Shown piece by piece: positions 1 through 64,000 of a DNA stretch of 64,000 nt. The DNA comes from a marine actinobacterium MedAcidi-G2B (GTDB lineage: Bacteria; Actinomycetota; Acidimicrobiia; Acidimicrobiales; MedAcidi-G1). The translations under genes and the position numbers were made by a program. The notes beneath the pieces are model-generated. The model had not been told where the DNA came from. It did no database searches and was given only the letters and a program-made list of their open reading frames with translations. Position 1 is the first letter of the stretch, and each line of letters starts with the position of its first letter. Location: positions 124,001 through 188,000 of the forward strand of contig JUEO01000001.1 of the NCBI GenBank assembly GCA_000817115.1, in the 5' to 3' direction.

Positions 1-2
1 AA

Positions 3-467
3 GTAAAAGGTCCTAAAGGATCGCTTGACTTTGAAGTTCCTGGTTCAATTAGCGTTCGTCAAGACGGCGACCAAATTTATGTTGAGCGTCCGGATGATGA
101 GCGCACAAACCGAGCGTTACACGGACTAACGAGGTCGTTAATAAACAATATGGTTATTGGCGTATCAGAAGGATTCAGCAAAGAATTAGAAATAATTGGT
201 GTTGGCTATCGGGCTCAAGTAAAAGGTCAGTCATCTTTAGAATTGCAACTCGGATTTAGTCATCCAATTTCAGTTGATGCGCCAGAAGGCATTTCGTTTG
301 ATGTGCCAGAGCCAACACGCATCATTGTTTCTGGTATTGATAAACAGATCGTTGGACAAGTAGCAGCAGATATTCGTTCTTATAGGAAACCAGAGCCTTA
401 TAAAGGCAAGGGAGTCCGTTATCTAGGAGAACATGTAGTCCGCAAGGCTGGAAAGGCGGCTAAGTAG
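3..467 (+). CDS. rplF: 50S ribosomal protein L6, 5' end cut by window
   Basis: Large-subunit ribosomal protein L6, which binds 23S rRNA near the factor-binding region. The open frame runs in from the left edge (first whole codon at base 3). About 154 residues are visible: the end of the first L6 domain and all of the second, with the signature GVGYRAQV and the C-terminal segment [13 protein letters not shown]. An internal ATG at 150 is not the true start, because the upstream residues also match L6. The stop TAG shares its last base with the GTG of rplR, which suggests translational coupling inside the spc operon. Confidence 0.95.
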
Positions 468-829
468 TGAGCGCACAGACTATTGATCGAAGAGCGGCAA
501 GATTACGTCGTCATCGTCGAGTACGAAAGACAGTTTCAGGCTCTAGCGAAAGACCTCGGTTGTCAGTATTTAGATCAGCAAACAATATTTCTGCTCAGGT
601 TATTGATGATGATTCAGGCAACACAGTTGTTTCTGCTTCTAGTCAACAAGCTGGAGTAGCAGATGGTTTACGTGGAATTGCGGCTGCTAAAGAAGTTGGC
701 GCTGTTATAGCAGAGCGTGCAAAAGCGGCGGGAATCACGACTGTTGTGTTTGATCGCGGTGGGTATATATATCACGGGAGAGTTGCTGCACTTGCAGATG
801 CTGCTCGTGAAAAAGGACTGGAGTTTTAG
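467..829 (+). CDS. rplR: 50S ribosomal protein L18
   Basis: L18 binds 5S rRNA and helps dock it on the large subunit. The 120-residue protein has the basic N-terminus rich in Arg and the diagnostic C-terminal signature [19 protein letters not shown], with normal family length. The GTG start overlaps the rplF stop by one base, and its own stop overlaps the GTG of rpsE by one base. The L6-L18-S5-L30-L15-SecY order is the standard spc operon. Confidence 0.97.
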
Positions 830-1419
830 TGGATACACAATCAGTAAAGGTTGACGAGTCCGGATTACGTGAATCCCGAGTCATTCATATTAATCGAGTT
901 GCAAAAGTTGTAAAAGGAGGCCGGAGGTTCTCTTTCACTGCACTTGTGGTTATTGGTGATGGTTCTGGTCATGTAGGTCTTGGTTACGGCAAAGCAAAAG
1001 AAGTTCCTCTAGCAATTCAAAAAGGAACTGAAGAAGCTAAACGAAACTTGGCTCCTGTAGCAATGGCTGGGTCAACCATCGTTCACAAAGTGCTTGGCGT
1101 TGCTGGTGCTGGTCGAGTTTTGCTTCAGCCAGCTGCACCTGGTACTGGAGTAATTGCCGGTGGTGCTGCTCGCATCATTCTTGAAGAAGCAGGGATACAT
1201 GACGTGCTGTGTAAATCGTTAGGTTCTCCAAATCATATAAATGTTGCACGTGCCACAATTGCAGGTTTAGCAGCAGTTCGGAGACCTGATGAGGTGGCTC
1301 GACTCCGTGGCCTTGACCCAGAAACCTTTGTCCCAGGTGCTTTATTGGACGCTTATCGTCGTTCTGAAGCAGGCATAGATTCAAATCCTTCAATGGAAGA
1401 AGATGATTCTGATGTCTGA
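829..1419 (+). CDS. rpsE: 30S ribosomal protein S5
   Basis: S5 sits at the mRNA entry side of the small subunit and contributes to decoding fidelity. The 196-aa product has the double-stranded-RNA-binding S5 domain (about residues 15-80, with [14 protein letters not shown] and [11 protein letters not shown]) and the S5 C-terminal domain ([12 protein letters not shown]). It is roughly 30 residues longer than the E. coli protein because of an acidic C-terminal tail (MEEDDSDV), a common actinobacterial feature. The start is GTG. The 3' end overlaps rpmD. Confidence 0.97.
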
Positions 1420-1594
1420 AATTAAAGTCACCCAAATTCGTTCAGCGATCGGATCAAAACCGAAACAACGTGGAACTCTACGGGCTCTAGGTCTTGGACG
1501 TATAGGCAAAAGCAATACTCTTCCTGATCGAGGAGAGATTCGCGGGATGATTGCAAGAGTTCCTCATTTAGTTGAAGTTGAGGAGGTCAACTGA
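1412..1594 (+). CDS. rpmD: 50S ribosomal protein L30
   Basis: L30 is a small protein of the large subunit. The 60-residue product starts [11 protein letters not shown] and has the family core [12 protein letters not shown] followed by [11 protein letters not shown] chose ATG 1412 because it gives the canonical N-terminus. ATG 1403, three codons upstream, is possible but adds residues not usual for the family. The start overlaps the end of rpsE, and the gene ends one base before the rplO ATG. Confidence 0.93.
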
Positions 1595-1595
1595 C

Positions 1596-2081
1596 ATGAA
1601 AGTTCATGATTTAACTCCCGCACCTGGATCAAAGACACGGGCGAAGCGTGTAGCTCGCGGTATTGGTGGAAAGGGCGGGAAAACTGCTGGCCGTGGTTCT
1701 AAAGGTCAGCGCGCTCGTAACACAGTACGAGTTGGCTTTGAAGGTGGACAGATGCCGTTGCATATGCGTATACCAAAACTGCGCGGATTCAAGAACCCAT
1801 TTAGGGTTGAATATCAAGCGGTTAATCTTGACGCTATTGAAGACTCAGGACTTACCGAAGTCAACCCTGAAACGCTCCTTTCTCAGGGGCTAGTTCGTAA
1901 AAACTCTTTGATTAAGGTCCTCGGCCGAGGAGAAGTAACCCGTGCTGTATCTGTTCAAGCGCATGCTTGGTCTGCTTCTGCTGAAAAAGCAATTAATGCT
2001 GCCGGTGGATCGCTTGAAAAGTTGCCACTACCATTTGCTGTACGCCCACCTTCAAGTGGTAATGCACATATGAATCGTTAG
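1596..2081 (+). CDS. rplO: 50S ribosomal protein L15
   Basis: L15 is a late-assembly protein of the large subunit. The 161-residue product starts MKVHDLTPAPGSK and has the very basic glycine-rich N-terminus (GIGGKGGKTAGRGSKGQRAR) and the core GQMPLHMRIPKLRGF. ATG 1596 is preceded by a strong AGGAGG Shine-Dalgarno at 1581-1586. An in-frame upstream start inside rpmD (1572) would add unneeded residues and was rejected. secY follows after 20 bases. Confidence 0.96.
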   Translation: MKVHDLTPAPGSKTRAKRVARGIGGKGGKTAGRGSKGQRARNTVRVGFEGGQMPLHMRIPKLRGFKNPFRVEYQAVNLDAIEDSGLTEVNPETLLSQGLVRKNSLIKVLGRGEVTRAVSVQAHAWSASAEKAINAAGGSLEKLPLPFAVRPPSSGNAHMNR

Positions 2082-2101
2082 AAAAGGCATAAGGAGACAC
2101 C

Positions 2102-3433
2102 ATGCTTGCCAGCATGCTCAACATGTTCAGAGTGGCTGATCTGCGAAAGCGGATTCTGTTCACCCTGTTGATGATTGTGCTTTACCGAGTAGGAGCTTTT
2201 ATACCTGCGCCTGGTATCGACGTAGAGCAGGTTCAGCTTCTTCGTGATCGAGCGAACCAAGGTGGCGTTCTAGCGTTCCTGCAACTTTTCTCAGGAGGCT
2301 CACTAACTACATTTGCTGTTTTTGCTCTTGGAGTGACTCCGTACATTACTGCTTCGATCATTATGCAAGTTTTAGGTGTAGTTGTTCCAAAAATTGAACA
2401 ATGGCAACAACAAGGAGCAGTTGGTCAAAGAAAGATAACTCAATGGACTCGTTATTTGACCGTGGCCATTGCTGTTATTCAGGCAACCAGTTTTGCTTTC
2501 CTGTTTAATGATGGCGGTAACTCAATTAGTGGACAATCGGGTGCGAATTTATTACCGAACTTCCATATCGGTACTGTTAGTGTCGTGGTCCTTACACTCG
2601 CTGCAGGTACTGCTTTACTTATGTGGATGGGAGAACTGATTACCCAAAAGGGAATTGGAAATGGGATGTCGCTATTAATCATGATTTCGGTTATCAGCGC
2701 CTTTCCAGCTCAAGGATCTTTGATCCATGCTGAAAATGGTATTTGGGTATTAATGGTTGTTCTCGCCGTTCTCGCTGCTCTTATTACGGCAATTACCTTT
2801 GTAGAACAAGGCCAGCGAAGAATTCCTGTCCAGTTTGCGAAACGAGTGCAAGGACGTCGGATGTATGGAGGTCAAAATACATACATTCCTCTAAAAGTGA
2901 ATCAAGCAGGAGTTATTCCAATTATCTTCGCTACATCAGTGCTTTATCTTCCTGTTCTTCTTGCAGCTGCTTTACCTTGGGACGGATTCCGATCTTGGGT
3001 AAATAACAATCTTGCTCAATCAAATAATGTTTTTTACTTCGTTGTGACAGGATTCATGGTCGTGGGGTTTGCTTATTTCTATACTGCCATCACATTTGAC
3101 CCTGCGAAGCAAGCTGACACTATACGTAAACAAGGTGGTTTTGTTCCAGGCATCAGGCCCGGATATCAAACAGAACGTTATCTCTCAAAAATTCTTTCAC
3201 GAATAACTTTGCCAGGCGCATTATTTCTTGCAGCGGTAGCGCTTATCCCATCTATTCTGATCAATGTATTTCTTGATACAAGCCAAGGAGTAGGAGGATC
3301 AGCTGGAGCTGGAGCAGCTGGGTTTGGGTTTATAGGGATATCAATTCTTATAGCGGCAGGCGTATCGCTTGAGACAATGAAACAAATTGATTCTCAATTG
3401 ACAATGCGCAACTATGAAGGCTTCTTGAAGTAG
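2102..3433 (+). CDS. secY: Preprotein translocase subunit SecY
   Basis: SecY is the channel subunit of the SecYEG translocon in the cytoplasmic membrane. The 443-aa protein has the expected ten hydrophobic segments. The early motif RVGAFIPAPGID, the segment GVTPYITASIIMQ, the conserved cytoplasmic loop GIRPGYQTE and the C-terminal MKQIDSQLTMRNYEGFL all match SecY. The start has a good AAGGAG site upstream. Its position between rplO and adk is the canonical end of the spc operon. Confidence 0.98.
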   Translation: MLASMLNMFRVADLRKRILFTLLMIVLYRVGAFIPAPGIDVEQVQLLRDRANQGGVLAFLQLFSGGSLTTFAVFALGVTPYITASIIMQVLGVVVPKIEQWQQQGAVGQRKITQWTRYLTVAIAVIQATSFAFLFNDGGNSISGQSGANLLPNFHIGTVSVVVLTLAAGTALLMWMGELITQKGIGNGMSLLIMISVISAFPAQGSLIHAENGIWVLMVVLAVLAALITAITFVEQGQRRIPVQFAKRVQGRRMYGGQNTYIPLKVNQAGVIPIIFATSVLYLPVLLAAALPWDGFRSWVNNNLAQSNNVFYFVVTGFMVVGFAYFYTAITFDPAKQADTIRKQGGFVPGIRPGYQTERYLSKILSRITLPGALFLAAVALIPSILINVFLDTSQGVGGSAGAGAAGFGFIGISILIAAGVSLETMKQIDSQLTMRNYEGFLK

Positions 3434-3458
3434 CCCGTTGGCTGTAGAGAGTTAAGCA

Positions 3459-4043
3459 ATGAAACCTATCAACATCATTATTTTTGGCCGCCAAGGATCA
3501 GGAAAAGGAACTCAGAGCTTACTGATCACTAAAGAGTTTGGCCCAGTTCACATCTCTACCGGAGACATGTTGAGAGCTGCTGTTGAAAAAGGAACAGAAT
3601 TTGGCTTGCAGGCAAAGGCAATCATGGATCGAGGTGAACTGGTTTCAGACGAAGTTATATCTGGCATTGTCGCTGAAAGACTAAGTCAGAGTGATGTGAT
3701 ACAAAATGGGTGTTTACTTGATGGGGTTCCGCGCACGCTGGGCCAAGTGGAATCAATTATGGAGGTATCGGAAAAACTAGATTTCTCAATTGATTTAGTT
3801 TTGAATCTAGAAGTACCTATTGATGAAGTTACATCGCGAATGCTGTCACGTGGCAGGGCAGATGATACTGAAGAAGCAATAGCACGGCGGTTAGGCCTAT
3901 ACGAACAAGAAACTGCTCCATTATTTGAATTTTTTTCGAAAAAAGGTGTGTTCGAAATCGTTGATGGACTTGGCTCAGAAACAGAGGTATTTGATCGTTT
4001 GAGTGTTGTAATTACACGAGTTTTATCGGATAAGAAGCAATGA
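3459..4043 (+). CDS. adk: Adenylate kinase
   Basis: Adenylate kinase interconverts ATP + AMP and 2 ADP in the cytosol. The 194-residue protein has the P-loop GRQGSGKGTQ (about 10-19), the AMP-site segment HISTGDMLRA, the motif LLDGVPRT and a short LID (SRGRADDTEEAIARRL). It is the short bacterial form without the zinc-binding LID insertion. The Asp in the LLDG motif is kept, but Gly-Phe-Pro-Arg is here Gly-Val-Pro-Arg. Its TGA stop overlaps the ATG of the following 45-codon ORF as ATGA. Confidence 0.96.
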   Translation: MKPINIIIFGRQGSGKGTQSLLITKEFGPVHISTGDMLRAAVEKGTEFGLQAKAIMDRGELVSDEVISGIVAERLSQSDVIQNGCLLDGVPRTLGQVESIMEVSEKLDFSIDLVLNLEVPIDEVTSRMLSRGRADDTEEAIARRLGLYEQETAPLFEFFSKKGVFEIVDGLGSETEVFDRLSVVITRVLSDKKQ

Positions 4044-4177
4044 AACGAATAACTTTACATGTGGTTACCTCTCGGGGTTGGTCAAGGCACAGGGGGACGG
4101 TAGCGTTACCTGTCGGCTTCTGTAGTCATAAAACTGGTGGCATAGAAGACTTATTGGACCTGGGAGGTCAGTTCTGA
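4040..4177 (+). CDS. Small 45-aa ORF between adk and infA, unrecognised
   Basis: An open frame of 45 codons starts at an ATG sharing ATGA with the adk stop. It ends in TGA at 4175-4177, sharing CTGA with the proposed CTG start of infA. The peptide begins [19 protein letters not shown] and ends LLDLGGQF. I recognise no family. Many bacteria have map here, but there is no resemblance to methionine aminopeptidase. It may be a short protein or a leader peptide whose translation delivers ribosomes to infA. The coding assignment rests on the two stop-start overlaps and the lack of any other explanation for the 130-base spacer. Confidence 0.5.
4162..4167 (+). promoter_or_regulatory. Shine-Dalgarno fixing the CTG start of infA
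   Basis: The sequence GGGAGG lies six bases upstream of CTG 4174. No comparable site precedes the downstream GTG (4201) or ATG (4204). It therefore supports CTG as the infA initiation codon. Confidence 0.65.
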
Positions 4178-4398
4178 CGAAAGCTAAAGAAGACGCGATT
4201 GTGATGGAAGGAACGGTTCTTGAACCGTTACCTAACGCCATGTTCAAAGTCGAGTTAGAAAATGGCCACGAGGTACTTGCACATATTTCAGGGAAAATGC
4301 GTATGCACTACATACGTATTCTTCCAGGTGATCGAGTACAAGTAGAAATGACTCCATATGACCTAAAAAGAGGTCGTATTACATACCGGTATAAGTAA
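4174..4398 (+). CDS. infA: Translation initiation factor IF-1, apparent CTG start
   Basis: IF-1 binds the ribosomal A site during initiation. From CTG 4174 the product is 74 residues, [19 protein letters not shown] onward, matching the usual bacterial IF-1 N-terminus and length. The S1/OB-fold core contains [20 protein letters not shown] and the C-terminus RGRITYRYK. Starting at GTG 4201 would delete the first nine conserved residues. No ATG, GTG or TTG exists in frame between the upstream sequence and 4201, so CTG is the best candidate. It overlaps the TGA of the small upstream ORF, consistent with coupled reinitiation. Confidence 0.93.
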
Positions 4399-4415
4399 GG
4401 CAAGAGAAACGAAAT

Positions 4416-4529
4416 ATGAAGGTTCGTGCAAGCGTAAAAAGAATTTGTGATAGATGCCGAGTTATTCGGCGGAATGGACGCGTGCAAGTTATTTGCACAA
4501 ATCCGCGTCATAAGCAACGGCAAGGTTAG
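4416..4529 (+). CDS. rpmJ: 50S ribosomal protein L36
   Basis: L36 is the smallest large-subunit protein. The 37-residue product begins [15 protein letters not shown] and ends NPRHKQRQG. It is the zinc-binding form: Cys11, Cys14, Cys27 and His32 form the C-x2-C...C...H ribbon. The gene lies between infA and rpsM, its normal place. Confidence 0.97.
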
Positions 4530-4540
4530 GAAAATACAGA

Positions 4541-4918
4541 ATGGCACGTATTTCTGGAGTAGATATTCCACGGGATAAACAAGTACAGATTTCTCTTACA
4601 TACATCCATGGGGTGGGTAGAACGCGTGCTTTGGAAGTTTGTGAGGGCGCAGGAATTGATCCCTTTTCTCGTGTTCGTGATCTAACCGACGAAGAAGTTA
4701 CGAGTATCCGAGCGTTTATTGATGGGAATCTTAAAGTTGAGGGAGATTTACGGCGTGAGATTTCTCAAAACATAAAGAGAAAAATGGACATTGGCTGTTA
4801 TCAAGGATTGCGTCATCGACGCGGCTTACCTGTTCGTGGACAACGGACGCATACTAATGCTCGTACTCGAAAAGGAAAACGCAAGACAGTAGCGAATAAG
4901 AAGCAGGTGTTGAAGTAA
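4541..4918 (+). CDS. rpsM: 30S ribosomal protein S13
   Basis: S13 lies in the head of the small subunit and contacts the large subunit and P-site tRNA. The 125-aa product has [26 protein letters not shown]-type N-terminal sequence with the helix-hairpin-helix part, and the basic C-terminus [14 protein letters not shown] that reaches the P site. Its TAA overlaps the ATG of rpsK (TAATG). Confidence 0.98.
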
Positions 4919-5316
4919 TGGCGAAAACGTCAGCAGGTGGCCGTCGTCCTCGTAAAAAGGAACGAAAGAATATTCCGCATGGAGTGGCTCACATAAAGAG
5001 TTCATTCAATAACACAATCGTTAACATCACAGACAAAGCCGGAAATACTTTGGCTTGGGCTTCTGCTGGAAATGTTGGCTTCAAAGGGTCTAGAAAATCT
5101 ACTCCGTTTGCTGCACAAATGGCGGCGGAAAAATGTGCTCTCGAAGCTATGGAACAAGGAGTTCGAAAAGTAGATGTGATCGTAAAAGGTCCAGGATCTG
5201 GCCGAGAGACAGCAATTCGGACAATCCAAAGCACAGGGATTGAAGTAACTGGCATTAAAGATGTAACCCCAGTTCCGCACAATGGGTGTCGTCCTCCAAA
5301 GAGACGGAGGGTCTGA
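4918..5316 (+). CDS. rpsK: 30S ribosomal protein S11
   Basis: S11 is a platform protein near the E site. The 132-residue product contains the signature [15 protein letters not shown], the segment [14 protein letters not shown] and the C-terminal [18 protein letters not shown]. Length and order are normal. Its TGA shares a base with the ATG of rpsD. Confidence 0.98.
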
Positions 5317-5933
5317 TGTCACGCTACACAGGACCTAAGGCACGTATTTCTCGACGGCTGGGGACCAACATATTTGGTACAAAATCTGAAACAGTTGCAT
5401 TAGATAAGCGACCATACCCACCAGGAGAGCATGGTCGTTCTCGGAGACGCGGTAACCAGTCTGAATTCTTGATTCAGTTGCAAGAAAAACAAAAAGCACG
5501 TTTCACTTATGGACTTAATGAACGTCAATTCCGTAACTTATATGAGGAAGCAAACCGCAGAGACGGAGTTACCGGGGAAAGCCTACTTCAATTTCTTGAG
5601 TTGAGATTAGACAACGTTGTTTATCGTTCAGGTATCGCAGCTACACGCCCCCAAGCTCGACAGTTAGTAAATCATGGCCATATTGATGTAAATGGGAAAA
5701 GAGTTAATATTCCTAGTTACAGAGTTCGTAAGGGAGACGTGGTCACCTTACGGTCAAAGGCCCGTAACATGGTAGTAGTTCAATGGAATATTGATGTGCT
5801 CGACCGTGAGGCTCCAGCATGGCTTGGTGTCTCTGATGGAGGACACGAAGTAGAAGTTAAGGAGCTTCCAACTCGTGGGCAAATTGATATTCCTGTAAGA
5901 GAGCAGCTCATTGTTGAGTTGTATAGCAAGTAA
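5316..5933 (+). CDS. rpsD: 30S ribosomal protein S4
   Basis: S4 initiates assembly of the 16S 5' domain and often autoregulates the alpha operon. The 205-residue product starts [16 protein letters not shown] at ATG 5316, which overlaps the rpsK TGA. A frame extension to 5286 lies inside rpsK and is spurious. The S4-type RNA-binding domain is seen at LELRLDNVVYRSG and RQLVNHGHIDVNGKRVNIP. The N-terminal zinc cysteines found in some S4 proteins are absent, so this is the cysteine-free form. Confidence 0.97.
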   Translation: MSRYTGPKARISRRLGTNIFGTKSETVALDKRPYPPGEHGRSRRRGNQSEFLIQLQEKQKARFTYGLNERQFRNLYEEANRRDGVTGESLLQFLELRLDNVVYRSGIAATRPQARQLVNHGHIDVNGKRVNIPSYRVRKGDVVTLRSKARNMVVVQWNIDVLDREAPAWLGVSDGGHEVEVKELPTRGQIDIPVREQLIVELYSK

Positions 5934-5974
5934 TTGTAAATATCGCAGAATTTTAAAGAGTGAGGTATTAAGAC

Positions 5975-6916
5975 ATGTTGGTCATCCAAAGACCCAGTGT
6001 TGAAGCTATAGAAGAAGCTGAAGGAAATCAGCAGGAGTTTGCAATAGGTCCCCTAGAGCCAGGCTTTGGGCATACTTTAGGCAATTCGCTTCGACGTACG
6101 CTCCTATCTTCTATTCCGGGAGCAGCGATCACACAGATTAAGTGTGACGACGCAGAACACGAGTTCAGCACTATTGAAGGCATTGTCGAAGATGTGGCTG
6201 ACATTGTTCTGAATTTGAAAGACGTAGTTGTAGTCAGCCATAGTGATGAACCTGTTACTTTGCGGATAGAAGAACGAGGGCCCGGTGTAGTAACAGCAGC
6301 TACTCTTCAGGACAAGCATGCAGATATTGAAATCCTTAATCCTGATTTAGAGTTAGCTACTTTGAATAAAAATGGCCGACTTGCTCTTGAAGTGACAATT
6401 GAGAGAGGAAGAGGTTTCCTCACATCAAAAAGAACCTTAGAAAGTGGAGTTATTGGGATTATCCCTGTAGACGCTCTCTTCTCACCAGTTCGCCGTGTCA
6501 GCTTTGTTGTTGACCCTATGCAAGTAGATCAAGCTATAGATCATGATCGCCTCGTCCTTGAAATTGAGACAGATGGCTCATTATCTCCACGTGAAGCTCT
6601 TGCTTCTGCAGGTGGAACACTACGAGCACTTGTACAACTTGTGGAAGAAATGAGCGATGAGCCGCAAGGTCTAGAATTAGGTGAATCAGGACCAGTCGGA
6701 GGAGCCTCTCCAGACATGGATCTTCCAATCGAAGACCTTGATTTATCTGAGAGACCGAGAAACTGTCTCAAACGTGGGCAGGTTGACACTATCGGACAGT
6801 TGCTGGAAAAGACCTATGATGACTTGCTAGCCATTACGAATTTCGGACAGAAGTCATTGGACGAAGTGATTGAGAAACTCGACGAACGAGGTCTCTCTTT
6901 AGCGCTTCGGCGATAG
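5975..6916 (+). CDS. rpoA: RNA polymerase alpha subunit
   Basis: The alpha subunit nucleates RNA polymerase assembly and contacts promoter UP elements and activators. The 313-aa product has the N-terminal dimerisation domain (LEPGFGHTLGNSLRRTLLSS near residue 27) and a C-terminal domain with the helix-hairpin-helix segment RPRNCLKRGQVDTIGQLLE and the ending NFGQKSLDEVIEKLDERGL. A variable linker of about 20 residues separates the domains. It follows rpsD after a 41-base gap. Confidence 0.98.
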   Translation: MLVIQRPSVEAIEEAEGNQQEFAIGPLEPGFGHTLGNSLRRTLLSSIPGAAITQIKCDDAEHEFSTIEGIVEDVADIVLNLKDVVVVSHSDEPVTLRIEERGPGVVTAATLQDKHADIEILNPDLELATLNKNGRLALEVTIERGRGFLTSKRTLESGVIGIIPVDALFSPVRRVSFVVDPMQVDQAIDHDRLVLEIETDGSLSPREALASAGGTLRALVQLVEEMSDEPQGLELGESGPVGGASPDMDLPIEDLDLSERPRNCLKRGQVDTIGQLLEKTYDDLLAITNFGQKSLDEVIEKLDERGLSLALRR

Positions 6917-6937
6917 TGGAATAGTAAAGGTTTAGTC

Positions 6938-7291
6938 ATGCCAGCTACCCCTAAAAAAGGACGCCGTTTTGGTGGAAGTTCAGCCCATCATAAATCAATG
7001 ATGGCTAATCTCGTAGCGTCTTTGATTGCGGCTGAAGCAATCACCACAACAGAAGCTAAAGCAAAAGCTTTACGCCCAATTGCCGAGAAAATGATTACAA
7101 AAGCAAAGAAAGGCGGGCTACATAACCACCGCCAAGTCGTGGCTTTCCTGCGTGACAAAGAAATGGCGGCAAAACTTTTTGAAGATATTGGTCCTCGATA
7201 TGCTGATCGCTCAGGTGGCTACACACGCATACTCAAAATCGGACCTCGAAGTGGAGACAACGCTCCAATGGCTCGCATCGAGTTAGTCTGA
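6938..7291 (+). CDS. rplQ: 50S ribosomal protein L17
   Basis: L17 surrounds the exit tunnel. The 117-residue product begins [20 protein letters not shown] and contains the typical [22 protein letters not shown] and [20 protein letters not shown]. It closes the alpha operon and is followed by truA after 11 bases. Confidence 0.97.
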
Positions 7292-7302
7292 AAAATCCCG
7301 TT

Positions 7303-8103
7303 ATGCGGGTCAAGGGAACCGTAAGTTATGACGGATCTTCATTCCATGGATATGCAGTCAATCAGGATGTCAAAACAGTAGCTGGGGAACTGGATTCTGC
7401 TTTTAGTCAGATCCTAGGAACTGAAATTATTACAACTTGTGCAGGGCGGACAGATCGTGGAGTTCATGCACAGGGACAGGTAATTAGTTTTGATGTTCCA
7501 GAAGGAACAGATCTTTCAAAGTTGCAACATTCAGTAAATCGAATTTGTCGTCCCTGGATTGTAGTAACTGAATTCAATGAAACTTCGTCAGAATTTGATG
7601 CAAGATTTTCAGCAAATGGACGTACTTACCGGTACCGCATATTAAACCAAAAGACCCCAAATCCATTTCTCACTTCAACAACGTGGCATATCCCAGTTGA
7701 TTTGAACGTAGAGAAAATGAAAAAAGCAAGTAGTCATTTTATTGGAACACTTGACTTCTCTTCGTTTTGTAAGCGTACTCCACCGCAAGACGGTTACCGA
7801 GAGCGCAGTCTTATTCGAACTGTTGAGTCTGCTACATGGTCAGAAAAAGATAACAATATTCTTGAGTTCGAAATCGTTGCTTCTTCTTTCTGTCATCAAA
7901 TGGTCCGTTCAATCGTAGGAGTCTTAGTTCGAGTTGGTAAAGGTCAGATTTCTGAGAAGAAAATTCCGGTGATACTTGAAGCGCAGGACCGACAGGGCGT
8001 GGGTTCACCAGCGCCTCCTCATGGACTTATTTTATGGTCAGTCCGATATCCAAGTGTGGCTGAAGATCTTAACCGGGTTGCTGAGGGTGAGTCAGCGCCG
8101 TAG
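7303..8103 (+). CDS. truA: tRNA pseudouridine(38-40) synthase
   Basis: TruA isomerises uridines 38-40 of tRNA anticodon arms to pseudouridine. The 266-residue protein has the catalytic motif CAGRTDRGVHAQGQV, whose Asp is the nucleophile, plus RYRILN, the DFSSFCK segment and the terminal FCHQMVRSIVGVL motif. The start ATG 7303 has little Shine-Dalgarno complementarity and may depend on coupling to rplQ 11 bases upstream. Position after rplQ is typical. Confidence 0.96.
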   Translation: MRVKGTVSYDGSSFHGYAVNQDVKTVAGELDSAFSQILGTEIITTCAGRTDRGVHAQGQVISFDVPEGTDLSKLQHSVNRICRPWIVVTEFNETSSEFDARFSANGRTYRYRILNQKTPNPFLTSTTWHIPVDLNVEKMKKASSHFIGTLDFSSFCKRTPPQDGYRERSLIRTVESATWSEKDNNILEFEIVASSFCHQMVRSIVGVLVRVGKGQISEKKIPVILEAQDRQGVGSPAPPHGLILWSVRYPSVAEDLNRVAEGESAP

Positions 8104-8202
8104 CCTTATGTGGTGGCTCTGAGCTTGAAACAGGCTCTAAGTTCGCTGTTTGAATGCTAAGCGATTATTTCGTTACAGCTCCAAAAATGAAAAGGTAATT
8201 AG

Positions 8203-8655
8203 GTGTCTACTTACACTCCAAAAGCTAATGAAATTGAACGTAAATGGCATGTCGTTGACGCGGACGGCCTAGTTCTTGGACGGTTAGCAACAGAAGTAGC
8301 CTCTATCCTTCGAGGAAAACATAAACCAATTTTCACACCTCACCTTGATACAGGTGACCATGTTGTAGTTATTAATGCAGACAAAGTTGTTTTAACTGGA
8401 GCGAAAAATGAAGATAAAAAAGTTTATGATCATTCAGGTTTCCCAGGTGGACTGACTACTAGAAACTATGGTGACATGCTGGTTGAAAAGCCAGAAGAGG
8501 CAGTGAGACGAACAATTCAGGGCATGTTGCCAAAGAATCGTCTTGGACGCCAAATGTTGAAAAAACTCAAAGTTTATAAAGGTTCAAAGCATCCACATGA
8601 GGCACAACGACCTGAAGAACTAATTATTGAACATGCTCGGGCAAAAACGGTCTGA
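8203..8655 (+). CDS. rplM: 50S ribosomal protein L13
   Basis: L13 is an early assembly protein of the large subunit. The 150-aa product begins at GTG 8203 ([20 protein letters not shown]) and contains the signature [18 protein letters not shown] and [16 protein letters not shown]. It is preceded by a 99-base spacer, the longest non-coding gap in the ribosomal block, which may carry its own promoter. Confidence 0.97.
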
Positions 8656-8668
8656 GCGAGGAGTAATT

Positions 8669-9067
8669 ATGGTTAAGCCCCTAATCCAAACAACCGGAAG
8701 ACGAAAAGATGCGGTAGCGCGTGTTCGTCTTAGAGAAGTAGCAGGGGAACCATCCGTTACTGTAAATGGAAGAGATATGGAAGACTACTTTCCTTCTGAA
8801 AGTCACCGTCTTTTGTTTTTAGAACCATTACGAATAACGGGTACCGAAGGTTCGTATGACATTGATGCAACTTTGCATGGAGGCGGTATTTCTGGTCAGG
8901 CTGGAGCTTTGAGACTCGGTATTGCTCGAGCATTAGAGGAACTTGATCCGGAGCGGCGATCAGCACTGAAAAAAGCTGGGCTATTGACTCGAGATGACCG
9001 GAAGAAAGAATCTAAAAAATATGGCCTCAAGAAAGCTCGCAAAGCTCCTCAGTACAGCAAACGCTAG
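8669..9067 (+). CDS. rpsI: 30S ribosomal protein S9
   Basis: S9 has a C-terminal tail that touches P-site tRNA. The 132-residue product starts [20 protein letters not shown] at ATG 8669, with GCGAGGAG just upstream. A possible extension to 8627 lies within rplM and was rejected. The hallmark ending APQYSKR is present, as is the segment [19 protein letters not shown]. rplM-rpsI is a normal pair. Confidence 0.97.
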
Positions 9068-9073
9068 TTCTTA

Positions 9074-9095
9074 CTACTTGAGTTAAATCAAGTAG
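9074..9095. terminator. Perfect 8-bp hairpin between rpsI and glmM
   Basis: CTACTTGA and TCAAGTAG form a perfect 8-bp inverted repeat around GTTAAA, seven bases after the rpsI stop. No U-run follows, so it could be a weak terminator, an mRNA 3'-end stabiliser or a processing site. The assignment as a terminator is tentative. Confidence 0.4.
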
Positions 9096-9112
9096 CACTC
9101 ATATTATTAACT

Positions 9113-10438
9113 ATGACGAATTTATCTCTAACTTTTGGAACCGACGGAGTAAGAGGCAGAGCAGGATCAGAACTCACTGAGGAAATGGTAAAAACGCTTG
9201 GGTTATCTGCTGCGTCATATTTGGGTTCAGACCAGGTAATAATTGGGCGAGATACACGCGAATCAAGCCCTTCTTTTGAAAAAGCACTTGCACAAGGTTT
9301 TAAAGCTGGAGGTATCGAGCCCCTCTTACTCGGAGTAGCTCCTACACCAGCAGTTGCTCATCTTGCAAATATTAGTGAAGTAGCTGGAGCCATGGTTTCT
9401 GCCTCTCATAATCCATGGTGGGATAACGGAATAAAATTATTTTCATCAGGCGGGCATAAGTTGGACGATGCTACACAGCTACAAATAGAAACCAGTTGGC
9501 ATGAGAACCTTTCAACGAGCGTTCCAAGAATAGAATCGTTTACTTCGATTTCTTTAGACTCATGGACTAATTCCGTATTGGATTCAACTACACATTTGAT
9601 TTTCGATGGGATCAAAATGGTTCTTGATTGCGCAAATGGGGCTATGTCAGAATTCGCCCCAGAAGTTATGCGCAACCTAGGGGCTGAAGTTGTTGTTATC
9701 CATAACAATCCCGATGGGAAAAATATTAACCAAGAATGTGGTGCTACTCATCTAACTTCTTTGCAGAAGGCGGTAATAGACAACGCAGCCGAAGTCGGAT
9801 TTGCGTTTGATGGGGATGGGGATCGTGTCATCGCAGTTTCTTCGGAAGGACAGATTTTAGATGGTGATCACTTATTAGCGCTCATTTCTGTAGACCGATT
9901 TGAAGATGGAAAATTAACTGATGACACAGTTGCCATTACGGTAATGGCGAACCTCGGTCTTCGGAGAGTTTTGAGTGCGAAAGGTATCAAAACCTTTGAA
10001 ACGCCTGTAGGTGATCGGTATGTCCTAGAAGCTTTAGAAAGCAACAATTGGGATGTGGGTGGAGAACAGTCTGGCCACATAGTGATATCAGAATTTGCGA
10101 CAACAGGGGATGGTCTTTTAACTGCAGTCCAGACACTTGCTGCTGCGCGAAAACGGGAGAGAGAGATTGGACTATGGGCAAAAGAGCTAGTTGAGAAATC
10201 TCCTCAAGTTTTAGTTAACTTGCCTGTTACTAAATCAGGAGCTGGCTTGGTTGAGCAAGCATCTGACTTAATAGAAGAAATGAAACAAGAGCTGGGTGAC
10301 AATGGACGCATAGTGGTGCGTCCTTCAGGAACGGAACCTTTGGTTAGAATTATGGTAGAAGCTTTAGATGAACTTGCTGCTCAGCAAGTCGCAAATTCAC
10401 TAGAGGCAAGCATTAGCGCTCTCGACAACACCCCTTGA
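9113..10438 (+). CDS. glmM: Phosphoglucosamine mutase
   Basis: GlmM converts glucosamine-6-phosphate to glucosamine-1-phosphate for UDP-GlcNAc and peptidoglycan synthesis. The 441-aa protein has the N-terminal FGTDGVRGRAG, the phosphoserine loop MVSASHNPWWDNGIK, the metal site FAFDGDGDRVIAV and the phosphate-binding RPSGTEPLVRIMVE. Length and motifs are normal. It sits upstream of the GlmS-like gene, so consecutive steps of the pathway are encoded together. Confidence 0.97.
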   Translation: MTNLSLTFGTDGVRGRAGSELTEEMVKTLGLSAASYLGSDQVIIGRDTRESSPSFEKALAQGFKAGGIEPLLLGVAPTPAVAHLANISEVAGAMVSASHNPWWDNGIKLFSSGGHKLDDATQLQIETSWHENLSTSVPRIESFTSISLDSWTNSVLDSTTHLIFDGIKMVLDCANGAMSEFAPEVMRNLGAEVVVIHNNPDGKNINQECGATHLTSLQKAVIDNAAEVGFAFDGDGDRVIAVSSEGQILDGDHLLALISVDRFEDGKLTDDTVAITVMANLGLRRVLSAKGIKTFETPVGDRYVLEALESNNWDVGGEQSGHIVISEFATTGDGLLTAVQTLAAARKREREIGLWAKELVEKSPQVLVNLPVTKSGAGLVEQASDLIEEMKQELGDNGRIVVRPSGTEPLVRIMVEALDELAAQQVANSLEASISALDNTP

Positions 10439-10499
10439 GTTCAATCACATAGAATTCTTTTACAACTTTTAAATTCAACTACTGATAAGGAGGCGTGAT

Positions 10500-13400
10500 A
10501 TGTGTGGAATTATTGCAATTGTACGAAAACCAGAATCACGAGTCGCCCCTAATCCAGTAGACCTTCTTGACCTTATTGAAAAGGCAGTAGGACTTTTAGC
10601 GGGAGAAAAAATTGCTGCAGTATCAGAGGCAAAAAATTACTTAGAGCAAGTAAATCAACTTCTTCAAGGCACATCCGGGTTGTATGCCCTCATTGACAAC
10701 GCAAATTTGAGCAGAGACTTAAAAGAAAAGTTAGAGACTTTATATACAAAAGTTGTTCCAAGTATAGAACAAACACTTCATGAGGTGGATATAGATCCTG
10801 AAGAAGCAAATGAATTGATTGTTGGCTTGCGTGATTCAATTTGGGCAATTTTGCATGACCGAATTGAAACATTTAAAGGAGTAATGAATTTAGCATCCAA
10901 GTCTCATACTCCTAGTCGTGCCGGATATGCAGTTCTCCTTTCTATCCAACAAGCTTTAAATGCGATCGATCGGATGGAGGTAAGAGGAAGAGACTCAGCC
11001 GGTATCCAAATCACTCTTTGGGGCTATGCGCCTGACAAAGAAAAAAATATAGGTCACAGCGAAGACCCTTTGTACCGTTCTGGAGCCACGCATCATGTCA
11101 AAGGGAGATTATTACAGTTTGTAGTCAAAACTGCCGCGGAAATTGGAGAACTTGGAGACAACACGGCAGTTCTAAGAAAGAGAATTTCAGAAGACACCAA
11201 CCTCGCTGAAATTCTTACTCAAGAAAAAGTTAGAGGTTCGATATTGGGACACACCCGATGGGCAAGTATCGGCGTTGTATCTGAAGCAAATGCGCATCCA
11301 TTGGACTCAATTAGAGCAGATGGAGAACAAACACCACTTGTTACGTCAGTTCAAAATGGTGACATAGACAACTATTTAGAAGTTATTCAAGATAAATCTT
11401 TATCTATATCATCAGACATCACTAGTGATGCAAAAGTAATGCCTGCTCTTTGCTCTTCTTACCTGAGATATGGTGATGCGCCAAGTGATGCTTTTCGCAA
11501 GGCAGTTCAATCCTTTGAAGGATCTTTAGCGATAGCGACATCAATAGCAGATAAACCTAGCAATCTTTACTTGTCCTTGAGAGGAAGCGGGCAGGGACTA
11601 TATATCGGCTTAGGGGAAGACGTTACAGTTGTTGCAAGTGAGCTTTATGGAGTTGTAGAGGTGACTCCTAATTATTTACGCATGGATGGAGAGATTCCAG
11701 CGGACTTAAACAACGCAGTAACAAGTCGGGGTCAAATCGTTGAAGTAGATAGCGATAAGTCTGGTCTTTCAGAGGGGATCACAAGGTATTCATTTGATGG
11801 ACGGGTTCTGCCAATTGATGACCAAGAAATAAAAAGAGCTGAAATTACTACACGAGATATAGATCGAGACGGCTACCCGCACTACCTTCTCAAAGAGATT
11901 AGCGAATCCTCTGATTCAGTTCGTTCAACTCTGCGCGGATACTTAGTTAAAGACACTAATGGTGATTTGGATGTCAAATTAGGAACCTCGGTCTTAAGTG
12001 AAGAGTTAATAAAGAAAGTTTCGTCAGGAAAAGTTTGCAGAATCACTGTTATGGGTCAAGGAACTGCAGCTATAGCCGCTCAAGCTGTCGCAGCAGCAAT
12101 AGATGAGCAGATTTTGAGCAGTGAAATAAGAGTTGATTCACAATTAGCGACAGAACTGTCGGGATTTGGTCTTCGCTCAGATATGTCAGATACCTGCGTT
12201 ATCGCAATTAGTCAGTCTGGAACTACGACTGACACGAACCGCACAGTGGACTTAGTTCAAGCTCGAGGAGCACATGTTGTAGCGATCGTAAATCGTAGGA
12301 ACAGTGATCTTGCCGACAGAGCGGATGGAGTTTTTTATACTTCAGACGGACGAGACATAGAGATGAGTGTTGCGTCAACTAAAGCGTTTTATGCACAGGT
12401 AACAGCAGGGTTCCTTCTTGCGGTTTCTCTATCGAAGGCTCTTTCAAATAAGAAAAGTTCCGGTTATCTAGATCTTCTTGAGGGGCTACAAGAATTGCCA
12501 CAGGTTATGGACCAGATGCTTCTTAACAAGACTCACATTTCAGAGATTGCAAAGCGTCATGCCCCTTCTCGTCGTTATTGGGCAATAGTTGGAAATGGTT
12601 TGAACCTTATTGCTGCTCGAGAAATTCGGATTAAATTGTCTGAACTTTGCTATAAATCTATTTCTTGTGACTCAACTGAAGATAAGAAACATATAGACCT
12701 TTCTTCGGAGCCACTAATTCTTGTTTGTGCCACTGGTTTAGTTGGATCCACTGCAGATGATGTAGCGAAAGAAATAGCCATATATAAAGCTCATAAGGCA
12801 GTGCCAATTGTCGTTTGTGGTGTTGATGATCATCAATACGGAGAAAATCCTGATCAAATAAGAATCCCAGTAGTGCACCCAAGACTTGCATTCATTCTTT
12901 CAACAATGGCGGGTCACTTATTTGGCTATGAAGCAGCGAAAGCTATTGACGCTCAAGCAGATCCATTACGAGAAGCCCATGCTGCGATTGAAGGGATGGC
13001 TATTAGTTTATCTGAAGGCCAATCTCGTGAAGATTTGATGGAAGATCTTCGTGAAAATCTCTCAAGAGCTGAAAGTAGATTTACGCATGATCTTAGATCC
13101 AACGCCCTTGATGGACATTTAGAGGCATCCACCGCTTCTCGCTTAGCGGGACTTTTCCGTTACGCTCTCGGTGAAGTACCTCTTGAGTCTTATCAGCGTG
13201 AATATGGTCAAGTTGGAACCCCAGGACTTGTGCTTGATCGATTAGCTGAATCACTTGTTCAAGCGATTGAACAACTTACACGCCCCATAGATGCGATTAA
13301 GCATCAAGCTAAAACAGTTACCGTTGGAATTTCTAGAACTGATGAAACACTTCTTGAGACGCGTTTAACAAAGTTTGTTCTTGACTCTGGTTCTCCCCGA

Positions 13401-13913
13401 GGACAACTTAGTTATCGGACTCTAAGACTTCTTTCTTCTCTTGACCCTGCAGTTTCTACTTTGCAAGGTTTCACTAGGTACGAAGTTCAGGGATTAGATA
13501 CTGAGAATCCAACAATAGCCATTGTCGATCGTGGAGGGGTTTCAACTGAAATTCAATCGCGAACTGAAGACGATCCTGTTCTTCGCGGAACAAAACATAG
13601 AGTAGCGAGTGAACGAGAGGTCTTAGTTACTCGTGGGGCTAGAGATGATAGGACACTAATTATTATTCCAGAGGTGAAAGAAGCAGAAACAATCGGTCTT
13701 TCTTTGCTCCATGTTGAACTAGTTGAAAATTTGGATGTTGATGGATTACGGGGGGTATTGGGTGGCTACCACAACCGTTATGACTTTATTCGTGATGCAG
13801 TTTGTGAAACGGAGCCAGAATTAGATGAAACTTCGTTATCTAAAATCCGGGTAGTTGATCTCTTAGTTGATCCTGTTGGACTTATTGCAGATAGGTTGCG
13901 TTCCAAGTCATGA
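10500..13913 (+). CDS. Giant GlmS-like amidotransferase/SIS protein (1137 aa)
   Basis: This is related to glucosamine-fructose-6-phosphate aminotransferase, which makes GlcN6P from Fru6P and glutamine, but is nearly twice the usual ~610 aa. The N-terminus MCGIIAIV supplies the class II amidotransferase Cys2. About 130 mainly helical residues then intervene before the second motif MEVRGRDSAGI, followed by GHTRWASIG, NAHP and VQNGDIDNY. Two SIS domains follow (about 510-645 and 690-825; ISQSGTTTDTNR, VASTKAFYAQ, KHIDL). A C-terminal region of about 310 residues includes IDAIKHQAKTVTVG near 931-943, recalling the GlmS tail LAKSVTVE. A strong AAGGAGG precedes the ATG. Its position between glmM and acpS fits GlmS. 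Whether it makes GlcN6P is inferred. Confidence 0.8.
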   Translation: MCGIIAIVRKPESRVAPNPVDLLDLIEKAVGLLAGEKIAAVSEAKNYLEQVNQLLQGTSGLYALIDNANLSRDLKEKLETLYTKVVPSIEQTLHEVDIDPEEANELIVGLRDSIWAILHDRIETFKGVMNLASKSHTPSRAGYAVLLSIQQALNAIDRMEVRGRDSAGIQITLWGYAPDKEKNIGHSEDPLYRSGATHHVKGRLLQFVVKTAAEIGELGDNTAVLRKRISEDTNLAEILTQEKVRGSILGHTRWASIGVVSEANAHPLDSIRADGEQTPLVTSVQNGDIDNYLEVIQDKSLSISSDITSDAKVMPALCSSYLRYGDAPSDAFRKAVQSFEGSLAIATSIADKPSNLYLSLRGSGQGLYIGLGEDVTVVASELYGVVEVTPNYLRMDGEIPADLNNAVTSRGQIVEVDSDKSGLSEGITRYSFDGRVLPIDDQEIKRAEITTRDIDRDGYPHYLLKEISESSDSVRSTLRGYLVKDTNGDLDVKLGTSVLSEELIKKVSSGKVCRITVMGQGTAAIAAQAVAAAIDEQILSSEIRVDSQLATELSGFGLRSDMSDTCVIAISQSGTTTDTNRTVDLVQARGAHVVAIVNRRNSDLADRADGVFYTSDGRDIEMSVASTKAFYAQVTAGFLLAVSLSKALSNKKSSGYLDLLEGLQELPQVMDQMLLNKTHISEIAKRHAPSRRYWAIVGNGLNLIAAREIRIKLSELCYKSISCDSTEDKKHIDLSSEPLILVCATGLVGSTADDVAKEIAIYKAHKAVPIVVCGVDDHQYGENPDQIRIPVVHPRLAFILSTMAGHLFGYEAAKAIDAQADPLREAHAAIEGMAISLSEGQSREDLMEDLRENLSRAESRFTHDLRSNALDGHLEASTASRLAGLFRYALGEVPLESYQREYGQVGTPGLVLDRLAESLVQAIEQLTRPIDAIKHQAKTVTVGISRTDETLLETRLTKFVLDSGSPRGQLSYRTLRLLSSLDPAVSTLQGFTRYEVQGLDTENPTIAIVDRGGVSTEIQSRTEDDPVLRGTKHRVASEREVLVTRGARDDRTLIIIPEVKEAETIGLSLLHVELVENLDVDGLRGVLGGYHNRYDFIRDAVCETEPELDETSLSKIRVVDLLVDPVGLIADRLRSKS

Positions 13914-14275
13914 TTGGAATAGGCATAGATTTGGTTGACGTAGATAGGTTCAGAAACTCGTTATTGCGAACTCCTAAACTTAAAGAAAGATTATTTTGCC
14001 CTGAAGAGCAGAAGTATGCTGAACTTCAATCAGATCCAACTGAACGTTATGCGGCACGCTTTGCGGCTAAAGAAGCAGTCCTTAAGGCACTCGGATTAGG
14101 TTTGGGCTCAATTTCTTTTCATGATATTGAAGTAGTTCATGGCGTTTCGGGAGAGCCTTCGCTGCGGCTTCACCACAAAGCAATAGAGATTGCTTCTGAA
14201 GCAGGTGTGGAAAAATGGCTGTTGACTCTTACTCATACACAGAGAACAGCGGCAGCAGTTGCTGTGGCTTTGTGA
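13910..14275 (+). CDS. acpS: Holo-[acyl-carrier-protein] synthase
   Basis: AcpS transfers 4'-phosphopantetheine from CoA to acyl carrier protein. The 121-residue protein has the N-terminal metal-binding motif GIGIDLVDVDRF and the second motif RFAAKEAVLKALG. Length is normal for the trimeric AcpS class. The ATG overlaps the previous stop as ATGA, and the TGA overlaps the ATG of the next gene as TGATG. Confidence 0.96.
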   Translation: MIGIGIDLVDVDRFRNSLLRTPKLKERLFCPEEQKYAELQSDPTERYAARFAAKEAVLKALGLGLGSISFHDIEVVHGVSGEPSLRLHHKAIEIASEAGVEKWLLTLTHTQRTAAAVAVAL

Positions 14276-15096
14276 TGCTAGATCAATCAGAATTACTTCA
14301 ATTCATACCGTCACGGCCACTGGATGCGCATAAGTGGCAGAGTGCTTGCTGGGTAATTGCGGGTAGCCCTGGAATGGAAGGAGCCGCAATCTTGGCTGCT
14401 CGAGCAGCTCAACGTTCTGGAGCAGGATATGTCCGGCTAAGTGTGCCTAATGCTGAATCTGTTGAAGCACCTTTAGAAGTTGTTGTTACTAAAATTGAAA
14501 AGAATTTAGAACTAGAAGATATAGATCGATTTGCCTCCTTAGTCGTTGGGCCTGGAATCGGAACCGATTCTGCGATTATGGAAGGAGTTCGAGGGTTACT
14601 TCAGAAAATAAGAAAGCCTGTTGTCGTTGATGGAGATGGTCTGAAAGCACTGAGAAATTTTTCTTTCAAGGAAGAAGTATCCGTTTCTACTGTATTGACG
14701 CCACATGACGGTGAATTCGAATCAATTACTGGAATTAAAGTAACTAAAGATCGAGAGCGATCGGCGGTGCAGTTATCTAAAGAAACAAGAGCTGTGGTTC
14801 TACTTAAGGGGCCAACCACAGTGGTGGCGAGTCCTCAAGGTCAAATAGAGAAAATAAAAGCAGGCGATCAACGCTTAGCAACCGCAGGAAGTGGTGACGT
14901 TCTCTCCGGGATTATCGGAGCTTTTCTAGCAAGAGGCGCAACAGGCTTTAATGCTGCATGTGCAGGAGCTCTTATACATGGAAAGTTACTTTCTAAACTT
15001 CCTATGACAGGAGTAGTGGCAGGTGACCTCGATGAACCTCTACCTAGGCTGTTAGAAAGATTTGGCTTAGATAGTCAGAGGGAAATTAATGAGTAG
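14275..15096 (+). CDS. nnrD: ADP-dependent NAD(P)H-hydrate dehydratase
   Basis: This enzyme repairs damaged NAD(P)HX by ADP-dependent dehydration. The 273-aa product is the C-terminal (YjeF/carbohydrate-kinase-like) half only: SPGMEGAAILAARAAQRSGAGYVR, the motif LTPHDGEF and the catalytic-loop GSGDVLSGIIGAFLARGA. The N-terminal NAD(P)HX epimerase domain usually fused in bacteria is absent, so the epimerase must be elsewhere or missing. I chose ATG 14275, which overlaps the acpS stop, over an upstream GTG inside acpS. Confidence 0.9.
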   Translation: MLDQSELLQFIPSRPLDAHKWQSACWVIAGSPGMEGAAILAARAAQRSGAGYVRLSVPNAESVEAPLEVVVTKIEKNLELEDIDRFASLVVGPGIGTDSAIMEGVRGLLQKIRKPVVVDGDGLKALRNFSFKEEVSVSTVLTPHDGEFESITGIKVTKDRERSAVQLSKETRAVVLLKGPTTVVASPQGQIEKIKAGDQRLATAGSGDVLSGIIGAFLARGATGFNAACAGALIHGKLLSKLPMTGVVAGDLDEPLPRLLERFGLDSQREINE

Positions 15097-16192
15097 GCCT
15101 ACTCAACTAAAAATATCATTACAGGCGGTAAGGAATAATGTTTCTGTGCTCCGTTCCCTTGCTCCAAACTCTCTTTTTTGTGCAGTCATTAAAGCTGATG
15201 CTTATGGTCAGGGAGCAGTAAGAGTTGGTGAAGCAGCGATTGAAGCAGGGGCCGACTGGTTGGCTGTCGCCTTAATGCAGGAGGCTAAAGAACTGCGCGA
15301 GGCAGGGCTAACAGCACCCATCTTGGTTTTATCACAGCCACACCCAAATGAAATAAAAGAGCTTAAAAATCTAGAAGGTGTTCGTCCAACTGTCTATACA
15401 TCCGAAGGCATTGAGGAGGTTGCTTCTATTGCACCTAAAATACCCGTCCATCTGAAAATAGAAACTGGTATGAACCGTGTTGGTGCTTCTGAAAAAAATT
15501 CTGTTCTTTTAGCAAACCAAATAACTAACTCTGGATTGATTTTGGAAGGAGTTTTCACTCACTTCGCTTCAGCAGATGAGCCTGAAAGTTCTTTTCCTGT
15601 AGAACAGTCAGTTCTTTTTGATCAAGTCATCAAAGAGCTAGATGATAATGGGTATCAGCCCACAATTATTCATATGGCGAACTCTGCTGCTGCTATTAAC
15701 TTTCCAGCGAGTCATCGGTCTATGGTCAGACCAGGGATAGCAATTTATGGAGCAGAACCATCTGTTGACCTAAGGGACAGATGTGACCAAATCGGTTTGA
15801 AGCCCACAGCCCAGTTTGAAACTGAAGTTAGGCATATTCATGAAATTAAATCAGGTGAAACTGTTTCTTATGGGCGTCGATGGACTGCTCCTCATGACAC
15901 ACTTCTCGCAACTTTGCCTGTCGGTTATGGAGACGGAATGCCAAGAAGTTGGTGGGAGAAAGGGTGTGTAATAATTAATGGACAGAGATGTCCTATTCGG
16001 GGCGTTATCACCATGGATCAACTAATGGTGGAAGTTGGTGCCAAAGTTGCGGTAGGAGACAAAGCTATTTTGTTCGGAGAGCAAGATGGAGAAGTGATTA
16101 CTGCTGGAGAAATAGCGCAGGCAACCGAGACAATTAGTTATGAGATTCTTGCCAGCGTAGGTAAAAGAGTTCCTAGAATCTACGAAAATTAA
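15089..16192 (+). CDS. alr: Alanine racemase
   Basis: Alr makes D-alanine for peptidoglycan with a PLP cofactor. The 367-residue protein shows the cofactor-binding VIKADAYGQGAV (Lys), the HLKIETGMNRVG segment, the C-terminal-domain catalytic Tyr in SYGRRW and YGDGMPR. It starts ATG 15089, overlapping nnrD by eight bases. Its stop overlaps the stop of the opposite-strand methyltransferase through a shared TTAA. Confidence 0.96.
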   Translation: MSRPTQLKISLQAVRNNVSVLRSLAPNSLFCAVIKADAYGQGAVRVGEAAIEAGADWLAVALMQEAKELREAGLTAPILVLSQPHPNEIKELKNLEGVRPTVYTSEGIEEVASIAPKIPVHLKIETGMNRVGASEKNSVLLANQITNSGLILEGVFTHFASADEPESSFPVEQSVLFDQVIKELDDNGYQPTIIHMANSAAAINFPASHRSMVRPGIAIYGAEPSVDLRDRCDQIGLKPTAQFETEVRHIHEIKSGETVSYGRRWTAPHDTLLATLPVGYGDGMPRSWWEKGCVIINGQRCPIRGVITMDQLMVEVGAKVAVGDKAILFGEQDGEVITAGEIAQATETISYEILASVGKRVPRIYEN

Positions 16193-16929
16193 TTCCCTCG
16201 ATTAAAACGTATTACACAGTTCCAAGTAAAAAACTCTCGTAGGCCCGGTATAGCGATGATAAAGCGAGCCCAAGGCCAGTATCTAGGTTCAATACGAGTT
16301 ATGGAAATATCAGTTCGTTGACGAATCATACGCAGAGTAGGCCCAATATGAACGGCAAATAGTCCCTCTCCATATCGATTGTCTGGTGGAGGGCCGTGGC
16401 GTTTTTCATAAAGCCTTGGGCCCCATTTTGGTCCGAGATATTGATAAGGATTCATGTTGTGCCCCCCGTTCGGAGAGTACCAATTTGTCCATGACAGGTA
16501 ACCCCATCCACCAGGTTTTAGAACTCGTATTATTTCGTCAATAACCATTGAAGGATTACTGGTATGTTCCAGCATGTTTGAACAGAATACGCCATCAAAG
16601 GAGTTGTCTGGGAAAGCCATCAGAGTGGCATCTCCTAACATTAATCCTGAGATAGGGAATCGAGCGCGGGTAAGAACTCCCATGTCGCCATCGATCCCTA
16701 ATACGGTTGCTCCATATTTGCGCATTGCTTCTGCGTACCAGCCCGGACCGCATCCGACATCAAGAATACGATGTCCTTGAATCCCGTAACGTTTTTCAAG
16801 ATCAAAAGCTGCTTCGGCCCCCAGAGCTTGGTAGAAGGGTTCAGGCTCTGAACGTTCTTTTAAAAAAAGAGACCACAAGAGGCGAATTCGCTTGATTCCA
16901 GTTCCATTTGGGGCATTCTTTGTGGTCAT
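16189..16929 (-). CDS. Class I SAM-dependent methyltransferase
   Basis: A 246-aa methyltransferase with the SAM-binding motif ILDVGCGPGWYAEAM (about 56-70), the acidic strand-2 residue in LGIDGD, FDGVFCSNMLEHT and the post-motif LKPGGWGYLSW. Substrate is unknown. Homologous methyltransferases lie beside GT4 and AftD-type genes in other actinobacteria, so a glycan or lipid substrate is a reasonable inference. It is divergent from the GT4 gene, with a 90-base promoter region between, and convergent with alr. ATG 16929 is preferred over the adjacent TTG. Confidence 0.85.
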   Translation of the reverse strand: MTTKNAPNGTGIKRIRLLWSLFLKERSEPEPFYQALGAEAAFDLEKRYGIQGHRILDVGCGPGWYAEAMRKYGATVLGIDGDMGVLTRARFPISGLMLGDATLMAFPDNSFDGVFCSNMLEHTSNPSMVIDEIIRVLKPGGWGYLSWTNWYSPNGGHNMNPYQYLGPKWGPRLYEKRHGPPPDNRYGEGLFAVHIGPTLRMIRQRTDISITRIEPRYWPWARFIIAIPGLREFFTWNCVIRFNRGN

Positions 16930-17022
16930 CAATGCTTAACAATACTCTCCTTATTCATATTTATTGAGACTTACCATGGAGGACACCAAACATAAGGCTG
17001 TGGACTGAGTAACTTATTATTA

Positions 17023-18210
17023 ATGGATTCAAAAATAGGATTCAATGATGGACATATAGACCTCAACGAAACGGCTTCTAGAGCGGAACGTTTAGGCCTC
17101 AAAGATTTGGCGATTATTGCTTGGAGAGATCTTGAAGCACCTGATTCAGGTGGTTCAGAAGAGCATCTGACCCAGGTTGCACGTTGTTGGGCTCAGGTTG
17201 GTTTGTCAACGAATATTAGAACAGCAGCGGTTAAAGGTTTACCCTCAGAGGTAGAACGTAACGGATCAAAAATCACAAGACGTGGGGGAAGGGTGTCTAT
17301 ATTTCCGGGAGCTGCTTTTCAGACATTGCGCGGTGGTTTAGGAGCAGCCGACGGGATCGTAGACGTATTTCAAGGGATGCCTTTTTTGTCACCACTTTGG
17401 ACACGTCGTCCACGTGTTGGTTTGATACATCATTGCCACATGGGAACTTGGAGTGATTTAGCTCCTATAGGGTTAGCTCAATTTGGTTATCTCATTGAAA
17501 GGTTTGTAATCCGGAAGGTTTATCAATCAACTCCATTAGTTACACTTTCTTCTTCTTCTGCAGCTGAGATCGTTAAATGTATGAAAGTAAGTCCACAACA
17601 ATTAAGAGTTGGACCAGTAGGTATTTCTTCAGATTTCACTACATCTATTTCCACCAAAAAAAATTTCATACCTTTAGTAGTTGCTGGCGGGCGGTTCATG
17701 CCACCGAAAGGGTTTGATCGACTTCCAGCAATCCTTTCTCTCGTGAAAGAGAAGATTCCTTCACTTAAAGTCGTCATTTTTGGGGATGGGCCTGAAAGAT
17801 CGACTATTGAATCGGAGATTCGGAAATATGCAGCCGAAGATTGGATTGATTTACCCGGATTTATTGAAAGAAAAGATCAGATTCAGCTTTATCAACATGC
17901 CAATTTGCTTGTAGCTCCTTCACGGCGAGAAGGATGGAATATGACCATTACCGAGGCGGCTGCTTGTGGGACGTCCTCTGTTGCTACCAAAATCCCAGGA
18001 CATTTAGATGCAGTTATAGATCAAGAAACTGGATTATTAGTAGAAGATGACATTGAAATGGGAGAAGCAGTCATTGCCACCCTTTTAGACGATAATCAGA
18101 GATCCGAAATGGAAATAAACGCAGTTAAGCATGCGAAAAATTTTCAATGGGACCATACGGCGGCAATTATTTTGAATGCACTATGCGATGACGCAGAAAG
18201 TCGTAAATGA
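17023..18210 (+). CDS. Family 4 glycosyltransferase
   Basis: A 395-residue GT-B glycosyltransferase, probably adding a sugar to a cell-envelope acceptor in the cytoplasm. The C-terminal half has the nucleotide-sugar site of group-1 transferases: VAGGRFMPPKGFDRL, VIFGDGPER, and the E-x7-E motif in SRREGWNMTITEAAACG. The N-terminal part has the donor-free Rossmann fold with the EAPDSGGSEEHL loop near 45. It overlaps the next gene by four bases (ATGA), so it is co-transcribed with the AftD-like gene. Exact donor and acceptor cannot be read from the sequence. Confidence 0.87.
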   Translation: MDSKIGFNDGHIDLNETASRAERLGLKDLAIIAWRDLEAPDSGGSEEHLTQVARCWAQVGLSTNIRTAAVKGLPSEVERNGSKITRRGGRVSIFPGAAFQTLRGGLGAADGIVDVFQGMPFLSPLWTRRPRVGLIHHCHMGTWSDLAPIGLAQFGYLIERFVIRKVYQSTPLVTLSSSSAAEIVKCMKVSPQQLRVGPVGISSDFTTSISTKKNFIPLVVAGGRFMPPKGFDRLPAILSLVKEKIPSLKVVIFGDGPERSTIESEIRKYAAEDWIDLPGFIERKDQIQLYQHANLLVAPSRREGWNMTITEAAACGTSSVATKIPGHLDAVIDQETGLLVEDDIEMGEAVIATLLDDNQRSEMEINAVKHAKNFQWDHTAAIILNALCDDAESRK

Positions 18211-21200
18211 ATTTGTTGAAGAAACGATGGAAAGAAATCGTCACGCTATTGACGGCATACATTCCAATATTAGTAATACGGCCTGGTCTATTAAATGCTG
18301 ATATTAAGCAGTATCTTCACCTAGATGCAGGATCCCTCTTAGCTAGCGCACCACAACTTTGGAATCCTGATTTTGGTTTAGGGACAGTAACTCATCAAAA
18401 CATTGGGTACTTATTTCCTTCAGGTCCATTTTTCTGGTTTGGTCAAACTCTCGGATTAGAGGATTGGGTTATTCAAAGACTTTGGTACGGATCAATCTTT
18501 GCATTAGCAGGTTTGGGCGTCCTTTCGTTATTACGACGAATTGCTCCTGAACACCCAAGCCATTTGACAGGGGTTCTCTTTTATATGCTCAGTCCTTTTG
18601 TGCTTGGACATATAACAGGACAGTCAGCCCTATTGCTTCCATTTGCTATTTTTCCTTGGCTCGTTCTTTCAATAGCTGCCGCAGTCACTAAACAAGGGTG
18701 GCGATGGCCCGCCATCTTTGCATTACTCGTAACAATCGCCGGTTCTATAAATGGCAGCTCAATTTTCTTCGTGATTATTGGAGCAGTCCTGTGGGCCCCT
18801 ATAGCAGTTATCTGTGAAGAGGAAATCTCATGGAAAGATGCGTTTAAAGCGGTCACACGAACCGGACTGCTCACTATTTTGACACAACTCTGGTGGATGA
18901 TTGCTTTAGCAGTCGGCGGATGGCATGGGCTTCCGATTCTCTCATTAACAGAAACATTGTTTTCTACGAATAGCACGACGAGCTCTTTTGAGATTTTAAG
19001 ATCACTCGGATACTGGTTCTTTTACGGCCGAGACACTGGGGGTCTGTGGCTCGCAGGACTTGCAGACCCTTACATGGAAAAAATATGGCTATTACTGATT
19101 TCCTTTGGGGTGACTGGTGTTGGTTTATTGGCAATGACGGTGGTGCGTTGGCGTCATCGAATGTATTTCGTTGTAATCACTTTGGTCGGATTAGTGATTT
19201 CAATAGGATCTTTTCACTATGCCGGAAGATCTTTATATGGTTCTCTTTTCAAAAAAGCAGCAGATTCTTCTGACTTAATTTTCAGTCTTCGTAATACTCA
19301 GAGAGCAACTCCTCTTGTTGTACTGGGACTAGCTGCTTTAGTAGCTGCGGCGATTCAAGCGGCTTGGACAAAACAAAAAAATATTGCAATCACAGCCAAT
19401 GTTCTAGTTGTCCTTGCCATCATCATTAACCTTTACCCTCTATGGTCTGGATCACTAATTGCTGAGCGTTTCCATCGTGAAGAAATTCCAAATTATTGGA
19501 CTGAAGCGGCAGAAATGCTTAACAATGATTCATCAAATACTCGAGTCATGGAAATACCTGGTATAGATTTTGCTTCATATAGGTGGGGTCATACGTTAGA
19601 CCCAATCACCCCCGGACTTATTGCACGTCCTTTTATAGCAAGAGAGTTATTACCGCACGGAGATGAATCGGGAGCCAATTTACTTGTAGCGTTTGACCGA
19701 AGCCTGCAAGAAGGATGGTTTGAACCCGAATCTCTGCCAGAGATTGCTCGAATATTTGGTGCAGGGGATGTGATACTAAGAAGCGATCTTGAATATGAGC
19801 GTTACCGAACTGCTCGACCTCAGCCACTTTGGGGGCTTTTGGACGACCCTCCCAATGGTTTATCAGCGCCCAAACAATTTGGAGATCCAGTTCCTAATAT
19901 TCCTCCAGAAGCGAACTCAATGGTTGATGAAATAGAGTTAGGCATACCACTTGATTCAGCGCATCCACCACCAGTTTCAGTGTTCTCCGTTGAATCACCT
20001 CTCAATATGATAAGAGTTCGCCCAAGCGACTCATCCTTAATCATTTCTGGAGATGGAGAAGGGGTAGTCTCACTCGCCGCAACTGGCTTACTTGACGTTC
20101 AAGACGGCCTTATTCGTTATGCCGGATCTATAGAAAGTGTAGAAGCCACTGATCGACTGGTAGTTACCGACACGAATAGAGAACGAGCCGAACGCTGGTA
20201 TGGAATGCATGCAAATGTAGGTCTAACCGAGACAGCGAACCATGTTTCTCTTTACCCAGATGCGAGTGATACAAGAATTCGCCCTGTTGCTGATGCTCCC
20301 GCGACGATCGCAGAATATTACGTATTTAACCAGTCAGGTGAAAATCTAGGTTCAGCTAAAGTCCAAGCCACAGGATATGGAAATCGGATTTTTTTAAACC
20401 CAGAATTCAGACCCGTTAATGCATTTGATGGAGACCCACTTACCTCATGGAGAATTTATGAGTACGGAGAACCAGTCTCGCCACGTTTAGAGCTAGTGCT
20501 TGAGACGCCTGTTTCAACTAGTGAAATAACTTTTACTCAACCGCTAGTTGGGCCACAAAATCGTCGAGTAAGAACACTCGCAGTAAGTTTCGACCAAGAA
20601 CCAGAAATTCTCTTTACTTTGGACGCCGAGTCCTATGTTGAAGGAGGTCAAACGTTTGCAATAGAAGAACAAGAATTTCAACAGGTCTCTTTTTCTTTTG
20701 TTGATGGGCTTGGGCCACCTGATCTTGCAGGATTCGCTGAGATTGATTTAGGAATAACCATTAAAGAAGTATTACAAGTCCCAACTGAGCTTCTTGAACA
20801 AACCAATGACTTAAATCACGACGTAGCGGTTCTTCTAAATCGGCATCGAACTAATCCAGCTGAGCGAGTCCGTCCAGACCCTGAACGCACAATTATTCGC
20901 GAGTTCAACACACCCTCTGAACGTAATTGGTCCTTAGAAACTACGGTACGTCTAGCGGACTGGGCTTCTGATGAAATTTTAGACAATGTGTTGGGAATCA
21001 CGACCGCCAATGAGGGTCAAATTACTGCAAGATCTAGTGACAGATTGTCTGGAGATCTCAGGTCAAGAGCACTTGCTGCAATTGATGGAGATCCGTCAAC
21101 TCATTGGAGTCCAGAGTTTCTTGAACAAGAAGGGCAATGGATTTCCTATACTCTTCCCGCCAATATCAAAGTTGACAAACTCGAACTTCAAATCATGGCT

Positions 21201-22478
21201 GACACAAGGCACAGTATCCCAACTGAATTAATTCTTATTGTTGATGAGGAAGAGGTATACCTCAATGTTCCTGAAATCGGACAACGTTCCGAAATTGGGT
21301 ATTCCCAGACTGTATCTATCGACTTACCTGACGTGCTTGAAGGAAGCGAGATAACACTCATTGTGTCAGAGGTAGAAGAGGTACAAACAAACAATTGGTA
21401 CACAGGCCAAGACATTGTTACACCCATCGCGTTAGTTGAATTAGGAATCAGAGGGCTTGAAGCTCCACCAATTCCTGAGATGCTGGATTCAGGGTGTCGA
21501 GATGATTTAATTCAGGTTGATGGGAACCCAATACCAATACGTATTCAAGGTCTAACTGATGACGCTCTAGATGGGCGTGGTCTAATAGGCAGCTTATGTG
21601 AGGAATCCGTAAGCCTTTCAGAAGGCCAGCATCTAGTAGAAACTACAGACGGCCGTTTCACTGGCTTCAATATTGATCGAGTAGTCATGGTCTCTGCCAA
21701 AGGAGGTGAAGCGGCTGAGAGTTGGTCAGAAATTGCAGATCCTATAGGGGCAAAAGTAGAAGTGATCTCTAGTGGCCGAACATCTTTAGAAGCAGAAATC
21801 TCTGGTCAGGAATCACCTTTTTGGCTGGTACTTGGGCAGAGTTTTAATGAAGGTTGGGTAGTGTCCATTAATGGAAGAGATATGGGTTCTCCACAACTCG
21901 TTGATGGGTTTGCCAATGGATGGTTTGTCGATTCTTTGGAAACTGGAACTCTAGAAGTCTCCTTTAAATGGGAACCACAGAAAAATATCTGGGTCGCTTT
22001 ATCGATCTCATTAGTTGGAATTTTGATATGCCTCTATTTGATTTACAGAGAACGTCGACAAAAATCTTTAAAACTTTGTTTAGACACCCCAACTCTCTAC
22101 AATCCAAGAGCGTCTTTGTATGAACTATCTCACAAAGAAGCTCTTATGACCTCGCTTCTTCTTGGACTTTTTGGCGCTTTCGTATCTAACCCACTGGTCG
22201 GAGCTTTAGTCGCTTGCTTAACTTGGATTTCTGCTCGTAACTTTAGAAAAAGAATTCTCCTTACTTTGTTGCCTGTGTTGGGTTATTGCGTTGGGGTGGC
22301 ATACATAATTTTCTTACAAATCAAGTGGGAGTATGAACCTGCGTTCTCATGGCCAAGTTGGGGACGCTCAGTTCATCACTTGGGACTACTTATAGTTCTA
22401 TTAATAGCAGCCGATGTAATTGTGGCCCAAGTATCTGAAAGATTCAGACGTCAAAGGAAGAAAGGTGAAGCACTTTGA
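18207..22478 (+). CDS. AftD-like alpha-(1->3)-arabinofuranosyltransferase family membrane protein
   Basis: This is a 1423-residue GT-C protein of the mycobacterial AftD (DUF3367) family, about the same length as AftD. The N-terminal ~430 residues hold many membrane segments. The first extracytoplasmic loop carries an acidic motif (NADIKQYLHLDAG, Asp32) expected for GT-C catalysis. A large extracellular region follows with at least two discoidin-type carbohydrate-binding modules, visible as AFDGDPLTSW near 741 and AIDGDPSTHW near 954. Four more TM segments lie near 1260, 1312, 1346 and 1388. AftD uses decaprenyl-phospho-arabinose in mycobacteria. Use of the same donor here is inferred. It overlaps both neighbours by four bases. 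Confidence 0.88.
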   Translation: MNLLKKRWKEIVTLLTAYIPILVIRPGLLNADIKQYLHLDAGSLLASAPQLWNPDFGLGTVTHQNIGYLFPSGPFFWFGQTLGLEDWVIQRLWYGSIFALAGLGVLSLLRRIAPEHPSHLTGVLFYMLSPFVLGHITGQSALLLPFAIFPWLVLSIAAAVTKQGWRWPAIFALLVTIAGSINGSSIFFVIIGAVLWAPIAVICEEEISWKDAFKAVTRTGLLTILTQLWWMIALAVGGWHGLPILSLTETLFSTNSTTSSFEILRSLGYWFFYGRDTGGLWLAGLADPYMEKIWLLLISFGVTGVGLLAMTVVRWRHRMYFVVITLVGLVISIGSFHYAGRSLYGSLFKKAADSSDLIFSLRNTQRATPLVVLGLAALVAAAIQAAWTKQKNIAITANVLVVLAIIINLYPLWSGSLIAERFHREEIPNYWTEAAEMLNNDSSNTRVMEIPGIDFASYRWGHTLDPITPGLIARPFIARELLPHGDESGANLLVAFDRSLQEGWFEPESLPEIARIFGAGDVILRSDLEYERYRTARPQPLWGLLDDPPNGLSAPKQFGDPVPNIPPEANSMVDEIELGIPLDSAHPPPVSVFSVESPLNMIRVRPSDSSLIISGDGEGVVSLAATGLLDVQDGLIRYAGSIESVEATDRLVVTDTNRERAERWYGMHANVGLTETANHVSLYPDASDTRIRPVADAPATIAEYYVFNQSGENLGSAKVQATGYGNRIFLNPEFRPVNAFDGDPLTSWRIYEYGEPVSPRLELVLETPVSTSEITFTQPLVGPQNRRVRTLAVSFDQEPEILFTLDAESYVEGGQTFAIEEQEFQQVSFSFVDGLGPPDLAGFAEIDLGITIKEVLQVPTELLEQTNDLNHDVAVLLNRHRTNPAERVRPDPERTIIREFNTPSERNWSLETTVRLADWASDEILDNVLGITTANEGQITARSSDRLSGDLRSRALAAIDGDPSTHWSPEFLEQEGQWISYTLPANIKVDKLELQIMADTRHSIPTELILIVDEEEVYLNVPEIGQRSEIGYSQTVSIDLPDVLEGSEITLIVSEVEEVQTNNWYTGQDIVTPIALVELGIRGLEAPPIPEMLDSGCRDDLIQVDGNPIPIRIQGLTDDALDGRGLIGSLCEESVSLSEGQHLVETTDGRFTGFNIDRVVMVSAKGGEAAESWSEIADPIGAKVEVISSGRTSLEAEISGQESPFWLVLGQSFNEGWVVSINGRDMGSPQLVDGFANGWFVDSLETGTLEVSFKWEPQKNIWVALSISLVGILICLYLIYRERRQKSLKLCLDTPTLYNPRASLYELSHKEALMTSLLLGLFGAFVSNPLVGALVACLTWISARNFRKRILLTLLPVLGYCVGVAYIIFLQIKWEYEPAFSWPSWGRSVHHLGLLIVLLIAADVIVAQVSERFRRQRKKGEAL

Positions 22479-23587
22479 GATCAGTGCTTTTGGTAGAGCC
22501 ATACTATGGCGGCTCTCACGCTTCTTGGGTTGACGGCATAAAGAAGCATTCAAAACACAAAATAACTTGTGTTACTCATCCAGATTCTTATTGGCGTTGG
22601 AGGCTTCGTGGGGGAGCAGTCACGTTAGCGGAGGAAACCAAAGCAGCGGTAACAACTGTTGGGAAAATTGATTTAGCTTTAGTGTCGAGCATGGTTGATC
22701 TGTCCGCATGGTTAGGTCTAACCCGAAAAACATTGAAAGATATTCCGACAGTTCTTTACTTACATGAAAATCAGCTTAATTACCCGGTTAAGCCAGGTGA
22801 GAAAATAAATGATGAGTTTGCTATAACAAACTGGCGAAGCTTGTTAGCGGCAGATGAAATTTGGTTTAATTCCGATTTTCAGAGACAAGCCCTATTTCAA
22901 GCCTTGCCGTCTTTACTTCATAAAGCTCCAGACTTTTCCCATGAGTATCTCATCACCGAGGTTAAAAAACGAACTCGTGTAGTTCCAGTAGGAGTTGAGC
23001 TTCAAGATCTGCAGGGAAGCAAACGAAAGGAAGAAATTCCACTAATCCTCTGGAATCAAAGATGGGATTATGATAAAAATCCCGAAGAAATTGCTTCTTC
23101 AATTCTTCAACTCGCGGATGAAAAAATTGACTTCAATATTGCCTTAGTTGGTGAAAACGTAAGAAATAATCCTCACGAATTACTCGAAGTGCGGGATCAA
23201 CTAGGGGAGAGAGTTGTTGAGTTTGGATTTCTTCCCCGCGACGACTATCTGAGGCTATTAAACAAGGCTGATGTAGTGATTAGTGCAGCTAAGCACGAAT
23301 TCTTCGGTATTTCCGTTGTAGAGGCTTTAGCAGCAGGAGCAATTCCGGTTTTACCAAATCATCAGAGTTACCCTGAAATAATTCCAGAGCCATGGCATAC
23401 GTCAGCTTTGTATACACCAGGAGAATTAGTTGACCGACTGAGAGATGTTTTACTTAACTTAGATACATGGAGTTCCACTACCGAAGGGTTAGTACAAGAA
23501 ATGCAGAAATATGATTGGTCAGTAATGATTGATACTTACGACTCATTAATTGAATCAGTAATAAACGAGTACGGTCATAACTTATGA
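22475..23587 (+). CDS. GTDC1/DUF3524-type glycosyltransferase (queuosine mannosyltransferase-like)
   Basis: A 370-aa GT-B enzyme whose N-terminus (VEPYYGGSHASWVDG) and motif YLHENQLNYP match the DUF3524 family. The vertebrate member GTDC1/QTMAN mannosylates queuosine in tRNA-Asp. The C-terminal half has a typical group-1 site (LVGENVRNNP, KHEFFGISVVEALAAG). Whether the bacterial protein modifies tRNA or an envelope glycan is not shown. The operon with the AftD-like gene argues for glycan, the family assignment for tRNA. The rare GTG-like alternatives were not needed: the TTG at 22475 overlaps the preceding TGA. Confidence 0.8.
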   Translation: MRSVLLVEPYYGGSHASWVDGIKKHSKHKITCVTHPDSYWRWRLRGGAVTLAEETKAAVTTVGKIDLALVSSMVDLSAWLGLTRKTLKDIPTVLYLHENQLNYPVKPGEKINDEFAITNWRSLLAADEIWFNSDFQRQALFQALPSLLHKAPDFSHEYLITEVKKRTRVVPVGVELQDLQGSKRKEEIPLILWNQRWDYDKNPEEIASSILQLADEKIDFNIALVGENVRNNPHELLEVRDQLGERVVEFGFLPRDDYLRLLNKADVVISAAKHEFFGISVVEALAAGAIPVLPNHQSYPEIIPEPWHTSALYTPGELVDRLRDVLLNLDTWSSTTEGLVQEMQKYDWSVMIDTYDSLIESVINEYGHNL

Positions 23588-24456
23588 GTCCACATATAGA
23601 TGGGGTGCGTGTAGGCCATTGGACAGATCCTGTGGGTAAAACCGGTTGTACCGTTATTCTGTTCCCACCAAAAACAGTTGCCTCAGGAGAAGTACGAGGA
23701 GGCGCACCAGCGACAAGAGAGTTCGCTCTTCTTTCTCCAGAAAGAACGGTAGAAAATATTCATGGGTTATTACTAACTGGTGGTTCAGCATTCGGTTTGG
23801 CAGCAGCTGACGGAGTTGTTAGTTGCCTAGAAGAAGATGGAATAGGGTTTCCAACTCCGGCCGGACCTGTACCCATTGTGGTAGCTATGAGTTTGTATGA
23901 CTTAATGGAAGGCGATGCGACAGTTCGACCCAATTCAGAACATGGAAGAATGGCAGTTCGTGAAGCCAGTTCAGAAATACAGGTTGGTCAAGTTGGTGCA
24001 GGAACAGGAGCCACAGTCGGTAAATGGCGAAGTCGTGAACACCGTCGCTCAGGTGGAATCGGATTAGGAGTTGCTGAAAAAGAAGAAATTAAAGTGGTAG
24101 CAATAGCTGCGGTAAACGCTTTAGGGGAACCTGATGACGGAACAGCAAGCAAGTCGGTTCTGAACGGAACGTTCATGAATTGGCCAGAGCATCCATCTAG
24201 ATCCCCCTTTTCTTCAGAAACCAATACCACTTTGATCTCTGTAATAACCAACGCCAAACTCTCAAAAATGGACTGTTTCTTATTATCGCAATCAGGACAC
24301 GATGGTTTGGCGCGTGCATTATTTCCTCCTCATCTCTCTTCAGACGGGGATGCAGTAGTAGCGGCGGCCACGGGTCAAGTTTCTGCTCCGTCTTTGGACA
24401 TTGTCCGGGCCCTTACTGTGGCTGCTGTTGAACAAGCTATTCAACAGTCTTGCTGA
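23584..24456 (+). CDS. P1 (DmpA/S58) family self-processing peptidase
   Basis: A 290-residue member of the DmpA/P1 N-terminal-nucleophile aminopeptidase family. Recognisable parts are VRVGHWTD, the loop LLTGGSAFGLAAADGV, VGAGTGATVGKW, and the processing site at Asn214-Thr215-Thr216. Self-cleavage there would free Thr as nucleophile instead of the Ser of DmpA. C-terminal GDAVVAAATG is also typical. Natural substrates of the actinobacterial members are unknown. ATG 23584 overlaps the previous TGA. Confidence 0.88.
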   Translation: MSPHIDGVRVGHWTDPVGKTGCTVILFPPKTVASGEVRGGAPATREFALLSPERTVENIHGLLLTGGSAFGLAAADGVVSCLEEDGIGFPTPAGPVPIVVAMSLYDLMEGDATVRPNSEHGRMAVREASSEIQVGQVGAGTGATVGKWRSREHRRSGGIGLGVAEKEEIKVVAIAAVNALGEPDDGTASKSVLNGTFMNWPEHPSRSPFSSETNTTLISVITNAKLSKMDCFLLSQSGHDGLARALFPPHLSSDGDAVVAAATGQVSAPSLDIVRALTVAAVEQAIQQSC

Positions 24457-24480
24457 ACCTCCAAGATAGTCTCATTAACG

Positions 24481-25044
24481 ATGAGGACTTTAAATGACCT
24501 TTCGCGTCAAGTTGCTAATTGTGTTAACTGTGAATTGTCAGCTAGCAGAACTCAAGTAGTTTTCGGAACAGGCCACCCGCGAGCAGACTATTTTTTTATA
24601 GGTGAAGGACCGGGGGCTAAAGAAGATATCGAAGGTGAGCCTTTTATCGGTCGCTCCGGAAAATTATTGAATCGACTCATCGAAGAAGAATTGTGTATTG
24701 ACAGATCATTGTGTTACATCGCAAATGTTGTCAAATGCCGGCCACCGGACAATAGAAATCCAAAATCTGCTGAAATATCAGCTTGTCAACCATACTTAAA
24801 TGAACAAATTAAACTTGTTAATCCAGCAGTAATTATCACACTTGGTAATTTCGCCTCAAGGCTGCTTTTAAACACAAAAGATGGGATCACTACATTGCGA
24901 GGTAAAAGCTACTCTTATAAAGATCATGACTTGGTTCCTACATTTCATCCAGCAGCCGCTTTGAGAGGGAATCCGGACGCAATGAAGAACATGAGGCTAG
25001 ATTTTCAACTCGCGCATTCAATAGTTTCTGGAATTTCAAAATGA
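24481..25044 (+). CDS. Uracil-DNA glycosylase, family 4 (iron-sulfur)
   Basis: Removes uracil from DNA in base-excision repair. The 187-residue protein has four cysteines in the family 4 arrangement: the CVNC pair (14 and 17), Cys in VVKCRPP and Cys in ISACQPY, expected to hold a [4Fe-4S] cluster. Motif A is GEGPGAKEDIEGEPFIGRSG, and the C-terminal motif is FHPAAALR. The TGA overlaps the ATG of tsaE. Confidence 0.93.
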   Translation: MRTLNDLSRQVANCVNCELSASRTQVVFGTGHPRADYFFIGEGPGAKEDIEGEPFIGRSGKLLNRLIEEELCIDRSLCYIANVVKCRPPDNRNPKSAEISACQPYLNEQIKLVNPAVIITLGNFASRLLLNTKDGITTLRGKSYSYKDHDLVPTFHPAAALRGNPDAMKNMRLDFQLAHSIVSGISK

Positions 25045-25517
25045 TACAAATATCAACAAAATCAGTCGAAGAAACAAAAAAGTTTGGAGCCGAATTAGCA
25101 GGAATAGCGCGTGCCGGTGACCTTATTCTTTTATGCGGGGATCTGGGAGCAGGTAAAACATCTTTCACTCAGGGCTTTGGATTAGCTCTAGGTGTCACTA
25201 GTCCGATCACATCTCCCACTTTTACTCTCGCAAATTGTTATGAAGGGAACTTGATAATTAATCATTTAGATGTCTACCGTTTAACACACATTGAAGAGAC
25301 TCGCGACCTGGGTTTGCATGAACTAGTGGATGACCATTCAGTTACGTTAATTGAATGGGGTGATGTGATTATTGGAGCGTTACCCGGCGGCTATATAGAA
25401 ATTCGCTTTAACTTAGGTGAAACTAGTGATGATCGAGATATTAATATTCAATTTTCTGGATCTGATTGGAATGATCGACTTGACGCAATAGAAGCGATTA
25501 AGGAGAGATTGTGCTAA
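25041..25517 (+). CDS. tsaE: tRNA t6A biosynthesis ATPase TsaE
   Basis: TsaE is the ATPase that resets the TsaBDE complex making N6-threonylcarbamoyladenosine at position 37 of ANN-decoding tRNAs. The 158-aa protein has the Walker A LCGDLGAGKTSFTQGFG, the segment SPTFTLANCYEG, HLDVYRL and EWGD. It overlaps the UDG gene by four bases and tsaB by seven, and all t6A genes except tsaC are in this operon. Confidence 0.95.
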   Translation: MIQISTKSVEETKKFGAELAGIARAGDLILLCGDLGAGKTSFTQGFGLALGVTSPITSPTFTLANCYEGNLIINHLDVYRLTHIEETRDLGLHELVDDHSVTLIEWGDVIIGALPGGYIEIRFNLGETSDDRDINIQFSGSDWNDRLDAIEAIKERLC

Positions 25518-26212
25518 TCCTTGGGATAGAAAGTGCTGGATCACAAGTTGGTTGCGCTATTGGAGGGCATGAAGGTGTCTTGGCTTCTGCCCATACGGGG
25601 AAAGGACGTCAACACGCTGAGTCTCTGGCACCTCAAATAGATTTTGTTCGTCGACAAGCCGGCATAGAGTTTTCTGAACTTGGAGTAGTGGCAGTAGATA
25701 TCGGTCCTGGGTTATACACCGGATTAAGAGTGGGTATTTCTTCAGCAACAACCATTGCTCATGCACTGGGTATACCGATGATCGGTATTTCTAGCTTAGA
25801 TTTACTTGCCTTCCCAGCGCGATGGACAAGCAGGCTAATTGTTACCGCTCTTGATGCTAGGAGAGGAGAGCTATTCACCGCACTTTTTCGTAAGGTCCCT
25901 GGTGGGATACAACGTATTCGCGATCCACAGGTCAATACCCCTCAAGAATTGCTAGCGGAGTTAATGACAATTGAAGAACCCGCCCTTTTAGTAGGAGATG
26001 GGGCTTTGCGTTATCAAGAAATCTTTTCCTCAATTCGTAGAGTCGAGATGGCAGAACAAGGTCTAGCTAACCCAAGCGCACGATCGTTGGTGCAACTCGC
26101 TCACGCACAGGCTCTTCGGGAAGAGTTTGTGCCTTCACGGGATATAAAACCAATTTATCTCCGGCAGCCAGATGCTGAAATAAATTGGAAAACTAGGAAA
26201 GAAGACTCTTGA
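25511..26212 (+). CDS. tsaB: tRNA t6A biosynthesis protein TsaB
   Basis: TsaB is the non-catalytic paralogue that pairs with TsaD. The 233-residue product has the ASKHA-type N-terminus ILGIESAGSQVGCAIGG and GPGLYTGLRVGISSATTIAHALG, with no metal-binding HxxxH. It starts GTG 25511 inside the end of tsaE and overlaps rimI by four bases. Confidence 0.95.
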   Translation: MLILGIESAGSQVGCAIGGHEGVLASAHTGKGRQHAESLAPQIDFVRRQAGIEFSELGVVAVDIGPGLYTGLRVGISSATTIAHALGIPMIGISSLDLLAFPARWTSRLIVTALDARRGELFTALFRKVPGGIQRIRDPQVNTPQELLAELMTIEEPALLVGDGALRYQEIFSSIRRVEMAEQGLANPSARSLVQLAHAQALREEFVPSRDIKPIYLRQPDAEINWKTRKEDS

Positions 26213-26727
26213 AACTAAAAGAAACTGCTCCAGCCTTTCGGTTAATGAAGGAAAATGACTTAATCGAAGTGATGGAAATCAACGAGTTGGTCTATCCAAC
26301 TGTTTGGTCGGTGAGTTTCTTTAAACAGCAACTCCGTCAAACAGACTCAAGAGTCAATATTGTTTTTGAACTTGAAAAGAAGATTGTGGGGCATGGAGCG
26401 CTAATGAAAGTCGCTGATGAAGCTCATATTATTTCTCTTGTCGTGCACCCTTTACATCAGAAAAAAGGAATAGGTGTATCGATGTTGAGTGTTTTATGTC
26501 ATCACGCCGTGGACATGGGACTGAAGTCAATGACCTTAGAAGTAAGAAAAAGTAATGAATCTGCAATTAGTTTGTACAAAAAATTTGGCTTCTCTCCGGT
26601 TGGATTTCGCACCAACTATTACAGTGACACAGGAGAAGATGCACTTATCATGTGGATTCACGATATAGATGACCCAGAATTCTTGATGAAAGTAAAAAGC
26701 AAACAACGCATAAAAGGTGACTTATGA
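26209..26727 (+). CDS. rimI: GNAT N-acetyltransferase RimI-like
   Basis: A 172-aa GNAT acetyltransferase. The acetyl-CoA loop is seen as VHPLHQKKGIGVSML and the downstream motif as LEVRKSNESAISLYKKFGF, as in RimI, which acetylates the N-terminus of ribosomal S18. Position between tsaB and tsaD is the actinobacterial norm and supports the RimI name. The exact substrate is inferred. The start is TTG 26209, overlapping tsaB. Confidence 0.85.
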   Translation: MKLKETAPAFRLMKENDLIEVMEINELVYPTVWSVSFFKQQLRQTDSRVNIVFELEKKIVGHGALMKVADEAHIISLVVHPLHQKKGIGVSMLSVLCHHAVDMGLKSMTLEVRKSNESAISLYKKFGFSPVGFRTNYYSDTGEDALIMWIHDIDDPEFLMKVKSKQRIKGDL

Positions 26728-27761
26728 GCGGTCTAATTTTAGGAATTGAAACCTCATGTGATGAAACGGCAGCGGCTGTAGTTGATTCTGCAAGAACCGT
26801 CCGATCCTCAGTTGTTAGTAGCCAAATCGATTTACATGCACGATTTGGTGGTGTCGTTCCTGAGGTAGCTAGCCGAGCTCATCTTGATTTAATGATCCCA
26901 GTTGTTGCAGAGTCACTAGTGTCTGCTGGAGTAGAAGGAAATGAAGTTGATGCGGTAGCTGCCACTACAGGTCCTGGCCTTGTAGGTTCGCTCCTTGTTG
27001 GCGTAACGGCAGCAAAATCTCTCTCCCTAGTATGGGACGTTCCCTTCGTGTCAGTGAATCATCTTGAGGCCCACCTTTACGCATCTTTTTTAGAAGAACC
27101 AGATCTAGATTTTCCGTTGGTGGTTCTGCTTGTCTCTGGTGGCCATACGATGCTGGTCTTAATGGAAGGACACGGCCGCTACAGACTCTTAGGTTCAACT
27201 CTTGATGATGCCGCAGGTGAAGCTTTCGATAAGGTCGCCCGATATTTAGGTTTGGAATATCCTGGTGGGCCGGCTATTGATGCTCTGGCAGTTGAGGGTG
27301 ACCCTACAGCCTTTGACTATCCAAGAGCCTTAGTCCAAGAAAACCCTGACACTATGGCTGAAGACCGCAAACTTGCGTTTTCTTTTTCTGGCCTAAAAAC
27401 TGCAGTTATCAATCATGTCCGTAATAATCCAGATGTTTCTACTGCTGATGTAGTTGCTTCATTCCAAGAAGCCGTTGTTGACGTATTGGTAACAAAGGCT
27501 AAATGGGCAGCTGCAGCGACCGGAGCAAAAGGTTTATGTTTAGGCGGAGGAGTCGCCGCTAATTCACGTTTGCGTGAAAAATTTCTTGATGCTTGCATAG
27601 AAACTGGTGTTCAACCATTCATACCATCTAGATCAATGTGCACTGATAATGCAGCAATGGTAGCGGCAGCCGGATGGTGGTGCCTTCAGATGGACGGGTC
27701 AAGCCCATTAAATACTGGGGCTGAGCCCAACTGGGGACTCCCAGAACGTCTAAATTCATAA
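26724..27761 (+). CDS. tsaD: tRNA t6A threonylcarbamoyltransferase TsaD
   Basis: TsaD transfers threonylcarbamoyl to A37 of tRNA. The 345-residue protein shows GIETSCDETAAAVVD, the metal-binding NHLEAHLYA (HxxxH), LVSGGHT, the GEAFDKVARYLGL segment and CLGGGVAANSRLR. It is the last gene of the t6A operon. A 128-base regulatory gap with a CIRCE-like repeat separates it from groES. Confidence 0.97.
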   Translation: MSGLILGIETSCDETAAAVVDSARTVRSSVVSSQIDLHARFGGVVPEVASRAHLDLMIPVVAESLVSAGVEGNEVDAVAATTGPGLVGSLLVGVTAAKSLSLVWDVPFVSVNHLEAHLYASFLEEPDLDFPLVVLLVSGGHTMLVLMEGHGRYRLLGSTLDDAAGEAFDKVARYLGLEYPGGPAIDALAVEGDPTAFDYPRALVQENPDTMAEDRKLAFSFSGLKTAVINHVRNNPDVSTADVVASFQEAVVDVLVTKAKWAAAATGAKGLCLGGGVAANSRLREKFLDACIETGVQPFIPSRSMCTDNAAMVAAAGWWCLQMDGSSPLNTGAEPNWGLPERLNS

Positions 27762-27780
27762 GAAAACACCGTCCTAAGAG

Positions 27781-27810
27781 TTGTAACTTAAGGGCAAAAG
27801 TACGTAGAGT
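27781..27810 (+). promoter_or_regulatory. Putative groES promoter (-35 TTGTAA, -10 TAGAGT)
   Basis: TTGTAA (27781-27786) and TAGAGT (27805-27810) are separated by 18 bases, and the -10 ends on the first base of the CIRCE-like repeat. The same TTGTAA lies 28 bases before the start of the CIRCE of the second groEL, supporting function. Confidence 0.5.
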
Positions 27811-27836
27811 TAGCAGTCGCCCATTACGACTGCCAA
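27810..27836. promoter_or_regulatory. CIRCE-like HrcA operator upstream of groES
   Basis: TTAGCAGTC, nine spacer bases, then GACTGCCAA. Compared with consensus TTAGCACTC-N9-GAGTGCTAA, each half-site has a compensating change (C to G and G to C), so dyad symmetry is kept at that position. It starts at the putative -10 box, where repressor binding would block transcription. hrcA is not in the window. Confidence 0.85.
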
Positions 27837-27889
27837 TCGTTTTTCAGTTCACCTTGAATTGGAAAACACAGTTTGAAAAGGAACATTGA

Positions 27890-28180
27890 ATGAACATTCA
27901 ACCTCTAGAGGACCGCATTGTGGTCCGACCAAGTGAATCCGAGGAAACTACAGCCAGCGGCTTAGTTATCCCTGATACTGCAAAAGAAAAGCCTCAACAA
28001 GGCGAAGTACTTGCAATAGGACCAGGACGCCGATCAGAACAAACCGGTGAACTAGTCCCAATGGATGTCTCTGTTGGAGACACCGTTGTTTACAGCAAAT
28101 ACGGTGGCACAGAAATTAGTAGCGCAGGAGAAGATCTATTAATCCTCAACGCTCGCGATGTGCTCGCCACAATAAAGTAG
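27890..28180 (+). CDS. groES: Co-chaperonin GroES
   Basis: The GroES heptamer caps the GroEL cavity. The 96-residue product has the usual [14 protein letters not shown] start, the mobile loop [20 protein letters not shown] and [14 protein letters not shown]. It lies seven bases before groEL1 and is controlled by the CIRCE-like element just upstream. Confidence 0.98.
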
Positions 28181-28186
28181 GCCTAA

Positions 28187-29827
<1,641 letters not shown>

Positions 29828-29851
29828 CCCTAAATCAAGGGAACAACTATT

Positions 29852-29888
29852 AGGAGCCGAGCCTTCGGGCTCGGCTCCTGTAGTTTTC
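29852..29888 (+). terminator. Rho-independent terminator after groEL1
   Basis: A perfect 12-bp GC-rich stem (AGGAGCCGAGCC / GGCTCGGCTCCT, 29852-29879) closes a TTCG tetraloop and is followed by GTAGTTTTC. This is the clearest intrinsic terminator in the window and ends the groES-groEL1 unit. Confidence 0.9.
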
Positions 29889-29907
29889 ACTATGAAAGAT
29901 TTATGAA

Positions 29908-30597
29908 ATGAATAAAGAAGAAGCGCTAAACAACCGCGGTGGCCCCCAAATAATTCCACGCCCAACAAAATGGCACCTCGGTGAGCCTTCACCATGGTCT
30001 CACCTCAGCAACAAAACATTAACTATTGAAAAAATAAAGCAAGCAGTAGAAAAATATGAACCGGTTGTTGTCCAAAAAGACCTCCTTGAGGAATACACAC
30101 AAGAAGCAGGGGTCTTAGTAGCGCTTTACGAGGAACAAAATTCACTTCAAGTAATCCTCACTCGAAGATCGCCTCACTTATCCAGTCACGCACATCAAGT
30201 GAGTTTCCCAGGCGGGCATCAAGAAAAAGTAGACAAAGATCTTTGGAGTACAGCGTTAAGAGAAGCTCATGAGGAAACAGGACTCGATCCCTCTCTCCCT
30301 AAAAAGATCGGAGAGTTAGACCCAATTGTCACCGTAGGAAGTGGAACTCTTATCTACCCTTTTGTCGCTTTGCTTCCACACCGTCCAGAGCTAAAAGCGA
30401 ACTCAGCTGAAGTAGAAACAATACGCCATGTAGATCTAGCAGAACTCTTAAAAGAAGAAACATGGCGTGAAGAGTATTGGGAACGAGAAGAACGGTCACA
30501 TGCAGTAACTTTCTTTGAAATCCCTAATGAAACCATTTGGGGGGCAACAGCAAACATTCTTCGCCAGTTACTAACTTTAGGATTAGGAATTGTCTGA
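29908..30597 (+). CDS. NUDIX hydrolase, CoA pyrophosphatase-like
   Basis: A 229-aa NUDIX hydrolase. The NUDIX box reads GGHQEKVDKDLWSTALREAHEETGLD (residues about 97-122), directly after the CoA-pyrophosphatase-type segment VILTRRSPHLSSHAHQVSFPGG. The family member NudL splits CoA into phosphopantetheine and 3',5'-ADP. An N-terminal extension of about 60 residues has no recognised motif. It lies just after the groEL1 terminator and 24 bases before the decarboxylase gene. Confidence 0.87.
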   Translation: MNKEEALNNRGGPQIIPRPTKWHLGEPSPWSHLSNKTLTIEKIKQAVEKYEPVVVQKDLLEEYTQEAGVLVALYEEQNSLQVILTRRSPHLSSHAHQVSFPGGHQEKVDKDLWSTALREAHEETGLDPSLPKKIGELDPIVTVGSGTLIYPFVALLPHRPELKANSAEVETIRHVDLAELLKEETWREEYWEREERSHAVTFFEIPNETIWGATANILRQLLTLGLGIV

Positions 30598-30621
30598 ACT
30601 TTCTTCCCCTAGAATTTCTTT

Positions 30622-32043
30622 ATGAACAATTCTGAAGAAAAACCTGTTCACATGACCCCCGAAGAGTTTCGCTCCGCCGGATATGCCGCTATCGACTGGC
30701 TTGTTGACTACCTGAAAGAGATTGAGGAAAGACCAGTCACTTCGGAAGTAGAACCGGGAGAAGTTCGTTCCTCCTTACCAGAGCATGCACCAGAAACTGG
30801 TGAACCATTTCAAGACTTACTAGATGATATGGATCGTATTATCGCCCCAGGGGTCACTCAATGGCAGCATCCAGGCTTCTACGGTTATTTCCCCGCTAAT
30901 TCTTCACCTCCAGCAGTTTTAGGGGATCTACTTTCCACAGGTTTAGGAGTCAACGGGATGCTATGGGCTACAAGCCCAGCAGCCACAGAACTAGAAACAC
31001 ATGTTCTGGACTGGCTTATAGATCTATGCGGGATACCTAAACGGTTCCATTCAAGCGGGGCAGGTGGAGGAGTCATCCAAGATTCAGCGTCATCAGCGAC
31101 TTTATGCGCCATCTTGGCAGCTCGGCACAGAATAAATAGACCTGAAGAAATTATGAAATTACGTGCTTACGTATCTAACCAAGCTCATTCCTCAGCAGAA
31201 AAAGGGCTACTCGTAGCAGGAATACATCATCAAAACATACGTCTCATCGAAACAGATGAAAATCTTTCCATGTGTTTAGAAAGCTTAGAGAAAGCTATCT
31301 CGGAAGATATTGAAGCCGGGTATTTACCATTCTTCGTGATGACCACTGTCGGTACAACCTCTTCTGGAGCGGTAGACAATGTTGAAGAGATCGCTAAATT
31401 AGCTACACAAGTGGGAGCTTGGATACATGTTGATGCAGCGTGGGCCGGATCTGCAACCATATGCCCAGAGTTCCGAGGAATATTAAATGGATTAGATCTA
31501 GCTGATAGTTATGCATTTAATCCTCATAAATGGATGCTTACTAATTTTGATTGTTCAGCATTCTTCGTCGCAGATGCAAAACCGTTAACTGAAGCGCTCT
31601 CAATAGTTCCTGAATATCTCCGAAACTCAGCTAGCGAAGCTGGAGAAGTAATCGATTACCGAGATTGGCAAGTTCCACTAGGTCGCCGCTTTCGCGCTCT
31701 TAAACTTTGGTTTGTACTACGCAGCTATGGCGCAGAAAACATCAGAACATACATACGACGCCATGTTAAAGCAGCTAACTGGTTCGCGGAACAGATCAAT
31801 GAACATCCAAAGTTAAAGCTTTCAGTTACCCCTTCACTTAGTCTGGTTTGTTTCCAGCACGTTGAAGGAGATACGGCGTCAGAACAACTCCTTACAGCAC
31901 TTAATGCCACACAAAAAGTTTTATTAACCCACACTCGCCTCAACAACAAATACGTACTAAGAGTCGCAGTTGGAGGCACGTACACGACACTTGAACACGT
32001 TGAGTCATTAATGCAACTAATCAGTGAATACCTTGACAACTAG
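30622..32043 (+). CDS. PLP-dependent aromatic amino-acid decarboxylase family
   Basis: A 473-residue group II decarboxylase. The N-terminus (RSAGYAAIDWLVDYL) and HPGFYGYFPANSS are as in DOPA/tryptophan decarboxylases. The cofactor Lys lies in FNPHKWMLTNFDC, with the preceding HVDAAWAGS holding the PLP-contacting Asp. Which amino acid is decarboxylated cannot be told. Aromatic amino acids fit the family best. No transporter or partner gene is adjacent. Confidence 0.88.
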   Translation: MNNSEEKPVHMTPEEFRSAGYAAIDWLVDYLKEIEERPVTSEVEPGEVRSSLPEHAPETGEPFQDLLDDMDRIIAPGVTQWQHPGFYGYFPANSSPPAVLGDLLSTGLGVNGMLWATSPAATELETHVLDWLIDLCGIPKRFHSSGAGGGVIQDSASSATLCAILAARHRINRPEEIMKLRAYVSNQAHSSAEKGLLVAGIHHQNIRLIETDENLSMCLESLEKAISEDIEAGYLPFFVMTTVGTTSSGAVDNVEEIAKLATQVGAWIHVDAAWAGSATICPEFRGILNGLDLADSYAFNPHKWMLTNFDCSAFFVADAKPLTEALSIVPEYLRNSASEAGEVIDYRDWQVPLGRRFRALKLWFVLRSYGAENIRTYIRRHVKAANWFAEQINEHPKLKLSVTPSLSLVCFQHVEGDTASEQLLTALNATQKVLLTHTRLNNKYVLRVAVGGTYTTLEHVESLMQLISEYLDN

Positions 32044-32096
32044 AATCATCAGCAGTCATAGGTGTAGGAATGGGCCACTGACATGCTGGAACCAAA

Positions 32097-33662
32097 ATGG
32101 CTACTAAATTCCAAGACAAAATTGACCGATTCAAAGACCGTATTCTCGTTGTTGATTTTGGCGCACAATACGCTCAACTAATCGCTCGACGTGTCCGCGA
32201 AAACAATGTTTACAGCGAAATCATTCCGCACAATCTCTCAGCTAAAGAGATTTCGAATTATCAACCAACAGGAATTATTTTCAGCGGAGGCCCCACTTCA
32301 GTTAATGCAGAAGGCGCCCCCCAGATAGATCCAGGGATTTATGAACTTGGAATTCCGATTTTGGGTATTTGCTATGGGGCGCAACTCATAGCGGTGCAAT
32401 GCGGTGGAAAAGTGGGTCGCAACGAACAAGGAGAATATGGACGAACCGAAATGACAGTTTCTTCCCCCGGTTCGTTACTCGCTGATCTAGAGACTGGGAC
32501 GCATCCGGTATGGATGAGTCATTTTGATGCAATAGTTGAAGGACCTGAAGGGTCTTTAGCGACAGCCTCTTCAACGAACGCCCCCATCGCGGCTTTTGAA
32601 TCTCCGGAACGAAAACTCTATGGAGTTCAATTTCATCCTGAAGTTCAACACACCCCATGTGGAGAAAAGTTATTAACCCGATTCCTCTTCGATGTTTGTT
32701 CATGTAGTGGCGATTGGACTATGACGTCAGTCATCGAATCGTCGGTAGAAAGTATTAAGCAACAAGTTGGAGATGGTAAAGCTATTTGCGGGCTTTCAGG
32801 AGGAGTGGATTCTGCTGTCGCTGCTGCTTTGGTTCACAAAGCAATAGGGGACCAGTTGACATGCGTATTTGTAGACACAGGACTTATGCGAGCAGACGAA
32901 GGCACCCAAGTAGTTGAAACCTTCGACCGTCATCAAGGGATTGAGCTCATGCATGTCAAGGCTGAAGATCGTTTTTTTGAAGCATTAGAGGGAATAACTG
33001 AACCTGAAGAAAAACGTAAAACTATTGGAGAGCTATTTATTCGAATATTCGAAGATGCTGAAAAGCAAGTTCAAGACGCTGCTTTTCTTGTACAAGGAAC
33101 GCTTTACCCAGACGTCATTGAATCTGGAACCAAAGATGCCGCAAAAATTAAAAGCCACCACAATGTTGGAGGGCTTCCCGACGACATGGAATTTGAACTA
33201 GTTGAACCCCTTAGAGACCTGTTTAAAGATGAAGTCCGATCTTTAGGAAAAGAATTAGGTCTGCCTGATGAAATCGTTTGGAGACAACCTTTTCCCGGAC
33301 CAGGGCTCGGAGTTCGAATAATTGGAGAAGTAACGCCAGAAAAAGTAGCGACCCTCCAAGCAGCTGACAAAATCGTTCGCGAAGAGTTACGCAATGCAGG
33401 GCTCGAGCGTGAAATTTGGCAAGCCTTCGCTGTGCTGCCAGACATACGTTCAGTAGGAGTCATGGGAGATGAACGCACATACGGATACCCCATAATCATT
33501 CGAGCAGTAACTAGCGAAGACGCAATGACAGCAGACTGGGCTCGTCTTCCATATGAGTTATTAGAGACTCTTTCTTCACGCATAATCAATGAAGTCTCTG
33601 GGGTCAACAGGGTGGCTTATGACATTACTTCTAAACCCCCTGGAACTATTGAGTGGGAGTGA
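32097..33662 (+). CDS. guaA: GMP synthase (glutamine-hydrolysing)
   Basis: GuaA aminates XMP to GMP. The 521-aa protein has an N-terminal class I amidotransferase ([10 protein letters not shown] with the catalytic Cys; FHPEVQHTP with the His), the ATP-pyrophosphatase loop [14 protein letters not shown] and the dimerisation domain with [12 protein letters not shown] and the ending [12 protein letters not shown]. Length and motifs are canonical. It is flanked by 50 bases upstream with no clear promoter motif. Confidence 0.98.
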
Positions 33663-33671
33663 AGAACCGAG

Positions 33672-34244
33672 ATGACTTCTCAGGATGATTATGTAGCGGC
33701 GAGCATTATCTTTGGGCAGCAACTCATGGAGTTAGCTGACGATGAGTGGTTCTTCTCAACACCATGTCCGGAATGGGATGTACGCACCATTGTCGCTCAC
33801 GTAATTCTCGGAGAAGCAATGTTTGTTGATTTACTCAAAGGTGGGGTAATCGAATCATTCACTGACATAGATGTCTCAATTCTGGGCCCTAACCCGATTG
33901 CTACTTGGAGGGGAACAGCGGTAGCTGCTATAGATGTGGCATCACAACAAGAAGTGGAAACAAAAAAATATGAACACCCATTAGGAAATATTGATGGAAC
34001 CACCATTATTGGTTTACGAGTCACGGAGAATCTTGTGCACGCTTCGGACATAGCTCAAGCTTGTGGTCGTCGAATAGAACTACCCAACGAACTTGCTGAT
34101 CGATGCCTTGATTTTTGGGCACCCTTAACTGACGCGCTTTCAGCAAGTGACATGATTGGTGATCCGGTAATGCCTCCAGAAGACGCATCACCTGGAATCA
34201 GATTGTTGTGTCTCATGGGAAGAGAAATAAACTTTCTCCCATGA
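33672..34244 (+). CDS. TIGR03086-family (DinB-like) putative metal-binding protein
   Basis: A 190-residue four-helix-bundle protein of the mycothiol-dependent maleylpyruvate isomerase/DinB-like group, TIGR03086 branch. Characteristic parts are TPCPEWDVRTIVAHVILGE near residue 31 and NLVHASDIAQACGR near 118, which place His residues for a metal. Function is unknown. Members are common in actinobacteria. It overlaps the thioesterase gene by four bases (ATGA), suggesting co-expression. Confidence 0.75.
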   Translation: MTSQDDYVAASIIFGQQLMELADDEWFFSTPCPEWDVRTIVAHVILGEAMFVDLLKGGVIESFTDIDVSILGPNPIATWRGTAVAAIDVASQQEVETKKYEHPLGNIDGTTIIGLRVTENLVHASDIAQACGRRIELPNELADRCLDFWAPLTDALSASDMIGDPVMPPEDASPGIRLLCLMGREINFLP

Positions 34245-35044
34245 CTGAATCACCGGAGTTCTTATATCAGGTTGACGGAGATTTAGTAATTCCGACTCCA
34301 CTGACCGGTGGACCGTGGGACCCGGAGATACAACACGGAGGCCCAATTTCAGGGATCCTTGCTCATCTCGTAGAAACAATAAAAACACCTTCCCCGATGC
34401 GAACATGCCGACACACAGTGGAACTCATGCGTGGTGTGCCCATACGCCCTCTCCAGTGGACAACTGAAGTAATAAGAGAAGGACGACGACTACAAGTAAT
34501 CCAAACTTCGCTTCATGATCAAGGTAAAGAAGTGGTTCGCTCTACTTCAGTGAGGTTAAGAGTTACCGAAGAATCAAATCCCGTAGATGAAGAAAGAATG
34601 TCCCACGAAGAAGATGAAATACCTCCGTTTCCTAACATCGCCACCCAACTAACCACTCCTGGAGTTGGAATCCCGGCATTCCTTCGGGCAGTCGAGATCC
34701 GTTTACCTCGTGAAGCATCTTGGGCGGGAACACCAGGACTCATGTGGATACGTCTAACAAAACCACTAGTAGAAGGAGTTCAAACATCTCCCTTCGTAAG
34801 CATGGCGACCGTCAGCGACATGTTAAGCATGGTGGCTCAATATCTAGACCCAAAAGAATGGATGACACCAAACGTAGATTTAACAATCTCCTCCTTCAAA
34901 GACCCCGCCGGAGAATGGATCGGTTTACGCGGCGTGCATAAAAACTCAAAAGACGGAATCGGGCTTTCTGATGCAGTTCTCTACGACCGTGATGGAAGAG
35001 TAGGGCGAGGATTAGCAACAATTCTTATTGATTCAAGACAATAA
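34241..35044 (+). CDS. Acyl-CoA thioesterase-like (double hot-dog) protein
   Basis: A 267-aa protein with the TesB/thioesterase-superfamily-like double hot-dog pattern: GPWDPEIQHGGPISGILAHLVE near the N-terminus and SFKDPAGEWIGLRGVHKNS near the C-terminus, ending GRVGRGLATILID. It probably hydrolyses an acyl-CoA, but no substrate can be named. The start ATG 34241 overlaps the preceding stop. A more upstream TTG-type extension to 34208 lies inside the previous gene. Confidence 0.75.
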   Translation: MTESPEFLYQVDGDLVIPTPLTGGPWDPEIQHGGPISGILAHLVETIKTPSPMRTCRHTVELMRGVPIRPLQWTTEVIREGRRLQVIQTSLHDQGKEVVRSTSVRLRVTEESNPVDEERMSHEEDEIPPFPNIATQLTTPGVGIPAFLRAVEIRLPREASWAGTPGLMWIRLTKPLVEGVQTSPFVSMATVSDMLSMVAQYLDPKEWMTPNVDLTISSFKDPAGEWIGLRGVHKNSKDGIGLSDAVLYDRDGRVGRGLATILIDSRQ

Positions 35045-35103
35045 GAAAGCAAAATGAAACTCTTTCACTTAATCAGTCACAGGACCCCTGTAAGGTGACT
35101 TTG

Positions 35104-37371
35104 ATGCCCAACAATGAAACCTCGCTAGATCTAAATGAACTCAATCCGGCGCAGAGAGAGGCTGTAACTCACTCAGAAGGACCCTTACTTGTCGTCGCAG
35201 GTGCCGGCTCGGGTAAAACCAGAGTACTTACTCACCGCATCGCTTATTTGATTGAAAATAAAGGCATTTCCCCCTTTGAAATACTTGCAATCACTTTCAC
35301 AAACAAAGCAGCCGGAGAAATGAAAACCCGAGTAGCAGATTTAGTAGGGTCAGTTGCAGAAAAAATGTGGGTATCAACATTTCATTCCGCATGCGTTCGC
35401 ATACTTCGTCGAGACGCTGAAAAAATCGGGTACCCAACTCGCTTCAGCATCTATGACCAAGACGATGCAGTTCGACTAGTCAGCTATGTACTTAAAGACC
35501 TCAACCTTGACGTGAAACGTTTCCCGCCACGCGGTATTTACGCTTCAATCTCTGCTGCAAAAAATGAAGGCAGAACCGCAAGTCATTACGTAGAAGCAGC
35601 CACAGGGCCCTTCGAAGAACGCATAGGAAAAGTCTTTACCGAATATCAAAAAAGGTTAATGGATGCTGGAGCTATGGACTTTGATGACTTATTAGGCAAC
35701 ACCGTTCAGTTGCTGCGTCAACACCCCGAAGTGCTTAATTCTTATCAAGAACGATTCAAACATGTTCTGGTAGACGAATACCAAGACACAAATCTGACAC
35801 AAAACGCACTCACAATTCTTCTTGCCGAAAGCCACAGCAACATATGTGTAGTAGGAGATAGTGATCAATCGATTTATCAATTCCGTGGTGCTGATGTACG
35901 AAACATTCTTGACTTCGAAAAAGCATTTCCAAATACCACCGTCGTGGTTCTAGATCAAAACTATCGATCAACACAGAACATTCTTGATGCTGCAAACGCC
36001 GTCATTTCACAAAATGTTGGAAGAGAACCAAAAGAGCTTTGGACAGAAGAAGGTAGCGGAACTCCAATCACTAAATACACCGCAAACGATGAAACAGAAG
36101 AAGCCAAATGGATTACCCGACAAATACAAAATTTAAGTAGAGATCATGATCATCCATGGTCTGACCTTGCAGTTCTGTATCGAACCAATGTGCAAAGTAG
36201 AGCAATTGAAGAACAACTCGTTCGCCATGGAGTCCCTTACAGAGTTGTAGGTGGCACTCGCTTTTATGACAGAAGAGAAGTAAAAGATGCAATGGCCTAT
36301 TTACGTTTAGCGGCAAACCCAACAGATGAGATAGCAGCGAAGCGTATCTTAAACGTTCCAAAAAGAGGGATCGGAAACACCTCAGTAGATCGAATAGATC
36401 AATGGGCGACTTTCAATGGCACCGGATTCTTAAATGCGTTAACGCATGCTGAAGAAGCTGGAGTCACAGGTCGAGCTTTAACCGGGATCAAGAGTTTCAT
36501 CGAATTACACGAAACCCTCGTTAAAGAAATCGACAATGGGCCAAGCCCAGTATTGGAAACAGCATTAGATACTTCAGGGTATTTAGAAGAGCTTCGAGCA
36601 GAGGGGTCTATTGAAGCAGAAGGCAGAATAGAAAATCTCGCTGAATTAGTTGGAGTCGCTTCTGAATTCAACAATGTAGATGAATTTCTCGAACAAGTAG
36701 CTTTAGTTTCAGATACAGACAACTTGCCGGACACGAACAAAGATCAATCTGGTGAAGTTACTTTAATGACTTTGCACTCTGCTAAAGGCCTGGAATACCC
36801 AGTGGTTTTTCTTCCCGGTATGGAAGATGGAGTATTTCCGCATATTCGTTCTTTAGGAGATGAACGGCAAGAAGAAGAAGAGCGACGCCTCGCTTATGTT
36901 GGGATCACTCGAGCCCGAAAGCATCTTTATATGAGCCATGCATGGAGTCGCATGCTTCATGGCGTCACCCAATACAACCCACCAAGCCGGTTCTTGAAAG
37001 AGATTCCAGACAAACTCATTGTTGAAGCAAAAACAAGTCAAAAACGTTTATCACAACAAGATTCTGGCTGGGGTAGCAGCAGCGGAGATAGTTACGACGA
37101 TGAAAGCTGGCTACATACAGATCATGTCACTGATGACGAACCAGCAGGAACCGTTTATGGGCAAAGAACAAAAAAATCTGGTTCATCTAAAACCACTGGA
37201 GCACATTTACTGGATCTTCAACCCGGCGAAGAAGTCCTGCATAAAGCATGGGGCGAAGGTGAAGTAATCAAAGTAAGCGGAGAAGGAGACAGGGCAGAAG
37301 CAGTCGTTGAGTTTGAACGCGTAGGTGAGAAACGGCTACTCCTAGCATGGGCTCCTATAGAGCGACCGTAA
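35104..37371 (+). CDS. pcrA: ATP-dependent DNA helicase UvrD/PcrA
   Basis: A superfamily 1A 3'-5' helicase used in nucleotide-excision repair and replication-fork clearance. The 755-residue protein has Q-motif LNPAQREAV, Walker A VVAGAGSGKTRVLTHRIA, the DExx box VDEYQDTN, motif III GDSDQSIYQFRGAD, motif IV YRSTQNIL, motif V TLHSAKGLEYPVVFLPGMEDG and motif VI VGITRARKHLYM. A PcrA-type Tudor-like C-terminus (LQPGEEVLHKAWGEGEVIKV) ends it. ATG 35104 with AAGG upstream is preferred. GTG 35095 and TTG 35101 are in-frame alternatives. Confidence 0.96.
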   Translation: MPNNETSLDLNELNPAQREAVTHSEGPLLVVAGAGSGKTRVLTHRIAYLIENKGISPFEILAITFTNKAAGEMKTRVADLVGSVAEKMWVSTFHSACVRILRRDAEKIGYPTRFSIYDQDDAVRLVSYVLKDLNLDVKRFPPRGIYASISAAKNEGRTASHYVEAATGPFEERIGKVFTEYQKRLMDAGAMDFDDLLGNTVQLLRQHPEVLNSYQERFKHVLVDEYQDTNLTQNALTILLAESHSNICVVGDSDQSIYQFRGADVRNILDFEKAFPNTTVVVLDQNYRSTQNILDAANAVISQNVGREPKELWTEEGSGTPITKYTANDETEEAKWITRQIQNLSRDHDHPWSDLAVLYRTNVQSRAIEEQLVRHGVPYRVVGGTRFYDRREVKDAMAYLRLAANPTDEIAAKRILNVPKRGIGNTSVDRIDQWATFNGTGFLNALTHAEEAGVTGRALTGIKSFIELHETLVKEIDNGPSPVLETALDTSGYLEELRAEGSIEAEGRIENLAELVGVASEFNNVDEFLEQVALVSDTDNLPDTNKDQSGEVTLMTLHSAKGLEYPVVFLPGMEDGVFPHIRSLGDERQEEEERRLAYVGITRARKHLYMSHAWSRMLHGVTQYNPPSRFLKEIPDKLIVEAKTSQKRLSQQDSGWGSSSGDSYDDESWLHTDHVTDDEPAGTVYGQRTKKSGSSKTTGAHLLDLQPGEEVLHKAWGEGEVIKVSGEGDRAEAVVEFERVGEKRLLLAWAPIERP

Positions 37372-37408
37372 GTCTAAATACGATCAGGACGCTACGCTAA
37401 CGATCTAT

Positions 37409-37481
37409 GCCCGTGTAGCTCAGTAGGAAGAGCGGCTCACTCGTAATGAGCAGGTCCGGGGTTCGACTCCCCGCGCGGGCT
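37409..37481 (+). tRNA. tRNA-Thr (anticodon CGT)
   Basis: A 73-base cloverleaf: acceptor GCCCGTG pairs with CGCGGGC, D arm GCTC/GAGC, anticodon stem GCTCA/TGAGC with loop CTCGTAA (anticodon CGT at 37442-37444), and T arm CGGGG-TTCGACT-CCCCG. It decodes ACG. The discriminator base is T, and no CCA is encoded. The gene stands alone after pcrA. Confidence 0.97.
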
Positions 37482-37568
37482 CAAAGAGTTGCTCCCAGAA
37501 TCTCAAACTTGTCAAAGAACAATGCGTAAAGCGTAGAAGTTCACAGTTAACCCTCTAAGATTCTTACT

Positions 37569-37703
37569 ATGAACTTGTTCTCAGGCGTTATATGGCATTA
37601 CTGGTTAGCTGTACCTCTTGCTGGCGGTGGTGTCATTTTTTGCATAGCCACGTTGGTGGGTTACTTCCAGAAAGTTTCTTCTACCCGCTACCGTAAGCGC
37701 TGA
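37569..37703 (+). CDS. 44-aa single-span membrane peptide
   Basis: A small open frame, MNLFSGVIWHYWLAVPLAGG onward, with one hydrophobic segment (about residues 10-31) and a basic C-terminus ending STRYRKR, predicting a single-pass membrane protein with its C-terminus inside. It fills the space between tRNA-Thr and the metalloprotease gene and ends 10 bases before that gene's ATG. No family is recognised. The amphipathic charge pattern supports coding, but there is no clear Shine-Dalgarno. Confidence 0.6.
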   Translation: MNLFSGVIWHYWLAVPLAGGGVIFCIATLVGYFQKVSSTRYRKR

Positions 37704-37713
37704 TCGCAGCCCA

Positions 37714-38766
37714 ATGGGGCAATCAATAAGTGTTGACTGGGAATTGGCTGAAAAAGTCGCGGTTCGAGTTTCCGAATATGCGCCTTTTTCGGGAGAACGT
37801 CACCAGCAAGGTCTTTTAGAAGAGTTCACTGCACATACAGAAAAAGCTGAAGGATTAGTTGCTGCCACAACTGGGCTAACTTCCACGCAAGGTGTAGCAC
37901 GAGCCAGAGTAGTGGACCGTCCAGGATGGATTAAAACTAATCTAAAATCTTTACAACGGCTCCTTAGACCGCTGTTAGAAGGTGAAACCTCGAAAGGGTC
38001 AGAATCTCCTGTGACGGCTCGAATCACGGCGGTAGAGATGGGAGCAGTTCTCGGTTGGATGTCAACCAGAGTGTTAGGGCAATACGACTTACTCGTCATA
38101 GAAGATGAAGAAGCCGATGAGCAAGACTTGGTTTACTACGTAGGACCAAATGTTGTTGCTTTAGAGCAACGTTACGCTTTCCCCTCTTCAGATTTTCGTC
38201 AATGGTTAGCTCTCCATGAAGTAACACACCGCGCTCAATTCACTGGAGTCCCATGGCTAAGAAAACACTACCTAGGTTTAGTTGAAGCACTACTTGATGA
38301 AGCAGAACCGGAATCAAATCAAATAATTGAACGCTTACGGGCAATGAAAAGCCAGAACGAAAGCCCTAGCGAAGAAGGACTCATTCCGGCGGTTGCTACT
38401 CCACAGCAAAAAGCCGCTCTCGACAACATAGCCGGCCTCATGAGCCTCTTAGAAGGCCATGGAGACGTGACTATGGACAGAGCAGGTATTGGAGTTGTTC
38501 AATACGCTAACCGTTACGCAAAAGTGATGAGAGATAGAAGGCAATCCGCTACGGGGCTAACCCGAATGGTTCAAAAAATTATTGGTCTTGAAGCAAAACT
38601 TGCGCAATACGCCCAAGGTGAAGAATTTATTGCCGCAGTTGAAAAAGCAGGAGGAGAGGAACTATTTAACCAAGTGTGGATAGAGCCCTCACATCTACCT
38701 AACTCTGAAGAAATCAAACAACCCTCTCTTTGGATTAACCGAATGCAGGTAAAAACCAGTGGGTGA
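37714..38766 (+). CDS. Zinc-dependent metalloprotease, DUF2342 (F420-associated) family
   Basis: A 350-residue protein of the actinobacterial DUF2342 family, annotated in databases as zinc-dependent metalloprotease or coenzyme F420 biosynthesis-associated. The HExxH motif is H168-E-V-T-H172 in LALHEVTHRAQFTGVPWL, followed by long helices. The biological substrate is unknown. It directly precedes tilS and hpt, the normal actinobacterial arrangement, and overlaps tilS by eight bases. Confidence 0.87.
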   Translation: MGQSISVDWELAEKVAVRVSEYAPFSGERHQQGLLEEFTAHTEKAEGLVAATTGLTSTQGVARARVVDRPGWIKTNLKSLQRLLRPLLEGETSKGSESPVTARITAVEMGAVLGWMSTRVLGQYDLLVIEDEEADEQDLVYYVGPNVVALEQRYAFPSSDFRQWLALHEVTHRAQFTGVPWLRKHYLGLVEALLDEAEPESNQIIERLRAMKSQNESPSEEGLIPAVATPQQKAALDNIAGLMSLLEGHGDVTMDRAGIGVVQYANRYAKVMRDRRQSATGLTRMVQKIIGLEAKLAQYAQGEEFIAAVEKAGGEELFNQVWIEPSHLPNSEEIKQPSLWINRMQVKTSG

Positions 38767-39655
38767 CTTAAGTATTGCTTCACTCCTTGAACGATGTACC
38801 TTCCCGCCAACAAATACAGTTGTGGACTGCGCAGTATCAGGAGGACCAGATTCCCTCGCTCTTCTCGCTTTGGCAGTACATCACGGACTTGATGTCACCG
38901 CTTGGCATGTAGATCATGGGCTAAGAGAAGAGTCGGCAGCGGAAGGTCATCGAGTGGCTGAAGCGGCTGCCCTGCTAGGAGCTAAATCGCGGCTAGTGAC
39001 CGTATCGATTTCTCTTGGATCAAATTTGGAAGCAAGAGCTCGTGATGCTCGACGTGACGCTTTGCCGGCAGAAGTCCTGACTGGGCATACTGCAGACGAT
39101 CAAGCTGAAACAGTTCTATTAAATCTATTGCGTGGAGCAGGTCTACCCGGGACTGCCGGAATCGGTGATCCTCATCGACGGCCCTTACTTCGTATACGGA
39201 AAGAAGAAACACTTTGGGTATGTAATCATTTAGATCTAAACCCCATAAAGGATCCAATGAACGATGATCCAAGATTCACCAGAACCCGTGTTCGAAATGA
39301 AGTCATACCATTACTTTCTGAAGTCTTTGAAAGAGACCCAGTTCCTCTCCTTACACGTCATAGTGATCGAGCTCGAGAAGCCGTAGAACTTTTAAATGAT
39401 CAAATTAAAGACATAGATCCGATAGATACAAGATCTCTGTCAAAATTTCCTGAGCCAATAGTTCGCCTCGTTATTCACCGATGGTTGACCGATCAACGAA
39501 ATGGAATAGCACCAGAATATGCCGCTGTTGAACGTGTTTTAGAGGTAGTTGACCATGAAGCCCGAGCAACAGATGTTGGTGACGGAGATCGTGTGGAACG
39601 AACAAACGGACAACTACGGTTTTCTTCTGCCTCTAATCCGATAAAGTCGGGCTGA
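38759..39655 (+). CDS. tilS: tRNA(Ile)-lysidine synthetase
   Basis: TilS converts C34 of tRNA-Ile(CAU) to lysidine. The 298-aa protein has the PP-loop S27-GGPDS-S32 motif, WHVDHGLREESA, TGHTADDQAETVLLNLLRGA and FTRTRVRNEVIPLL. It is the short actinobacterial type lacking the extra C-terminal domain of E. coli. The start GTG 38759 lies within the preceding gene. The stop TGATG overlaps hpt. Confidence 0.94.
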   Translation: MGDLSIASLLERCTFPPTNTVVDCAVSGGPDSLALLALAVHHGLDVTAWHVDHGLREESAAEGHRVAEAAALLGAKSRLVTVSISLGSNLEARARDARRDALPAEVLTGHTADDQAETVLLNLLRGAGLPGTAGIGDPHRRPLLRIRKEETLWVCNHLDLNPIKDPMNDDPRFTRTRVRNEVIPLLSEVFERDPVPLLTRHSDRAREAVELLNDQIKDIDPIDTRSLSKFPEPIVRLVIHRWLTDQRNGIAPEYAAVERVLEVVDHEARATDVGDGDRVERTNGQLRFSSASNPIKSG

Positions 39656-40206
39656 TGGGCGCCGATCATTCAACAGAACCTGGGATTCCAATTCCTGGCC
39701 CTGTCCTAGTTAGTGCCGAAGATCTTGCCAATCGCGTAGTAGAACTCGGGGTGAGAATCACAGAAGATTACGAAGGTAAGTCCCCGCTTTTAGTTGGAGT
39801 ACTCAAAGGGGCGTTCATGTTTATGAGTGACCTAGCTAGGGCAATTGACTTACCTGTTGAACTTGATTTTATGGCAGTGTCGTCGTACGGTCACTCAACT
39901 CGATCCTCCGGAGTAGTCCGAATAGTAAAAGATCTAGATCTAGATTTAGCCGATCGAGACGTAATCGTTGTTGAAGACATCGTCGATAGTGGATTGACAC
40001 TAAATTATTTGAGAAAAAATTTACTTGGACGCAACCCAGCCAGCCTTGAGGTTTGTGCCTTGTTAGTGCACGAAGACCACAAACTCGATGAAAAAATCCT
40101 CAAATATGAAGGATTTCGTATCCCACCAAAATTTGTAGTCGGCTACGGACTAGATGTTGCCCAAAAGTACAGAAACCTTTCAGACATACGTGTAGTAGAA
40201 AATTAG
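39655..40206 (+). CDS. hpt: Hypoxanthine phosphoribosyltransferase
   Basis: Salvages hypoxanthine (and guanine) with PRPP to IMP/GMP. The 183-residue protein has the PRPP motif VIVVEDIVDSGLTLNYL, the flexible-loop SSYGHSTRSSG and PPKFVVGYGLD near the C-terminus. It overlaps tilS. The ftsH gene that often follows hpt in actinobacteria is absent, and folE comes next after 17 bases. Confidence 0.95.
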   Translation: MGADHSTEPGIPIPGPVLVSAEDLANRVVELGVRITEDYEGKSPLLVGVLKGAFMFMSDLARAIDLPVELDFMAVSSYGHSTRSSGVVRIVKDLDLDLADRDVIVVEDIVDSGLTLNYLRKNLLGRNPASLEVCALLVHEDHKLDEKILKYEGFRIPPKFVVGYGLDVAQKYRNLSDIRVVEN

Positions 40207-40223
40207 AGAGTTAGAGAAACAAC

Positions 40224-40805
40224 ATGAATGAAGTATTTGATTCAGATCGTATTGAGTCAGCAGTTCGAGAAATACTAGAAGCCATAGGCGAAGACCCAAA
40301 CCGAAATGGACTCCAGGAAACCCCTGCACGAGTCGCGCGAATGTATAAAGAGATTTGCAGCGGAATGGCTGAAAGTCCAGACATGCATCTCACTAAAACC
40401 TTTGATGTGAGCCATGATGAAATGGTTATGGTTCGTGATATTCCTCTCTACTCATTATGTGAACATCACATGCTGCCGTTCGTAGGAATTGCTCATTTGG
40501 CTTACATCCCGCATGAAGGTGGAATGATCACTGGTTTATCAAAGCTTGCCCGTCTAGTTGATGGGTATTCCCGACGCCTACAAGTCCAAGAAAGACTTAC
40601 ATCCCAAATCGCGACCGCAATTCAAGAAACTTTAAAACCACAAGGGACATTAGTAGTAGTAGAAGCAGAACACTTCTGCATGTCTATGCGTGGAGTACAG
40701 AAACCAGGAACTAGGACAATCACATCTTCTGTTCAAGGAATTTTCAGAGACGATCTTTCAACTCGCCTTGAAGCCATGAGGTTCCTAGAAGCATCACGCA
40801 AGTAA
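40224..40805 (+). CDS. folE: GTP cyclohydrolase I
   Basis: Catalyses the first step of folate synthesis, GTP to dihydroneopterin triphosphate. The 193-aa product has the zinc motif LCEHHMLPFVGIAHLAYIP, GLSKLARLVDGYSRRLQVQE, and AEHFCMSMRGVQKPGT with the second zinc Cys. It is the canonical type IA enzyme and first gene of the folate set folE-folP-(pseudophosphatase)-folB-folK. Confidence 0.97.
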   Translation: MNEVFDSDRIESAVREILEAIGEDPNRNGLQETPARVARMYKEICSGMAESPDMHLTKTFDVSHDEMVMVRDIPLYSLCEHHMLPFVGIAHLAYIPHEGGMITGLSKLARLVDGYSRRLQVQERLTSQIATAIQETLKPQGTLVVVEAEHFCMSMRGVQKPGTRTITSSVQGIFRDDLSTRLEAMRFLEASRK

Positions 40806-40850
40806 AGCGAGAAATCACTTGAAGCAGTTTTATCGTTTTGAGGCTTACTT

Positions 40851-41630
40851 ATGTCTTTAGTAATGGGAATAGTAAATGTCACACCAGACTCTTTTTCTGA
40901 TGGAGGTCTTTATCTAGAGAAAGATGATGCAATTTACCATGCCCGGAAACTTGTAAACGAGGGTGCAGATGTTATTGATATCGGTGGAGAATCAACACGC
41001 CCAGAAGCGACCCCAATAACTATTGAAGAGGAAATTTCAAGAGTTCTTCCAGTGATTTTGGCTCTCACAGATGAAGTTCGAATTTCAATAGACACACGAC
41101 ACGCGGAAGTAGCTCGAGCGGCAGTTCAAGCAGGAGCCACAATTATAAATGACGTAAGTGCCTCGTTAAGCAAAGTAGCAGCAGAACTTCAAGTCGGCTG
41201 GGTAGCGATGCACATGCAAGGTAGCCCGCAAACTATGCAAAATAAACCGGAATACGGAGACGTCGTAAACGAGATCTGTTCCTATTTAACTTACAAAGCC
41301 GGAGAAGCAGAAAAAGAAGGAGTTCCGGAGATTTGGATAGATCCAGGTATCGGATTCGGTAAGACCACCGATCACAACCTCCAGTTGTTAGCCAACATAG
41401 ACAAACTCGTTGAAACTGGATATCCAGTTTTAATAGGTGCCAGCCGTAAACGTTTTCTGGGTGAAATTTTGAAGAGAAATGGTGTGAACGAAGATAGTGA
41501 TAATACAGATAACCGTCTTGAAGGATCTATCGCAATGGCGACTATGGCTTGCTACAAAGGCGCCGCAATGGTTCGAGTTCATGATGTGGCTGCCACTGTT
41601 CAGGCCATAAAAGTCACTAAGGTTTGCTGA
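40851..41630 (+). CDS. folP: Dihydropteroate synthase
   Basis: Joins p-aminobenzoate to hydroxymethyl-dihydropterin diphosphate. The 259-residue product shows the N-terminal MGIVNVTPDSFSDGG, IDIGGESTRPEA, INDVSA, the WIDPGIGFGKTTDHN motif and GASRKRFLG. It is the sulfonamide target family. A 45-base gap separates it from folE. Confidence 0.96.
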   Translation: MSLVMGIVNVTPDSFSDGGLYLEKDDAIYHARKLVNEGADVIDIGGESTRPEATPITIEEEISRVLPVILALTDEVRISIDTRHAEVARAAVQAGATIINDVSASLSKVAAELQVGWVAMHMQGSPQTMQNKPEYGDVVNEICSYLTYKAGEAEKEGVPEIWIDPGIGFGKTTDHNLQLLANIDKLVETGYPVLIGASRKRFLGEILKRNGVNEDSDNTDNRLEGSIAMATMACYKGAAMVRVHDVAATVQAIKVTKVC

Positions 41631-41717
41631 AAAGGCACCAACAGTGCATGATAAGTAATAACCAAAATTAAGAACTTAAATAAAGCGAAAATCCTGACAA
41701 ATGCATAGGTGGAGTCA

Positions 41718-42254
41718 ATGAGAGGTAAATGGGCACAAGGCATCGTGCCGCGAAGCTTTTTTTGGATCATTAAAGACCAAATGGCCATCTGTGAACGCCC
41801 TGGCGGATATGGGACTAATCACCGAAGAGTACGCCGACAAGAAGAAATAATATGGATTCGTCAAAACGATTTTGATGTAGTGGTTTCTCTTTTAGCGAGT
41901 GAACATAATCTGCACAACTACGAAGAACTTGTGGTCCCTTGGGTTCATGAACCATACGGGGGAGCAGGAGAAGGACCTAGAAGATTGCTGCAAGTTGTAG
42001 AAAAACTCACAACTCTTACAGCTGATGGAGGTCGCATAATCGTTCATCGAGAAGAATTAAATGATGTTGTGTGTGGTTTGATGGCAGCATATTTACTCTT
42101 CAATGGATTAGTAGGAACAGGTCCACAAGCTATTTCGATACTTGAGCAACTGGTTAGCCGACCCTTAGGTTCCCCCGGCCGTCAGATCGTAGATCAAATG
42201 ATCCAAGTTCAAGAAGAAGTAGCAGAGGAAGAAGAACAAGAGGAAGATTCGTGA
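41718..42254 (+). CDS. Dual-specificity-phosphatase-like protein lacking the catalytic Cys
   Basis: A 178-aa protein with the outline of the dual-specificity/tyrosine phosphatase fold. It has FFWIIKDQMAICERPGG at the N-terminus (like the LAGSARPG start), DFDVVVSLLASEHNLHNYEELVVP, and the helix AAYLLFNGLVGTGPQAISIL after the active-site loop, ending in an acidic tail. The position of the catalytic HCxxGxxRTG reads HREELNDVVCG: Cys is Arg111 and the Arg is lost. It therefore probably binds rather than cleaves phosphate esters, unless Cys119 acts. ATG 41718 has AGGTGGAG upstream. It lies between folP and folB and overlaps folB by four bases. Confidence 0.6.
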   Translation: MRGKWAQGIVPRSFFWIIKDQMAICERPGGYGTNHRRVRRQEEIIWIRQNDFDVVVSLLASEHNLHNYEELVVPWVHEPYGGAGEGPRRLLQVVEKLTTLTADGGRIIVHREELNDVVCGLMAAYLLFNGLVGTGPQAISILEQLVSRPLGSPGRQIVDQMIQVQEEVAEEEEQEEDS

Positions 42255-42613
42255 GCGGTGACTTTATAGAGATTCGAGAACTTCGTCTATTGGCGCTTTG
42301 TGGCTTACTCCCAGAAGAAAGAGATCGGCGCCAGCCTCTTTCGTTTGATCTTGATATACAAGCTGATTTAGCGGCAGCGGCAAGTACTGACGATATTCAA
42401 GACACAGTTCATTATGGACTGATATGTGAAATGGTTGCGGACATTATTGCAGAAGAACAGTTTGATCTTCTTGAAAAATGTGCAGAAAGGGTAGCTGAAA
42501 GTATTTTTGGATTTAATCGTGTAGACAAAGTGATGGTTTCTGTAAAGAAATTAAGACCACCCGTGCCACAGGATGTAGCTTCCTGTGGGGTGCGTATCTA
42601 TCGAACCCGATGA
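42251..42613 (+). CDS. folB: Dihydroneopterin aldolase
   Basis: Cleaves dihydroneopterin to hydroxymethyl-dihydropterin and glycolaldehyde. The 120-residue protein has IEIRELRLLALCGLLPEERDRRQPLSFDL-type N-terminal sequence, DTVHYGLICEMV and the catalytic-loop LLEKCAERVAE, ending VASCGVRIYR. The start GTG 42251 overlaps the preceding TGA, and the TGA overlaps folK. Confidence 0.95.
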   Translation: MSGDFIEIRELRLLALCGLLPEERDRRQPLSFDLDIQADLAAAASTDDIQDTVHYGLICEMVADIIAEEQFDLLEKCAERVAESIFGFNRVDKVMVSVKKLRPPVPQDVASCGVRIYRTR

Positions 42614-43101
42614 AACGAACCGTATATCTCGGTCTTGGTTCAAACTTGGGAAATAAGTGGGCTTACTTGAAACAGGCAGTCTGTAATCTTCCAGACGTTC
42701 AAGAAGTTTCACCCGTTTATGAGACAGCTCCAGTAGGAGGCCCCGATCAAGACTCTTATCTAAATTGCGTGGTCCAACTAAACACCGACCTCACAGGACG
42801 TCGTTTATTAGAAGAGTGCCAAAAGCAAGAACGGTTCGCTGCTCGGGTAAGAGAAGAGCGATGGGGTCCACGCACTCTTGACGTTGATTTACTGTGGATC
42901 GTAGGAGAGGAAATTGAAGATCCAGATCTGATCGTTCCCCACCCTCGTATGAAAGATCGAGGCTTCGTTTTAATACCGTTAAGAGACTTAGATTCAACAC
43001 TTGTTGATTCATTTAAAGACTCTGAAGAAGTTATAGCCTCTTCAATCAATTCAGTGACCAAGGTTGGGCTTCTCTCAGATGAGAAATTTGATGGGAAATA
43101 A
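42610..43101 (+). CDS. folK: 6-hydroxymethyl-7,8-dihydropterin pyrophosphokinase
   Basis: HPPK adds pyrophosphate to hydroxymethyl-dihydropterin. The 163-aa protein contains YLGLGSNLGNKWAYLKQAV, SPVYETAPVG, the catalytic RWGPRTLDVDLLWI motif with its two Asp residues and VPHPRMKDRGFVLIPL. It overlaps folB and the following DUF2520 gene. Confidence 0.96.
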   Translation: MKRTVYLGLGSNLGNKWAYLKQAVCNLPDVQEVSPVYETAPVGGPDQDSYLNCVVQLNTDLTGRRLLEECQKQERFAARVREERWGPRTLDVDLLWIVGEEIEDPDLIVPHPRMKDRGFVLIPLRDLDSTLVDSFKDSEEVIASSINSVTKVGLLSDEKFDGK

Positions 43102-43846
43102 GAAAAAAACAGTTCGAATTATCGGACCAGGCAAAGCAGGTTGTTCCCTTGGAACAGCATTGGAACGAAAAGGTTGGGTTCTTGAAGATTATTTAGGGAG
43201 AGGCGACAACCTTCAAAACGCGGCACAACTAGTTGATTTGTTGGTCATCGCTACTCCTGATGAAATAATTTCTGAGACGGCCAAAAAAGTATTACCGAAT
43301 CCAGAAACGGTGATTACACATCTCTCAGGAGCTTTAGGTTTGGACGCATTAAGTCCGCATGAATCTTGTATGAGCCTCCATCCACTTGCTTCTCTTCCTG
43401 ATTCTGATCTTGGCGCAGATTTATTGGGATCAGGGATTTGGTTCGGAATCAGCGAGCATGAGTTAGCAAAAGAAATAGCAATAGAATTAGGTGGCAATTA
43501 CTTCGTAGTTTCTGATCCTGAACGACCGCTTTATCACGCAGCAGCAGCAGTTGCGTCTAACCATCTCACAGCGGTATTAGGGCAAGTCGCAAGAATAGCT
43601 CTCTCCTTAGACATCCCACTAGAAGCCTTTTTAAATCTTGCATCAGGAACCATAAAAAATATTGAAAGCATTGGGCCGATCGACGCACTTACTGGACCAG
43701 CAGCCCGAGGTGATAATCAGACAATTATGCGGCACCTTGATGCTCTATCTGAAGAGGAACACCATCTTTATGAGACGCTTTCCAATGAGATTCGCAGATT
43801 AGTGAAAGAGAAAAATGACTTCAGTTCAAATAGCGGAAACTGTTGA
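43091..43846 (+). CDS. Rossmann-fold DUF2520 protein
   Basis: A 251-residue protein with an N-terminal NAD(P)-binding Rossmann motif (IIGPGKAGCSLGTALERKGW) and a C-terminal helical DUF2520 domain (SNHLTAVLGQVARIAL), similar in outline to ketopantoate reductase. Located immediately upstream of panC as in many actinobacteria, it may serve pantothenate synthesis, but no activity is established. ATG 43091 is chosen. ATG 43079 is an in-frame alternative. It overlaps panC by 32 bases, a long overlap for this window. Confidence 0.8.
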   Translation: MGNKKKTVRIIGPGKAGCSLGTALERKGWVLEDYLGRGDNLQNAAQLVDLLVIATPDEIISETAKKVLPNPETVITHLSGALGLDALSPHESCMSLHPLASLPDSDLGADLLGSGIWFGISEHELAKEIAIELGGNYFVVSDPERPLYHAAAAVASNHLTAVLGQVARIALSLDIPLEAFLNLASGTIKNIESIGPIDALTGPAARGDNQTIMRHLDALSEEEHHLYETLSNEIRRLVKEKNDFSSNSGNC

Positions 43847-44687
43847 AGAACTCCAGTCATATCTGGGGAAAGCTCGTGCCGATAACCTGACTATTGGACT
43901 TGTTCCAACAATGGGGTTCTTGCACGAAGGACACGCATCATTAATTAATGCTTCAACTCAGCAGAGTGACCTAACCGTGGTTTCAATTTACGTAAACCCG
44001 TTGCAGTTCAACCTCAATGAGGATTTTGACGTATACCCGAGGGACGTTTCTTCAGACTTAACTCTATGTAAAGATCACGGAGTAAACATAGTTTTCATGC
44101 CCTCAGAAGATGAAATGAGACCATTTCTTTCTGAAAAACCGCCCAACCTAGGAGAAATAGTAGAAATCTATGAAGGTGAGAGTCGCCCCACCCATTTTCA
44201 AGGGGTAGCGACAGTAGTTAAAGCACTATTTGAGATAGTAGAAGGCAACTATGCATTTTTTGGGGAAAAAGACTTTCAACAGTTAGTGATCGTCAAGCAG
44301 CTTGTCAAAGATCATTCACTATCAATCAAAGTGGTCGGTTGTCCGACTGTTAGAGAAACTGATGGCTTAGCTAAGTCGAGTCGAAACGTATATTTGAATC
44401 AAAACGAACGAGAGCAATCTGTAGTTATTTATCAATCTTTAATGGCTGGTTCTGAAGCAATATCTAATGGAGAGACCTCAATACAAAATATTGAACTATT
44501 AATAAGGGAAGTAATTGAAACTTCTCCTCTTGCAAATATTGATTATGTAGGGATTGTGGATCCTCTTACATTTGGAACTCCAGACAATATAACGAATGAG
44601 GTACGTCTTTTAGTGGCATGCAACTTTGGGCAAACTCGACTAATAGATAATTTCTCAGCAAAAAGAGAAGTTGTTAGTAACCAATGA
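43815..44687 (+). CDS. panC: Pantothenate synthetase
   Basis: Condenses pantoate and beta-alanine with ATP. The 290-aa product has the nucleotide motif LVPTMGFLHEGHASLI, VYPRDVSSDL, GVATVVKALFEIVEGNYAFFGEKDFQQ and SSRNVYLN. In other actinobacteria panC is followed by panD. Here it is followed by nadC after 19 bases, so beta-alanine must come from elsewhere. Confidence 0.97.
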   Translation: MTSVQIAETVEELQSYLGKARADNLTIGLVPTMGFLHEGHASLINASTQQSDLTVVSIYVNPLQFNLNEDFDVYPRDVSSDLTLCKDHGVNIVFMPSEDEMRPFLSEKPPNLGEIVEIYEGESRPTHFQGVATVVKALFEIVEGNYAFFGEKDFQQLVIVKQLVKDHSLSIKVVGCPTVRETDGLAKSSRNVYLNQNEREQSVVIYQSLMAGSEAISNGETSIQNIELLIREVIETSPLANIDYVGIVDPLTFGTPDNITNEVRLLVACNFGQTRLIDNFSAKREVVSNQ

Positions 44688-44706
44688 ATTAGGCAGGCTA
44701 CTAATA

Positions 44707-45576
44707 ATGTCGCAATCTCCTGAATCTCTAGAGTCAGCAATCAGAAGTTCTGTTCAGCGCGCTTTAGAAGAAGATTTAGTTCCAGACGGAGACTTGACTG
44801 CCGCACTAGTGTCACCGGAACTTCTTACTTCAGGAACATTCACAGCACGTCAAGATGGCATATTGGCAGGTGTTGGCTGTGCAACTGAAACCTTCCGACA
44901 AGTAGATCCCACTATAAAAATATCTTGGCACTGCAGTGATGGAGACCGATTTAACGCAGGTGAAGCTCTAGCTACTCTTGAAGGCCCGCTGGCAAAAGTT
45001 CTCACAGCGGAAAGAACAGCCCTCAACTTTTTAAGCCATCTTTCTGGAATTGCAACATCAGTTGCACAATGGGTTAACAATACTGATGGTGGAGCAACCA
45101 TCTGGGATACTCGGAAAACTATTCCAGGATTAAGGTCTGTCGAAAAAGCAGCTGTGCTCGCTGGTGGAGGAGCAAATCATCGACATAATCTCAGTGACTG
45201 GGTGATGCTAAAAGATAATCACTTAACGGGGACGACAATCACAGATGCGGTGATGTCGTCAAGACAGAAATGGCCTGGACGCACTGTGCACGTGGAATGC
45301 GACTCATTTGATCAAGTTCAAGAAGCCTTAGATGCAGGAGCTGATATTTTACTTTTGGACAACATGACACCAGAAGAAGTGAAGCACTGCGTTTCTGTAG
45401 TTGACAAACATGTAAAGAACGGCGCTAAAAGGCCGTTGCTTGAAGCATCTGGAGGAATCACACTTGATATGGTTTCAAGTTATTCCCATACCGGAGTTGA
45501 TTATATTTCAAGTGGGTCTCTCACGAACTCCGCACCTGCTTTAGACATAGGGCTCGATTTGGTAAATCTTGATTAG
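44707..45576 (+). CDS. nadC: Nicotinate-nucleotide pyrophosphorylase (carboxylating)
   Basis: Makes nicotinate mononucleotide from quinolinate and PRPP in de novo NAD synthesis. The 289-residue enzyme has AERTALNFLSHLSGIAT, IWDTRKTIPGLRSVEKAAV, GGGANHRHNLSDWVMLKDNH and LLDNMTPE. ATG 44707 is chosen. An extension to 44671 overlaps panC. nadA and nadB are not in the window. Confidence 0.96.
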   Translation: MSQSPESLESAIRSSVQRALEEDLVPDGDLTAALVSPELLTSGTFTARQDGILAGVGCATETFRQVDPTIKISWHCSDGDRFNAGEALATLEGPLAKVLTAERTALNFLSHLSGIATSVAQWVNNTDGGATIWDTRKTIPGLRSVEKAAVLAGGGANHRHNLSDWVMLKDNHLTGTTITDAVMSSRQKWPGRTVHVECDSFDQVQEALDAGADILLLDNMTPEEVKHCVSVVDKHVKNGAKRPLLEASGGITLDMVSSYSHTGVDYISSGSLTNSAPALDIGLDLVNLD

Positions 45577-45649
45577 GAGTCAGAGTAAGTGATGTACGAT
45601 TATGAGAGATCAAGAAGAGCAGCATTTTGAACAACAGTAAGGAACGTCA

Positions 45650-46447
45650 ATGTTGTTGACTATCGATGTAGGAAATACTCAGACTGTAATTGGTTTATAT
45701 GAGGATGAATTTGGATCAGGTAATGGCGCAGGAGAAGGCCTTCTAGATCATTGGCGTATAGCTACTGATGCAGATCGCACAGCAGATGAACATGCGGTCA
45801 TTGTTCGTGATCTTCTTGAGTCTGCTGGATTTGCTTTTAGTGTTGACAGGGTTGCGGTATGTGCAGGAGTTCCGAGAGTTTTGGCCAGTCTTCGTCAAAT
45901 GATTCAACGCCATAGCGATATAGAGCCTGTCGTGATCGAACCTGGAGTGCGTACTGGGATGCCAATTCTTTATGACAATCCAAAAGAAGTAGGTGCAGAC
46001 CGGATAGCGAATGCAGTGGCTGCTTTTGACCTATATGGAGGGCCAACGGTTGTAGTTGATTTTGGAACTGGAAATAATTTTGATGTTATTTCTGAAAAGG
46101 GTGAGTTCTTAGGTGGAGCGATTGCTCCAGGAATTGAAATTAGTCTTGAGGCACTTTTCGGGAAAGCTGCTGCTCTTGGGGCTATTGAACTATTAGAGCC
46201 TCGTAACGTTATTGGGAAAAGCACTGTTGAGTCCTTGCAGTCTGGAGCGGTGTACGGGTTTACAGCTCAGGTTGATGGCATGGTTGAAAGATTTCGAAAG
46301 GAACTTGATTCATGCACCGTGGTAGCAACAGGAGGATTGGCACATCTCATATCTCCGGTATCTGAAACGATTCAACACGTTGAACCCTTCCTTACTTTGC
46401 ATGGTCTCCGCATCGTTTATCATAGAAATCAGGAGACAACTTTATGA
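45650..46447 (+). CDS. coaX: Pantothenate kinase type III
   Basis: Phosphorylates pantothenate, the committed step of CoA synthesis. The 265-residue ASKHA-fold protein has LLTIDVGNTQTVIGLYED, GADRIANAVAAFDLYG, VVDFGTGNNFDVI and the KSTVESLQSGAVYG motif. The third motif usually reads FGTATTFD, so the GTGNN variant is slightly unusual. It is preceded by an AAGGAACG site and overlaps lysS by four bases (ATGA). Confidence 0.95.
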   Translation: MLLTIDVGNTQTVIGLYEDEFGSGNGAGEGLLDHWRIATDADRTADEHAVIVRDLLESAGFAFSVDRVAVCAGVPRVLASLRQMIQRHSDIEPVVIEPGVRTGMPILYDNPKEVGADRIANAVAAFDLYGGPTVVVDFGTGNNFDVISEKGEFLGGAIAPGIEISLEALFGKAAALGAIELLEPRNVIGKSTVESLQSGAVYGFTAQVDGMVERFRKELDSCTVVATGGLAHLISPVSETIQHVEPFLTLHGLRIVYHRNQETTL

Positions 46448-47865
46448 CTGGGATGCCTATTCCTTATCGATATGAACCATCTCACACAGTTCAACAAATT
46501 CAAGATGCGTATTCTGAAATAGAAGATGGATCAGAAACTGGTACTCAAGTAACAGTTGCTGGGCGACTAATGCTTAAACGCGATCAAGGAAAAATTGTTT
46601 TTGGAACACTTCAAGATTCCACAGGTCGTGTTCAACTTTTTGCTCCTGAGAAGACCACCCCAGATTTCAACAAATTTACAGACTTGCATTTAGGAGACTG
46701 GCTAGGAGTCACCGGTGAAGTTATAAAAACTCGAAGAGGCGAGCTTTCGGTAAAAATCTCAGAGTGGGTTCGTTTAGCCGAAGCACGCAGACCGTTTCCA
46801 GATAAGTGGCATGGAATTTCTGATACAGATATGAGGTATCGCCAAAGGTACGTAGATCTTTGGGTTACTGAAGAGACTCGTCAAACATTTTTAGTGCGAA
46901 GCCAGATCATCTCTTTGATACGTCGGTGGCTCGAAAAAACGGGTTTTGTTGAAGTCGAAACACCTGTTTTCCATCCAATACCAGGCGGAGCGTTAGCGCG
47001 TCCTTTTACCACTCATCACAATGCATTAGACATAGATCTCTATCTTCGCATTGCCCCTGAACTTTACTTGAAGCGTTTAGTCGTCGGAGGTTTCGAAAAG
47101 GTATACGAAATTGCTCGAGTTTTCCGAAATGAGGGATTATCTACAAGACATAATCCTGAATTTACAATGCTTGAGCTTTATCAGGCATATGCCGACTACA
47201 CCGACATTATGGAAATGGTAGAGAACTTGATGGAACACCTTGCATTAGAAGTCCTAGGAACCACTGTCCTAACTTACGGGGAGCGTTCTTTGGATCTGAA
47301 AGCACCTTGGAGGAGAGCAACTATGTTGGAACTTCTCGAAGAATACGCCGACATCAAAGTGACCTTAGATACACCACACTCTGACCTTGTTGACTTATGT
47401 AGCAAACATTCAGTTCTGGTAAAAGATCATTATGGACCCGGAAAATTAATTCTTGAACTCTACGAAAAGACCGTTGAACATGAATTATGGGACCCCATTT
47501 TTGTAGTTGATTACCCTAAAGAGGTCTCACCGTTATCTCGCGACCATCGAGAAAACCCAGGATGGGTTGAACGCTTCGAAGCCATAGTTGCAGGTAGAGA
47601 ATTATGTAATGCGTTTACTGAATTAATAGACCCAGATGAACAAAGATTAAGATTCCTTGGCCAAGAAGAAGAAAAAGCCGCAGGGGATGATGAAGCAATG
47701 GTTGTTGATGAAGATTATCTCCGCTCTCTCGAATATGGATTACCGCCAACAGCAGGAATAGGGATCGGCATTGACCGACTCGTCATGTTGCTTACAGGAG
47801 ATACTGCAATCCGCGATGTGATTCTTTTCCCAACTCTTCGACCCGAACAAGGCCTTTCTGAGTAA
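46444..47865 (+). CDS. lysS: Lysyl-tRNA synthetase, class II
   Basis: Charges tRNA-Lys. The 473-aa enzyme has an N-terminal OB anticodon-binding fold (VTVAGRLMLKRDQGKIVFG) and a class II core: motif 1 FVEVETPVFHPIPGGALARPF, motif 2 YEIARVFRNEGLSTRHNPEF, motif 3 GIGIGIDRLVMLLTG. It ends against the opposite-strand polyprenyl synthase (TAATTA). Confidence 0.97.
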   Translation: MTGMPIPYRYEPSHTVQQIQDAYSEIEDGSETGTQVTVAGRLMLKRDQGKIVFGTLQDSTGRVQLFAPEKTTPDFNKFTDLHLGDWLGVTGEVIKTRRGELSVKISEWVRLAEARRPFPDKWHGISDTDMRYRQRYVDLWVTEETRQTFLVRSQIISLIRRWLEKTGFVEVETPVFHPIPGGALARPFTTHHNALDIDLYLRIAPELYLKRLVVGGFEKVYEIARVFRNEGLSTRHNPEFTMLELYQAYADYTDIMEMVENLMEHLALEVLGTTVLTYGERSLDLKAPWRRATMLELLEEYADIKVTLDTPHSDLVDLCSKHSVLVKDHYGPGKLILELYEKTVEHELWDPIFVVDYPKEVSPLSRDHRENPGWVERFEAIVAGRELCNAFTELIDPDEQRLRFLGQEEEKAAGDDEAMVVDEDYLRSLEYGLPPTAGIGIGIDRLVMLLTGDTAIRDVILFPTLRPEQGLSE

Positions 47866-48903
47866 TTATCTAGAAGCAAGATTTGTTTGTTCTAAAAGAA
47901 GATCACAAGTCATCTGAAGAGTGCTTGCTGCAGGAGTAGGTGTTAAGCCACTTAAAGCATTTCGCGCCCGATTGGTGTAAGTAATAGCTGTCTCTACAGC
48001 AGAAAAAAGAGCGTCGTCACCACGGAGAATACTTATGGCTTGATCCCGAGAGCCTTTATCTAATTGACTATTTAATAGATTACGGAGTTCCTCGCCATTG
48101 GATCCAGCAAGCGCACGTATAACAGGAAGAGTATAAACCCCTTCCAAAAGGTCGTTTCCAGCAGGCTTACCGAGCTGTTCATCAGTTGCAATTAAGTCAA
48201 GAACGTCGTCGATGATTTGAAAAGCCATCCCGTAATTGTGCCCAAAATCAGTCATGGCTTCAATGAGGTCTCGTGGATGTTCTGCTACTAAAGCTCCAAC
48301 CCGGGCAGCTGTGGCGAGCAATATAGCGGTTTTCCCAGAAATTGACTGAAAGTAGGAATCCTCTGTTCGATCAATGTTGAAAGTGTTTTGAAGTTCAAGT
48401 ACTTGACCTTCGCATAGTGAAGCAATCGTACTTGCTAAAAGTCCAGCGACTTCAGTCCCCAAATCTGCTGCGATTCCGGATGCGCGAGCGAGAAGGAAAT
48501 CTCCTGCGAGGATTGCTTCACGGTTTCCCCATTTGGAATTTACACTTTCAACGTTTCTTCGCGTCTTTGCCCCGTCCATCACGTCATCATGGTAAAGCGA
48601 ACCCTGATGAACTAGTTCTACCGCAACACCACCTCGGATTACATCATGATCAACTGATGCTGGCTCATTTTCTGAAATCAAGGAAGTGGTGATAGATAAA
48701 GCTGGCCGCACTCTTTTCCCGCCAGCATTTATTAAGTGAATAGCCACTTCAGTGAGAAAAGAGTCATCCGACTGAACAGAATTCCTCAACTCTTCATTCA
48801 CCCGCTCTATATCGTTTGCCATAGCAGGCAAAGTAAGCAGAGGCGAAGAAGACGAACTAGTAATAATTGGCTCTTTTCCCGAGATTGATATTGACGAGGT
48901 CAC
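47866..48903 (-). CDS. Polyprenyl diphosphate synthase
   Basis: A trans-prenyltransferase of the long-chain (heptaprenyl/octaprenyl-type) class, making the side chain of menaquinone or similar. The 345-residue protein has NAGGKRVRPALS, the first Asp-rich region LYHDDVMDGAKTRRN, GKTAILLATAARVGA and the second Asp-rich motif AFQIIDDVLDLIATDEQLGKP. Chain length cannot be told. The N-terminal 27 residues are Ser-rich. A start at residue 28 (Met) is possible. It lies between lysS and clpC, where lsr2 stands in mycobacteria. Confidence 0.9.
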   Translation of the reverse strand: MTSSISISGKEPIITSSSSSPLLTLPAMANDIERVNEELRNSVQSDDSFLTEVAIHLINAGGKRVRPALSITTSLISENEPASVDHDVIRGGVAVELVHQGSLYHDDVMDGAKTRRNVESVNSKWGNREAILAGDFLLARASGIAADLGTEVAGLLASTIASLCEGQVLELQNTFNIDRTEDSYFQSISGKTAILLATAARVGALVAEHPRDLIEAMTDFGHNYGMAFQIIDDVLDLIATDEQLGKPAGNDLLEGVYTLPVIRALAGSNGEELRNLLNSQLDKGSRDQAISILRGDDALFSAVETAITYTNRARNALSGLTPTPAASTLQMTCDLLLEQTNLASR

Positions 48904-49003
48904 TAGGAGAGGATACCGGCAATCAGTGCTCTTGTTGAAACCATTGATATTTCTACGGCTGTGGGAAGTGTAGACGGACGGTACACTTATATAAATAGGT
49001 TTC

Positions 49004-49009
49004 AGGAGG
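49004..49009 (+). promoter_or_regulatory. AGGAGG ribosome site fixing the TTG start of clpC
   Basis: A full AGGAGG lies eight bases before TTG 49018, whose frame gives the canonical ClpC N-terminus [11 protein letters not shown]. The in-frame GTG at 48961 would add 19 residues absent from ClpC proteins. Confidence 0.85.
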
Positions 49010-49017
49010 TAACTGAG

Positions 49018-51555
49018 TTGTTTGAAAGGTTCACTGATCGGGCACGAAGAGTAGTGGTGCTAGCCCAAGAAGAAGCGCGTCTACTCAACCATAATTACAT
49101 CGGTACAGAACATATCCTTTTAGGGCTTATCCACGAAGGTGAAGGCATAGCTTCACAAGCTTTGGAGTCGCTTGGAATCTCTCTTGAAGCTGTTCGAGAT
49201 CAAGTAGAAGAAATAATCGGACAAGGTAGTCAATCACCAAGTGGTCATATTCCCTTTACTCCAAGAGCGAAAAAAGTGCTTGAACTTTCTTTACGAGAAG
49301 CCCTGCAATTAGGCCATAACTACATTGGCACAGAGCATATTTTGTTGGGCCTTATCAGAGAAGGTGAAGGAGTAGCCGCTCAAGTATTAGTGAAACTAGG
49401 AGCAGAGCTCTCCCGTGTTCGCCAGCAAGTGATTCAATTATTATCTGGGTATCCGGGTGGTGGTGCCGGCACTGGCTCTTCATCTAGTTCACGAGATAAA
49501 GCTGGAGCCACTTCAGGTGGCAGAGGGAACGATGCTTCTGCCGGATCAGTAGTTCTTGATCAATTCGGACGAAATTTGACCCAACTTGCACGGGACAAGC
49601 AACTTGATCCTGTGATAGGGCGATCAAGAGAATCTGAACGAATAATGCAAATACTGTCCAGACGGACAAAAAATAACCCGGTACTAATTGGGGAACCAGG
49701 GGTAGGAAAAACAGCGATCGTAGAAGGTCTTGCACAGATGATCGCAAATGATGAAGTTCCTGAAACTATTCATAATAAACAGGTGTACACACTGGATCTT
49801 GGAGCGCTGGTAGCCGGAAGTCGCTATCGGGGAGACTTTGAAGAGCGGCTAAAGAAAGTTCTCAAAGAAATCAACACTCGCGGAGACATCATTTTATTCA
49901 TAGATGAAATCCATACTCTCGTAGGAGCTGGAGCGGCTGAAGGAGCAATTGATGCTGCCTCAATTTTAAAACCAATGCTTGCACGCGGCGAATTGCAAAC
50001 TATTGGAGCTACAACGATTGAAGAATATCGCAAGCATTTTGAAAAGGATGCAGCTTTGGAACGCAGGTTCCAACCGGTGAAAGTGGACGAACCTTCCGTT
50101 GCTCACACAATAGAAATATTGAAGGGATTAAGAGAACGTTACGAAGAACACCACCGCGTGACTATTACCGACCAAGCTTTAGTAGCAGCAGCAAATCTTG
50201 CAGATCGATACATTTCTGACCGCCATTTACCTGATAAAGCGATTGACCTGATTGATGAGGCTGGATCTCGGATGCGGATTAAACGTATGGCCACACCAGA
50301 AGATCTTCGTGAGTTAGAAACTTCGCTCACTGAAGTTACTCAACAGAAAAAAGCTGCGGTTGAATCTCAAGACTTTGAAGAAGCGGGTCGTCTTCGCGAT
50401 AGAGAAAAAGAACTTTTGACTGAAAAAGAAACACGTGAAGGAGAGATTAAAGGCAGCGGCGTAGACCTTTTTGATGAAGTAGATGAAGAAGGAATAGCTG
50501 AAGTTCTCTCAGTCTGGACAGGTATTCCGGTCTACAAACTCACAGAAGAAGAAACTCAAAAACTCTTAAAAATGGAAGATGAACTCCATAAGAGAGTAAT
50601 TGGACAACAAGATGCCATTAAAGCAGTGAGTCAAGCAATCCGACGTACTAGAGCTGGACTAAAAGATCCTAAGAGGCCATCAGGTTCTTTTATTTTTCTT
50701 GGACCATCTGGTGTCGGCAAGACAGAGTTGTCAAAAACATTGGCTGAGTTCCTATTTGGTGACGAAGAAGCACTTATCGCTTTAGATATGTCTGAGTACA
50801 TGGAAAAACATACAGTCAGTCGACTTGTAGGATCTCCTCCTGGATACGTAGGTTATGACGAAGGTGGTCAGTTAACCGAAGCTGTTCGACGGCGACCATT
50901 CTCAGTTGTACTATTCGATGAAGTTGAAAAAGCCCACCCCGATGTTTTCAACACCTTGCTTCAAATTCTTGAAGAAGGACGATTAACAGATGCTCAAGGA
51001 CGTTCAGTAGATTTCCGAAACACAGTGCTTATCATGACTTCAAACTTAGGCACGGGAGATCTTAGAAAAGCAAATCTTGGCTTCACGAAAAACGATGAGA
51101 CAGTAAGTTACGAACGCATGAAAGCTAAGGTTCAAGATGCGTTGAAAGACCACTTCCGGCCAGAATTCCTAAATCGTATTGATGACACAATTGTTTTCCA
51201 TGAACTTAGTGTCGAAGAAGTCACACGGATTGTTGATCTAATGATCCGCAGAGTTGCTAAACAACTATCTGGACAAGGCTTAGGGCTTGAATTAACTGAT
51301 GCCGCTAAAACTTACTTAGCGACACAAGGGTACGATCCAACTCTTGGGGCAAGACCATTACGACGAGCTATTCAACGCATGGTGGAAGACCCACTATCTG
51401 AACGTCTATTACATAAAGAATTCCGTGCTGGGGAGATAGTAATAGTTGATGTTGAAGAAGATGAAGAGGCCTCAGGTCAGCAAAGAATTGCTTTCCGAGC
51501 AATCGAAGGATTTGAGCCTCCAACAGTGGAGATGGTGACAGAAGGCGCGGAATAA
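49018..51555 (+). CDS. clpC: ATP-dependent Clp protease ATP-binding subunit ClpC
   Basis: A Hsp100 unfoldase feeding ClpP. The 845-aa product has two Clp_N repeats (both with [13 protein letters not shown]), NBD1 (Walker [14 protein letters not shown]; Walker [15 protein letters not shown]), a UVR-like middle segment ([15 protein letters not shown]), NBD2 ([26 protein letters not shown]) and the ClpP-contact LGF tripeptide in KANLGFTK. The D2 region and C-terminus are of normal length. The initiation codon is TTG. Confidence 0.97.
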
Positions 51556-51631
51556 CTCACTGCTCCTTCCGTCGGGTCAGTATTAAATCGTGTCAACACA
51601 AGAACTCTTTTGTCGCCTAGCGTAAGTAATT

Positions 51632-53176
51632 ATGAAACGTTTGGTGCCGGCATCTCTATCACTAATAATTCTCTTTGGTTTATTGTCTGCTTGCCGGGTA
51701 GAAACCACAGTCGTCATTGATGTTGAGCCTGATGGATCGGGAGAAGTAGCAGTAATTGTAGCTTTAGATGAAAAAGCAGTTGCGGCGGTTGAAAATATTG
51801 AATCTCTTTCAGAACAATTACGTATTGCCGATTTAGTGGATGCTGGGTGGGAAGCAAGTGAACCAGAACTTTCAGTAAGCGATGGATTAACTCGAATTAC
51901 AGCCACAAAATCTTTCTCAGTACCAGAACGTCTTCCCGGGGTCTTAAATGACATAGCAGGGCCAGAAGTCTTCATGAACGTTTCACTGGCACGTCAAAGA
52001 TCTTTTGCGAGGACATCATGGGATTTAAACGGTCAAATAGACTTGTCGTCTGGATTAGCTCTGTTTAGTGACCCAGATTTAGAAGATGCTTTATCTGGAT
52101 TAGTGCTTGGACGAACTGAAGAAGAAATTAGAGAATTTGCTGGTTGCACTACACCAGAATGTAAACCTACCGATATGTTTCTTTTCAATCTTGAAGTTCC
52201 GCTACGCGATGGTGGTAAAGGAAATGGAATTATCGAAAGCAACGTTGCTTCTTGGAGTTTTCTTTTAGGAGAAACCCAAGGTGAATCATTTGATTTGCGC
52301 TGGACGGTTGAGGATCAAGCTCCAAGATTGTGGAGAATAGGATCGGTAATCGCAGCTGTTTTATTTATCTTAGTTCTCGGACTTCAAATCATGAGACGAC
52401 ACCAAGGCCCTCAAGCTGGCCCGTCTTTCCCCAAGCCTAAAAAATTAACGCATCGTTCTAGAGAAATTATTCAAGAATCTCCAAGTGAACCCCAGGAAGA
52501 AGCTTCACGCAGTCTTGAACTACTTGTCTTAGGTGGAGTGGGAGTTATTTGGGAAGGTGGCAATAATCCGGAAGGACTATTAGTTTCTTACGTTCATGAC
52601 AAAGGTGGTATTGCTGATACGCAAGAGATCGCAGATCGTTACCGCTCTGCCAGTTTAGGTCACGTATCCCAAGAAGATTTCTGGTCTTCACTTGGAGTTA
52701 ATGGACTTGTTTCAGAAATCGAAGAGGAATATTTAGATCGTGTAATTGTCCGAACAGATGTGATCCCTTTCTTGGACCGCATGAAAGAACGCGAATTTGA
52801 AGTAGCTTGCCTTACTAATGCTGTATTGCCGTGGGCATTACAACTTAGGCAGCGCTTCGGTCTTGATGAATTCATATCTCACTGGGTGATAAGTGGAGAA
52901 GTAGGAGCACGTAAACCTAGCCAAGCCATGTTTGAAGCACTACGTCGAACATCTGGAGTCTCTTTCACAAATATGCTCTTAATTGACTCAGAAGTGTCAA
53001 CTCTTGAAGCAGCCAAAGGTTTAGGTATTTCCACAGTGCTTCTAAAAGGATCCGCCCTGATTCCCGAAGGATTCCCACATCCAGTAATAAATAGTTTCGC
53101 TGAACTTTTTAGACCAAGTGATTCTCAACCTGACCCAAAAACCGAATCAGAAATATTGGATCCCAAGAGTGAGTAA
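51632..53176 (+). CDS. Lipoprotein-TM-degenerate HAD fusion (LppM-like N-terminus)
   Basis: A 514-aa protein with three parts. Residues 1-21 are a lipoprotein signal with lipobox LSAC (Cys21). Residues about 22-230 resemble the LppM/DUF3153 domain (VETTVVIDVEPDGSGEVAV). A single TM at about 233-254 (LWRIGSVIAAVLFILVLGLQ) leads to a cytoplasmic HAD-like domain (about 295-480) with GHVSQEDFW, CLTNAV, GARKPSQAMFEAL and LLIDSEVSTLEAAKGLG. The nucleophile Asp of motif I (usually FDLGGVL) is replaced: LVLGGVG (Val299). The second Asp of motif IV is Ser. It is therefore probably a non-catalytic, binding domain. Function unknown. Confidence 0.75.
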   Translation: MKRLVPASLSLIILFGLLSACRVETTVVIDVEPDGSGEVAVIVALDEKAVAAVENIESLSEQLRIADLVDAGWEASEPELSVSDGLTRITATKSFSVPERLPGVLNDIAGPEVFMNVSLARQRSFARTSWDLNGQIDLSSGLALFSDPDLEDALSGLVLGRTEEEIREFAGCTTPECKPTDMFLFNLEVPLRDGGKGNGIIESNVASWSFLLGETQGESFDLRWTVEDQAPRLWRIGSVIAAVLFILVLGLQIMRRHQGPQAGPSFPKPKKLTHRSREIIQESPSEPQEEASRSLELLVLGGVGVIWEGGNNPEGLLVSYVHDKGGIADTQEIADRYRSASLGHVSQEDFWSSLGVNGLVSEIEEEYLDRVIVRTDVIPFLDRMKEREFEVACLTNAVLPWALQLRQRFGLDEFISHWVISGEVGARKPSQAMFEALRRTSGVSFTNMLLIDSEVSTLEAAKGLGISTVLLKGSALIPEGFPHPVINSFAELFRPSDSQPDPKTESEILDPKSE

Positions 53177-53228
53177 ATTTTCACTTCTACCTGTTAGCGA
53201 ATCAATCTCGGATAAGTAATAATTGGAT

Positions 53229-53885
53229 ATGAAAATAAATCTTCCTTCTGGTACCAAAGCTGAAGTTGTGCATCCACCCAATGGCAATCCGGAAAGAGGC
53301 ATGGTGATTATTCCCGATGTCATGGGTTTGAGGCCTCTATTTATTGATTTAGCAAATGAACTAGCTGAAAAAAATCAGTGGTCGGTATGTGTATTTGATC
53401 TTTACCCAGGCCAAGAAGATCTAGAAGTGGGGGAGAGACTAGCGGCAGCTGGATTGTTAAAGGATGAAGATGTTCTAGGAGATGCGATCGCTGCAGCCGA
53501 AGCAACGAACTGTGACACCACGGGTGTTCTGGGGTTTTGTATGGGAGGCATGTATACCTTGAAAGCAGCGGCTACTCAACGATTCGACCGCCATTGTTCC
53601 TTTTATGGAATGATTCGAGTTCCTAACCAGTGGCAAGGATCCGGTCAAGGCGAGCCATTAGAGTTACTGAAATCTGGGGATCCATCGTCAGTTTTAGCCA
53701 TTATTGGCAGCCAGGATGACTGGACACCTTCAGATCATGTAGAGCTTCTTATTGAGACAGGAGCGAAAGTGATTTGCTACGAAGAAGCAAACCATGGTTT
53801 TGTTCATGACGCATCACGTCCTGCTCATCGCCCAGTTGAAGCAGCTGATGCTTGGCGGCAAGCAACACAATGGTTCCAGTTGTAG
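53229..53885 (+). CDS. Dienelactone hydrolase family protein
   Basis: A 218-residue alpha/beta hydrolase of the dienelactone type with a Cys nucleophile in GVLGFCMGG, Asp in GSQDDWTPS and His in NHGFVHDASRP. Family members open lactones or act on small esters. The substrate here is unknown. It starts ATG 53229 (a TTG two codons upstream is possible) and is convergent with the Crp-type regulator, ending 14 bases apart. Confidence 0.88.
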   Translation: MKINLPSGTKAEVVHPPNGNPERGMVIIPDVMGLRPLFIDLANELAEKNQWSVCVFDLYPGQEDLEVGERLAAAGLLKDEDVLGDAIAAAEATNCDTTGVLGFCMGGMYTLKAAATQRFDRHCSFYGMIRVPNQWQGSGQGEPLELLKSGDPSSVLAIIGSQDDWTPSDHVELLIETGAKVICYEEANHGFVHDASRPAHRPVEAADAWRQATQWFQL

Positions 53886-53898
53886 TTACTGTTCAGGG

Positions 53899-54558
53899 CT
53901 ATTTTGAGCGAATCGTTAGTTGTTCACGGTTAGTGATTCGGTAAGAACGATCCATCTGTTCTATCCATCCGAGTCGAACAAAGGCGGCAATAGCTTTGTT
54001 GACTCGCTCACGAGAAGCCCCAACCATTCCTGCTAACTCTTCCTGGGTGATAGGAAGTGAGAACTCTTCGCTTTCTCCAGCAAGTTCGAGTAGTTTCTTT
54101 GCTGTACGTCCAGTGACGTCAAGGAAAACTGAGTCAGCAAGAGCTTCGTCCATATTTCTCAGCCGCCCAGCCAACATTTGAATAACTTGCCATAAGTAAA
54201 TAGGAGTTTCTTCGTAGAGAGAACGAACCGGCAGGTAGGGAATACAAGTGACGACAGAATCTTCTAGAGCTCTTGCTTGTGCAGAACGTCCTTTCCCATC
54301 GAAAAGACCCATCTCCCCAAATAAATCACCTGGTTCCATCAAAGCAACCATTGATTCTCGACCATCTATAGATTTGTTAACAATTGCGATTCTTCCGGAT
54401 AACACAATGTATAACTCATCTGGCGGGTCATCTTCGCGAAAAATGATGTCGCCGCGCTGAAGATCCCGGTCATCTACTTCATCCACAATGCGTTCAAGGA
54501 CGTCTTCGGGTAGCTCCCCAAAAAGTAATGTTTCACGAAAGAAAGTAGTGTCTGGCAT
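53899..54558 (-). CDS. Crp/Fnr-family transcriptional regulator
   Basis: A 219-aa cyclic-nucleotide-type regulator. The N-terminal beta-barrel has FGEMGLFDGKGRSAQARALED (the Arg-Ser-Ala near the phosphate site) and the C-terminal winged helix has ITQEELAGMVGASRERVNKAIAAF and GWIEQMDRSYRI. It resembles the actinobacterial Crp (GlxR/Rv3676) group, and cAMP binding is plausible but unproven. It is divergent from ispD with a 22-base spacer, so it may regulate itself or ispD. Confidence 0.9.
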   Translation of the reverse strand: MPDTTFFRETLLFGELPEDVLERIVDEVDDRDLQRGDIIFREDDPPDELYIVLSGRIAIVNKSIDGRESMVALMEPGDLFGEMGLFDGKGRSAQARALEDSVVTCIPYLPVRSLYEETPIYLWQVIQMLAGRLRNMDEALADSVFLDVTGRTAKKLLELAGESEEFSLPITQEELAGMVGASRERVNKAIAAFVRLGWIEQMDRSYRITNREQLTIRSK

Positions 54559-54580
54559 TTCAATAGACCATGCTAGTTAC

Positions 54581-55270
54581 ATGACACACTTAAATGCCTC
54601 ATCGGCTGAATATAGAATTCCAAATGTGTGGACGGTTATCGTAGCCGCGGGAGGGTCTAGCCGTTTTGGTGCAGATAAGCAGAAAGTAAAAATTGGCCAG
54701 AAAACTGTTCTTGAGTGCGCCGTCTCCACGGCCGGAGATGTTGGTCCCGTCGTTGTCGTTGGAAAAGCAGAATTTGTAGCAGAGATAGAAAAAACTTTTT
54801 CTTCAAATCAGAGCGTTGAGGCAGTTGTTGCAGGGGGTTCAACACGGACAGCTTCTGTTTCGGCAGGATTATTAGCAGTTCCGAACACAGCAGAGATAAT
54901 ACTTATTCATGATGGGGCTCGCCCTCTAGCGACACAGGTCTTATTTAATCGAGTAATAGATGCAGTTAATGGAGGAGCTGACGCTGTAGTTCCTGGAATA
55001 GAAGTCAACGATTCTCTTCGCAGTGTGAGAGGCCATGAAGTCAATCGGTCAGAAGTTGTTGCAGTCCAAACTCCGCAAGGCTTTAAAGCTTCAACATTGC
55101 GGACTGCTTACTTGAATCAGGATGAATTCACAGACGATGCCTCAAAAGTAGAGGCGACGGGTGTGAAAGTAGAGATAATTGAAGGTGAGTCAAATAACTT
55201 AAAAATTACGCATCCCGTGGACTTATTAGTGGCAAGACAAATATATAAAGAGGTAGAAGAGAATGACTGA
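54581..55270 (+). CDS. ispD: 2-C-methyl-D-erythritol 4-phosphate cytidylyltransferase
   Basis: Adds CMP to MEP in the non-mevalonate isoprenoid pathway. From ATG 54581 the protein is 229 residues. The nucleotide loop TVIVAAGGSSRFGADKQKV, ILIHDGARPL and VQTPQGFKASTL are the family signatures. A GTG at 54626 (MWTVIVAAGG) is an alternative start. It overlaps ispF by eight bases. Confidence 0.93.
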   Translation: MTHLNASSAEYRIPNVWTVIVAAGGSSRFGADKQKVKIGQKTVLECAVSTAGDVGPVVVVGKAEFVAEIEKTFSSNQSVEAVVAGGSTRTASVSAGLLAVPNTAEIILIHDGARPLATQVLFNRVIDAVNGGADAVVPGIEVNDSLRSVRGHEVNRSEVVAVQTPQGFKASTLRTAYLNQDEFTDDASKVEATGVKVEIIEGESNNLKITHPVDLLVARQIYKEVEEND

Positions 55271-55736
55271 GATACGAGTGGGGCATGGATTTGATATCCA
55301 TCCCTTTAGCGAAGATCCTGATCGTTCTCTGGTTCTAGGAGGAGTAGTTTTTGAAGGTTCAGGTTTAGAGGGGCACAGCGACGCAGATGCAGTGTCCCAT
55401 GCCTGTATTGATGCTCTTCTTGGGGCAGCGGGATTAGGAAACATAGGTGAGCGCTACCCTGACACAGATGAGAAATTTTTGGGAGCAGACAGCCTTGCTT
55501 TACTCGCTGACACAGCAAAGGCAGTAAATGAAGCTTTATGGAAAATAGCGAATGTAGATTGCACAGTTGTTTTAGAAAATCCGAAACTATCTCCTCACCG
55601 TGAAGAAATGGAAAACCTTTTAAGTGAGGCTGTGGGCGCTCCAGTGACTGTTAAAGGCCGTCGCCCAGAAGGACTTGGAGCTCTTGGCCGTGAAGAAGGC
55701 ATAGTCTGCTTTGCAATAGCGTTAGTGAGTAGGTAA
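55263..55736 (+). CDS. ispF: 2-C-methyl-D-erythritol 2,4-cyclodiphosphate synthase
   Basis: Forms the cyclic diphosphate in the MEP pathway. The 157-residue protein has the zinc ligands in RVGHGFDIHPF, HSDADAVSHACIDALLGAAGLGNIGERYPDTD-type sequence and C-terminal LGALGREEGIVCFAIALV. It abuts rlmB (the ATG starts right after the stop) and overlaps ispD. Confidence 0.97.
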   Translation: MTEIRVGHGFDIHPFSEDPDRSLVLGGVVFEGSGLEGHSDADAVSHACIDALLGAAGLGNIGERYPDTDEKFLGADSLALLADTAKAVNEALWKIANVDCTVVLENPKLSPHREEMENLLSEAVGAPVTVKGRRPEGLGALGREEGIVCFAIALVSR

Positions 55737-56618
55737 ATGAATCAGAATTCCCGTAATAGTGGTCCAGGACGCAATCAGAAGAAAAAAGGTACTAAAAATT
55801 CAAAGAATATGCAGCGGGGGCAAAGAGGCTCCACTCCAGTTCGCCACCGTCATAACGATTCTAAGAAAGGCTTAGGCGGAGACAGAGTAGAAGGAAGACA
55901 GGCTGTACGTGAGCTCTTACTCGCGGGAAATCGCAGAGTTATGGAAGTGGTTTTAGCAGGAGATTTAGATCCTTCACCAATTCTTGACGACATTATTGAC
56001 CTAGCAGACGAAGCGAAAGTCACGATTAGAGAATTAACAAGGGGAAAGTTTGAGTCAATGGCAAAAACAGAATCCTCTCAAGGAGTGATTGCGAATGCAG
56101 CTCCTGTTCGTGATTATGACCTTGAAGACCTTCTCCTTCTTGGCCCGCAAGGGCAGCTTCCTTTTTTACTGGTTTTAGATGGTGTTACTGATCCAGGAAA
56201 CCTTGGAGCGATCTTGCGTTCAGCTGAGTGCGCTGGCGTTACGGGAGTTATTTTGCCGCAACATCGAGCTGCTCGAGTTACCGCTACTGCCGCTAAATCA
56301 GCAGCTGGAGCAATCGAGCATTTGAGGCTGTGTTCGGTTTCAGGGCTTCCTAAGGCACTAACTCGGTTAGCAAAAGCAGGGGTATGGTCAATTGGTTTCG
56401 ATGCTTCTGGCGATTCTCCAATTGAGAAAGTCCGAGTTGAAGATGGTGGAGTTGCTTTGGTTCTTGGAGCAGAGGGTTCTGGGCTTTCAAGACTGGTTTC
56501 TGAACGCTGCGATAGTTTGGCATTCATACCAATGCAAGGCGTTTTATCTTCGATGAATGTTTCTGCAGCGGCGGCAGTAGCGCTATTTAATGTGGCGGGA
56601 CGAAGACAAAAAGTATGA
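55737..56618 (+). CDS. rlmB: TrmH-family 23S rRNA (guanosine 2'-O) methyltransferase RlmB
   Basis: Methylates the 2'-O of a guanosine in 23S rRNA (G2251 in E. coli). The 293-aa SPOUT protein has a basic disordered N-terminus (~45 residues), a substrate-binding segment GRQAVRELLLAGNR, and motifs LDGVTDPGNLGAILRSAECAG, LGAEGSGLSRLV and MNVSAAAAVALF. It directly follows ispF, as in many actinobacteria, and is convergent with tRNA-Thr(TGT). Confidence 0.94.
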   Translation: MNQNSRNSGPGRNQKKKGTKNSKNMQRGQRGSTPVRHRHNDSKKGLGGDRVEGRQAVRELLLAGNRRVMEVVLAGDLDPSPILDDIIDLADEAKVTIRELTRGKFESMAKTESSQGVIANAAPVRDYDLEDLLLLGPQGQLPFLLVLDGVTDPGNLGAILRSAECAGVTGVILPQHRAARVTATAAKSAAGAIEHLRLCSVSGLPKALTRLAKAGVWSIGFDASGDSPIEKVRVEDGGVALVLGAEGSGLSRLVSERCDSLAFIPMQGVLSSMNVSAAAAVALFNVAGRRQKV

Positions 56619-56622
56619 AATG

Positions 56623-56696
56623 AGCCCGAGGTCGGATTCGAACCGACGACCTGACGCTTACAAGGCGACTGCTCTGGCCAACTGAGCTACTCGGGC
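56623..56696 (-). tRNA. tRNA-Thr (anticodon TGT)
   Basis: Read on the minus strand: acceptor GCCCGAG pairs with CTCGGGC, D arm GCTC/GAGC, anticodon loop CTTGTAA (TGT, plus-strand ACA at 56660-56662), T arm GTCGG-TTCGAAT-CCGAC. The anticodon stem GTCGC/GCGTC has one U-U mismatch at pair 28-42. The discriminator is T, no CCA is encoded, and it decodes ACA and other ACN codons. Confidence 0.95.
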
Positions 56697-56777
56697 TTGA
56701 GATAATAAGCGTAGGCCTTTTAAACATAAACAGAGGGGGTACTTGCGTATTGCCTCTAAAAAGATGAAGATCAAGAG

Positions 56778-57059
56778 ATGGAACTTACCGAAAGAGACCG
56801 AGAAATATTAGAGTTTGAAAGATCATGGTGGACAGTTGATGTACCAAAAGATCAACAGATTCAAGAAAAGTTTCAGTTATCTGCCACTCGGTATCATCAA
56901 ATTCTAGTAGAGCTATTGGATATGCCGGCTGCGGCCATTTATGATCCCCTTGTAATTCGTCGTCTTCAACGGCAGCGAGATCGCCGCAGACAAGCAAGAT
57001 TGGATGCAGTTTCAGAGGAACGGCCATCCTCGACTGGATCCACAGGAGAAGAGATATGA
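56778..57059 (+). CDS. DUF3263 protein
   Basis: A 93-residue actinobacterial DUF3263 protein: LTERDREILEFERSWW, the helical segment DQQIQEKFQLSATRYHQILVELLD that looks like a helix-turn-helix, and a basic C-terminus RLQRQRDRRRQARL. DNA binding is inferred from that pattern. The function is unknown. It overlaps the LytR_C gene by four bases, a pair seen in many actinobacteria. Confidence 0.87.
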   Translation: MELTERDREILEFERSWWTVDVPKDQQIQEKFQLSATRYHQILVELLDMPAAAIYDPLVIRRLQRQRDRRRQARLDAVSEERPSSTGSTGEEI

Positions 57060-57688
57060 GCAACGGTAAAAGAGGTAAAAAATCTGGAGTGGGGCTTGGC
57101 CCTAGCAATGGTTCGGCAGCGCCAAGAGGAATAATACTTATTGTTGTTGCTTCAGTTCTAGGTATTTTGCTTTTATGGAAAGGCATCGATGGGCCAACTT
57201 CAGATATTGCCGAATCCTCAAGCAGTTCGCCAACAACGACCGTAGTGGAAGCCGGTTCTGATAACGGAGAGGGTGGTGAAGGAGAAGGTGGCGAATCTGA
57301 CCTTTTGGACATAACTGGAGACCCGACAACAACTACAACGACAACACTCTTTCCACCAACTCCACCGGCCGAAGTTCAAGTTTTAGTGGCAAACGGTTCT
57401 GGTATTTCAGGTGGTGCCGGAACGGTAACCGACATGCTCATCCCTCAGGGCTATACGACTTTGCCAGCAGCTAACGCAATACTAACTAGCGTCTCTGGCA
57501 TATATTTCCGAACTGGAATGTCCCAGGAAGCCCGAGTTATCCAAGAGTACTTAGCTCCGGATTACCCCAATGTGCTCATGCAAATACCTGATGACGGATT
57601 AGAAGTTCCTGATTCAACAGCTGATCGAGTAGAGCAGGCAGACGTGGTGATTATTCTTGGTAGTGACGGGGTCATCCTCGCTGAGTAA
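57056..57688 (+). CDS. LytR C-terminal domain (LytR_C) membrane protein
   Basis: A 210-aa protein with a basic cytoplasmic N-terminus (about 25 residues), one TM segment (about 25-43, GIILIVVASVLGILLLW), a long Ser/Thr/Gly/Glu-rich linker with Pro-Thr runs (DPTTTTTTTLFPPTPPA), and the LytR_C domain (EVQVLVANGSGISGGAGTVTDML). LytR_C proteins act at the cell envelope, probably on cell-wall polymers. The partner LytR catalytic domain is not in this gene. It pairs with DUF3263. Confidence 0.85.
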   Translation: MSNGKRGKKSGVGLGPSNGSAAPRGIILIVVASVLGILLLWKGIDGPTSDIAESSSSSPTTTVVEAGSDNGEGGEGEGGESDLLDITGDPTTTTTTTLFPPTPPAEVQVLVANGSGISGGAGTVTDMLIPQGYTTLPAANAILTSVSGIYFRTGMSQEARVIQEYLAPDYPNVLMQIPDDGLEVPDSTADRVEQADVVIILGSDGVILAE

Positions 57689-57694
57689 TCCATT

Positions 57695-58702
57695 TTGCAC
57701 GTAGTAGCCGCACCAGATAAGTTCCGCGGAACAGCATCTGCTCTAGAAGTAGCCACTGCTGTTGAGAGAGCAGTGGCAGAGCATGGAGGAACCACAGCAG
57801 TTCTTCCTATGGCTGATGGTGGTGAAGGCACTCTTGAGGCTCTCGGTGGGCCAAATCAAACGTCTCTAGTAACTGGGCCTTTAGGCGGTTTAATTGAAGC
57901 TCCTTGGCAGCTAACTGGAACTACAGCGATTATAGAGATGGCTAAAGCTTCAGGTCTGATAACAATAGGCGGCCCAGAATTCAATGAAGTTCTAAATGCA
58001 ACATCGGCAGGCACTGGGGAGCTTATTTTGAGTGCTGTTGAACATGGTGCAACGAGAATCATCGTTGGGTTGGGAGGCTCAGCTAGTACAGATGGAGGAC
58101 TTGGAGCGATTGAAGCTATGGGTTCTCCAGCTAGGTACCGCGGGATAGAAATACTGGTTGCTTGTGATGTGAATACACGTTTTGTTGATTCAGCAAAAAT
58201 ATTTTCTCCACAAAAAGGAGCAACAAAAGCCGAAGTAGAAATGTTAGAGCGTCGGCTTAAACGGCTTGTTCAGATATATGAAGAAAAATTTGGAATAGAT
58301 GTCTCTTCGTTAAACCATGGAGGCGCAGCGGGAGGGCTTGCTGGCGGACTGGCGGCTTTAGGGGCACGGTTAGTTGACGGATTTGATCTTGTAGCGGACG
58401 AGTTGAGACTTGATGAATTTATTGAAAAGACAGATCTTGTGGTCACCGGAGAAGGCCGCATAGATCGATCTTCTTTCGATGGAAAAGTTGTAGGTGGAGT
58501 TTTTGCATATGCGTCAGCGATGAGGAAACCTATCTTGGCTGTTGCTGGTCAAGTTGAAATAGAAGTTAAAGGCAGAATCCAAAATATTTCACTTACTGAA
58601 GAGTTCGGTGAGTATCTATCGCAAACAGAGGCCGCAAACTGTGTAGAGCAGTCAGTTGCTAGATTTCTAGAAGGTTTTAACTCCGATAACAAAATTTTCT
58701 AG
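57695..58702 (+). CDS. glxK: Glycerate kinase (GlxK family)
   Basis: Phosphorylates D-glycerate. The 335-residue protein starts MHVVAAPDKFRGTASALEVA and has LPMADGGEGTLEALGG, IEMAKASGL, VGLGGSASTDGGLGA, GAAGGLAGGLAALGARLVDG and TGEGRIDRSSFDGKVVG. It is slightly shorter than the usual ~380 aa. The start is TTG 57695, six bases after the preceding gene, with no ATG nearby. It is followed by the promoter and CIRCE of groEL2. Confidence 0.92.
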   Translation: MHVVAAPDKFRGTASALEVATAVERAVAEHGGTTAVLPMADGGEGTLEALGGPNQTSLVTGPLGGLIEAPWQLTGTTAIIEMAKASGLITIGGPEFNEVLNATSAGTGELILSAVEHGATRIIVGLGGSASTDGGLGAIEAMGSPARYRGIEILVACDVNTRFVDSAKIFSPQKGATKAEVEMLERRLKRLVQIYEEKFGIDVSSLNHGGAAGGLAGGLAALGARLVDGFDLVADELRLDEFIEKTDLVVTGEGRIDRSSFDGKVVGGVFAYASAMRKPILAVAGQVEIEVKGRIQNISLTEEFGEYLSQTEAANCVEQSVARFLEGFNSDNKIF

Positions 58703-58724
58703 AAAAAGTTACGCCTGTTTTGGG

Positions 58725-58753
58725 TTGTAATTTCAGTAGAATGCTGGTTGGAT
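58725..58753 (+). promoter_or_regulatory. Putative groEL2 promoter (-35 TTGTAA, -10 TTGGAT)
   Basis: TTGTAA (58725-58730) lies 17 bases before TTGGAT (58748-58753), whose last base is the first of the CIRCE. The groES promoter shows the same arrangement. A better -10-like TAGAAT at 58737-58742 is an alternative. Confidence 0.4.
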
Positions 58754-58779
58754 TAGCACTCGCTCTAAAAGAGTGCCAA
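58753..58779. promoter_or_regulatory. CIRCE operator upstream of groEL2
   Basis: TTAGCACTC, nine bases (GCTCTAAAA), GAGTGCCAA: a consensus CIRCE with only one mismatch, in the last three bases of the second half (CAA for TAA). It implies HrcA control of the second groEL. Confidence 0.95.
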
Positions 58780-58795
58780 AAGTCGAAAATGTTAA

Positions 58796-60451
<1,656 letters not shown>

Positions 60452-60549
60452 AGAGAACTAACCAGGTATCTTCTGATGCTGAAATTACTCTTTGGTAAAA
60501 TTTTCCTTTAAGTTCAGGTGAAGTAAGTTAGAAACTAGGGATTGTTTCA

Positions 60550-61338
60550 ATGGCACGAGGTCGAACAAAGCGCGTTTTCACTCAACGCATAGATCCTGAC
60601 GGATCGCGTCGAATTCCAGATGAACTCATTGTGGAAGAGCCAATGTCAATTCGGCTTGACGGAGAACTCGTAGCAACAACTATGCGGACCCCTGGGGATG
60701 ATTTTGAATTAGCTGCAGGTTTTTGTTTCACTGAAGGCCTTCTTGGTGAAGCTGAAATCAAGTCAGTACGTTACTGCGGACAGGGAACTGCTATTGAATC
60801 TGAATATAACGATGTCACCGTTGACACAGACGGTAATGCTGAGCCACCTACGCCTCGGCTGGGCCCTTCTTCCTCTTCGTGTGGGATATGTGGAACAGAA
60901 GCAATAGATCAACTTTGCAAACGGCTCAGCAAATTAGAAAACATCCCTTTTGACCTGAGCGTTATATCAATAGCTGCAACTGAAATTACCGAAGAACAAA
61001 CCTTATTTACTGCTACCGGTACAGTTCATGCAGCCGCTGTATTTAATAGAACAGGAGACCTAATACTCTTACGTGAAGATATTGGAAGACATAATGCAGT
61101 AGACAAAGTTGTAGGTAATCTACTTCTCGATAAAAAACTTCCTGCAGAAGATTTAGGCCTATGGGTGAGCAGCAGAGCATCATTTGAAATGGTTCAGAAA
61201 GCTTGGGCAGCAGGCTTCACGGCATTAGTAGCAGTTAGTGGGCCGTCTGCTTTGGCGGTAGAAACAGCAAATAGGGCAGGTTTGCAGCTAGCAGGGTTTG
61301 CTCGAGGTTCACGGCTCAATATTTACAATGAAGATTGA
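60550..61338 (+). CDS. fdhD: Formate dehydrogenase accessory sulfurtransferase FdhD
   Basis: FdhD passes sulfur from IscS to the molybdenum cofactor of formate dehydrogenase. The 262-residue product has RTPGDDFELAAGFCFTEG, the CxxC in SSSCGICGTEAI, DIGRHNAVDKVVGN and VSSRASFEMVQKA. No formate dehydrogenase gene is in the window. It is followed by hemQ and larE, both also dealing with cofactors. Confidence 0.95.
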   Translation: MARGRTKRVFTQRIDPDGSRRIPDELIVEEPMSIRLDGELVATTMRTPGDDFELAAGFCFTEGLLGEAEIKSVRYCGQGTAIESEYNDVTVDTDGNAEPPTPRLGPSSSSCGICGTEAIDQLCKRLSKLENIPFDLSVISIAATEITEEQTLFTATGTVHAAAVFNRTGDLILLREDIGRHNAVDKVVGNLLLDKKLPAEDLGLWVSSRASFEMVQKAWAAGFTALVAVSGPSALAVETANRAGLQLAGFARGSRLNIYNED

Positions 61339-61388
61339 ACTTAGTTATCTGTCCACGAAAGGTAAAGAGGTCCGTAGACTTCTAAGTC

Positions 61389-62096
61389 ATGAGTGAATTA
61401 ATTTCTCCAACTACAGGTCTAGCGGTCCTACATCTCTTTTGTAAGACCAAACAAGAAAACGATGAGCAGCCCGATCGTGGCACTGATAGGCAGGCTGTAA
61501 TTCAAGCAGTAAAAAAAATTAAAGAACAGGGCGACCAAGTCGTCACTGCTGCAATATTGGGGCACAAAGCAGACATATCTTTTATGCTTTTAGGTAACGA
61601 CTGGTGGCGCCTACGAGATGCTCAAACATCTCTTGCCCAGAGTGGGCTAGAGATAGTAGATAGCTATGTTTCATTGACTGAAATTTCAGAATATGCAGCT
61701 GGGCTTCCTGAACAGATGCGCAACTCCCGCCTTTACCCTGAGTTGCCTCCACCTAACAAACCTGCTTTTTGCTTTTATCCGATGTCTAAGCGTCGAGACG
61801 AACAAGTGAATTGGTTCACTCTCCCTTTTGAAGAGAGACTTGAACTTATGCATGAACATGGAGCATCCGGAAGAGCATTTTCTGGACGAGTTTTACAAGT
61901 CATTACTGGATCAACTGGGGTGGACGATTTTGAATGGGGAGTAACTTTGTTCGCTGAACACCCCGATGATCTGAAAGAAGTCGTTTACACAATGCGTTAT
62001 GACAAAGCATCCGCTATTTATGCTGATTTCGGTCCTTTCTATACCGGTGTGGTTAACGAACCAGAAGTAGTTTTAGAACACCTCAGTGTTAATTAG
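61389..62096 (+). CDS. hemQ: Coproheme decarboxylase (HemQ/ChdC)
   Basis: Catalyses the last step of the coproporphyrin-dependent haem pathway of Gram-positive bacteria: coproheme to haem b with H2O2. The 235-aa product has the catalytic Tyr in FYPMSKRR, the haem-ligand His in LMHEHGASGR, VLQVITGSTG and the C-terminal GPFYTG. This supports a coproporphyrin-dependent pathway in the organism. Confidence 0.93.
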   Translation: MSELISPTTGLAVLHLFCKTKQENDEQPDRGTDRQAVIQAVKKIKEQGDQVVTAAILGHKADISFMLLGNDWWRLRDAQTSLAQSGLEIVDSYVSLTEISEYAAGLPEQMRNSRLYPELPPPNKPAFCFYPMSKRRDEQVNWFTLPFEERLELMHEHGASGRAFSGRVLQVITGSTGVDDFEWGVTLFAEHPDDLKEVVYTMRYDKASAIYADFGPFYTGVVNEPEVVLEHLSVN

Positions 62097-62107
62097 GCAT
62101 ATTTTAT

Positions 62108-62917
62108 ATGAGTCACTCTCAGCAATTAGAGAATCTTCAAACCAATCTGGAGAGGATGGAAAATGTTATTGTGGCTTTTTCAGGAGGAGCAGATTCTTCT
62201 TTTCTGGCTCATGTCGCACACAACACATTGGGATCCAACCACTGTCATGTAGTAACAGCAGTCTCTCCTTCATTGCCTAAGTCTGAATATCAAGATGCAG
62301 CAGATTTGGCCTCAGAATGGGGCTTCCGATGGAGCACAGTAGAGACAAGTGAGATGAAATCTGAGAAATATTTGAGTAATGATTCAGACCGTTGTGGTTA
62401 TTGCAAAGAGGCATTGATGGATTCTCTGATTCCGATAGCGGAACAAGAATCAGCTACTGTCTTACTTGGAGTGAACTTAGATGACCTTGGAGATCATCGA
62501 CCCGGACAGACGGTCGCATCTTCTCACGGTGCTCACTTTCCTCTAGTAGATGCCGGCTTTACAAAGAATGCAGTCAGAATGACTTCCCAAGAACTTGGAC
62601 TACGGACCTGGAATAAACCGGCAGCTCCATGTCTTTCTTCTCGGCTTCCCTATGGAACCCCAGTGACGTTAGCGAGACTCTCTGCAGTTGAAAAAGCTGA
62701 AAAAACATTAAAACAATTAGGATTTAGCGATCTTCGTGTTCGCCATTACGATAAAACAGCGCGTCTGGAAATCCCAATATCAGAAATTAATGAAGTTCTC
62801 TTAAAGCGGGAAGAAATCGTAGCTGCAGTCCAGTCTGCTGGGTACCTCTATGTGACTTTGGATCTTGAAGGTCTGCGATCTGGAAATTTGAATCAGGAAC
62901 TTGGAGCGTACGATTAA
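62108..62917 (+). CDS. larE: ATP-dependent sulfur transferase LarE
   Basis: LarE provides sulfur for the nickel-pincer nucleotide cofactor of lactate racemase. The 269-residue protein has the PP-loop SGGADSSFLAHVA (about 25-37), Cys96 and Cys99 in DRCGYCKEAL and Cys175 in APCLSSRLPYG. Three cysteines in a CxxC...C pattern suggest the [4Fe-4S]-bound form rather than the single sacrificial Cys type. larA, larB and larC are not in the window, so the enzyme served is unknown. Confidence 0.9.
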   Translation: MSHSQQLENLQTNLERMENVIVAFSGGADSSFLAHVAHNTLGSNHCHVVTAVSPSLPKSEYQDAADLASEWGFRWSTVETSEMKSEKYLSNDSDRCGYCKEALMDSLIPIAEQESATVLLGVNLDDLGDHRPGQTVASSHGAHFPLVDAGFTKNAVRMTSQELGLRTWNKPAAPCLSSRLPYGTPVTLARLSAVEKAEKTLKQLGFSDLRVRHYDKTARLEIPISEINEVLLKREEIVAAVQSAGYLYVTLDLEGLRSGNLNQELGAYD

Positions 62918-62920
62918 CAA

Positions 62921-64000
62921 ATGATCACACATGCTGAAGATGTTTTAAAAGATCATTCTTTAACTGGTTCAGCATTTTGTGATGCGCTCACTAAACGAAC
63001 AGACGCATTTCTTAAAGCAATCTACGAAGATGCAATGGCGCCTCAGAGCACAGCTCTTGTTGCTATTGGCGGATACGGAAGAAGAGAATTATGCCCTGGG
63101 AGTGATATTGACGTACTCCTAGTCCATAACTCAGAACTAGAAGTCAGCGAACTAGCAGAAAAAATTTGGTATCCCTTATGGGATGCAGGTTTAAAACTTG
63201 GTCATCAGGTAGGGACTATCGACCAAATAGCCGAAGTTGCTTACGAGAACTTAGACATGGCCACCAGTTTGCTTGCTGCTCGTTTAGTTGCTGGAAATGG
63301 TGAGCTGGCTGAAGAACTTTCACTTAAAGCACGAGATCAATGGGTGAAAAAATCCTTTCAGTACTTATCTGAACTAAATAAATCAGTTATTACCCGACAC
63401 CAAAAGTTTGGCGAAGTCGCATTTTTACTAGAACCAGATCTAAAAGAAGCGAGAGGCGGTCTACGAGACGCACATGTTTTGAAGTGGGTTGAAGAATCAG
63501 AAAAAGTATTAAGAGAACAAGAGAATAAAAATTTAGAGGAAGCATTTGAAACTCTCCTTGAAGTTCGAGTTGAACTTCATCGCGAGACTGGTCGTCGGTC
63601 AGATCGGCTCTTGTTGGAACTCCAAGATGACATAGCCGCGCGGCTTAATTATGAAGACGCAGACCAAATGATGTCTGTTGTCGCCTCCGCTGCTCGAGTT
63701 GTCGCTTGGACAGGAGATGGAGCCCATCGAAGGATTAGTCGTGTATTAGGGCAACGTGGGCCCAGAAGAATGATCCAGAAAGTATTAAGACGAGAAATTT
63801 CACCAGGGTTAGTGCTTGATGACGGGCGAATCCAAGTTAATAAAGAAGCTTTAAATGACCCTTTGGTGGTTCTTCGCAGTGCAGTCGTAGCGGCAGAAAA
63901 TGATGCATATCTTGATCGTGTCTCGTTAGAAACTCTTTCAGAAGGAGCAACCGTTCTTCCAGACCCGTGGCCTAAAGAAGCTCGTAAACTTTTTGAAAGA
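62921..64000 (+). CDS. glnD: [Protein-PII] uridylyltransferase, 3' end cut by window
   Basis: GlnD uridylylates PII proteins according to the glutamine level. The first 360 residues are visible from ATG 62921. The nucleotidyltransferase motif GGYGRRELCPGSDIDVLLVH lies near residue 50, followed by DPLKEARGGLRDAH-type sequence (DLKEARGGLRDAHVL), typical of the GlnD nucleotidyltransferase domain. The HD and ACT domains would lie beyond the right edge. There are three bases between the larE stop and this ATG. Confidence 0.9.
   Translation, partial: MITHAEDVLKDHSLTGSAFCDALTKRTDAFLKAIYEDAMAPQSTALVAIGGYGRRELCPGSDIDVLLVHNSELEVSELAEKIWYPLWDAGLKLGHQVGTIDQIAEVAYENLDMATSLLAARLVAGNGELAEELSLKARDQWVKKSFQYLSELNKSVITRHQKFGEVAFLLEPDLKEARGGLRDAHVLKWVEESEKVLREQENKNLEEAFETLLEVRVELHRETGRRSDRLLLELQDDIAARLNYEDADQMMSVVASAARVVAWTGDGAHRRISRVLGQRGPRRMIQKVLRREISPGLVLDDGRIQVNKEALNDPLVVLRSAVVAAENDAYLDRVSLETLSEGATVLPDPWPKEARKLFER

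Follow-up and report, generated by a model that had tools for sequence, protein, structure and literature searches.

A long gene at the glmS position

What does a GlmS-like protein of nearly double length do at the place where glmS is expected? The question is raised by a gene within the 64,000-nucleotide stretch of the MedAcidi-G2B genome analysed here (the window), which encodes a product of 1137 aa, against about 610 for canonical GlmS, and is located between glmM and acpS, as the first-pass annotation had remarked. GlmS, an essential entry enzyme of cell-wall synthesis, has generally been regarded as very uniform across bacteria, and we found no description of the long form in Acidimicrobiia in the openly licensed literature. 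It is very probable that the long GlmS is a divergent, enlarged GlcN6P synthase standing in for canonical GlmS; its added modules probably serve regulation or assembly. The locus comprises:

9113..10438, + strand: glmM, the following pathway enzyme; a conserved neighbour upstream of long glmS
10500..13913, + strand: long GlmS-like gene, 1137 aa; open reading frame with ATG start, protein begins MCGII
13910..14275, + strand: acpS, in a 4-base overlap with the long glmS stop codon

The start of the long gene was assigned from the MCGI block, since this is common to all relatives. Gene order in the window is rplM-rpsI-glmM-(long glmS)-acpS-nnrD-alr, and within the order Acidimicrobiales the canonical and long forms occupy one common locus (rpsI-glmM-X-acpS-nnrD). 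Elsewhere in the window (18207-22478) lies a 1423-aa open reading frame in which numerous membrane helices are apparent, together with segments resembling sugar-binding regions; it has the look of a large membrane-bound glycosyltransferase involved in building the cell envelope.

Conservation of the catalytic core

The regions of the protein that can be aligned with GlmS are as follows:

10503..10505, + strand: Cys2, N-terminal nucleophile of the class II glutaminase; invariant
10983..11006, + strand: RGRDSAGI glutaminase motif, residues 162-169; R162, G163, R164, D165, S166 and G168 invariant
11010..11228, + strand: expanded segment, residues 171-243, exceeding the canonical length by about 45 residues; contains a conserved AEIGELGDNT motif
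11229..11699, + strand: glutaminase (GATase class II) core, residues 244-400, with HTRWAS, NAHP, NGD and D310; Pfam GATase_6
11868..12449, + strand: SIS1 isomerase half, residues 457-650, with SQSGTT and SVASTKAF; Pfam SIS; S571, Q572, S573 and S626 invariant
12450..12959, + strand: SIS2 isomerase half, residues 651-820; K712, E715 and H731 correspond to E. coli K485, E488 and H504

The GlmS-like identity first proposed is borne out by this core, in which residues 242-820 align to GlmS 62-597 over 529 columns (probability 100%, E 5.6e-58, 27% identity; hhalign against an alignment of 15 canonical GlmS from the same order). A phmmer search of PDB sequences matches E. coli GlmS at E 6e-27, and identity to canonical GlmS is about 25-27% for the long form. 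Pfam recognises only GATase_6 and one SIS domain (514-642) in the window protein. Matches to curated glmS models are strong (E 1e-75 and 2.7e-67, NCBIfam glmS), yet reach only about half to two thirds of the cut-offs: against the TIGR01135 GlmS equivalog cut-off of 418.05 bits the window protein scores 227.6 bits, and the full-length long forms of the order about 180-243 bits. Because this curated score is missed, the long form lies outside the TIGR01135 equivalog and is most suitably classed as a sister lineage ("large GlmS") within the GlmS/GFAT superfamily. It also calls for a correction to genome annotation, since scans with the curated model, which misses the long form, would report these bacteria as lacking GlmS.

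The catalytic residues are retained throughout. Cys2, noted at first sight as kept, is invariant in an alignment of 22 diverse long GlmS members, together with R253, W254, H266, N286, G287 and D310 of the glutaminase (E. coli R73, W74, H86, N98, G99 and D123 are the counterparts of the residues beyond Cys2) and K712, E715 and H731 of the isomerase. The residues K558/E561/H577/K676 of human GFAT-1, described as catalytic residues whose conservation extends from E. coli to humans (PMC7000685), correspond to E. coli K485/E488/H504/K603. The window protein thus has the Cys nucleophile and glutaminase residues of the superfamily, two SIS domains with the phosphate-binding SQSGxT, and a C-tail lysine (K603) in LAK[ST]VTV, which by sequence is present in an internal rather than a terminal position. 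Substitutions are seen at E. coli His77 (Ile) and Thr76 (Ser). The expansion of about 45 residues falls between RGRDSAGI and HTRWA (HTRWAS at 251-256), and smaller expansions are found in the glutaminase-isomerase linker. Superposition of an AlphaFold2 (AF2) model, a check suggested with the first reading, recovers the GlmS/GFAT isomerase fold (Z about 30 for the isomerase domains and about 28 for full-length enzymes), but leaves the tail and C-terminal region poorly resolved (pLDDT 26-50).

Insertions and a relocated catalytic tail

Four further regions account for most of the additional length:

10527..10973, + strand: helical insert 1, residues 10-158, from strand 1 to RGRDSAGI; the least conserved part, with AF2 helices
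12960..13274, + strand: helical insert 2, residues 821-925, from SIS2 to the catalytic tail; about 105 residues
13275..13337, + strand: relocated catalytic C-tail LTRPIDAIKHQAKTVTVGISR, residues 926-946, with Lys938; assigned from conservation, canonical tails (RNLAKTVTVE) and a natural truncation in L112
13338..13910, + strand: new C-terminal domain, residues 947-1137, alpha/beta; no Pfam or PDB sequence match in the window protein

Residues 1-9 form the first strand of the glutaminase, including Cys2, and about 150 residues then lead to R162-G-R-D-S-A-G, as opposed to about 25 in canonical GlmS. The largely helical insert of about 130 residues that had been described between this strand and RGRDSAGI is indeed present: residues 10-158 are all helix in the AF2 model (H19-34 ... 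H140-158, pLDDT mostly 65-83). This region is weakly conserved (mean top-residue frequency 0.47), and the RGRDSAGI block begins anywhere from residue 157 to 191 across 43 family members.

The reported C-terminal extension of about 310 residues is correct in length, about 317 residues lying beyond SIS2, but it is not one extension, as the catalytic tail AKTVTV lies inside it; the segment is composed of a helical insert of about 105 residues, the relocated tail and a new domain of about 190 residues. In canonical GlmS the chain ends no more than about 15 residues past SIS2, in (D/N)xDxPRNLAKTVTVE, the lysine of which (E. coli Lys603) is catalytic. In the window protein SIS2 is followed by IDAQADPLREAHAAIE, which carries no lysine at the tail position, then by helices, then by the tail block LTRPIDAIKHQAKTVTVGISR and finally by about 190 residues. 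No other part of the protein is as well conserved as the tail block, in which 19 of 21 positions are at least 98% identical among 45 sequences, and its AKTVTV (937-942) is letter-identical to most canonical tails and present in all full-length long members. A profile of canonical tails selects this block as the top site in 44 of 45 long proteins and as the second best in the window protein, where the match is not significant alone (its best score was reached by 253 of 5000 shuffles), and the case for the tail therefore rests on family-wide conservation and identity.

K938 is the only lysine after SIS2 that is both invariant across the members examined and kept in a truncated relative; Lys934 is replaced by Arg in some relatives, whereas Lys938 is Lys in all. 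The truncated relative, L112 (genome G085, 2353-5517), encodes a long GlmS that stops at ...RPIDAIRHQAKTVTVGISRR, directly past the tail, and so is without the C-terminal domain. Its congener L115 has the full-length long form. No acpS was detected beside the truncated gene of L112. In view of the invariance of Lys938, the identity of AKTVTV and this truncation, we take Lys938 to be the probable counterpart of the catalytic Lys603 of E. coli and Lys676 of human GFAT-1. AF2 superposition brings residues near 935-943 onto the C-tail region of solved GlmS and GFAT structures at low local pLDDT; since the full-length model has pLDDT 26-50 around the tail and C-terminal domain, Lys938 is placed in the active site mainly by sequence.

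With all glutaminase and isomerase residues kept, catalysis by the long GlmS appears well supported, and GlcN6P, formed through the usual ammonia channelling, is its most likely product. Following the established chemistry of GlmS and GFAT, Cys2 would hydrolyse glutamine and the ammonia would reach the isomerase site via a channel gated by Trp254. Fructose-6-phosphate, opened with the help of His731 of the partner subunit and then bound through Lys938, would be aminated, and Glu715 would isomerise the aminated sugar to GlcN6P, to be converted by GlmM, the product of the neighbouring gene.

Possible roles of the added regions

Among the genomes searched the new C-terminal domain occurs only in long GlmS. 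It is probably dispensable for the core reaction, because one relative (L112) is without it. Nineteen of its positions are near-invariant, including D1010, R1021, K1032, D1049, R1051, P1057, E1058 and H1071, which suggests a site. A profile of the domain found no match among PDB sequences, Foldseek gave no match at E<=0.001, and Pfam detected no domain in insert 1, insert 2 or the C-terminal domain of the window protein, ligand-binding families included. The best of some scattered weak Pfam matches, to DUF7124, was seen in 3 of 22 members (6e-4) and is absent from the window protein; it is not taken as a sign of homology. The closest fold match (7jsr 174-360; Z 7.6, rmsd 4.9, 162 aligned residues, 7% identity) is within the background range, and several PAS/Cache structures match at Z 5-5.6, these being weak matches on a low-confidence model. 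The fold matches are weak leads because mean pLDDT is low (56.6 for the whole protein, from a 9-row alignment, and 63.3 for residues 818-1137), and they give a weak hint that the domain may adopt a sensor fold of the PAS/ACT type.

It is plausible that the added regions regulate the enzyme. The two inserts and the C-terminal domain may together surround both active sites as an accessory layer, which would set the oligomeric state, allosteric (feedback) control or both. The C-tail of GlmS is a free C-terminus that helps to form the ammonia channel with Trp74 (PMC7948480); here it would be anchored on both sides by large modules, which makes coupling between modules and tail plausible. Since the tail lies between insert 2 and the C-terminal domain, it is conceivable that a ligand bound at either of these could shift the tail and so open or close the ammonia channel. 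We tentatively put forward, as a possibility somewhat short of an even chance, that large GlmS is the sole GlcN6P synthase in much of this actinomycete lineage and that its C-terminal domain and inserts, gripping the tail on either side, work as an allosteric valve on the synthesis of amino sugars for the cell wall; no such control is known for bacterial GlmS.

The added regions of a GlcN6P synthase might instead be purely structural, promoting assembly of a larger oligomer or stability without sensing any ligand. The weak conservation of insert 1, the plain helices predicted for the inserts and the lack of a match to any ligand-binding family agree with such a role, but the near-invariant positions of the C-terminal domain and its faint PAS/ACT-like resemblance do not, and we regard it as possible if rather doubtful.

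Distribution and evolution

The window genome (1.44 Mb in 28 contigs, 85% complete) has only one SIS gene, and the search for another glmS that the first-pass annotation had called for found no canonical GlmS in this 85%-complete assembly. In the 148 genomes from the order, the long form is present in 93 (counted by a match to the C-terminal domain) and canonical GlmS in 51 (counted by score above cut-off); none has both, for which the probability under independence is about 2e-35, a figure that serves as a guide only, the species being related. At the genomic place of canonical glmS, the long form is carried by about two thirds of the species sampled from the order. The two kinds separate cleanly by family, except in family f30, where they occur in different genera. 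The four remaining genomes are G085, with the truncated long form, G103 (74% complete), with a canonical fragment, and G035 (98% complete) and G055, in which neither kind was found and only a match confined to GATase, about 500-545 aa long, is present. The latter open reading frames are probably PurF, and it is possible that these two organisms are amino-sugar auxotrophs or that their assemblies have a gap. C-terminal-profile matches in G035 and G119 C34 (E 5e-4 and 9e-4) were dropped, the open reading frames being dissimilar to the long protein by tblastn.

The C-terminal domain is present in 31 of 396 genomes across the phylum, among them two from other orders of the class and members of at least four families outside it; one of 11 rechecked genomes from outside the order (G188) has both kinds of GlmS. 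A tree of the shared core, built with no outgroup, joins the long forms in a single clade on a very long branch. Long forms from outside the class nest within those of the order, a pattern that would be expected had the gene spread horizontally. At three loci from outside the class (L117, L118 and L121) long glmS has neither glmM nor acpS as a neighbour, in contrast to the order, and this arrangement is consistent with transfer between lineages. Named records with long GlmS come from Acidimicrobiales and other marine actinobacteria, and one is labelled Dehalococcoidia (L005, PBPE01000075.1); its long GlmS, at 53% identity, is of the marine actinobacterial type and groups near an actinobacterial contig, and the bin or contig is probably mislabelled. 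Viral contigs yielded no relative of long GlmS.

MurA is present alongside long GlmS, so UDP-GlcNAc is needed. GlmU appears short in the order, where open reading frames of 368-406 aa cover no more than positions 2-344 of the 452 in TIGR01173 and score below cut-off (survey of G054, G128, G096 (window's family) and G035, with G014, G095, G029 and G002 as comparison), and the window's own family yielded not a single GlmU match at E<=1e-30. The steps that lead on to UDP-GlcNAc may be unusual in this order as well.

The suggestion that the architecture might define a different product is not favoured by these data. A paralogue-like enzyme at the glmS place, using another sugar phosphate or nitrogen donor route to a new product, could account for the low identity to canonical GlmS, the very long branch, the missed cut-off and the expansions near the glutaminase site. 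It is nevertheless quite unlikely, as the long form is the sole SIS protein of its genome, adjoins glmM, strictly excludes canonical GlmS at the same locus in the order and retains the residues through which fructose-6-phosphate and glutamine are bound and processed. The draft state of the window genome might also suggest a fusion artefact or an assembly or annotation error of a normal GlmS, but this is extremely improbable given the same architecture in 44 full-length relatives (45-96% identity) from many families, single-contig genomes among them, and the long form in other classes.

Long GlmS is real, more than a stray fusion, and the best reading is that this distinct "large" lineage provides the sole GlcN6P synthase of these bacteria. 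It offers a natural opportunity to learn how the ammonia channel and the C-tail work in an enzyme whose tail is not free, and bacterial GlcN6P synthesis may here be under allosteric control.

Relation to known enzymes

The top fold match of the C-terminal domain, the large glutamate dehydrogenase of mycobacteria (7jsr; PMC8175468), has a catalysis unrelated to that of long GlmS, and with its low identity and Z within background homology is not claimed. NagB-II and other double-SIS deaminases and isomerases (8eym, 2cb0) have the isomerase fold in common with long GlmS (Z about 21-24), but possess no glutaminase domain and no Cys2-dependent glutamine hydrolysis. Eukaryotic GFAT-1 and GFAT-2 (6r4e, 6zmj) are also enlarged GlmS homologues, in which an internal loop of 46 residues and the linker are reported to influence regulation (PMC7000685, PMC7948480). 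This loop is short and at a different place from the long-GlmS inserts; GFAT has neither helical inserts of that type nor an extra C-terminal domain, and terminates with a tail like that of E. coli GlmS. Canonical bacterial GlmS (TIGR01135; E. coli 1jxa, 2j6h) has the same order of parts, namely class II glutaminase, SIS, SIS and lysine-bearing tail, and shares the catalytic residues and the glmM-glmS-acpS gene position, to which the long form adds helical inserts of about 135 and 105 residues, an internal tail and a C-terminal domain of about 190 residues.
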